A stretch of DNA of 32,534 nt from Bacteroidales bacterium. GTDB taxonomy: Bacteria > Bacteroidota > Bacteroidia > Bacteroidales > Bacteroidaceae. Location: assembly GCA_022784065.1 (NCBI GenBank), contig JALFUO010000053.1:1-32534 (forward strand). Direction: 5' to 3'. Position numbers and translations under genes: made by a program. Positions 1 to 32,534 of the stretch are shown piece after piece (position 1 is the stretch's first letter; the number at the start of each line of letters is the position of its first letter). The notes under the pieces are model-generated. The model was not told the origin of the DNA. It saw only the letters and a list, made by a program, of their open reading frames with translations, and ran no database searches.

Positions 1-63
1 TTGCCGATTGTCTAAACGAGAGTTTAGGCTTCAAAAGCTGACATTCCTTTCGGATATGCCATA

Positions 64-110
64 GTAGGAAAGAGGTTGTCTGAACTCGTTTCAGCCAACG
101 CCTTTCCTAC
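64..110. other. Long nested hairpin near window start
   Basis: GTAGGAAAG (64-72) pairs perfectly with CTTTCCTAC (102-110). Inside it GTTG (75-78) pairs with CAAC (96-99), and CTGAA pairs with TTCAG around a five-base loop. The layered stem looks like part of a structured RNA or a recombination/termination structure belonging to a feature left of the window. No coding gene is convincing in 1-190. Identity unknown. Confidence 0.4.
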
Positions 111-190
111 ATGAAAACTCACTTTTACGGAAGAACAGTAATGAACAGGTCAAGAAATCACGTTGAAAACAAAGAAAAACGAGCAATTCC

Positions 191-221
191 TTGGCGTACC
201 CGAATAAAAAGTGTACCTTTG
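191..221 (+). promoter_or_regulatory. Putative Bacteroidales promoter with no clear gene
   Basis: TACCTTTG at 214-221 matches the Bacteroidetes -7 box TAnnTTTG, with TTGG at 191-194 placed 19 nt upstream. No good ORF follows; the 61-codon frame that spans it includes the promoter itself. It may drive a short non-coding RNA (next entry). Confidence 0.4.
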
Positions 222-225
222 CAAA

Positions 226-347
226 TAGAGTTGTGAGGCGAAGTAAATCACAGAATATCAGTGCACTTGCACTTTCGCTAAATCGTTACCATAAATCCGC
301 AACTCCTCCATTCTATTCTGATATTCAATCAGATACACGTTTTTTGA
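226..347 (+). ncRNA. Candidate small RNA (weak)
   Basis: Downstream of the orphan promoter, GAATATCAG (253-261) is the exact reverse complement of CTGATATTC (318-326). A small GTGCA/TGCAC hairpin lies between them (about 261-272). A short CTGAT/ATCAG stem at 318-332 is followed by a T-run at about 340-345 that could end a transcript of roughly 120 nt. This is an inference from the promoter and base pairing only; no known RNA family was recognised. Confidence 0.2.
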
Positions 348-360
348 TTATCCTATGCAA

Positions 361-563
361 AGATAGTGCAAGGTGAGTGCAATTTTCGTGCAAGCGAGCG
401 CAGAGCCGAACTTGTTCGGGCTATGCCGAGCGCAGCCGAAAATCTCAAAGCAAATTTTCGTGCAAGCGAGTGCAATAGAGCTTGCTCATATTGCCGAGCG
501 TAGCCGAAAATGTCAAGAAATAAAGCTTGCTTTAATTGCCGAGCCGCAGCCTATCTTATGCAA
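361..563. repeat. Tandem array of hairpin repeats (GCAAGCGAGCGCA family)
   Basis: Three related units follow one another. Two begin with the same 18 bases at 381-398 and 453-470 (72-bp period), and each has a left arm like GTGCAAGCGAGYGCA, a variable hairpin (for example CCGAAC/GTTCGG) and a right arm like GCCGAGCGCAGCC. The array starts at GATAGTGCAAGG and ends at GCCTATCTTATGCAAAG, so GATAG and CTATC form the outer inverted ends. Related copies lie at 10281-10409, 19796-19856 and 22578-22645. ORFs read through it are not genes. Confidence 0.7.
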
Positions 564-585
564 AGGTAAAGAAAATAAAGCAATG
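546..585. repeat. Left 40-bp direct repeat bounding the satD cassette
   Basis: The 40 bases starting GCAGCCTATCTT and ending ATAAAGCAATG recur at 2231-2270 with a single difference (A at 558 versus G at 2243). No other copy with the GGTAAAGAAAATAAAG segment was seen in the window. The pair bounds 586-2230, which holds the SatD/DUF3307 genes. Confidence 0.85.
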
Positions 586-714
586 TGCCGTGTTTTCACG
601 CTACCGGCTATGTTTTTTGTGGGGCGCATCAGGCAGTCATTTCCGCTCTGGGCGCAAAGGTAACTCCGGGATTTGACACGAAACTAAAAATGGTGGATTA
701 TTTATTATCAACTA

Positions 715-779
715 TTTTTGGTTGATTTTGAAGAATCAATCGTTTTTGGTTGATTATTGGAATAATCGTTGTACCTTTG
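715..779 (+). promoter_or_regulatory. Promoter with two dyad operator-like repeats upstream of satD-like gene
   Basis: TACCTTTG (772-779) is a good -7 box. TTG at 750-752 lies 19 nt upstream as a -33 element. Two imperfect direct repeats starting TTTTTGGTTGATT occur at 715-742 and 743-768. Each carries an inverted repeat: TTGATT/AATCAA around a six-base centre (722-739) and GATTATT-GG-AATAATC (752-767). The second overlaps the -33 region, the usual place for repressor binding. The downstream protein has a C-terminal HTH and could bind here (inference). Confidence 0.55.
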
Positions 780-804
780 TAGGCGATTGTAACTGGCAAA
801 GAAT

Positions 805-1449
805 ATGGATAAGATAAAAGGGGTTATAACAGGAGATATTATAGAGTCTTCTGCCATACAGATAAAATATCGGGACTTCTTGCTGAAGTCCATCCGGGAG
901 ATAGCCGATGAACTGTCTGTAATTGAACCGCTAAGGATAGAAATGTTCAGGGGCGACAGTTTCCAGGCGGTTATCGACAGTCCGGAAAATGCGATGAAGA
1001 TTGCGGTCCTATTGCGTGCCGGGTTGAAGGGGCATACGCCAAAGGAGTGTAAAAAGCCGTGGGATGCCCGTCTTTCCATAGGGGTGGGAACAATATCGTA
1101 CCATGCGGACAATACCGTGCTTTCAGACGGGGAAGCATTCCAATACTCGGGAAGGGAACTTGACGAAATGGGCAAGCGACGTCTTGTAGTTAAAACGAGA
1201 TGGGCGGATGTGAATGAAGAGTTGCTGGTCAGTGGGGCATTTGCAGATGAGGTTGTTTCTTCATGGAGTGTTCCGCAATCGCAGGCTGCTTATCAGGCAT
1301 TGTTATATAATATTTCCCAAAAAGAGATTGCGAAAAAATTCCAAAAGTCTGCACAGAACATAAGCAAGCTGTTGGGTGCGGCAAAAGTGAACCTTGTCCA
1401 GATGTATATCGACAGATACCATAAATTGATTTCAAACTTGATAAAATAA
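805..1449 (+). CDS. SatD family protein, cyclase-like N-terminus with C-terminal HTH
   Basis: A 214-residue protein. I recognise the SatD family (named after a gene of the Streptococcus mutans acid-tolerance sat operon; biochemical function unknown). The order of motifs resembles class III nucleotidyl cyclase/GGDEF palm folds: Asp11 in ITGDII, Asp51 in RGDSFQAVI, SIGVG at 91-95 and a GEAFQYSGREL stretch at 109-119. Two aspartates sit where metal ligands would be expected. Residues about 165-205 (SQKEIAKKFQKSAQNISKLL) look like a helix-turn-helix. No signal peptide or membrane segment is visible, so it is cytosolic. The start is ATG 805, 25 nt after the -7 box. It sits five nt before the DUF3307 gene, so the two are cotranscribed. 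Base composition is AT-richer than the flanking chromosome. The cyclase resemblance is my reading and is unproven. Confidence 0.75.
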   Translation: MDKIKGVITGDIIESSAIQIKYRDFLLKSIREIADELSVIEPLRIEMFRGDSFQAVIDSPENAMKIAVLLRAGLKGHTPKECKKPWDARLSIGVGTISYHADNTVLSDGEAFQYSGRELDEMGKRRLVVKTRWADVNEELLVSGAFADEVVSSWSVPQSQAAYQALLYNISQKEIAKKFQKSAQNISKLLGAAKVNLVQMYIDRYHKLISNLIK

Positions 1450-1454
1450 AAACG

Positions 1455-2171
1455 ATGGTTATATTGCTGAGGCTTTTATTTGCTCATATCCTTTCCGACT
1501 TCTTCTTTCAGAGCGACAAAATATGTGAGGGAAAACAGGGCCAGACAAATAGGAAGCACGTTTACCAACTGCTACATAGCTTCATCCATGCTTCTATGGC
1601 ATATCTATTTGTCGGGGACTGGAGCAACTGGATTATCCCGTCGGTTATTTTCATATCCCACTTACTGATGGATTACGTAAAGGTCGAGTACATGAAGAAG
1701 AATGCCGCTTCGTTCCTCATAGACCAGTTTGTCCATATAATCGTCATCGTTGTCTTATGGTTATCACTATCTGACCATGGCGAGAATTTCTGCCAAGAGC
1801 TTTTCAGTACAGAATGGAACAGCCTGAACATCTGGGCGGTTGTCATTGCTTACTTACTGGTGCTAAAACCTACGTCCGTATTTTTGAACCTCTTCATAAA
1901 AAGATGGTCACCTTCGGGAACAGCTGGGAAAAGCCTACCGAATGCCGGAAAATGGATCGGGTATTTTGAACGTATCCTTATATTGACCTTAATTTTGACT
2001 GGTAATGCCGAAGGCATAGGATTCTTATTGGCGGCAAAATCTATTTTCCGTTTTGGGGAATTAAACAAGGCACAAGAAATTAAAACTACGGAATACGTGC
2101 TGATAGGTACATTCGCAAGTTTTACAATAGCGATTCTTATAGGCTTTGGAGTAGTACAGATTATAAATTAG
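1455..2171 (+). CDS. DUF3307 family integral membrane protein
   Basis: 238 residues with about six hydrophobic segments, starting directly in a membrane helix (MVILLRLLFAHILSDFFFQ). It fits DUF3307, a family without known function. His and Asp residues recur at membrane edges: HILSD (11-15), LLHSFIH, SHLLMDYVK, DQFVHI. This pattern recalls metal-dependent membrane hydrolases of the YdjM type, but that is inference. It follows the SatD-like gene by five bases and precedes a strong terminator, so the two make a self-contained operon. A cytosolic cyclase-like protein paired with a multi-pass membrane protein suggests a sensor/effector or signal/membrane-effector pair. Composition is AT-rich like its partner. 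Confidence 0.75.
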   Translation: MVILLRLLFAHILSDFFFQSDKICEGKQGQTNRKHVYQLLHSFIHASMAYLFVGDWSNWIIPSVIFISHLLMDYVKVEYMKKNAASFLIDQFVHIIVIVVLWLSLSDHGENFCQELFSTEWNSLNIWAVVIAYLLVLKPTSVFLNLFIKRWSPSGTAGKSLPNAGKWIGYFERILILTLILTGNAEGIGFLLAAKSIFRFGELNKAQEIKTTEYVLIGTFASFTIAILIGFGVVQIIN

Positions 2172-2178
2172 GATAAAT

Positions 2179-2230
2179 CAATCGGGCAAGAACTTTATAA
2201 GGATAGAGTTTTTGCCCGATTGTTTTTTTT
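2179..2230 (+). terminator. Rho-independent terminator of satD-DUF3307 operon
   Basis: CAATCGGGCAA (2179-2189) pairs perfectly with TTGCCCGATTG (2212-2222), followed by eight T residues (2223-2230). The right-hand 40-bp direct repeat begins at the very next base. Confidence 0.9.
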
Positions 2231-2270
2231 GCAGCCTATCTTGTGCAAAGGTAAAGAAAATAAAGCAATG
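2231..2270. repeat. Right 40-bp direct repeat bounding the satD cassette
   Basis: 39 of 40 bases match 546-585, in the same orientation. It abuts the terminator T-tract on its left and the lysS promoter region on its right. Confidence 0.85.
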
Positions 2271-2318
2271 CTCGTCCGCTTTCGCACTATCATATAGGAT
2301 AATTGCAAATGTTTTTCG

Positions 2319-2326
2319 TAACTTTG
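2319..2326 (+). promoter_or_regulatory. lysS promoter -7 box
   Basis: TAACTTTG matches the Bacteroidetes -7 consensus TAnnTTTG and lies 30 nt before the lysS ATG. No convincing TTTG -33 element is visible at the usual distance. Confidence 0.55.
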
Positions 2327-2355
2327 CGCCATTAAACTATATATTTTTTACCCCA

Positions 2356-4074
2356 ATGAATATCTTAGAACTCAGCGAGCAGGAAATACTCCGCCGCAAC
2401 TCCCTCGAAGAACTCAGGAATATGGGCATCAACCCCTACCCTGCCGACGAATATCCCGTTAATGCCTACGCCGAAGAAATCAAGGCCTCGTTCAACGACG
2501 ACGCCGAACCGCGCGAGGTGTGCATCGCCGGGCGACTGATGGGCCGCCGCGTGATGGGTAAGGCAAGCTTTGCTGAACTGCTCGACTCCACAGGGCGCAT
2601 CCAGGTGTACATCACCCGCGACGACATCTGCCCCGAGGAGGACAAGACATTATATAATAATGTATTCAAAAAACTGCTCGACCTCGGTGACTTCGTTGGC
2701 GTGAAAGGTTTCGTGTTCCGCACGCAAACGGGCGAGATTTCCGTACACGCACGCTCCATCACCCTCCTGGCCAAGAGCCTCAAGCCGCTCCCCGTGGTGA
2801 AGGAAAAGGACGGCGTAACGTACGACGCCTTCGACGACCCCGAACTGCGCTACCGCCAGCGCTACGTGGACCTCATCGTGAACCCCGACGTGAAGCAGAC
2901 GTTCCTCAAGCGCGCCACGGTGGTCAAGACGCTCCGCGCCGCGCTCGACGAAGCGGGCTATACGGAGGTGGAAACGCCTATCCTGCAACCCATACCCGGC
3001 GGCGCCAGCGCACGCCCCTTCATCACGCACCACAACTCGCTCGACGTGGATCTGTATCTGCGCATCGCAACGGAACTTTACCTGAAACGCCTCATCGTGG
3101 GCGGTTTCGAGGGCGTGTACGAAATCGGAAAGAACTTCCGCAACGAGGGCATGGACCGCAACCACAACCCCGAGTTCACCTGCATGGAACTCTACGTGCA
3201 GTATAAGGACTACAACTGGATGATGAGTTTTACCGAGCAACTGCTCGAGCGCATCTGCATCGCCGTGAACGGCAAGCCCGAGACGGAAATCGACGGCAAG
3301 GTGATCAGCTTCAAAGCGCCCTTCCGCCGCCTGCCTATCCTCGAAGCCATCAAGGAAAAGACGGGCTACGACCTCAACGGAAAGACAGAGGAGGAAATTC
3401 GCGCGGTGTGCAAGGCGCTCAATATGGAAATCGACGACACCATGGGCAAGGGCAAACTCATCGACGAAATCTTCGGCGAGTTCTGCGAAGGCACGTACAT
3501 TCAGCCTACCTTTATCACGGACTACCCCATCGAGATGTCGCCGCTCACAAAGAAGCACCGCTCCAACCCCGCCCTCACCGAGCGTTTCGAACTGATGGTG
3601 AACGGAAAGGAACTGGCCAACGCCTACTCCGAACTGAACGACCCGATTGACCAGGAGGAACGCTTCCAAGACCAGCTTCGCCTCTCTGAAAAGGGTGACG
3701 ACGAAGCCATGTTCATCGACCAAGACTTCCTCCGCGCCCTGCAATATGGCATGCCGCCCACATCGGGCATCGGCATCGGCATCGACCGCCTCGTGATGCT
3801 TATGACGGGACAGACGCAAATACAGGAAGTGCTCTTCTTCCCGCAGATGCGCCCTGAAAAGAAAGCGCCGCGCGACAACGCAGCCGCTTACACGGCCGTG
3901 GGCATCAGCGAGGAACTCGTGCCCGTGCTGCAAAAGGTGGGCTACTACCTCGTTTCCGACCTCAAAGACGTGAACCCGCAGCGCATACAGCAGCAAATCG
4001 GCGAAGTGATCAAGAAATACAAACTCGACATCGCCAAACCCTCCGTGCAGGACATCGAGGGCTGGAATGTGTAA
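2356..4074 (+). CDS. lysS: Lysine--tRNA ligase (class II LysRS)
   Basis: Charges tRNA-Lys with lysine using ATP, in the cytosol. 572 residues. An N-terminal OB-fold anticodon-binding domain (about 60-170, with GRLMGRRVMGKASFAELLD) precedes the class II catalytic core. Motif 2 is FRNEGMDRNHNPEFT and motif 3 is GIGIGIDRLVMLM. After the usual LysRS end (FFPQMRPEK) there is a roughly 70-residue extension (VGISEELVPVLQKVGYYLVSDL onward) that looks helical, like a helix-hairpin-helix repeat, as in other Bacteroidetes LysRS. The ATG at 2356 is chosen because the family N-terminus (MNILELSEQEILRRNSLEEL) starts there and the -7 box lies just upstream; the same frame is open further upstream. gpsA follows on the same strand. 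Confidence 0.97.
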   Translation: MNILELSEQEILRRNSLEELRNMGINPYPADEYPVNAYAEEIKASFNDDAEPREVCIAGRLMGRRVMGKASFAELLDSTGRIQVYITRDDICPEEDKTLYNNVFKKLLDLGDFVGVKGFVFRTQTGEISVHARSITLLAKSLKPLPVVKEKDGVTYDAFDDPELRYRQRYVDLIVNPDVKQTFLKRATVVKTLRAALDEAGYTEVETPILQPIPGGASARPFITHHNSLDVDLYLRIATELYLKRLIVGGFEGVYEIGKNFRNEGMDRNHNPEFTCMELYVQYKDYNWMMSFTEQLLERICIAVNGKPETEIDGKVISFKAPFRRLPILEAIKEKTGYDLNGKTEEEIRAVCKALNMEIDDTMGKGKLIDEIFGEFCEGTYIQPTFITDYPIEMSPLTKKHRSNPALTERFELMVNGKELANAYSELNDPIDQEERFQDQLRLSEKGDDEAMFIDQDFLRALQYGMPPTSGIGIGIDRLVMLMTGQTQIQEVLFFPQMRPEKKAPRDNAAAYTAVGISEELVPVLQKVGYYLVSDLKDVNPQRIQQQIGEVIKKYKLDIAKPSVQDIEGWNV

Positions 4075-4109
4075 AATATCAACAACGCCTTAGTTGAATC
4101 TCAGACCTC

Positions 4110-4218
4110 ACGAGTAGGGGCGTTTTGCAAAACGCCCGGAAATCATGCAAATGAATGCCTAATTGATTTGTGCCATGCGGCGCACCCGGGGGGGTTTTGG
4201 AAAAACGCCCCTACTCGT
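4110..4218. repeat. 109-bp element with 17-bp perfect terminal inverted repeats
   Basis: ACGAGTAGGGGCGTTTT (4110-4126) is the exact reverse complement of AAAACGCCCCTACTCGT (4202-4218). It looks like two dispersed GTAGGGGCGTTTT palindromes in inverted orientation enclosing about 75 bp. It fills most of the lysS-gpsA gap. Other members lie at 14696, 16904, 25003 and 26785. Confidence 0.7.
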
Positions 4219-4246
4219 TTCAACCAACACGTAAATTATCATTTTC

Positions 4247-5239
4247 GTGAACAACGGGAAAATTGCCATAATGGGCGGCGGCAGTTGGGCTACGGCCATT
4301 GCCAAAATCGTGCTCGAAAAGGCCGACCATATCTATTGGTATATGCGCAAGCAGGAAACTATTGACAATTTCCGACGCTTGGAGCATAACCCCTCATACC
4401 TTACGAGCGTACACTTCGACGTGTCGCGCATCACATTCTCGGCAGACATCAACGAGGTGGTGCGCACCTGCGACACGCTGATTTTCGTGACCCCATCGCC
4501 CTACCTCAAAAACCATTTGAAGAAACTCAAAGTGAGGCTCACGGATAAGTTTGTCGTCACCGCCATCAAGGGCATCGTGCCCGACGAGAACCTCGTGTGC
4601 TCGGAGTTTTTCAGGCAAATCTACAACGTGCCCGACGAAAACCTCGCCGTGCTCGGCGGCCCGAGCCACGCAGAAGAAGTGGCACTCGGACGACTCACGT
4701 ATCTCACCGTGGGCTGCACCGACACCGATAAGGCCGCACGCTTTGCCGAACTCATCGCCTCAAGCTACGTCAAGACGAAGACCAACTCCGACGTGATTGG
4801 CATAGAATACGCCTCCGTGCTCAAAAACGTGTACGCCATTGCCGCCGGCATCTGCAACGGCCTGAAATACGGCGACAACTTCCAGAGCGTGCTTATGGCC
4901 AACGCCGTGCAGGAGATGAACCGCTTCCTCTGCGCCGTCTATCCCATACCGCGCAACGTGTACGACTCCGTATATCTCGGCGACCTGCTCGTGACGGGCT
5001 ACTCCAACTTCTCGCGCAACCGCGTGTTCGGCACGATGATTGGCAAGGGCTATTCCGTGAAGTCGGCGCAAATCGAAATGGAGATGATTGCCGAGGGCTA
5101 TTACGGCACGAAGTGCATGAAGGACATCAACCGCCTCTACCACGTGAACATGCCTATCCTCGACGCCGTATACAATATTCTCTACGAACGCATCTCGCCC
5201 GCAATCGAAATCAAATTGCTCACAGATTCTTTCAGATAA
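4247..5239 (+). CDS. gpsA: Glycerol-3-phosphate dehydrogenase [NAD(P)+]
   Basis: Reduces dihydroxyacetone phosphate to sn-glycerol 3-phosphate for phospholipid synthesis, in the cytosol. 330 residues, normal for GpsA. The N-terminal Rossmann loop is IMGGGSWATAIAKI (about 8-21). Further family landmarks are VVTAIKGI with the conserved Lys, GGPSHAEEVALGR, and the helical-domain signature LKNVYAIAAGICNGLKYGDN. The start is GTG at 4247: the next ATG (4271) would cut off the first beta strand of the nucleotide-binding fold. It lies downstream of lysS, separated by a repeat element, and a terminator follows. The lysS-gpsA adjacency is common in Bacteroidales. Confidence 0.96.
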   Translation: MNNGKIAIMGGGSWATAIAKIVLEKADHIYWYMRKQETIDNFRRLEHNPSYLTSVHFDVSRITFSADINEVVRTCDTLIFVTPSPYLKNHLKKLKVRLTDKFVVTAIKGIVPDENLVCSEFFRQIYNVPDENLAVLGGPSHAEEVALGRLTYLTVGCTDTDKAARFAELIASSYVKTKTNSDVIGIEYASVLKNVYAIAAGICNGLKYGDNFQSVLMANAVQEMNRFLCAVYPIPRNVYDSVYLGDLLVTGYSNFSRNRVFGTMIGKGYSVKSAQIEMEMIAEGYYGTKCMKDINRLYHVNMPILDAVYNILYERISPAIEIKLLTDSFR

Positions 5240-5256
5240 AACGGCACAACGCTTAC

Positions 5257-5306
5257 GGGCCGTATGGCGGCATCGCTTTTAAGGCACTGCGCCATACGCC
5301 CTTTTT
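5257..5306 (+). terminator. Terminator after gpsA
   Basis: GGGC (5257-5260) plus GTATGGCG (5262-5269) pairs with CGCCATACGCCC (5290-5301), with one bulged C, and is followed by TTTTT (5302-5306). It shows that the frame of the next gene is not translated before ATG 5324. Confidence 0.8.
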
Positions 5307-5323
5307 GTATCTCTTTCTCGCCG

Positions 5324-6763
5324 ATGCTTTTCAATTCCTTTGAATTTTGCCTCTTTCTGCCCGTGACGTTCGCGCTCTACTGGCTGCTCCGGCGCTGGCG
5401 GCAATGGCAAAACGCCTTTCTGCTGGCAGCCAGCTACGCCTTCTACGCGATGTGGGACGTGCGCTTCCTCTGGCTCATTGCCGGCGTGTCGCTCACGGCG
5501 TGGCTGAGCGGCATGGGCATCGCCCGCTTCGGGAAAGGCAGCCGCAGGGCAAAGGGCATCGTGGCGGCGCAGGCGGCGGTGAGCCTCGGCCTGTTGTTTG
5601 CCTTCAAATATTTCAACTTTTTCGTAGATTCATTCATCAGCCTTTCCGCGTGGCTGGGCTTTTCAGCCTATCGCCCGCTCTGGCAGGCGGCGTTGCCCGT
5701 GGGCATCAGTTTCAACACGTTCCAAGCCTTGGCATACGTGATCGACGTGTATCGCGGCGAGGTAAAGGCGTGCCGCAACGCCCTCACGTTTTTCACCTTC
5801 ATCGCTTTCTTCCCGCAGCTGGTGGCAGGCCCTATCGAGCGCGCTGCACGGCTGCTGCCCTACTTCGACCGCCCGCGCCGCTTCGACTACGCCTCGGCCA
5901 CCGACGGCCTACGCCTGATGCTCTGGGGCATGGTGAAGAAAACCGTGGTGGCAGACAACTGCGCCGCCATCGTCAATGCCATCTACGCTAACCCGCAGGC
6001 CGACGGCACCGACCTCTGGGTGGCAACCATCTTCTTCGCCATTCAGATTTACGGCGACTTCTCGGGCTACTCCGATATCGCCGTGGGCTGCGGCAGGCTC
6101 TTCGGCATTCCCCTGATGCAAAACTTCCGCCTGCCCTACTTCTCGCGCAGCATCGCCGAGTTTTGGCGGCGATGGCACATATCGCTGATGTCGTGGTTTC
6201 GCGACTACATCTATATCCCCCTCGGCGGCTCGCGCCACGGGCGGCTGCGCACCATGGGCAACACGTTCATCGTGTTCCTGCTGAGCGGCCTGTGGCACGG
6301 GGCGAACTTCACCTTCGTGCTTTGGGGCGCATATCATGCCTGCCTCTTCCTGCCGCGCATTTTCCTCAAAAAGCGCACGCCGCGCAGCAGCGACACCGTG
6401 GCCGCCGACAGGCTGCTGCCCACGCTCAAAGAGGCGTGGCAGATGGGGCGCACCTTTGTGCTGGTGTGCCTCGGCTGGGTGCTATTTCGCTCGGAGGGCG
6501 TAAGTTCCGCCTGCCTGCGCCTGCAACGCATGTTCACCGACCTGCACTGGCACGTGCCCTACTGCGGCCGCCTGCCGCTCTTGCTACCCGCCTGCCTCTT
6601 GCTCGCAGAATGGTTCACGCGGCGCAGGGAACACCCGCTCGACTTGCCCGCACGCGGACCTTGGCGCAGCCGCGCCGTGCGCTACGCCATTTACTACGCC
6701 CTCATCCTTTGCGTGCTGCAATGGGGCGGCACGCCGGTGGAATTTATCTATTTCCAATTCTAA
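5324..6763 (+). CDS. MBOAT family O-acyltransferase (AlgI-like), copy 1
   Basis: A multi-pass membrane acyltransferase expected to pass acetyl groups across the inner membrane to an extracytoplasmic acceptor, as AlgI, PatA and DltB do. 479 residues with many hydrophobic helices. The family signatures FWRRWHISLMSWFRDYIYIP (His285) and GLWHGANFTF (His325, the expected catalytic histidine) are intact. The start ATG 5324 (MLFNSFEFCLFLP) is chosen because an earlier in-frame ATG lies inside the gpsA terminator. An SGNH protein follows after six bases, so the two are cotranscribed; MBOAT plus SGNH is the usual pairing for polysaccharide O-acetylation. The acceptor polymer cannot be told from the sequence. 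A second MBOAT lies at 10446. Confidence 0.93.
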   Translation: MLFNSFEFCLFLPVTFALYWLLRRWRQWQNAFLLAASYAFYAMWDVRFLWLIAGVSLTAWLSGMGIARFGKGSRRAKGIVAAQAAVSLGLLFAFKYFNFFVDSFISLSAWLGFSAYRPLWQAALPVGISFNTFQALAYVIDVYRGEVKACRNALTFFTFIAFFPQLVAGPIERAARLLPYFDRPRRFDYASATDGLRLMLWGMVKKTVVADNCAAIVNAIYANPQADGTDLWVATIFFAIQIYGDFSGYSDIAVGCGRLFGIPLMQNFRLPYFSRSIAEFWRRWHISLMSWFRDYIYIPLGGSRHGRLRTMGNTFIVFLLSGLWHGANFTFVLWGAYHACLFLPRIFLKKRTPRSSDTVAADRLLPTLKEAWQMGRTFVLVCLGWVLFRSEGVSSACLRLQRMFTDLHWHVPYCGRLPLLLPACLLLAEWFTRRREHPLDLPARGPWRSRAVRYAIYYALILCVLQWGGTPVEFIYFQF

Positions 6764-6769
6764 ACATCG

Positions 6770-7663
6770 ATGATGAAGAAATTTCTGCTCCGCACCTTCC
6801 TTTTCCTCCTGCCCCTCGCCCTGCTGCTCATGGGCGGCGAGGCGGTGTTGCGGCTGCACCCCAATGCAGCCAAGGCGAAGGACAAGGCCATGCGGCTCAC
6901 GGGCAGCATCATCGACACGCTGATACTGGGCAGTTCGCACGCCTACTACGGGCTCTGCCCCGAACTGCTCGGACGCAACGCCTACAACGCGGCGCAGGTG
7001 TCGCAGACGCTGAAATACGACGAGTTTATCCTCAACCGCTATGCCCTGCCGCGCCTGCGGGCGGTGGTGCTCACGGTATCGGATTTCAGTTTCTACGAGG
7101 AGTTGGAAGGCACGCCGAGTTGGTATCTCGCCGGCCGCTACCGCATGTATATGGGTTGCGACTACCATTCGCTTGCCAGTGCCTACGCCTGGGAGGCAGC
7201 GGCGTTTCCCGTTTTTGCAAAAAAACTGCTCGCCCTCTGCCAGCCGCCCCGAGAGCGGTGGAGCCTGCGCGGGCAAGGACTTGAATACACGCTTGAAAAC
7301 CGCGCCGCCGACTGGGACAACGGCAGCACTCGGGCAGCCGTGAACCGCTACGAAGACTTCAGCCACGGCGCGGTCAACGAGGCCCGCCTCTGCCGCATGG
7401 CCGCCCTGTGCCGAAAGCGCGGCATCAGCCTCGTGCTGGTAGCTACGCCGCTGCGGCCGTCATACCGCGCGGAGCAAAATCCGGCGCAAACGGCCGACAT
7501 GCTTCGCCGCATCGAACGTGTTGCCGCCCGCTTCCCGCAAACGGTGCGTTTCCTCGACTTCGCCTCCGACCCTGCTTTCACCGCCAACGATTTCTACGAT
7601 GCCGACCACCTTAACCGAGCCGGTGCAGCCAAGCTATCGCTGAAAGTGAAGGGGGCGATATAG
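6770..7663 (+). CDS. SGNH-fold protein, membrane-anchored, partner of MBOAT
   Basis: 297 residues. A hydrophobic N-terminus (about 5-22) after basic residues gives a signal anchor, placing the domain outside the inner membrane. The block-I motif is LILGSSHAYYG (51-61, nucleophile most likely Ser56) and the C-terminal motif is YDADHLN with Asp277 and His280, completing an SGNH triad. The GSSHA form is like the SGNH partners of AlgI/DltB-type acyltransferases, which complete acetyl transfer or trim acetyl groups. It starts six nt after the MBOAT stop. A new promoter box follows its 3' end. I infer an O-acetyltransferase or acetylesterase role on a surface polymer. Confidence 0.85.
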   Translation: MMKKFLLRTFLFLLPLALLLMGGEAVLRLHPNAAKAKDKAMRLTGSIIDTLILGSSHAYYGLCPELLGRNAYNAAQVSQTLKYDEFILNRYALPRLRAVVLTVSDFSFYEELEGTPSWYLAGRYRMYMGCDYHSLASAYAWEAAAFPVFAKKLLALCQPPRERWSLRGQGLEYTLENRAADWDNGSTRAAVNRYEDFSHGAVNEARLCRMAALCRKRGISLVLVATPLRPSYRAEQNPAQTADMLRRIERVAARFPQTVRFLDFASDPAFTANDFYDADHLNRAGAAKLSLKVKGAI

Positions 7664-7672
7664 GCAATAATA

Positions 7673-7680
7673 TAATTTTG
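7673..7680 (+). promoter_or_regulatory. Putative -7 box
   Basis: TAATTTTG matches TAnnTTTG, 28 nt before the ATG at 7709. It suggests that the small gene and the two SGNH genes after it can be transcribed separately from the first MBOAT. Confidence 0.4.
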
Positions 7681-7708
7681 ACAACAAGCCATACACAATA
7701 TTATATAT

Positions 7709-7951
7709 ATGGACTACAAAAGCATATTTTCCAAAGAAGAACTTAAAGAACTCACAGACTGGTTCAAAGAGCGGCTGGACGCCCTCCCCGAATCGCTGCA
7801 AGTAGACGACGCCACGTTCGTCAGAGACCTCCGGCAAACTGTGGAGTATTACCTGCGCCTCGTGGAACTCTACCACGACAAGCGCACCTTTTCGGGCCAG
7901 CTGTATCTCTTGGAACGCATTCGCAAGAAATTGATAGAACTCGGATTATAA
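7709..7951 (+). CDS. Small conserved-looking protein (DUF6965-like?)
   Basis: 80 residues, helical, acidic/basic mixed, no signal peptide. The pattern LKELTDWFKERLDALPESLQ, then a beta-rich turn and a second helix ending in LYLLERIRKKLIEL, reminds me of the small Bacteroidetes DUF6965 proteins; this is tentative. It is preceded by its own -7 box and followed after nine bases by an SGNH gene, so it probably belongs to the O-acetylation cluster transcript. Function unknown. Confidence 0.7.
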   Translation: MDYKSIFSKEELKELTDWFKERLDALPESLQVDDATFVRDLRQTVEYYLRLVELYHDKRTFSGQLYLLERIRKKLIELGL

Positions 7952-7960
7952 GCAGTGAAG

Positions 7961-9331
7961 ATGAAAAACCACCCTATCCGCGTAACGCTTCTCCTGCTGG
8001 CGGTCTTCGCCATTTTGCTGCTGCTGCGCCTAATGCCGCCTTTCGAGTTGGGGACGGTGGAAATCAAAAAGACCGACATTATCGCCGACATCATCAAGAC
8101 AAACGGCGAGGACGACGGCGGCGAAGCAGCTATGCTCGAAGCCCTGCGCAAGCAAAAGCCGGTATTCCGCGACTCCTGTCCGCCGGGCATGACCTGCATC
8201 GAGGACTATGCCGAGGCCGATGGGCGCGGCATGGAGCCGTTTTACCGCGCCTTGGAGCAAATCGACGAACTGAACCGCCCCGTGCGCATCGCCTACTTCG
8301 GCGACTCGTTCATCGAGGGCGACATCATCACCGACGAACTGCGCCTCCTGCTGCAAAAGCGGTTTGGCGGCTGCGGCGTGGGTTTTGTGGACATGGCCAG
8401 CCAAACGGCGGGCTTCCGCCACAGCGTGCGCGAAGAGGCTGAGGGCTGGGAGAGTTTCAGTATTGTGGACAAAGACCACTGCAACCTTACAAAACTCGGC
8501 ATTTCGCAACGCTACTTCCTGCCCCAGCCCGGCGCGCGCACCGCAATGAAAGGTGTGAAAAAATTCGGTTGCGACACCTGCCAAACCGCCACGCTCTTCC
8601 TACGAGCTGCCGCGCCCTGCGACATTCGCCTCACGCTCAACGCCTCCGACAGTCTCCTGCTCCACGCACGGGGCACGGGACAGGTGGAAGCGCTCACGGC
8701 GGAGGGCAAGATTGGCCGCGCCGAGTGGTCGTTTCCCGCCCCTGCGCCGGGTATGGTGTGCTGGGGCGTTGCGCTCGACGGCCGCAGCGGCATCACGCTC
8801 GACAACTTCTCGCTGCGCGGCAGCAGCGGCACCACCCTCACCTCCGTGCCCGAGGCCACGCTGCGCGAGATGCACAGCGTACGCCCCTACGACCTCGTAG
8901 TGCTGCAATATGGCTTGAACGTGGTGACCAAGAACGCCAAGAAGTATTCCCAATACGTGCGCAACATGAAGCACGTCATCGACTTCATCAAGCAGACCTT
9001 TCCCGAGGCGGGCATCCTGATATGCAGCGTGGGCGACCGCGAGGGCAAGGACGACAGCGGCACGCTCTGCACCATGCCGGGCATAAAGGCGATGGTGCTG
9101 AGCCAGCAGGCCATGGCCGCCGAGTCGGGCGTGGCGTTCTGGAACCTATACGAAGGCATGGGCGGCGAGGGAAGCATCAAGCGCATGGCTGACGCGAAAC
9201 CTGCCGAGGCGGGCAAGGACTATACGCACATCAACCATCGCGGCGGCCGCCGCATTGCCGGCATCTTCTATAAATCAATCATGCATGGCTTCGAGCAATA
9301 CAAAAAGCGCAAGGCTTATGACGAGGAATAG
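7961..9331 (+). CDS. SGNH/GDSL-type exported protein, copy 2
   Basis: 456 residues. An N-terminal membrane helix (VTLLLLAVFAILLLLRL) anchors it at the cell envelope. The GDSL block I is AYFGDSFIEGD with Ser116. A beta-rich insert follows (about 190-300), then LQYGLN replaces the usual GxND region, and the C-terminal block is KDYTHINHRGG with Asp420 and His423. The insert resembles a carbohydrate-binding beta sandwich, as in AlgX-like or PatB-like acetyl-handling enzymes, but that is inference. ATG 7961 is preferred over an in-frame GTG at 7955. The next SGNH gene overlaps its end by 14 nt, which indicates tight cotranscription. Confidence 0.85.
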   Translation: MKNHPIRVTLLLLAVFAILLLLRLMPPFELGTVEIKKTDIIADIIKTNGEDDGGEAAMLEALRKQKPVFRDSCPPGMTCIEDYAEADGRGMEPFYRALEQIDELNRPVRIAYFGDSFIEGDIITDELRLLLQKRFGGCGVGFVDMASQTAGFRHSVREEAEGWESFSIVDKDHCNLTKLGISQRYFLPQPGARTAMKGVKKFGCDTCQTATLFLRAAAPCDIRLTLNASDSLLLHARGTGQVEALTAEGKIGRAEWSFPAPAPGMVCWGVALDGRSGITLDNFSLRGSSGTTLTSVPEATLREMHSVRPYDLVVLQYGLNVVTKNAKKYSQYVRNMKHVIDFIKQTFPEAGILICSVGDREGKDDSGTLCTMPGIKAMVLSQQAMAAESGVAFWNLYEGMGGEGSIKRMADAKPAEAGKDYTHINHRGGRRIAGIFYKSIMHGFEQYKKRKAYDEE

Positions 9332-10307
9332 CCTCTGCAAACGATGCTCTGCCCTGTGGTGCGCCTTGATGCTCAGCCTGTGGTGCGCGGCTCAGGACTT
9401 TTTGCCCCATCGTCTGAATGCCGACGGCGGCGCGGCCGTGCCGCAGGCCACCGATACCAGCTCTGCACTGCCGCCTCTGCGCTGCCTCACGTTTGAGACG
9501 GCAAGCAGCATGCCGGCATCTTTCAGAAACCGCAAGGAGAACACCATTGCAAATGCCGCCGCACTGCGCCCCGCGCTCGACATCGTGCTGCGTGGCGAAC
9601 GGCCGCTGCACGTGCTGCATCTCGGCGACTCGCATGTGGCGGGCAAGGCCTTTCCCAATGCCGTGGAGCAAACGCTGCGCACGGCGTTCCGCAAGGCAGA
9701 GGTGATGCCCGATGACGGCACCGCCGGCCTCGCCTTCACCGCCATTGGCAGCAACGGCGCCACCAGCGAACGCTTCCTCTCCGATAGTTACCGCGAGCGC
9801 ATCGCCGCCACGAATGCAGACCTCGTCATCGTGTCGCTCGGCACGAACGAGGCGCACGGCATGGGCTACCTCGAAAGCGTGCACGAGCAGCAACTCTCCG
9901 TGTTCCTCGACATGCTGCGCAGCGTGTTGCCCGAGGCAACGTTCCTCTTCACTACGCCACCGGGCGACTACCTGAAACAGGTGTACGTGAACTATCGCAG
10001 CACGGGCCGCGGCGGCAAACGCCGTCGCGTAGTGCGCAGCGCCTTCCGCCCCAACCCGATGAACGGTCGCTGCGCCGCCTGCATCACGGCCTTTGCCCGC
10101 GACCACGACCTTGCCTCCTGGGACTTGTACAACATCTGCGGCGGCGAGGCTGCTGTGCGCAACTGGATTGCCACCGGACTGATGCGCCCCGACCGAGTAC
10201 ACTACGAACCGCAAGGCTATGCCATTCAAGGCAAACTCCTCGCAGAAGCCCTGATCCAAGCAGTAGGGGCGTTTTGTGCAAAAGATAGTGCAAGGCGAGC
10301 GCAATAA
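9318..10307 (+). CDS. SGNH/GDSL-type exported protein, copy 3
   Basis: 329 residues starting at ATG 9318 inside the previous gene. MTRNSLCKRCSALWCALMLS and the following residues look like a signal peptide. Block I is VLHLGDSHVAGKAF (Ser105), block III is SLGTNEAHG and block V is DRVHYEPQGY (Asp292, His295). It is an extracytoplasmic esterase or acetyltransferase partner for the neighbouring MBOAT proteins. The last ~14 residues (AVGAFCAKDSARRAQ) and the stop codon are read from dispersed repeat DNA, so the native C-terminus was probably near residue 315 and has been altered by repeat insertion. MBOAT copy 2 follows after the repeats. Confidence 0.85.
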   Translation: MTRNSLCKRCSALWCALMLSLWCAAQDFLPHRLNADGGAAVPQATDTSSALPPLRCLTFETASSMPASFRNRKENTIANAAALRPALDIVLRGERPLHVLHLGDSHVAGKAFPNAVEQTLRTAFRKAEVMPDDGTAGLAFTAIGSNGATSERFLSDSYRERIAATNADLVIVSLGTNEAHGMGYLESVHEQQLSVFLDMLRSVLPEATFLFTTPPGDYLKQVYVNYRSTGRGGKRRRVVRSAFRPNPMNGRCAACITAFARDHDLASWDLYNICGGEAAVRNWIATGLMRPDRVHYEPQGYAIQGKLLAEALIQAVGAFCAKDSARRAQ

Positions 10308-10409
10308 AACTTGTTTTAATTGCCGAGCCGCAGCCTATCTTATTCAAAGATAGTGCAAGGCGAGCGCAATAAGTTTACTTAAATTGCCGAGCCGAAGCCT
10401 ATCTTATTA
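10262..10409. repeat. GTAGGGGCGTTTTG fragment plus tandem pair of hairpin repeats
   Basis: A fragment of the GTAGGGGCG palindrome (10263-10276) is followed by two near-identical units. Each has the left arm AAAGATAGTGCAAGGCGAGC, a loop stem, and the right arm TTGCCGAGCCGMAGCCTATC (10281-10343 and 10345-10409). AAGATAG and CTATCTT form outer inverted ends. The loops differ (AAAACTTGTTTT versus AAGTTTACTTA), as expected for palindromic units whose arms are conserved. They contain the end of the third SGNH gene. Confidence 0.75.
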
Positions 10410-10445
10410 AATCGCCCCTATCCTTATAAAACCCATTAACCACAA

Positions 10446-11936
10446 ATGCCCAACATAGATTTCGATGCGCTTCTGCGCCTGCTTTCGTTCACGCCCGGCG
10501 AGCCGATGCTGTTCAACAGCGGCCTGTTTCTGGTGCTCTTCCTGCTGTTCAGCGCAGGCTACGCCCTGCTTTCCGCGCAGCGTGCCAAAGCGGTGCGCCT
10601 GCTCTACGTCACAGCGTTTTCCTATTATTTCTATTATAAGAATGCTGGCGCGTGGTGCTGCCTCTTGGCGGTCATCACCTTGGTAAACTACTTTTGCGCC
10701 CTGCGCCTCGACCACACGGAGCGTCCAGCTGCCCGCAAGGCATGGCTATGGCTCGCCGTGGGCTTCATGCTCGGGCAACTGGCGGTGTTCAAATACACCG
10801 GCTTCGCCATCGGCACATGGTGCGACCTCATCGGCACGCCGCGCCCCGAAACGCCTGCGCTGCCCGTGCTCGTGGGCATCTCTTTCTTCACGTTCCAGTC
10901 CATGAACTATATAATAGATGTGTACCGCCGGCAAATGCCCGCCACGCGCTCGCTCACGGACTTCGCCTTCTTCGTTTCCTTCTTCCCCACCCTCCTTGCC
11001 GGTCCCATACTCCGCGCCCGCACCTTCCTGCCGCAGTTGCAAAAGCCGCTCTGCGTCACGCAGCAAATGCTCGGCACGGGCACGTGGTTCATCATCATCG
11101 GCCTGTTTAAGAAATGCGTCATCTCAGACTATATCAGCGTGAACTTCGTGTCGCGCATCTTCGATAACCCCGCGCTTTACAGCGGACTGGAAAACCTGCT
11201 CGGCATCTACGGCTACGCCCTGCAACTCTACTGCGACTTCTCGGGTTACTCTGACATGGCCATCGGCATCGCCCTATGGATGGGCTTTGAAATCCCCGCC
11301 AACTTCCGCGCGCCTTACAAGAGCGACAGCATCACCGACTTCTGGCGACGCTGGCACATCTCGCTCTCCTCCTGGCTGCGCGACTATCTCTACATCTCGC
11401 TCGGCGGCAACCGCAAGGGGCGGCTGCGCATGTACTTCAACCTGTTCCTCACGATGCTGCTCGGCGGCCTGTGGCACGGCGCTTCGTGGAATTTCGTCAT
11501 CTGGGGCAGCGTGCACGGTTTTGCCTTGGGCGTGCACAAGCGTTTCCGCGAACTGCTCGGCCACGACCGCCATTATCAGTCCAGGGGCATCAGACGCTTC
11601 TTCGCCGTGCTCCTCACCTTCCACCTCGTATGCTTCTGCTGGCTCTTCTTCGCCGGCACATCCTTCGAGGCTTCCGTGCAGATGATTACGCAAATCTGCT
11701 CCAACTTCAATCCGCAGCTACTGCCGCAGTTCCTCGAAGGCTATCCCCTCGTGTCGGTACTGATGGTGGGCGGCTTCGTCCTCCACTTCCTGCCCACGGC
11801 ATGGAACGGCAAGGCGGAAAGCCTCGCCGGGCGCGCGCCCCTGCTTGCACAGGCAGTGCTCCTTGCGCTGATGATATTCCTCGTTGTGCAAGTAAAAGGC
11901 TCGGAGGTGCAACCCTTCATTTACTTCAAATTCTAA
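10446..11936 (+). CDS. MBOAT family O-acyltransferase (AlgI-like), copy 2
   Basis: 496 residues and multi-pass, with the common Bacteroidetes layout of a ~20-residue lead followed by MLFNSGLFLVLFLLF. The catalytic signatures are FWRRWHISLSSWLRDYLYIS (His304) and GLWHGASWNF (His344), both intact. It should move acyl, probably acetyl, groups through the inner membrane to a cell-surface polymer, with SGNH partners from the genes immediately upstream. Sequence identity to copy 1 is concentrated in these motifs while other parts differ, so this is an older paralogue pair rather than a recent duplication. A repeat-filled gap of 138 nt separates it from the third SGNH gene. Confidence 0.93.
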   Translation: MPNIDFDALLRLLSFTPGEPMLFNSGLFLVLFLLFSAGYALLSAQRAKAVRLLYVTAFSYYFYYKNAGAWCCLLAVITLVNYFCALRLDHTERPAARKAWLWLAVGFMLGQLAVFKYTGFAIGTWCDLIGTPRPETPALPVLVGISFFTFQSMNYIIDVYRRQMPATRSLTDFAFFVSFFPTLLAGPILRARTFLPQLQKPLCVTQQMLGTGTWFIIIGLFKKCVISDYISVNFVSRIFDNPALYSGLENLLGIYGYALQLYCDFSGYSDMAIGIALWMGFEIPANFRAPYKSDSITDFWRRWHISLSSWLRDYLYISLGGNRKGRLRMYFNLFLTMLLGGLWHGASWNFVIWGSVHGFALGVHKRFRELLGHDRHYQSRGIRRFFAVLLTFHLVCFCWLFFAGTSFEASVQMITQICSNFNPQLLPQFLEGYPLVSVLMVGGFVLHFLPTAWNGKAESLAGRAPLLAQAVLLALMIFLVVQVKGSEVQPFIYFKF

Positions 11937-11975
11937 GATATATGCCGCTTACTGCGCACAAAATGCGCGAAAGCC

Positions 11976-12006
11976 TTTGCAAACTCGGAAAAAAAACGCA
12001 ATTTTG
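11976..12006 (+). promoter_or_regulatory. Promoter of PUR-family gene
   Basis: TTTG (11976-11979) and CAATTTTG (11999-12006, one mismatch to TAnnTTTG) are separated by 19 nt, the usual Bacteroidetes spacing. They lie 40 nt before ATG 12047. Confidence 0.5.
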
Positions 12007-12046
12007 GAGCGTTATATCTTATAAAATACCCTTTATCTCAAAGAAA

Positions 12047-12460
12047 ATGGAAAGCAAATACGATGCAATGAACGGGAAAAGTGAAAACGAAATACTGTTT
12101 TCCAGAACAATCAAAGCAGGCAAGCGCGTCTACTATACCGACATAAAATGCGACCGCCGAGGCGAGCTTTACCTTGCCGTCACAGAGAGCAAACGCATTA
12201 AGGACGGCACAGAGGACAGCCGCCCCGTATTTGAGAAGCACAAGATTTTCGTGTACCGCGAAGACCTCGAAAAGTTCATGGACGCCATCAACGCCGCCGC
12301 GCAGTTTGCCCGCGAGAATGCGCCTTACGAGGACGAAGAGGAATGGGGCACAGCCGACCATTACGATTACAAGGCCCACCCCGCTGCCCCCTATTACCGC
12401 AGCAGCGAAGAACCCGAAGCCGAAAAAACCGCCGACTTCAAATTAGACATTGACTTTTAG
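12047..12460 (+). CDS. PUR family DNA/RNA-binding protein (DUF3276)
   Basis: 137 residues. The N-terminal half, ILFSRTIKAGKRVYYTDIKC through YLAVTESKRI to KHKIFVYREDLEKFMDAI, is the Bacteroidetes DUF3276/PUR-alpha repeat, a single-stranded nucleic-acid-binding fold related to Borrelia BpuR. The C-terminal ~50 residues are acidic and low complexity. It is cytosolic. ATG 12047 is chosen from the family N-terminus; 12068 is a possible alternative. The same frame is open far upstream inside the MBOAT gene, but that part is a shadow. It is transcribed from its own promoter and ends in a terminator. Probable role: RNA or ssDNA binding and regulation. Confidence 0.88.
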   Translation: MESKYDAMNGKSENEILFSRTIKAGKRVYYTDIKCDRRGELYLAVTESKRIKDGTEDSRPVFEKHKIFVYREDLEKFMDAINAAAQFARENAPYEDEEEWGTADHYDYKAHPAAPYYRSSEEPEAEKTADFKLDIDF

Positions 12461-12466
12461 CAGAAG

Positions 12467-12486
12467 GGGCGCAACGCGCCCTTTTT
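12467..12486 (+). terminator. Terminator after PUR gene
   Basis: GGGCGC-AAC-GCGCCC (12467-12481) followed by TTTTT (12482-12486). Confidence 0.85.
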
Positions 12487-12529
12487 GCATTATGCCTGGT
12501 TCTACTGGCTTATTATCCAATTCCCCCTT

Positions 12530-13162
12530 ATGCCACACCCGCAAGGCAATCCCCTGCCGCCGCAAATCGCAATCGTTATGAGCGACACGCTCGCGGCCCT
12601 CGGGCTTTCGCAAATCATCGGGCGCATGATGCCCCGCGCCCGTCTGGGCGTGTATGCCGCGCCTGGCGACTTGCCCAAGGAAAAGGCCGACAGCTTTTTC
12701 CATTTCTTCATTTCCCCCGAGGCTTTGACGGCCGATGTGCCCTTTTTCCGCCAAAATCGCCACAAGACCATTGTGCTTGTGCGCGGCGAGGCCGTGGCCC
12801 AACTCCTCGACACGTTTCACTGCCTCAACGTGTGCCGCCCCGAAGAGGCATTGGTGCGCGACTTCCTGCGCCTTGCCGAACGCTCCCACGCCGCCCGCGG
12901 CGGCAAGCCGCAGGCTGTGCGTGAGGCAGAGGCCGAACCATCGGCAGCCCAAGCCGATGTGCTCACGCCGCGAGAGCGCGAAGTGTTGCGCCTCGTCGTG
13001 GCAGGATTTATCAATAAGGAAATTGCCGACCGCCTCGCCGTGAGCCTCACCACCGTCATCTCCCACCGCAAAAACCTCACCGAGAAACTGGGCATCAAGT
13101 CCGTCTCCGCCCTCACCGTCTACGCCGTGACGAGGGGGCTGATTAGCGTAGACGAAATTTAA
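12530..13162 (+). CDS. LuxR-type transcription regulator with degenerate receiver
   Basis: 210 residues. The C-terminus (145-205) is a typical LuxR/NarL helix-turn-helix, LTPREREVLRLVVAGFINKE through EKLGIKSVSALTVY. The N-terminal ~120 residues have a receiver-like order of strands and helices (IAIVMSDTLAALGLSQIIGR), but no Asp sits at the expected phosphorylation strand (SFFHFFISPEAL). It is therefore unlikely to be a classical phosphorylated response regulator. ATG 12530 is chosen; an upstream in-frame TTG overlaps the preceding terminator, and ATG 12578 would remove the first strand. No kinase gene is adjacent. Target genes unknown. Confidence 0.85.
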   Translation: MPHPQGNPLPPQIAIVMSDTLAALGLSQIIGRMMPRARLGVYAAPGDLPKEKADSFFHFFISPEALTADVPFFRQNRHKTIVLVRGEAVAQLLDTFHCLNVCRPEEALVRDFLRLAERSHAARGGKPQAVREAEAEPSAAQADVLTPREREVLRLVVAGFINKEIADRLAVSLTTVISHRKNLTEKLGIKSVSALTVYAVTRGLISVDEI

Positions 13163-13269
13163 GGCCTACACACTTCCACTCATTTACTTGTCCACTACAT
13201 TTACTTCTTAAAAGTGCGATTGCTCGCCAAGCCAAAGCGAATAAATTGGATTAACGAAATCGTCCGGTA

Positions 13270-13556
13270 AATGATTGGGGCGGGCTGTAAGCCCAAATGT
13301 TGCCAACAGCCCAGGGCAACGCCCTGGGGAAACGTAGACCGCGATTGATACATTCGGCATTTTTGCGCCGGCGCAAAAATGCCACGCGCCGAAAGCGCGT
13401 AACCCATTAATGCCCTTAACGCCCCACGGGGCGTTGCCCCTCATAAAGCAGGTTGCTCTTACAGAGCGCGACACTTTAATCAATGCAACATCGTTCCCCC
13501 AGGGCGCTGCCCTGGGCTGAGTGCAGCAATTGGGCTTACAGCCCGCCCCAATCATT
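13270..13556. mobile_element. MITE-like inverted-repeat element, copy 1
   Basis: Perfect 27-bp terminal inverted repeats (13270-13296 and 13530-13556), including GGGCGGGCTGTAAGCCCAA and its complement. Inside, subterminal palindromes CCAGGGCAACGCCCTGG and CCCAGGGCGCTGCCCTGGG mirror each other, and TTTTTGCGCCGGCGCAAAAA and CGCCCCACGGGGCG form further hairpins. It has no gene; ORFs read through it are repeat artefacts. Copies 2 and 3 are at 14099 and 19478, all in the same orientation. No transposase lies in the window. No clear target-site duplication was seen. Confidence 0.75.
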
Positions 13557-13563
13557 GCTTGCG

Positions 13564-13617
13564 CCCCGATGCGTTTATTGGGATATGCGTGCATAGCGAG
13601 ATTTGCCGCTCGCGGCA
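13564..13617. repeat. 54-bp tail repeat after MITE-like copy 1
   Basis: From CCCCGATGCGTTTATTGGGA to CGCTCGCGGCA. It recurs at 14415-14468 after copy 2 with only two visible differences. Copy 3 lacks it, so it is a separate module or marks a duplicated unit. Confidence 0.75.
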
Positions 13618-13639
13618 TTGACGCCGCAAATGAAGGGTT

Positions 13640-13717
13640 AGTGACGGGTTTGAACCCCAAACCCGTCACTATGCAAACGGTTTAAATACAGAGAGATAAC
13701 GCTAATAGTGACGGGTT
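13640..13717. repeat. AGTGACGGGTTTG palindrome and half copy
   Basis: AGTGACGGGTTTG (13640-13652) pairs perfectly with CAAACCCGTCACT (13658-13670), and AGTGACGGGTT recurs at 13707-13717. It forms a strong hairpin in non-coding DNA. Confidence 0.65.
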
Positions 13718-13794
13718 GAAAGGTTTTCCGGGGGAAAAAATTGCGTAACGCGCACGCGCGCGAGGCAATGCCTGCCCAAATATTCAGCAAAAGG

Positions 13795-13826
13795 TTTCGT
13801 GGAATTTTCGGAATAATGTACTTTTG
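13795..13826 (+). promoter_or_regulatory. Promoter of 71-residue gene
   Basis: TACTTTTG (13819-13826) matches the -7 box. TTTCG at 13795-13799 is a plausible -33 element 19 nt upstream. Confidence 0.45.
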
Positions 13827-13858
13827 CAATATATATTAAAGTGTCATATAGAAGTGAC

Positions 13859-14074
13859 ATGATTGCGATAAATCAAGATAATCTCCATTTGCTCCTGCCG
13901 GGGAAAATACACTGGTTGGTGGAATACCTGCACGATGATTACGGGTACTCTCTGCAAGACTGCCTCACACGTATCTATCATTCAGAATTGTACAAGAAAC
14001 TATCGTTGGAGCGTACCAAATATTGGCATTTGGGGCCAGTAGATTTGTATGAAGAGTTAAAGAAGGAGTTGTAA
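13859..14074 (+). CDS. Small unrecognised protein between two repeat elements
   Basis: 71 residues from ATG 13859 (a GTG at 13841 would add six). It is helical, with the pattern KIHWLVEYLHDDYGYSLQDC, then YHSELYKKLSLERTKYWHLG, then PVDLYEELKKEL. This resembles small Bacteroidetes proteins found near toxin-antitoxin-like genes, but I cannot assign a family with confidence. A promoter with a good -7 box precedes it. It is less GC-rich than housekeeping genes and is boxed between MITE-like copies 1 and 2, so it may be a mobile or relic cassette. No partner gene is adjacent. Confidence 0.6.
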   Translation: MIAINQDNLHLLLPGKIHWLVEYLHDDYGYSLQDCLTRIYHSELYKKLSLERTKYWHLGPVDLYEELKKEL

Positions 14075-14098
14075 AGCAAAACGCTCCTGCTTTTGTCA

Positions 14099-14371
14099 TG
14101 ATTGGGGCGGGCTGTAAGCCCAACTGTTGCCCATAGCCCAGGGCAACGCCCTGGGAAAACGTAGACCGCGATTAATACATTTGGCATTTTTGCGCAGCAA
14201 AAATGCCACGCGCGGCGAGCGCGTAAACCTGCACGCAATGCCACGGGGCGTTGCCCCTCATAAAGAAGGCTGCTCTTACAGAGCGCGACACTTTAATCAA
14301 TGCATTATCGCTCACCCAGGGCGTTGCCCTGGGCTCGGGGCAACAACTGGGCTTACAGCCCGCCACAGTCA
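14099..14371. mobile_element. MITE-like inverted-repeat element, copy 2
   Basis: The left end (14099-14123) is identical to copy 1. The right end, GGGCTTACAGCCCGCCAC, is diverged in its last bases. The internal segments CCAGGGCAACGCCCTGG, GTAGACCGCGATT, GCGCGACACTTTAATCAATGC and TTACAGAGCGCGACAC are shared. It lies 24 nt after the small gene. Confidence 0.75.
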
Positions 14372-14389
14372 TTGCCTGCACCGCATGGA

Positions 14390-14418
14390 GTAGGGGCGCA
14401 CCATTTTTGGTGCTCCCC
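14390..14418. repeat. GTAGGGGCGCACCA palindrome
   Basis: GGGGCGCACCA (14393-14403) pairs with TGGTGCTCCCC (14408-14418). It is a sequence variant of the GTAGGGGCG hairpin family and lies inserted between copy 2 and its 54-bp tail repeat. Confidence 0.55.
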
Positions 14419-14468
14419 GATGCGTTTATTGGGATATGCTTGCATAGCGAGATTTGTCGCTCGCGGCA
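14415..14468. repeat. 54-bp tail repeat after MITE-like copy 2
   Basis: Second copy of 13564-13617 in the same orientation; overlaps the end of the GTAGGGGCGCACCA palindrome by four C residues. Confidence 0.7.
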
Positions 14469-14695
14469 AAGAAGGAATTATGAACTTAATCTCTTGAATG
14501 CGTGAAGTGTCCATATACAATTTGGGCTTTCGAATATTCATTGCGTCGAGGCGGTCGCGCCAAATCATCTGCATTTTCTCGTACCACGTTTTTGAATATT
14601 GCTTGATTCTCTTTGCATTGTTCTCCTTGTTTATAGTTTCCGGGTTTTCCGGATTGTCTGGGCGAGGGCGCAGCTCGCTCCGTGTTATCCATGGC

Positions 14696-14715
14696 GGGCG
14701 TTTTGCAAAACGCCC
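14696..14715. repeat. GGGCGTTTTGCAAAACGCCC palindrome
   Basis: Perfect 20-base palindrome followed by CCTA, member of the dispersed GTAGGGGCGTTTT family. The 14469-14750 stretch has no convincing intact gene. Confidence 0.75.
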
Positions 14716-14750
14716 CTATTTTAATTCTATTTCACGCAAACTGGCGTGTC

Positions 14751-14786
14751 AAAAAAAGCGCAGTCTTTCGGGACTGCGCTTTTTGT
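14751..14786 (-). terminator. Terminator of XRE regulator gene
   Basis: AGCGCAGTC (14757-14765) pairs with GACTGCGCT (14772-14780) around a six-base loop. On the minus strand it is followed by seven T residues (A-run 14751-14757). It lies 36 nt past the stop codon. Confidence 0.88.
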
Positions 14787-14821
14787 TTGGGAATTTCTTT
14801 AAGATGTTGTTTGTTAGAAAG

Positions 14822-15373
14822 TTATTTGTTTGAGGGAGTGAAGACTTCAAAGGTTCCGTCATCGAAAAACACGCGAATTTCCTTTATTCTCCTTTCTTTT
14901 TTTTCGGGTGGCTGGGGAGTGGTCGGGGAAAATTGAAATCCTGCGGGCTTTGCGTAAGCGTTTTCCTGCCGTGATGCATACTCTTGCGCGAACAAGGGAC
15001 GCTGCGGCGCAGTTGCGGGACGAGCGGTCTGCGCATCAAGTGCAGTTGGGGCGGCGGGCGTTTCTAAGATGCCGCCGGTCGGAGTGGGGGAGGCGACGCC
15101 GGGTTGCGGCGTGCCCGTTTCAAGCGCAAATCCAAATTCGTCCGCTCCCGGCGACGGCGCGGGAGCGGTATGCATTTCGCCCGTTCCGCAGAAGAGCCAG
15201 TTAATGTTGATGTCGGGGAAAGCATTGTGCACGGCCTGCACGTGGTAATTTGTGGGGCTCGTTTTACCAGCCAAGATGTTGGAGAGGGAAGCGGGGGAGA
15301 TTTTCAGGCGCTCGGCAAATTCCTTTTGCGACATCCCTGCTTCTTCCATAATTCTACGGATTCGTTCTTTCAT
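14822..15373 (-). CDS. XRE-family helix-turn-helix regulator
   Basis: 183 residues. Residues 1-60 form an XRE/Cro-type HTH (MSQKEFAERLKISPASLSNI, then ILAGKTSP), continuing into DININWLFCGTGEM, the usual end of this domain in Bacteroidetes. Residues about 65-155 are proline/alanine-rich and disordered. The last ~25 (KKERRIKEIRVFFDDGTFEV) form a short conserved-looking C-terminal motif. It is cytosolic and DNA-binding. It stands alone on the minus strand with a strong terminator; two 9-bp direct repeats upstream (15437-15456) could be its operator. Function unknown; such proteins are common near prophage or mobile DNA. Confidence 0.85.
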   Translation of the reverse strand: MKERIRRIMEEAGMSQKEFAERLKISPASLSNILAGKTSPTNYHVQAVHNAFPDININWLFCGTGEMHTAPAPSPGADEFGFALETGTPQPGVASPTPTGGILETPAAPTALDAQTARPATAPQRPLFAQEYASRQENAYAKPAGFQFSPTTPQPPEKKERRIKEIRVFFDDGTFEVFTPSNK

Positions 15374-15436
15374 ATTTTAACTTTTTGTTTTGTTTGCTTG
15401 TAGGCACGTTTGCTTTGATGCTAAGCATTTACGTTT

Positions 15437-15456
15437 TGCAATATGTATGCAATATG
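15437..15456. promoter_or_regulatory. Direct repeats upstream of XRE gene
   Basis: TGCAATATG occurs at 15437-15445 and 15448-15456, 11 bp apart (one helical turn), about 65-85 nt upstream of the XRE start codon. The placement suits an autoregulatory operator; no -7 box was found nearby, so this is tentative. Confidence 0.35.
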
Positions 15457-15836
15457 CAGTTTGCTGCGTATGCGAAGAAAGTGCGCGGCCGCTATATATA
15501 TAATATGTATAGGGTGGGGCGCTGTCGTTTTCTGAAAGGGGCGAAGGGCAGGTTCGCGCATTGGCGACTGCGGCAACCGTAACAGCATAAGGCAACTTTG
15601 GATCGTGCAGGTGATCTCGGTCGTTCTTTAAAATGGAATTTTATAGAACCCGCCTTAATAATGTCCCTATATGTTCCCTGTATGGTTCCTGTGCCAACCT
15701 CCCCAGCGAAGACTGGGAGCGAGGGGCGGATGAAAAAAACGTACCTGCTTCCCATGTGCACTTGGAAAAGTCGCAAAAACGCCCCTCCTCATTCGCTTTA
15801 CAAAGATAAAGATTAATTTTCTTATAAGCAAAGAAA

Positions 15837-16601
15837 GTAAATCACAAAAATCAAGTATGAATTTACAGAATAAGAAATAGTGAATTTACAAAGGTAAACA
15901 AAAGATACAAGTAAAGATGTAAATTCATAAATCAATATCATAAATCACCGTAAAGAGCCCTATAAATTGCTTCAATAAAATAAACGTGCTCACTGGGTTT
16001 TAGTGCAATAAAAGCAGTAAAGTACGGGTTATCCCCATATAAGGGGGCAATATGCAGCCGCCGAGGGCAATCCTGCGCCAAATCTAATAAATAAAATGTA
16101 AATAATAGTTGGTTTTGAGCAAGAAACGCGTAAATACACCGCCTGCATAATAATGAATATTAAAACGTAAATCAATCTCTGATGAACCGTAAAATTTACG
16201 TTTATATCAATAAACAAGCAAAGATAAACGAATAAAGAAGTAAATAATCGAACAACCGGCAGCAAAGTTATGAAATAAATGTAATTTACAAAATCGCAGA
16301 AATAAATCACAAAAATAAACTATCTGCTAAGGAAAGAATGAGAATTTTGATATTCCTGCTATTTATCCTCGTATTTCGCGCGTTTGCGCATGATTGTCCG
16401 AATTAATGATTTTACGCTAATCTCAAAAGAGAAAATTCCGCGTAACATACAGAAAATAAGTAGAAAAGGCAAGATTTAGCGTTACGGCGTATTGTTTCTA
16501 AAAAATCGCGTCTCGGCGATTGGAGGCGGCTTTTAGCCTGAAAAAGCACTGGTTTTGACGATGAATTTACGCTGATTTACCATAAACGGGCAGGAATTTA
16601 C
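15837..16601. repeat. Cluster of GTAAAT/ATTTAC hexamers
   Basis: GTAAAT occurs at 15837, 15919, 16098, 16130, 16167 and 16240. Its complement ATTTAC occurs at 15861, 15884, 16194, 16284, 16565, 16575 and 16596. Thirteen sites in about 765 bp is well above chance, even for AT-rich DNA. Many are followed by CA, TC or AC, so a longer degenerate motif is likely. Only one near-match to a DnaA box was noted (TTATCCCCA at 16029). Confidence 0.6.
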
Positions 16602-16903
16602 TCTAAAATTTATGTTTTTCGAGAGATAGGTAGGCAACCAGACGAGTAAACTAGCAGATAAGTTGGATGAGGCAGATATATTTTGCATCATATATTTTGG
16701 TGACGTCGAGCCCTCGTTGTTTTTGCTTCGCGCAGATAATGTTTCCTCGAACTTCTTAGATAGGCTTATACTTTGCCTCTGCCACAAGCAGCGCATGTTA
16801 GCAAGCGCAGCATAGGGTTACAAGGTGGTCCGACTTGAAAGGGCTAATGAATAGCTGTACATACAAGAAGAGGAAATGATGGACTACGGGCTAATTGCAG
16901 GGC

Positions 16904-16923
16904 GGGCGTTTTGCAAAACGCCC
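16904..16923. repeat. GGGCGTTTTGCAAAACGCCC palindrome
   Basis: Perfect 20-base palindrome followed by CCTACTTA, the same family as 14696 and 26785. Confidence 0.75.
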
Positions 16924-16942
16924 CTACTTATGTCCTCCAAGG

Positions 16943-16990
16943 GATAATATTGATAATGAATATATGCAGTTATGTAGTATCAATATTATC
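16943..16990. repeat. Perfect 13-bp inverted repeat
   Basis: GATAATATTGATA (16943-16955) and TATCAATATTATC (16978-16990) are exact complements separated by 22 nt. There is no T-tract, so it is not a standard terminator. It could be an operator, a recombination site or a relic element end. Confidence 0.55.
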
Positions 16991-17059
16991 TGTCGTATTT
17001 ATAGAAACCTGTATGGCGGGTATTTGCTGCTGCCTCTGCTTCTGTGACAAATAAAGGCA

Positions 17060-17096
17060 AAAAAATAGGGTGCGCTTGCGGCGCACCCTATGGAGT
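17060..17096 (-). terminator. Terminator of OmpA-like lipoprotein gene
   Basis: ATAGGGTGCGC (17065-17075) pairs with GCGCACCCTAT (17081-17091) around TTGCG. On the minus strand it is followed by a T-run (plus-strand A-run from about 17060). It may act in both directions because TTTTTT also follows on the plus strand. Confidence 0.85.
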
Positions 17097-17115
17097 TTTT
17101 TGTTTATGAGGCTGC

Positions 17116-17826
17116 TTATTTGCTCTGTGCGTTGGCAGCTTCAATCATTTCCTTACTGGGGAGAATGTAAACTTCTACGCGGCGGTTCTGTTCCTGGCCG
17201 GCTGCAGTTGCGTTGCTGGCAACGGGGTTGCTTTCGCCATAGCCCTTAACGTGAACGATGCGAGCGGAGGGATAACCGGCGGCAACGATTTGCGTCTGAA
17301 CAGTCTGTGCGCGCTGCTCGGAAAGCGTGAGGTTCTTGGCTACGCTCTGCTCAGCCGTGGCACCTTTCCAGCCTTGGTTGTCCGTGAAACCGCAGATAGC
17401 GATGTTGTAAGTCGTGTCTTCGGCTTTGAGGTTGGTGATGAAGTTATTGATGTCTTGTGCTGCCGTTGGGCTAAGAACGTACTTACCCGTCTGGAAAAGC
17501 AGACCAGAGGAGAAGGTAGCCTTAACGTACTGCGTGCCCTGGGCATCGGTGAGTATCTGAGCCTGAGCCTTGGCAGCTTCGGCAGCCTTCTTAGCCTTGT
17601 CCATCTTGTTGCCGATGAGCACGCCTGCGCCACCGCCTACTACACCGCCTACGGCCGTACCGATAGCAGCGCCTTTGCCGCCGCCGATAAGGCCGCCTAC
17701 GAGTGCGCCGAGTGCGCCGCCGCCTGCGCCGCCAATCATACCACCTTTGGCTTTGTTGGTCATGTCACAGCTCGAAACGAGGAAAATTGCGCAAAGAGCG
17801 CAAACCATAAGTTTGAGTCCTTTCAT
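17116..17826 (-). CDS. OmpA-family lipoprotein with glycine-zipper segment
   Basis: 236 residues. The N-terminus MKGLKLMVCALCAIFLVSSC is a lipoprotein signal with lipobox VSSC (Cys20), so it is exported and lipid-anchored. Residues about 28-75 are a glycine-zipper region (GGAGGGALGALVGGLIGGG). Residues about 105-228 form an OmpA-like peptidoglycan-binding domain with GFTDNQG, NLTLSEQRAQTV and the end signature GQEQNRRVEVYI. It should sit at the outer membrane and hold peptidoglycan. It is divergent from proS, with a -7 box TATCTTTG upstream and a strong terminator after the gene. Confidence 0.93.
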   Translation of the reverse strand: MKGLKLMVCALCAIFLVSSCDMTNKAKGGMIGGAGGGALGALVGGLIGGGKGAAIGTAVGGVVGGGAGVLIGNKMDKAKKAAEAAKAQAQILTDAQGTQYVKATFSSGLLFQTGKYVLSPTAAQDINNFITNLKAEDTTYNIAICGFTDNQGWKGATAEQSVAKNLTLSEQRAQTVQTQIVAAGYPSARIVHVKGYGESNPVASNATAAGQEQNRRVEVYILPSKEMIEAANAQSK

Positions 17827-17879
17827 AATGTTGTTTGTTTTTAGGTTGGTAATAAATGAATAAATGGTTTTTTGCGCGG

Positions 17880-17887
17880 CAAAGATA
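17880..17887 (-). promoter_or_regulatory. -7 box for OmpA-like gene
   Basis: On the minus strand this reads TATCTTTG (TAnnTTTG), 53 nt before the start codon. It is only 12 nt from the oppositely directed proS box, so the two promoters overlap. Confidence 0.6.
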
Positions 17888-17899
17888 CGAAGTTTTTCG

Positions 17900-17907
17900 T
17901 AATTTTG
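17900..17907 (+). promoter_or_regulatory. -7 box for proS
   Basis: TAATTTTG matches TAnnTTTG, 33 nt before ATG 17941. Its -33 region would fall on the lipoprotein's -7 box. Confidence 0.6.
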
Positions 17908-17940
17908 CAGGCAATATTTATATATACCTTATAAGAAAGT

Positions 17941-19425
17941 ATGGCAAAAGAACTTAAAAACCTGACTAAGCGCAGTGTTGATTATTCAAAATGGTATAAC
18001 GAACTTGTTGTGAAAGCCGACCTTGCCGAGCAGGCAGACGTGCGCGGCTGCATGGTGATAAAACCTTACGGCTATGCCATTTGGGAAAAGATCCAGCAGG
18101 CGCTTGATGCGCGTTTCAAAGAGACTGGCGTGCAGAACGTTTATTTTCCCTTGCTCATCCCTAAAAGTTTTCTCTCGAAAGAAGCCGAACACGTGGAAGG
18201 CTTTGCCAAGGAGTGCGCCGTGGTGACGCACTATCGCCTCAAAGCCAACCCCGAGGGCGACGGCGTGGTGGTAGACCCCGCAGCAAAGCTCGAGGAAGAA
18301 CTGATAATCCGCCCCACGAGCGAAACGACGATTTGGAACACTTACCGCAAGTGGATACATTCGTGGCGCGACCTGCCCGTGCTCTGCAACCAGTGGTGCA
18401 ACGTGATGCGCTGGGAGATGCGCACCCGCCTGTTCCTGCGTACCAGCGAGTTCCTTTGGCAAGAAGGCCACACCGCCCATGCCACGCGCGAGGAGGCTGA
18501 AGAGCGTGCCCGCCAAATGCTCGACGTTTATGCCGACTTTGCACGCGACGTGCTGGCCATTCCCGTGGTGCGCGGCGTGAAGAGCGAAACTGAACGCTTT
18601 GCCGGTGCGCTCGACACCTATACTATTGAAGCCATGATGCAGGACGGAAAGGCCTTGCAGAGCGGCACGAGCCACTTCCTCGGGCAAAACTTCGGCCGCG
18701 CCTTCAACGTGCAGTTTGTCGATAAGAACAATCAGCCCGACTACGCTTGGGCCACGAGCTGGGGCGTGAGCACGCGCCTTATGGGTGCGCTCATCATGAC
18801 CCACTCCGACGACAACGGTCTTGTGCTGCCTCCCCACCTCGCCCCCATCCAGGTTGTGATTGTTCCTATCTATAAAGGCGATGACGAACTTGCCGCTTTC
18901 GACGAAAAGCTCGGCTCACTGGCCGACCGCCTGCGCAAGATGGGCATTCGCGTGAAGTACGACAACGCCGACAACAAGCGCCCCGGTTTCAAGTTCGCCG
19001 ACTACGAGTTGAAAGGCGTGCCCGTGCGCCTCGTTATGGGCGGCCGCGACCTGAGCGAAGGCACGATTGAACTGATGCGCCGCGACACGCTCGAAAAGCA
19101 AACGTTGCCCTTTGAAGGCATTGAGGAATATGTTGCCAATCTCTTGGAGGAAATCCAGCAGAACATCTACACTAAGGCCAAGAACTTCCTCGACGAGCAT
19201 ATCTACGAGTGCAATGACTACAACGAGTTTAAGGAGCGCGTCAAGGACGGCGGCTTCTTCCTCTGCCCGTGGGACGGCACAGCCGAGACCGAGGCGCAAA
19301 TCAAGGCCGAGACGCAGGCCACTATTCGCTGCGTGCCTTACGGTTACAGCCAGGAAAATCTCGGCAACGACATGGTGAGCGGCAAGCCCGCCAAGTATCG
19401 CGTCATCGTGGCAAGGAGCTATTGA
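17941..19425 (+). CDS. proS: Proline--tRNA ligase (short, archaeal/eukaryal-type ProRS)
   Basis: Charges tRNA-Pro with proline, in the cytosol. 494 residues, matching the short ProRS type without the editing insertion. Class II landmarks: the motif 2 region [20 protein letters not shown] and [18 protein letters not shown], and the motif 3 region [20 protein letters not shown]. The anticodon-binding domain follows ([14 protein letters not shown]), then the C-terminal zinc-domain-like end finishing VARSY. The start ATG 17941 follows the -7 box by 33 nt. It is monocistronic and divergent from the OmpA-like gene; MITE-like copy 3 lies after it. Confidence 0.97.
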
Positions 19426-19477
19426 TGTGAAGTCTTTTCTGTAAAGTAAACGAACCAATTTGCACAAACGTCCAGTA

Positions 19478-19761
19478 AATGATTGGGGCGGGCTGTAAGC
19501 CCAAATGTTGCCCATAGCCCAGGGCAACGCCCTGGGGAAACGTAGACCGCGATTGATACATTCGGCATTTTTGCGCCGGCGCAAAAATGCTACGCGCCGA
19601 AAGGGCGTAACCCATTACGCCCTTAACGCCACACGGGGCGTTGCCCCTCATAATGCAGGCTGCTCTTACAGAGCGCGACACTTTAATTAATGCAACAACG
19701 TTCCCCCAGGGCGCTGCCCTGGGCAGAGTGCAGCAATTGGGCTTACAGCCCGCCACACTTG
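19478..19761. mobile_element. MITE-like inverted-repeat element, copy 3
   Basis: Left end GGGCGGGCTGTAAGCCCAA as in copies 1 and 2; right end TTGGGCTTACAGCCCGCC (19737-19754), with the last bases diverged. The interior is very close to copy 1, including the CGCCGGCG hairpin and the GTTCCCCCAGGGCGCTGCCC segment. The similarity to copy 1 extends leftwards (CGTCCRGTAAATGATTGG), suggesting the true left end lies slightly further out. Confidence 0.75.
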
Positions 19762-19795
19762 TGCAGCCAACGCAGTGAAATCATGCATTTATATG

Positions 19796-19856
19796 AACGT
19801 TTGTGCAAGGCGAGCGCAGAAGCCAAGTTTACTTGGACTCTGCCGAGCCGCCGCCA
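19796..19856. repeat. Hairpin repeat (GTGCAAGGCGAGCGCA family)
   Basis: Left arm GTGCAAGGCGAGCGCAGA, inner stem CCAAG-TTTA-CTTGG, right arm TCTGCCGAGCCGCCGCC. The preceding GAACGTTTG is shared with the copy at the 3' end of ispE. Confidence 0.65.
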
Positions 19857-19881
19857 ACGAACAGAGAAGAGATAATAATAT

Positions 19882-19933
19882 AATTCGCCCGCCCCAAACA
19901 TTCCTGCTTTGGAATTTTTTGGGCGGGCGAATT
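19882..19933 (-). terminator. Long hairpin downstream of PurF-like gene
   Basis: AATTCGCCCGCCC (19882-19894) pairs with GGGCGGGCGAATT (19921-19933), with CCAAA/TTTGG partly nested. It lies 18 nt past the stop of the minus-strand gene. There is no clean T-tract on the minus strand, so termination is likely but not certain. Confidence 0.5.
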
Positions 19934-19950
19934 TTGTGTTAATTAATTCT

Positions 19951-21363
19951 TTAGAAGCAGCCCGTGCCGTCGAAGCAATGCGTGCAGAGTTTGCACTTGG
20001 GCAGTCCGATGGCCTTGACGAGCTGTTCGAGCTTGTTGAAGCGCAGCGAGGTAAGTCCCAACTGGCGGCGTATTTCCTCCACCATACGCGTATATTCGGG
20101 CGAGTCGGTCGCGGCGTACTTGTCGAGATTGGCATTTTCGTCGCCCTCGAAATCTTTGATGATGCGGCGCGTAATCAGTTCCATGTCGCTCTTTGAGGAC
20201 GTGAAGCCGATGAACGGGCAGCCATAGATAAGCGGCGGGCAGGCAATGCGCATGTGCACCTCGCGTGCGCCGTCGTGGAAGAGCACTTTCACGTTGTCGC
20301 GGAGCTGAGTGCCGCGCACGATGCTGTCGTCGCAGAAGAGCACGCGCTTGTCTTTGAGCATTGCGCGGTTGGCTATGAGTTTCATCTTGGCTACCAGCGA
20401 GCGCATCTCCTGATTGGCGGGGGTGAAGCTGCGCGGCCACGTGGGCGTATATTTGCTAATGGCGCGCTGGTACGGTCTGCCCATGCCGGCTGCATAGCCG
20501 AGCGCCATACCGACGCCCGAGTCGGGGATGCCGCACACGCAGTCCACCTCCGTCTGGTCCTCGCTGCCCATCAGCTGGCCGTTGGCATAGCGCACCTCCT
20601 CCACGTTGCGGCCCTCGTAGGTCGAGGTGGGGAACCCGTAGTACACCCACAGGAAGGAGCATATCTGCATGCGCTCTTCGGGTTTGCGCATCTGCTCGAT
20701 GCCGTCGGGGCGCAGGCGCACAATTTCGCCGGGGCCGAGGAAATGCTCTATTTCATAGTCCAAATTGTCGAACGCCGTGCTTTCCGACGTGGCGGCAAAG
20801 CCTTCTGCCTTGCGCCCCACGACGATCGGCGTGCGCCCCCACTTGTCGCGGGCTGCTATAATGCCGTCTTCCGTGAGCAGGAGCATGGAGCAGGAGCCTT
20901 TGATGTGTCGGAATACATTCTCTATGCCGTCCACGAAGTTGCGCCCTTGGATAATGAGCAGCGAGATAAGTTCGGTCTGATTGGTCTTCCCCGAAGAAAG
21001 TTCGGCGAAGTGCATGTTTTGGTCGAGCAGTTGCTGCGCCAGTTCGTCGAGGTTCTGGATTTTCGCCACCGTCACGATGGCAAAGCGCCCGAGGTGGGAG
21101 TTGATGACGAGGGGCTGGGCGTCGGTGTCGCTAATCACGCCGATTCCAGAGGTGCAGCCTTGGAAACGGCTGAGCGTCGGTTCAAATTTTGTGCGGAAGT
21201 ACGAGTTCTCTAAGTTGTGAATGGAACGCGTGAAGGCTTTTTCTTCTTTGTTGTAGCCTGCCATGCCGCCGCGGCGGGTGCCGAGGTGCGAGTTGTAGTC
21301 GGTGCCGTAGAAGAGGTCGGCAGTGCAGTTTTTGCGTGACACTGCGCCAAAGAAACCACCCAT
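19951..21363 (-). CDS. Amidophosphoribosyltransferase-like protein lacking the catalytic Cys
   Basis: 470 residues, two domains as in PurF (glutamine-PRPP amidotransferase, first step of purine synthesis). The N-terminal Ntn-hydrolase part is clear (YGTDYNSHLGTRRGGMAGYN), but the protein begins MGGFFGAV where active PurF has MCG: Gly replaces the nucleophilic Cys. The C-terminal phosphoribosyltransferase domain keeps the PRPP loop VLFCDDSIVRGTQ (341-353). The last residues carry Cys457, 460, 463 and 469 (KCKLCTHCFDGTGCF), reminiscent of the Fe-S cysteines of Bacillus-type PurF. Bacteroidetes often encode such a second PurF-like protein. It may use free ammonia or have a regulatory role. It has a strong promoter of its own and no purine genes next to it. 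Confidence 0.85.
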   Translation of the reverse strand: MGGFFGAVSRKNCTADLFYGTDYNSHLGTRRGGMAGYNKEEKAFTRSIHNLENSYFRTKFEPTLSRFQGCTSGIGVISDTDAQPLVINSHLGRFAIVTVAKIQNLDELAQQLLDQNMHFAELSSGKTNQTELISLLIIQGRNFVDGIENVFRHIKGSCSMLLLTEDGIIAARDKWGRTPIVVGRKAEGFAATSESTAFDNLDYEIEHFLGPGEIVRLRPDGIEQMRKPEERMQICSFLWVYYGFPTSTYEGRNVEEVRYANGQLMGSEDQTEVDCVCGIPDSGVGMALGYAAGMGRPYQRAISKYTPTWPRSFTPANQEMRSLVAKMKLIANRAMLKDKRVLFCDDSIVRGTQLRDNVKVLFHDGAREVHMRIACPPLIYGCPFIGFTSSKSDMELITRRIIKDFEGDENANLDKYAATDSPEYTRMVEEIRRQLGLTSLRFNKLEQLVKAIGLPKCKLCTHCFDGTGCF

Positions 21364-21401
21364 AGTGTGCAGAATTAAGTCGTTTTCGCGGTAAGAAAGT
21401 G

Positions 21402-21432
21402 CAAAATTACCGTTAGTCAGAAAAAAGGCAAA
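21402..21432 (-). promoter_or_regulatory. Promoter of PurF-like gene
   Basis: On the minus strand, TTTG (21429-21432) and TAATTTTG (21402-21409) are 19 nt apart, a full match to the Bacteroidetes promoter, 38 nt before the start codon. Confidence 0.75.
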
Positions 21433-21490
21433 ACGATTTGCGCGTTTTTTTCTGATATTATCTTATATGCAAACTTATCAAAAGGTTTTA

Positions 21491-21730
21491 GATAAAAACC
21501 ATGAAAAACATCTTGCTTCGTTTGAAGCCCAAGGGCACGCCGCAGGTCTTAACGCCGAGCCTGCGTGCCTAATCGGCACGCGCTCGCCCTTAATCCCTGC
21601 GGCTGCGGTCGGTTCCCGCCCGCTTCAAACGCCGCAAGGAAAAAACAAGGAAAAACCCGTTCTCAATGAAATCCGCTTCATTGCTATTTCCTTTGATAAA
21701 AGGTCTCACGTGTTTTTAATGGTTTTTATC
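21491..21730. mobile_element. 240-bp inverted-repeat element (MITE-like or foldback)
   Basis: GATAAAAACCATGAAAAACA at the left end matches the reverse complement of the right end (TGTTTTTAATGGTTTTTATC) with one mismatch. Nested inside, CGTTTGAAGC (left arm) pairs with GCTTCAAACG (right arm), CTTGC with GCAAG, and CCGCAGG with CCTGCGG, so much of the element can fold into one long branched hairpin. There is no gene inside. It is the only copy in the window and fills the gap between the PurF-like and EFR1 genes. Confidence 0.65.
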
Positions 21731-21785
21731 TCAATTCAATCAACGCCTACGATTTTATTTTTGAAATACCCAAAGCCACATTTCC

Positions 21786-22547
21786 TTACTTCCCATTGAA
21801 TGGCACGCGCACCTGCCCTTTGTCCTTCGTATACCGGCCGTAGCGGATGGCGTGGTGCGGGCAGGCGTGGTAGCAGGCAAGGCAATCGTAACAATGACCT
21901 TGCCATTTGGGCTTGCCCTTCTTGTTGGGAATAATGTTGTGCGCCGGGCACACCGCCGCGCAAAGTTTGCAACCCACGCAGTGCTTCGTCTTGAAACGAT
22001 GGTCGCCCGTCAGGAAGCGGTTGAAGAGCGGCCGCAGTACGTAACTCTTTATCCTCGGCACCGCACCGCGCACCACCTCCGTCAAGCCGCTCTGCCGCGC
22101 CTGGACTTTCTGGGCAATGTATTCCAGCCTAGCTTTCGCCGCCGCCGTCTTTCGCCGCTCCGTTTCCGCACTGTCCACATCGAAGCCGGGCAGGCAGACA
22201 TACGTGTTGCGCATCTGCACCGAGAACACCGCGTCTGCGCGGCGGCCATAAGGTTTCAGGAGATTATTTACAAAAACATCGGTCATGCCGATGTCGTCGC
22301 CGCAGGTGCATACAATATATATATAGTGCGCTGCTGCCACCGCCGCAGCTGCTTCGCGCAGCACGCGTTCCACGATGCGCGGCATACCCCATGCGTAAAC
22401 GGGAAACACGATGCCCACCGCTGCCTCGCCTTTCTCCAAAGGCGTTTCGCGCAGGGAGAGCAAGGGGCGCACGCTGTCGCCCGTAAGATCCGCCAAAAGG
22501 CGGGCGGCATAAAGGGAATTGCCTGTACCAGAAAAGTATAGTATCAT
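21786..22547 (-). CDS. EFR1-type flavodoxin/ferredoxin protein
   Basis: 253 residues. The N-terminus is flavodoxin-like with an FMN phosphate loop, YFSGTGNSLYAARLLA. The C-terminus carries two [4Fe-4S] ferredoxin motifs: CVGCKLCAAVCP (Cys190, 193, 196, 200) and CYDCLACYHACP (Cys219, 222, 225, 229). This is the EFR1 architecture, a cytosolic electron carrier whose partners are generally unknown. It lies 53 nt after ispE on the same strand, with repeat DNA in the gap; no promoter box is visible, so it may be read from the ispE transcript. Nothing looks missing or truncated. Confidence 0.9.
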   Translation of the reverse strand: MILYFSGTGNSLYAARLLADLTGDSVRPLLSLRETPLEKGEAAVGIVFPVYAWGMPRIVERVLREAAAAVAAAHYIYIVCTCGDDIGMTDVFVNNLLKPYGRRADAVFSVQMRNTYVCLPGFDVDSAETERRKTAAAKARLEYIAQKVQARQSGLTEVVRGAVPRIKSYVLRPLFNRFLTGDHRFKTKHCVGCKLCAAVCPAHNIIPNKKGKPKWQGHCYDCLACYHACPHHAIRYGRYTKDKGQVRVPFNGK

Positions 22548-22577
22548 CTTCTTATTTGTTCATATAAATGCACCTTT

Positions 22578-22645
22578 GGCTGCGGCTCGGCATAGCCCGA
22601 TCAAACAAGTTTGTCGGTCTCTGCGCTCGCCTTGCGCAAACGTTC
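22578..22645. repeat. Hairpin repeat overlapping the 3' end of ispE
   Basis: Read on the minus strand: GAACGTTTGCGCAAGGCGAG, an inner CAAAC/GTTTG stem, then ATGCCGAGCCGCAGCC. It encodes the last ~14 residues and stop of ispE and matches the unit at 19796-19856. Confidence 0.7.
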
Positions 22646-23464
22646 CTGATAAACGAAGCAGTCCTTAAACGCCGCCTCGATGCCTTCCATTCGGTGGGGG
22701 AAGATGCCGAACACGGTGCTGCCGCTGCCGCTCATCGAGGCGTAGAGTGCGCCGAGATCGTAGAGTGTGTTTTTGATGGCTTCGATAGTGGGGTGGAGGC
22801 GGAACACGGAACGCTCGAAATCGTTGCTCACCGTGTCGCGCCACGTTTCTATGGGGCGGCTCAGCGCGTCGCGCAAATCGTGCTCGGGCTGCGCCGGCAC
22901 CACGCCCGAATATGCTTCGCGTGTGGACACGGCCACGGGCGGTTTCACGAGCACGAGGGTCTTGCCTTTGAGCGACACGTCAGCCGGCGTTAGCACGTCG
23001 CCGATGCCCTCTGCGTAAGCAGGCTTGCCGTCGATGAAAAACGCGCAGTCCGCGCCGAAGCGGGCGATGCGTCGCCGCATATCGTCGTCAGTCAGACCGA
23101 GGCGGAAGCGCTCGTTAAGTCCCTTTATCATCTCCGCCGCATCGCTGCTGCCGCCGCCCAGTCCCGCGCCGGTGGGAATGCGCTTGCCGAGGAAAATCTC
23201 GACGGGCGGCAAGTCGAACTCCTCTTTCAGGGCAAGATAAGTCTTTACCACGATGTTGTCTTCCGGCGCGCACAGGTTCTTCACGCCGCTCACATAGAGG
23301 GCGTAAGGCACATGGCGGTCGCGCGGCTCGCAGATTTCGAGCGAGTCGGTGAGGCCTACGGGATAAAAGAGTGTTTGGAGGTTGTGGTAGCCATCGGGCC
23401 GCTTTTCAACGACATACAGCCCGATGTTGATTTTGCAGATAGGATACAAAAGCGTTTTTTGCAT
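22601..23464 (-). CDS. ispE: 4-diphosphocytidyl-2-C-methyl-D-erythritol kinase
   Basis: Phosphorylates CDP-methylerythritol with ATP in the MEP route to isoprenoids, in the cytosol. 287 residues. GHMP-kinase features: CKINIGLYVVEKRPDGYHNL at the N-terminus (Lys11), the ATP loop PTGAGLGGGSSDA (97-109), ADCAFFIDGKPAYAEGIGD with the expected catalytic Asp, and SGSGSTVFGIF near the end. The ordinary family ending would be about FVYQERL; here RKASAETDKLV is added from a dispersed repeat that also supplies the stop codon. A -7 box TAACTTTG lies upstream. The EFR1 gene follows on the same strand. Confidence 0.95.
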   Translation of the reverse strand: MQKTLLYPICKINIGLYVVEKRPDGYHNLQTLFYPVGLTDSLEICEPRDRHVPYALYVSGVKNLCAPEDNIVVKTYLALKEEFDLPPVEIFLGKRIPTGAGLGGGSSDAAEMIKGLNERFRLGLTDDDMRRRIARFGADCAFFIDGKPAYAEGIGDVLTPADVSLKGKTLVLVKPPVAVSTREAYSGVVPAQPEHDLRDALSRPIETWRDTVSNDFERSVFRLHPTIEAIKNTLYDLGALYASMSGSGSTVFGIFPHRMEGIEAAFKDCFVYQERLRKASAETDKLV

Positions 23465-23516
23465 GGAGTTTTGTGGCTTTTGGAGGAAAAAGATAGAGGG
23501 TTAATCTATTCTGTCA

Positions 23517-23524
23517 CAAAGTTA
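23517..23524 (-). promoter_or_regulatory. ispE promoter -7 box
   Basis: Minus strand reads TAACTTTG (TAnnTTTG), 53 nt before the ispE ATG. Confidence 0.55.
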
Positions 23525-23567
23525 AATACTTTTTCGTTCTTGTAAAAGTCAAAAAGGGGGCTTTTTA

Positions 23568-23599
23568 TTTGGCATTTCCGCCGCCTTATAGTAACTTTG
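23568..23599 (+). promoter_or_regulatory. Promoter of the 23695 operon
   Basis: TTTG (23568-23571) and TAACTTTG (23592-23599) are 20 nt apart. It is divergent from the ispE promoter and lies 95 nt before ATG 23695. Confidence 0.65.
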
Positions 23600-23694
23600 C
23601 AGTAAGAAAGTGGCCTAACGCTTTCTTGCAGTTTCAATTAGACGCGCTCTTGCGTCATCTTTTTTATCCAAAAGTTTTATACAATTTTTGTAAA

Positions 23695-24327
23695 ATGGGA
23701 TTATTCTCAAAAATATTCAAGAAGAAGGCAACGGCGCAGGACGCTGGTTGGCGCGTGGGCGGCATGGAGGACTTCATGACGCTTATTCGCGTTTACTACC
23801 AAGCAGTTATGGCCGCCAATCTCGGCATCACGAACCTCGCCGCCTTGCCCGACTTGCGCGTGTTTAAGCAGACGCTCCACGTGCAGACAGTGAACAACAA
23901 GCTCGGCCTCGGAGAAAAGAACCGCTGCAAAAAGATGCTTAGCGAAATCTACGGCATCAGCGACTCCTTCTTCAAGGAAATCGACCAAAGCATCAAGAAG
24001 AACTGCCGCACGGTGAACGATGTTCGCAACTATCTCTTCCTCTTCCAAGGCTTCTCGCAGGACCTCATGATGCTTATGGGCAACCTCATGAAGTGGAAGT
24101 TCCGTATGCCGGGCTTCATGCGCAACGTGCTGCGCCAGCTTACGGAAAAGACCGTGAACGAAGTGCTCACCAAGAACAACTGGAAGGACGACGGCGTGCG
24201 CAAAACGTGCGTGGCTATCCGCACCTACCAGGCCCGCCTCGGCTACTCCGCCGCCTGGATGTCGGAATATGTCTACAACGTGGTGATGCTCGCCAAGAAA
24301 GAGCCGAAACCCGCCGACAAGGAATAG
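23695..24327 (+). CDS. Unrecognised conserved-looking protein upstream of zapA
   Basis: 210 residues from ATG 23695 (MGLFSKIFKKKATAQDAGWR). The frame is open upstream, but that part overlaps the promoter. It is mostly helical and basic, with no signal peptide. The amphipathic N-terminus GLFSKIFKKK could bind a membrane surface. Visible segments include GITNLAALPDLRVFKQTLHV, LGLGEKNRCKKML and GFSQDLMMLMGNLMKWKF. I do not recognise a family. It heads a same-strand series with a small coiled-coil protein, ZapA and RNase Y, so a role linked to cell division or the membrane is possible (inference from position only). Confidence 0.8.
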   Translation: MGLFSKIFKKKATAQDAGWRVGGMEDFMTLIRVYYQAVMAANLGITNLAALPDLRVFKQTLHVQTVNNKLGLGEKNRCKKMLSEIYGISDSFFKEIDQSIKKNCRTVNDVRNYLFLFQGFSQDLMMLMGNLMKWKFRMPGFMRNVLRQLTEKTVNEVLTKNNWKDDGVRKTCVAIRTYQARLGYSAAWMSEYVYNVVMLAKKEPKPADKE

Positions 24328-24384
24328 CCTCCTCCTCCCGCAACCCATTCTATCACAAACCGTTTCACCAAACCGCAAATCCTT

Positions 24385-24678
24385 ATGACCCAAGAACAAG
24401 AACAGGCGTTGCGCCATTTTGAAACCCGCGTGCGGCAGCTTATCCTGCACTGCGGCGAACTGGCTCGCGAGAACGAAAGGCTTGCGGCAGAGGTGGAAAA
24501 GCGCGACGGCATCATCGCCCAGAAAGACAAGGACTTTGCCGAACTGCGCCGCGAGTTTGACAGCCTCAAAATCGCGAGAATGATAGAGGTGACGGGAGGC
24601 GACGTGAAGGCCGCACGGCAGCGCATCAACACCATTATCCACGAAATCGACAAGAGCATCGCACTGCTCAACGTCTAA
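24385..24678 (+). CDS. Small coiled-coil protein next to zapA
   Basis: 97 residues, almost entirely helical. A heptad-rich segment (about 15-60, LARENERLAAEVEKRDGIIA) is followed by a conserved-looking tail (ARMIEVTGGDVKAARQRINT, then IIHEIDKSIALL). No signal peptide. It lies 57 nt after the 210-residue gene and 33 nt before zapA. Length, coiled coil and position recall ZapB, the ZapA partner of gammaproteobacteria, but no sequence identity is claimed. The tail resembles a Bacteroidetes-specific family commonly placed before zapA. Confidence 0.8.
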   Translation: MTQEQEQALRHFETRVRQLILHCGELARENERLAAEVEKRDGIIAQKDKDFAELRREFDSLKIARMIEVTGGDVKAARQRINTIIHEIDKSIALLNV

Positions 24679-24711
24679 AATCCCCGATTCTTTTACATCT
24701 TTTCAAGAGCC

Positions 24712-25014
24712 ATGGATCCCCATTCTGATAAACTCGTCATCAATCTCTTCATCGGCCGCCAGTCTTATCCCATCACGGTGAAGCGCGACCAGGAGGAGGT
24801 GTTCCGCCGCGCCGCAGAACTTATCAACAACAAGCTGCAACGCTATCAGACGGCCTATCCCAATCAAGGCAACGAGAAGCTTACGGCCATCGCCCTGCTC
24901 GATTTTGCCGTCATGGCGCTGAAAATGGAAAAGGACCACGAAACGCAGCCCTACGCCGACTCTATCGCCCAGCTCACCAAAGAAATAGAGGACGCCCTCG
25001 CGCCTCACGAGTAG
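24712..25014 (+). CDS. zapA: Cell division protein ZapA
   Basis: Binds and bundles FtsZ filaments at midcell. 100 residues, normal for the family: [20 protein letters not shown] with the ZapA beta hairpin, then a helix ([16 protein letters not shown]), [18 protein letters not shown] and a C-terminal coiled coil. The last codons (PHE) and the stop TAG lie in the repeat CCTCACGAGTAGGGGCG, which also occurs after lysS, so the extreme C-terminus is repeat-derived. rny follows 124 nt downstream on the same strand. Confidence 0.93.
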
Positions 25015-25033
25015 GGGCGTTTTGAAAACGCCC
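25003..25033. repeat. CTCACGAGTAGGGGCG palindrome at zapA stop
   Basis: CCTCACGAGTAGGGGCG matches the bases at 4106-4122. The palindromic core GGGCGTTTTGAAAACGCCC is two bases shorter than other copies. The TAG within it is the zapA stop. Confidence 0.75.
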
Positions 25034-25138
25034 GCCCCAAGCGCTGAAAGGCAACGTTTGGGCAAGACCGGCCAAGGGAAACAGAGACACACAATAATTA
25101 TATATATACACACCCTAATCAATCACCCTTAAAACACA

Positions 25139-26668
25139 ATGGATATCATAATTCCTATCATCGCTCTACTCATAGGCGGCGGCATCGGATTTGCCATATT
25201 CCGCTACATCTTGACAAAGAAGTACAACTTTGTGCTTGAGAGCGCACGCAAAGAAGCCGAAGTCATCAAAGAGAGCAAACTGCTCGAAGTGAAGGAAAAG
25301 TTCCTCAACAAGAAGGCAGAACTCGAAAACGAAGTCCGCGCACACCAGCAAAAATTCCAGCAGGCTGAAAACAAACTCAAGCAGCGCGAGCTCGGCCTCA
25401 ACCAGAAGCAGGAAGACCTCGCTCGTCGCAAGCAGGAACTCGACGCTGCCCACACCCGCGTGGAAAACAAGCAGCAGGCACTCGCCAAGCGCGAAGAAGA
25501 ACTTGAAAAGCTCCAGCTCAAAGAGCGCGAGAAACTCGAAGAACTCAGCGGCCTGTCGGCCGAAGAGGCTAAGAACCGCCTCGTGGAATCGCTCAAAGAC
25601 GAAGCACGCACCAATGCGCAGAGCTACATCAACGAGATTATGGACGACGCCAAACTCACCGCAGGCAAGGAGGCCAAGCGCATTGTCATACAGACTATTC
25701 AGCGCGTGGCTACGGAAACGGCCATTGAAAACAGCGTCACCGTGTTCCACATCGACAACGACGAGGTGAAAGGCCGCATCATCGGCCGCGAAGGCCGCAA
25801 TATCCGCGCCCTCGAAGCCGCCACGGGCGTTGAAATCGTTGTGGACGACACGCCCGAGGCCATCGTTATCTCCGCTTTCGACCCCATACGCCGCGAAATC
25901 TGCCGCCTCGCCCTGCACCAGCTCATCGCCGACGGCCGCATCCACCCCGCACGCATCGAGGAAGTCGTGGCCAAGGTGAAGAAACAGGTGGAAGAAGAAG
26001 TCATCGAGACGGGTAAGCGCACGGCCATCGACCTCGGCGTGCATGGCTTGCACCCCGAACTGATTCGCATCATCGGTAAGATGAAATATCGCTCTTCCTA
26101 TGGACAAAACCTCTTGCAGCACGCCCGCGAAACCGCCAACCTCTGCTCCGTAATGGCTGCCGAGCTCGGCCTGAACCCCAAGAAGGCAAAGCGTGCCGGT
26201 CTCTTGCACGACATCGGCAAGGTGCCCGATGAGGAAAGCGAACTGCCCCACGCACTCTACGGCGGCAAGCTGGCAGAGAAGTATAAGGAGAAGCCCGAAA
26301 TCTGCAACGCCATTGCCGCCCACCACGACGAGGAAGAGATGACCACGCTCCTCGCCCCCATCGTTCAGGTGTGCGATGCCATCAGCGGTGCACGTCCCGG
26401 CGCACGCCGCGAAATCGTGGAAGCCTACATCAAGCGCCTCAATGACCTCGAGCAAATCGCTTCGAGCTACGAGGGCGTTACGAAGACCTACGCCATTCAG
26501 GCAGGCCGCGAGCTCCGCGTCATTGTGGGTGCCGACAAGATCGACGACACGCAAATCGAGCAGCTCAGCGCCGACATCGCCCGCCGCATTCAGGACGAAA
26601 TGACTTATCCCGGCCAGGTGAAGATTACCGTGATCCGCGAAACGCGCTCGGTAAGCTACGCCAAGTAA
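25139..26668 (+). CDS. rny: Ribonuclease Y
   Basis: Membrane-bound endoribonuclease that starts mRNA decay. 509 residues, normal length. An N-terminal transmembrane helix ([19 protein letters not shown]) is followed by a long charged coiled coil (about 30-150), a KH RNA-binding domain ([20 protein letters not shown], from about 212) and an HD domain with LLHDIGKV (His357-Asp358). The C-terminal part is [13 protein letters not shown] to the end VSYAK. It is the last gene of the zapA group; a repeat and 124 nt lie before its ATG, and no -7 box was found there. A hairpin follows the stop. Confidence 0.97.
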
Positions 26669-26698
26669 AAGACATTCTCGTTTAAGCACAATATTGCA

Positions 26699-26734
26699 GC
26701 AGGGGCGGGCTCTTTTCAGAGAGCCCGCCCCTGC
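26699..26734. terminator. 14-bp perfect hairpin after rny
   Basis: GCAGGGGCGGGCTC (26699-26712) pairs perfectly with GAGCCCGCCCCTGC (26721-26734) around an eight-base loop, 31 nt after the rny stop. There is no T-tract; it may block exonucleases or be a repeat unit. The GGGGCGGGC sequence resembles the other G-rich repeats. Confidence 0.5.
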
Positions 26735-26784
26735 TATGTATATAAAAACGATAGTAAAAACGTGACAAACATGTCGGTAAATAA

Positions 26785-26808
26785 GTAGGGGCGTTTTGCA
26801 AAACGCCC
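26785..26808. repeat. GTAGGGGCGTTTTGC palindrome
   Basis: The core GGGCGTTTTGCAAAACGCCC is identical to the copies at 14696 and 16904, preceded by AAGTAG. Confidence 0.75.
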
Positions 26809-26861
26809 GTCGAGTAAACGAGTAGACAAGTATACGTGTGGTTGCTGTCTATATATATAAT

Positions 26862-26891
26862 AAAGGTGCGCCAATCATTCGGCGCACCTTT
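26862..26891. terminator. Hairpin between rny and the sialidase gene
   Basis: AAAGGTGCGCC (26862-26872) pairs with GGCGCACCTTT (26881-26891). It lies 28 nt past the minus-strand sialidase stop and could end transcription from either side. Confidence 0.65.
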
Positions 26892-26918
26892 CTTTGCGTT
26901 ATGCCGTCGGGCGGCTTT

Positions 26919-29900
26919 TTATCTTACCAAAACCTTCTTGCCGTTCTTGATATACACGCCGGGCACTGCGGTGTCGGAGACGCGGCGGCCGGAGAGGTCG
27001 TAGATGGCGTTGTCCTGGGGCAGGGTGGGGGCGGGGATAAAGTTGATGCCCGTCGGGGTGTATTCGCTGGGAATGGGGTAGAACGGCTGTTCTTCCATAA
27101 ACTTATAGCGGCCGTCGGAAGCCCAGTCGAGGCTCATGCGCACGAAGCGGAGCACATAGTTGTTGGCGTTGTAGTAGCCGTCCTCCTCGTAGTAAACGCC
27201 GAGCGTGCCGTCGGGCAGTACCACTGCCGTGCTATACCCCGAGCCCCACGGGCAAATGGTCTTGGGCGAGCCGAAGGTTTCGCCCTCGTCGGTGGACAGG
27301 CAGATGCTCACGTTGGTGCGGGCGGTCGAGCTGTTGGGCAGCGTTTCGAAGGCGATGTTCCAGGGGTTGCCGTCGAGCGTGGAGCACCACGTCATGTATT
27401 CGCCGTCGCAGGCCACGCCGCTGATGCCCGAGGTGAAGCGCGTTTGCGGCGCATAGTGCCAAGTCTGGCCGTTGTCGCTCGTCACGTTGTGGAAGTTGTA
27501 GCCCGTGGCGCGTACGAAGATAGAGAGGTCGCCGTTGTTGCGCTCCAGCGTTTTAGGCTCGTCGGCCGAGGTGGTGCCGCTCGTGCCCTGCACGCTCCAC
27601 GTCTGTCCGTGGTCGAAGCTCATGAAGAAGAAGAAGTTTTGCGAATTGTCTGCCTGGCGGTTCACGAAGCTCGATACGAGCGTGCCGTCGCGCTTCTGGA
27701 GGGCTGCGCCTGAGCCTGAGAAGCCGCCCTTCCACGTGGCGTTGGGACTGCCCGTACCGTAGAGGCTCTTAGTATGGTCTACAGGCGTGCCCCACGTTTC
27801 GCCGCCGTCTTCGCTGATGATGGTCTTCCAGAGCATCGGCTGCGCTGCGGTCGATGCCCAGAAGCCGTGGCCGTAAGTGCCGGCGGAGGTCATGATGCCG
27901 ATGATGTTGCCGTTGGTACGGTCCGTTACGATAGAGGCGTCGCCGTGGCCGTATGCGCCTCCGAGTTCGGCTGTGCCAGCCACGCGCACGGGCTGCGTCC
28001 AGCTCTTGCCGAGGTCGTCGCTGTATTGCGCCACCACGTATACTTGATTGGGCAGGTCGCCGTTGTGCTGCAAGCGGTCGTCGGTGAGCGTCACGAGGCG
28101 GTCCACGATGCGGCCGTCGGCCAGTTTCTTCTTCACCGTCGTGATGGCGGGAATGCGATAGTAGCGCGAGCCGCAGTCGTAAGGCATCAGCACGGCGCTT
28201 TCAGAGAGGAAGATGGTGACAGCGTGGCTGGGGTTGCCGTTAGCCTCGGCGAGGTCTGCGCCGTCGATGGTGTAGGCTGTGATTGCAGCGTCTACGGTGT
28301 GGCCTTCTGCGGCGGTTTCAGCGATGTCGTAGGCAATCCACACGTAGTTTTCGCCCGGCGTGAGCGCGTGCGTGCCCGTCACGGCGAAGGTGCCGTCGGC
28401 GGCGATGTCGGTTGTCGAGCCGAAGAGCGTGCCGTTGCCCTCGCGCCATGCCATAAGGCCCTCTTCGTCGACGAAGAGCTCTCGGTCGTTAGAGGCGATA
28501 TACACCTTCACGGCTGCTACGTCGGCCGGGTCGGTGGCGATGACGCGGCCTTTCACGGCTTGCAGCGCGTTAGAGCCTTCCACGCCGTTCACGCGGATAG
28601 CGGCGCGCACGATCGGCTGGTTCTTGTTGCCGATGCCCGTCGTCACCTTGCCCTGCTTCACAGTTGTAGAGCCTACTGTGGCTTCGGGGTGGCTCATATC
28701 TACTTTCTCAAACTTCCAGAGCGAAGCTCCGTCGGCTGCAGCCGCCCAGCGCACGATGACCGCGCCGGCTTCCTGCGCATGGAGCTCCGTGGCCGTGTCT
28801 TTGATGATATAATAGTCGTAGGCTTCGGAGATAGTATATATATAATTGGGTGTGTCGCTCTTGCCGAACTGCGTGTTGGAGCCCGTGCCGCTGCCGGCCG
28901 TGCCTACATACACTCCGTCGTAGTTCTTGATGGCGAGTTTCCCGTCCTGCTGCCAGAAGCTCCACACGCGGTCGGACGAGAAAGCCTTCTCGCCGAAGCG
29001 CATGCGGTCGATGGCGCTGTCGTAGTACATCACCTTGCCCGTGCAATAAGCCTTGGTGGAAGCGTTGGTGATGTAATACCAATGCACGTCGCCCTCGGTG
29101 CTGATTGTCGGGAGCGAGAGGGGTTCGGTCGCCTTAACTTTTACCGTGAAGTCAGAAAGCACCACGCCCTGCAGGTTCGTTCCCGAAAGGGTGAACGTCA
29201 CGCTTGATTCGGAAAGGCCCGTCTGGCTGTGCGTCTGCGCCGTGGTGGAGGTGGTGTAGCTCGGGCCGCCGGAGAAGGCGAGCGTCAAGCCCGTGCTGTG
29301 TCCGTTGTTGGCAAAGGTGAAGCTGTAGCTGTCGATCACGTAGCCCGAGGGAGCGGCAAGCGTGTACGTAGCATTGGCCGAAGAGCCGGAGAAAAGCTGC
29401 ACGTTGTTGTCCTTCCAGTTCATGTTGTTGGCGTTTGCCGTGAAAGTGAGCTGCGGCGTGGCAGTGCTTTTCCAGACAGAGTTGTACGGGGCGTTTTCCG
29501 TAGTGCCGTTGTAGAGCGAGCCGTTGAGCTTGTCAATGGTATAGGTCAGCACGCCGGCAGGCTCTTCCGGCTCCGGGGCGTCTTCGATGAGGAATTGGCA
29601 GCCCGTGTCGCTGCGGTCGCTACCGAGGTTGCTCTCCGAGCTCCAGTTGTATATTTTATAGCCGAGGCCGGCCTGCGTCTGGTTGAGCTGCACCGTGCCG
29701 CTGCTGATGATGTAATATCCCTGCGTGTTGGCATAGCTCAGCGTCCAGCCTGCCGCGGGCTGCGCCGTGGCGGTTTGGATTTGGGAGTCGTAGGCTGCGG
29801 AAGGGCTGAGAAACGTGCCGTGCTGGCGGTTGATGATGTCGAATGCGCCGTCCGTGCGCTTCACGAACTTCCACATCGAAGCGGCAGAGGCGGCGGTGCT

Positions 29901-31607
29901 GTTGGAGCCCACGACGCCCGCTGCGCCGGTAGCCGTGGCGGAAACGTAATAGTCGGGCAAGCGCAGCGAGCGCATCTGATACCAGTGCTCCTCGCTCTCT
30001 GTGCTTTCGGCGGGCAGGTTCAAAGCCTCTGCAAGTGCGGTGTTCAGGGCGTTTGCCATGTTGGCAGCTTCCGTTTCAGAGATAGAGGCATGAGTGAGCA
30101 GTTCGTAGGCCTCCTCTGCTTTGACATTGAATGCAGCCATGCCGGCTTCGCCATATTGTCCCATGCCTTCGCCCAGCGGGACAATATCCCCGGCAGTCAG
30201 TGCCTGACCGATGGCGTTGCGGCGCTCTGCCTGTATGATGTTTTCGGCGGCGGCCTCTTCGGTCAGCACGTTGAAGGTTTCGTCCGGGAAATAGGTGATG
30301 AGGGCATCCTTGATGATGTTAGCCATCTTGACGTAGCCCAGACCGTAGAGATAGTTCGTGTTTTTGATGTATTTGGTGTCTGCCACGTCCCCGTTGAGGA
30401 AAGGCGTGTAGCAGTCTATATACTTCACCTGGTCCGGTCCCCACTCCGAGAGGAATGCGTTGAACGGGGCGATGCGGGTGGTATTCGTGGTGGCGTTGTT
30501 CGTCGGGTGGAGGCCGATTAGAAAGATTCTGGCCTCTGGGGCCTCGGCCATTATTGCTTCGATCACCCGAATGTAGTTTAGCTTCACGGTTTCCAGGTCT
30601 TCAGAACCAATGGCATCGGAAGTTCCGGCATAGAGCAGAACTGCTTTTGGGTGCTGTTTGTCAACCTCTGTCCGGGCAAAGGTGGCTTCTACGAGTTTTT
30701 GCATGTTGGTCAGACTCAGGCCGCCGTATCCCCAACCGGAACCGCGGTTCTTAAAGTGGGGGTTGCCGAAGAGTTCGTTCCATTCTCCGTTCTTTACTTC
30801 TTCGTCGCCGAAGAAGAGGATATCTTCGGAGGTGATGGGCAGCAGGCTGAAGTAGGTGGCGCGCATTCCGTGGGAGCCGGTTAATCCTCCGTCCTGCTGG
30901 GAGCTGGAGGCATTGCTGGGATAAGTCGGGTGGACCGTGCCCCAATTGCCTGACAAAAGCCCACGCTCATAAAAGGCTTCGCACCATTTCTGATAAGAAG
31001 CAGCAGTGAGGTGAAGTCCGTCGTAGCTCCAAACGCCGCCTGAAGCCACGTCGGTCAGCAGGTCGTAGAGATCGATATAGTTCAACCAATCCTCGTTTGT
31101 CTCGTCCACGAATGCCTTCACCAGGCGGTTCGTCTCGAGCCAGCGCTCGGCGGGGCGGTTCGAAGTGTTGTTGTTGAGGATGCTGTAGAGGTAGACCTGC
31201 GTCTCGGGGCTGCGCTTGTGAACGCGCTTCACGATGCTCTTGACGTAGGCGAGCACCTGTGCCGGCTCAAAATTTAAGCCGCCGCTGGTGGCAATGTCAT
31301 TAGTGCCGATCATCATAAAGAATTTCTCCGGCTTGTTGACCAAATAACTCTCAAGGTTAGCGCTCTGCTCGGTGGAATAGGTGCCCGAGTTGCCTCGGTT
31401 CACGATGGGCAGGGCTCCTTCGTCGCCGCGAAAACTTTCCACCCACGGGTGCATATCTGTGATGCTGTTGCCCACAAACACGATGCTTCCTTCTGCTGGC
31501 GGAAGGACTTTGAAGAGGTCGTACCGATGCTTACGGAACGGCTCGTCGGCCCACGCGGCGGCAAAAGCGAGGAGTGCCGCGAAGAGCAGGGTAAGGGATT
31601 TTTTCAT
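26919..31607 (-). CDS. Exported multidomain SGNH esterase-like / GH33 sialidase
   Basis: 1562 residues. A signal peptide (1-20, ending AWA) precedes an SGNH domain with VFVGNSITD (Ser48), MIGTND (100-104) and YDGLHL (Asp196, His199). A second SGNH-like domain (about 225-450) has FFGDEEV instead of GDS and YLYGLGY instead of DGxHL, so it is probably inactive. Then come a helical linker, beta-rich carbohydrate-binding-like modules (about 560-960), a BNR-associated N-domain (about 975-1125) and a GH33 sialidase (about 1135-1520) with YRIPAI and Asp boxes SDDLGKSWT, SEDGGETWG, SFDHGQTWS and STDEGETFG. It ends DLSGRRV...PGVYIKNGKKVLVR, like a type IX secretion sorting tail. The likely role is removing O-acetyl groups and then sialic acid from host glycans. 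ATG 31607 is chosen from the signal peptide. Confidence 0.92.
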   Translation of the reverse strand: MKKSLTLLFAALLAFAAAWADEPFRKHRYDLFKVLPPAEGSIVFVGNSITDMHPWVESFRGDEGALPIVNRGNSGTYSTEQSANLESYLVNKPEKFFMMIGTNDIATSGGLNFEPAQVLAYVKSIVKRVHKRSPETQVYLYSILNNNTSNRPAERWLETNRLVKAFVDETNEDWLNYIDLYDLLTDVASGGVWSYDGLHLTAASYQKWCEAFYERGLLSGNWGTVHPTYPSNASSSQQDGGLTGSHGMRATYFSLLPITSEDILFFGDEEVKNGEWNELFGNPHFKNRGSGWGYGGLSLTNMQKLVEATFARTEVDKQHPKAVLLYAGTSDAIGSEDLETVKLNYIRVIEAIMAEAPEARIFLIGLHPTNNATTNTTRIAPFNAFLSEWGPDQVKYIDCYTPFLNGDVADTKYIKNTNYLYGLGYVKMANIIKDALITYFPDETFNVLTEEAAAENIIQAERRNAIGQALTAGDIVPLGEGMGQYGEAGMAAFNVKAEEAYELLTHASISETEAANMANALNTALAEALNLPAESTESEEHWYQMRSLRLPDYYVSATATGAAGVVGSNSTAASAASMWKFVKRTDGAFDIINRQHGTFLSPSAAYDSQIQTATAQPAAGWTLSYANTQGYYIISSGTVQLNQTQAGLGYKIYNWSSESNLGSDRSDTGCQFLIEDAPEPEEPAGVLTYTIDKLNGSLYNGTTENAPYNSVWKSTATPQLTFTANANNMNWKDNNVQLFSGSSANATYTLAAPSGYVIDSYSFTFANNGHSTGLTLAFSGGPSYTTSTTAQTHSQTGLSESSVTFTLSGTNLQGVVLSDFTVKVKATEPLSLPTISTEGDVHWYYITNASTKAYCTGKVMYYDSAIDRMRFGEKAFSSDRVWSFWQQDGKLAIKNYDGVYVGTAGSGTGSNTQFGKSDTPNYIYTISEAYDYYIIKDTATELHAQEAGAVIVRWAAAADGASLWKFEKVDMSHPEATVGSTTVKQGKVTTGIGNKNQPIVRAAIRVNGVEGSNALQAVKGRVIATDPADVAAVKVYIASNDRELFVDEEGLMAWREGNGTLFGSTTDIAADGTFAVTGTHALTPGENYVWIAYDIAETAAEGHTVDAAITAYTIDGADLAEANGNPSHAVTIFLSESAVLMPYDCGSRYYRIPAITTVKKKLADGRIVDRLVTLTDDRLQHNGDLPNQVYVVAQYSDDLGKSWTQPVRVAGTAELGGAYGHGDASIVTDRTNGNIIGIMTSAGTYGHGFWASTAAQPMLWKTIISEDGGETWGTPVDHTKSLYGTGSPNATWKGGFSGSGAALQKRDGTLVSSFVNRQADNSQNFFFFMSFDHGQTWSVQGTSGTTSADEPKTLERNNGDLSIFVRATGYNFHNVTSDNGQTWHYAPQTRFTSGISGVACDGEYMTWCSTLDGNPWNIAFETLPNSSTARTNVSICLSTDEGETFGSPKTICPWGSGYSTAVVLPDGTLGVYYEEDGYYNANNYVLRFVRMSLDWASDGRYKFMEEQPFYPIPSEYTPTGINFIPAPTLPQDNAIYDLSGRRVSDTAVPGVYIKNGKKVLVR

Positions 31608-31845
31608 AGTAGGTGAGGATTTGAATTGATGAGTATTAGATAGTATTTTTTTGTGCGTGCTGGCGCAGTAATGCATTTCGCGTGTAAAAATAGGCATTTC
31701 TCGCCGATGTTGCAAAGTAGCATATTCAATGACTAAAATGGCGACCAGTTCGGTCGCACGAGTTTTCACGAATGCAAGCGAGAGCGGTCCAAAATCTCTA
31801 CAATCATTGAATTCGTGTGATTCGTTGGCAAAATAATCTCGTGGG

Positions 31846-32325
31846 CTAATCCCACGTTATCGTTAGCGAGTAATCATCGTAGTCGTAAACGCAGCCGTCG
31901 CTCCACTCGCGCCCCTCTATCTCGGCATAAAACTGCAGGCTTTTGCCGGGCTTCAGCACATAGGTGCTGCCTTTGTGTGCCAAGGTTATCATGTCGCCCT
32001 CGATACGCTCTACCTTCACACCATAGAACCCTATGAAGTCGCCCAAACACCCCGTCTTCACCTCCAAGTCGCTTTCCTCATATTCCCATTCCCCTTTGGT
32101 GTAGACGGTACTATGGCAGCGGCCATATTTTGCGTGCAGCACGATGGGTTGCTCTGGGAGGTTTGCTTCTTGGAACGCGCCGTTCACCCCTGTTCCCTCT
32201 TGAACGATGCCCGCCTCGATTGGCGAGTTGTCTGTTTCATGGTGTTGCGAAAGGGAGCAATGCTGCTCCGCGCTGCTTTCGGCATGGCTGCTACAATGGT
32301 TGATGTTGCAATCGGTTGTCATCAT
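31846..32325 (-). CDS. Unrecognised small protein
   Basis: 159 residues. The N-terminal ~50 residues are polar and rich in Cys and His (DCNINHCSSHAESSAEQHCS). Residues about 65-159 look like an all-beta domain (IVLHAKYGRCHSTVY, then FIGFYGVKVERIEGDMITL and YVLKPGKSLQFYAEIEG), ending ITWD. No signal peptide or clear family. A small hairpin (GTGGG/CCCAC, 31841-31855) covers the stop codon. No -7 box was found upstream. It lies 238 nt beyond the sialidase start codon (upstream of that gene) on the same strand; a link is not shown. The start at 32325 (MMTTD) is uncertain. Confidence 0.6.
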   Translation of the reverse strand: MMTTDCNINHCSSHAESSAEQHCSLSQHHETDNSPIEAGIVQEGTGVNGAFQEANLPEQPIVLHAKYGRCHSTVYTKGEWEYEESDLEVKTGCLGDFIGFYGVKVERIEGDMITLAHKGSTYVLKPGKSLQFYAEIEGREWSDGCVYDYDDYSLTITWD

Positions 32326-32424
32326 AGAATAGATTTAAGGTGGGTTCTATTAATTCGCTTTGGCAGATTTTGGATTTATTTTCGAGGATGAATTGTAAGT
32401 TGGCTTTCGCCTTCCTCCTTCGCG

Positions 32425-32466
32425 CCTCGGCAATATTCAAGGCAAGCTTGATATTGCTCTCGGCTT
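32425..32466. repeat. Probable member of the GCCGAG hairpin family at window end
   Basis: CTCGGCAATAT ... ATATTGCTCTCGGC with inner CAAG/CTTG pairing is built like the other GCGAGCGCA...TGCCGAGC units. The final ~200 bases of the window hold no convincing gene. Confidence 0.4.
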
Positions 32467-32534
32467 GTCGTCGGTTGAAGAGGGAGCGTAGCGGGCTACG
32501 TGACCGATGAGACTTACGATTTGGCGAGCCTTCC

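Follow-up and report, generated by a model that had tools for sequence, protein, structure and literature searches.

The satD-DUF3307 gene pair upstream of lysS is probably an autoregulated, insertable accessory module: SatD would bind palindromes in its own promoter and repress the operon under nucleotide control, and the pair would have been gained at the lysS locus. SatD and DUF3307, two families without assigned biochemistry, thereby become testable together. The window, meaning the whole 32,534-nucleotide stretch analyzed, is contig C39 (1-32534) of a 2.23 Mb assembly with 103 contigs and approximately 85% completeness. Because the window begins at the contig start, the left flank of the cassette is limited to 545 bp.

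The original prediction described a complete transcription unit between 40-bp direct repeats, and this layout was confirmed. The repeats share 39/40 nucleotides and enclose a predicted promoter, two genes separated by 5 nt and a terminator (Table 1). The T8 run of the terminator ends at 2230 and the right repeat copy starts at the next base, 2231, as had been claimed. The interior is also AT-rich, with a GC content of 0.429 for the gene pair vs 0.575 for lysS, which lies downstream at 2356-4074, and 0.546 for the whole window. GC content is below that of the flanks in 57/70 related loci too (median -4.4 points). In the ORF list, no sizeable gene other than satD and DUF3307 falls within the repeats. 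This interval contains no recombinase or integrase gene, unlike an integrase-encoded mobile element. Downstream of lysS, the ORFs at 5264-9331 resemble, by eye, an MBOAT-type O-acyltransferase with SGNH/GDSL-like partners.

Table 1. Positions of features at the satD-DUF3307 locus, numbered from the first nucleotide of the window.
Feature	Position	Strand	Details
Left direct-repeat copy, 40 nt	546..585	+	Begins with 24 nt that form the end unit of a dispersed intergenic repeat
Operator-like palindrome 1	707..726	.	ATCAACT-n6-GGTTGAT
Operator-like palindrome 2	735..754	.	ATCAATC-n6-GGTTGAT; right arm holds the -33 TTG
Predicted Bacteroidota promoter	750..779	+	TTG 750-752, 19 nt, TACCTTTG 772-779
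satD-like gene, 214 aa	805..1449	+	Class III cyclase fold at the N-terminus, HTH at the C-terminus
DUF3307 membrane protein gene, 238 aa	1455..2171	+	N-terminal DUF3307 domain, conserved C-terminal helical half
Intrinsic terminator	2179..2230	+	Hairpin 2179-2222, then T8 (2223-2230)
Right direct-repeat copy, 40 nt	2231..2270	+	Directly after the terminator T-run

The first protein had been called a cyclase-like SatD. By Pfam, the name has support among family members rather than from the window protein itself, which has no Pfam match at E ≤ 1, PF16264 included; PF16264 matches 13/26 aligned family members, a set that includes the window protein, at E ≤ 0.1 (best 3.2e-7). The cyclase-like description was borne out at the level of the fold. 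The best Foldseek match is the adenylyl cyclase Ma1120 (E 5.3e-4, prob 1.00, TM 0.40/0.51), and the only matches of the sequence profile below E 0.01 are Ma1120 chains, over residues 8-95. The cUMP synthase 7r65 is also among the fold matches. The metal-binding aspartates D11 and D51 are present in 83/83 SatD sequences and align with those of Ma1120. SatD has both the class III nucleotidyl cyclase fold and its two metal aspartates. These invariant residues provide an assayable site. SatD differs from Ma1120 in that identity is only about 20%, the Asn position appears not to be kept, and the cyclase-like domain is fused to a C-terminal HTH-like region, a feature absent from the original prediction. 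In 77/83 sequences position 113 is occupied by R, Q, H or K, and Arg117 is found in 70/83; these positions were matched by eye to the catalytic Asn and the class III transition-state Arg, respectively, where the model has low confidence.

The region before satD contains two operator-like palindromes 28 bp apart, an array likewise absent from the original prediction. At least two palindromes of the same type occur at 62/84 satD loci vs 1/420 dinucleotide shuffles. Palindromes with 5-bp half-sites and a spacing of 27-30 bp were found at 70/83 loci, compared with 0/83 mononucleotide shuffles and 0/78 regions 700-900 bp upstream. The array was retained when SatD proteins were clustered at 80% identity (43/51) or 60% identity (23/28), with shuffled counts of 0 and 0, and it is present in 14/17 homologues of ≤35% identity (shuffled 0), all with a 29-bp step. 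Half-sites of the distant homologues differ, with CAAG, ATAAG or ATCTA among them. Recognition helices of the QNIS type are associated mostly with CAAC, VSGVNQ with CAAG, QSGINQ-like helices with ATAAG and RQMVDK with GCAAC, a descriptive correspondence that ignores kinship among loci. In three congeneric genomes (G000, G029 and G052) clustered sites occur only at satD, and single pattern matches elsewhere are no commoner than those of the reversed control. The array is a defined candidate DNA target for SatD.

The array coincides with the promoter. The Bacteroidota consensus is given in PMC7366714 as TAnnTTTG at -7 and TTTG at -33. Among the 62 array loci, 50 have TTG-N19/20-TAnnTTTG, 3 have an N18 spacer and 9 have neither. 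In 38/56 array loci with such a promoter, an exact 5+5 palindrome has the TTG inside its right arm, a raw count without a control. Four distant loci (L207, L208, L212 and L213) are exceptions to a uniform rule, as their arrays are downstream of a -7-like element. Because the proximal palindrome of the window contains the -33 element, SatD binding should repress the operon.

The original assignment of the second protein to DUF3307 was upheld by a PF11750 match (E 6.8e-22, 78.3 bits vs a cut-off of 23). Pfam identified no second domain and no recognized nucleotide-binding domain in this protein. The structure model consists of helices only, with no beta-strand (mean pLDDT 89.7). Alignment of 38 sequences revealed invariant polar residues, including H11, D15, Q19, H41, H69, D73, K76, D90, Q91, H94 and others, most of them within predicted helices.

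Linkage of the two genes was examined at 86 satD loci, comprising the best 80 of 268 relatives, 5 plasmid loci and the window. Judged by eye on the N-terminal sequences, DUF3307 directly follows satD in 80/86, with spacing from a 23 nt overlap to a 13 nt gap. It is missing in 4/86 (L048, L086, L101 and L111), and 2/86 were not judged, since L092 ends and L096 has an N run. That the two genes are so regularly paired suggests DUF3307 as the output of the system. The pair is also found in Fusobacterium, where the gene order is the same as in the window and PF16264 (E 3.2e-14) adjoins PF11750 (E 7.3e-16) at locus L222. The Fusobacterium protein matches the SatD model whereas the window SatD does not, and upstream of it only one hairpin-like palindrome was seen by eye, in contrast to the evenly spaced array of the window. 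Plasmids of Klebsiella, E. coli, Enterobacter, Pseudomonas, Vibrio and others carry the pair as well. Some of these plasmids are very small: pEC34A (L117) has 3770 bp, and six from Klebsiella have 3770-4424 bp. Apart from the pair, pEC34A contains only rop, mobA and a single small ORF.

In the simplest account, SatD would repress its own operon through the HTH; the cyclase-like domain would serve as the sensor or synthase, and DUF3307 would be the output. The HTH would bind the palindromes, which stand 28-29 bp apart in the satD promoter, and bound SatD would keep the operon low. A change in the nucleotide bound or made by the cyclase-like domain, whether it is sensed or no longer produced, would then take SatD off the DNA, and its release would yield more DUF3307, the membrane protein that is the likely effector. 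If nucleotide control is true, a repressor would be using a cyclase fold as its sensor, and promoter control would be tied to cyclic-nucleotide systems.

Searches of the open literature, outside which most subscription journals lie, found no study of the pair or of the palindromes before satD. Pycsar systems consist of the PycC cyclase and an effector. The window pair resembles them in having a class III cyclase-fold protein, with 7r65 as a fold match, paired with a second protein. It differs in the C-terminal HTH and operator-like array of SatD and in a partner without a recognized nucleotide-binding domain. Panoptes systems, as outlined in PMC12657218 and PMC12657230, are two-gene operons of a nucleotide-making enzyme (OptS/mCpol) and a membrane effector (OptE/2TM-beta). 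The likeness lies in a two-gene operon of a small nucleotide-polymerase-like protein and a membrane effector. In contrast, the closest fold of SatD is adenylyl cyclase and SatD has an HTH, and the beta-barrel of the Panoptes effector has no counterpart in the all-helical DUF3307 model.

These likenesses raise the question of whether the pair is a nucleotide-signaling immune system, in which the product of an active SatD cyclase or polymerase would control a toxic membrane effector, DUF3307, and the HTH would only tune expression. We consider this improbable. Neither protein has a match at E ≤ 1 in PADLOC-DB of 2023, DUF3307 has neither a second Pfam domain nor a beta-strand in its model, and the position matched by eye to the catalytic Asn is occupied by other residues in most SatD proteins. 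The original prediction had proposed a survey of neighbors for defense genes, and its outcome was divided. PADLOC models were run against 131 of 140 nearest-neighbor ORFs, with no matched control set, and every model that matched was matched by one member only. Neighboring Pfam families are mostly ordinary (first 25 of 70 and first 25 of 73 listed). One locus does lie in a clear defense island: in Bacteroidales bacterium F22 an intact pair directly follows AbiLi/AbiLii, and the island also holds SIR2-HerA, a KAP candidate and a ZorABCD set near the pair. A defense role is possible from this context. The same F22 contig (L220 and L221; 2825.7-2855 kb) contains three decayed satD copies among SIR2-HerA, AbiL and Zorya. 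Each retains palindromes and a promoter, and two of them lead into the remnant of a DUF3307-like gene.

The streptococcal sat operon is the background to the link between SatD and acid. The pair might be a stress or envelope-homeostasis module with DUF3307 as a membrane enzyme, a reading in keeping with the acid-tolerance annotation of SatD, with ordinary neighbor families and with invariant polar residues placed mostly in predicted helices, as in an enzyme. We regard it as unlikely, since an accessory or conflict role would account better for the patchy distribution and the presence on plasmids. The acid link itself, in PMC10326533, is a description of a Fusobacterium SatD protein as acid-resistance related, an annotation rather than a test. 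Autorepression with DUF3307 as output is the reading we prefer. A broader version of it, about which we are rather doubtful, is an uncharacterized immune or stress system, shared across phyla, in which a repressor with a cyclase fold would bind the phased array cooperatively and a nucleotide signal would derepress the effector, the whole traveling as an integrase-less cassette of ~1.7 kb.

That the pair is accessory is supported by its distribution. A satD match was found in 3/58 congeneric genomes, the window's own included, and in 0/19 of those with ≥90% completeness, while 54/58 have a strong lysS match; the remaining four have matches of only ~30% identity or less, and several assemblies are incomplete. 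Across the family, 25/201 genomes in 16/30 genera have a satD match (E ≤ 0.001), many of them distant. The presence of the pair at the same place in all close relatives had been named as grounds against a gained cassette, and this is not what was found. The other two congeners with satD (G029 and G052; L034/L035) carry the pair at another place, between mfd (TRCF domain) and a gene taken by eye for a glycosyltransferase. DNA identity between the window pair and the G052 copy is 78%, and between the window lysS and the G029 lysS 80.5%; recent transfer between these species is thus not indicated.

Flanking repeats were then compared between 73 pairs and 213 control intervals, which were taken from the same loci with similar geometry. 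Ungapped direct repeats that score ≥19 flank 5/73 pairs vs 1/213 control intervals; the best control interval scores 19 and the window repeat 37. The five pairs are those of the window (40 nt), L095 (36), L088 (27), L047 (38) and L084 (22), and their repeats are five different, unrelated sequences. When exact matches alone were considered, 4/71 pairs have a direct repeat of ≥20 nt, and the maximum for inverted matches is 18. Since flanking repeats are commoner at pairs than at controls, movement as a unit is supported in some loci. Integrases account for 5/131 of the scanned neighbor ORFs.

Only part of the repeat of the window is dispersed. Its first 24 nt occur at 13 places in the window's genome at up to 3 mismatches, and are matched in 11/58 congeneric genomes (reversed-pattern control 0). 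They belong to a dispersed intergenic repeat, often in tandem with a unit of ~65-73 bp, and for this reason the 40-mer is no cassette-specific att site. In contrast, the full 40-mer was found at two places only in the whole assembly when up to 3 mismatches were allowed, and its last 16 nt, as part of the full 40-mer, are common to these two copies only. A common genomic repeat had also been named as grounds against a cassette; this description fits the first 24 nt but not the full 40-mer. Most of the listed members of the dispersed repeat have an attgccgagcc-type left context, which is missing in first units such as L183 (263) and L185 (193); it is present at the left copy in the window and absent at the right copy. 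The dispersed repeat occupies 341-585 and 10330-10353 of the window and also occurs in L171-L187. Units examined mostly end in GCAAAG(A/G)TA, the reverse of the Bacteroidota -7 element, and the arrays look as if they carried promoter elements.

Alternatively, no insertion occurred here: the pair would be a long-standing part of this site, and the resident intergenic repeat family would have produced the 40-bp copies by spread or conversion. In favor of this, 24 of the 40 nt are dispersed and form tandem arrays in relatives. No empty lysS site with a single 40-bp copy was found among 29 congeneric loci, as this explanation would have it; none could be demonstrated, as the sequence immediately before lysS shows, by eye, no resemblance from one of these loci to the next, a comparison among congeners with no second genome of the same species. 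Absence of insertion is nevertheless doubtful. It does not fit the confinement of the full 40-mer to two copies, a right copy that abuts the terminator without the usual left context, the 55/58 congeneric genomes without a satD match and the two with the pair elsewhere, or the four other pairs with unrelated repeats at like positions. Insertion is the preferred explanation: a two-gene unit of ~1.7 kb would have been inserted as a whole, and its gain upstream of lysS would have duplicated 40 bp of sequence where the resident intergenic repeat ends. The original proposal of a cassette gained by integration or recombination therefore stands in part. The accessory distribution, different position in two congeners, AT-rich interior and excess of flanking repeats agree with it, whereas the dispersed portion of the repeat, the missing empty site and the lack of an integrase between the repeats do not.

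At L095 (~5800-5860 and 7350-7413) the flanking repeat is longer than the exact 36 nt. Within it is an inverted repeat, AAATTTGTGTCCA / TGGACACAAATT, which resembles one end of a small mobile element.
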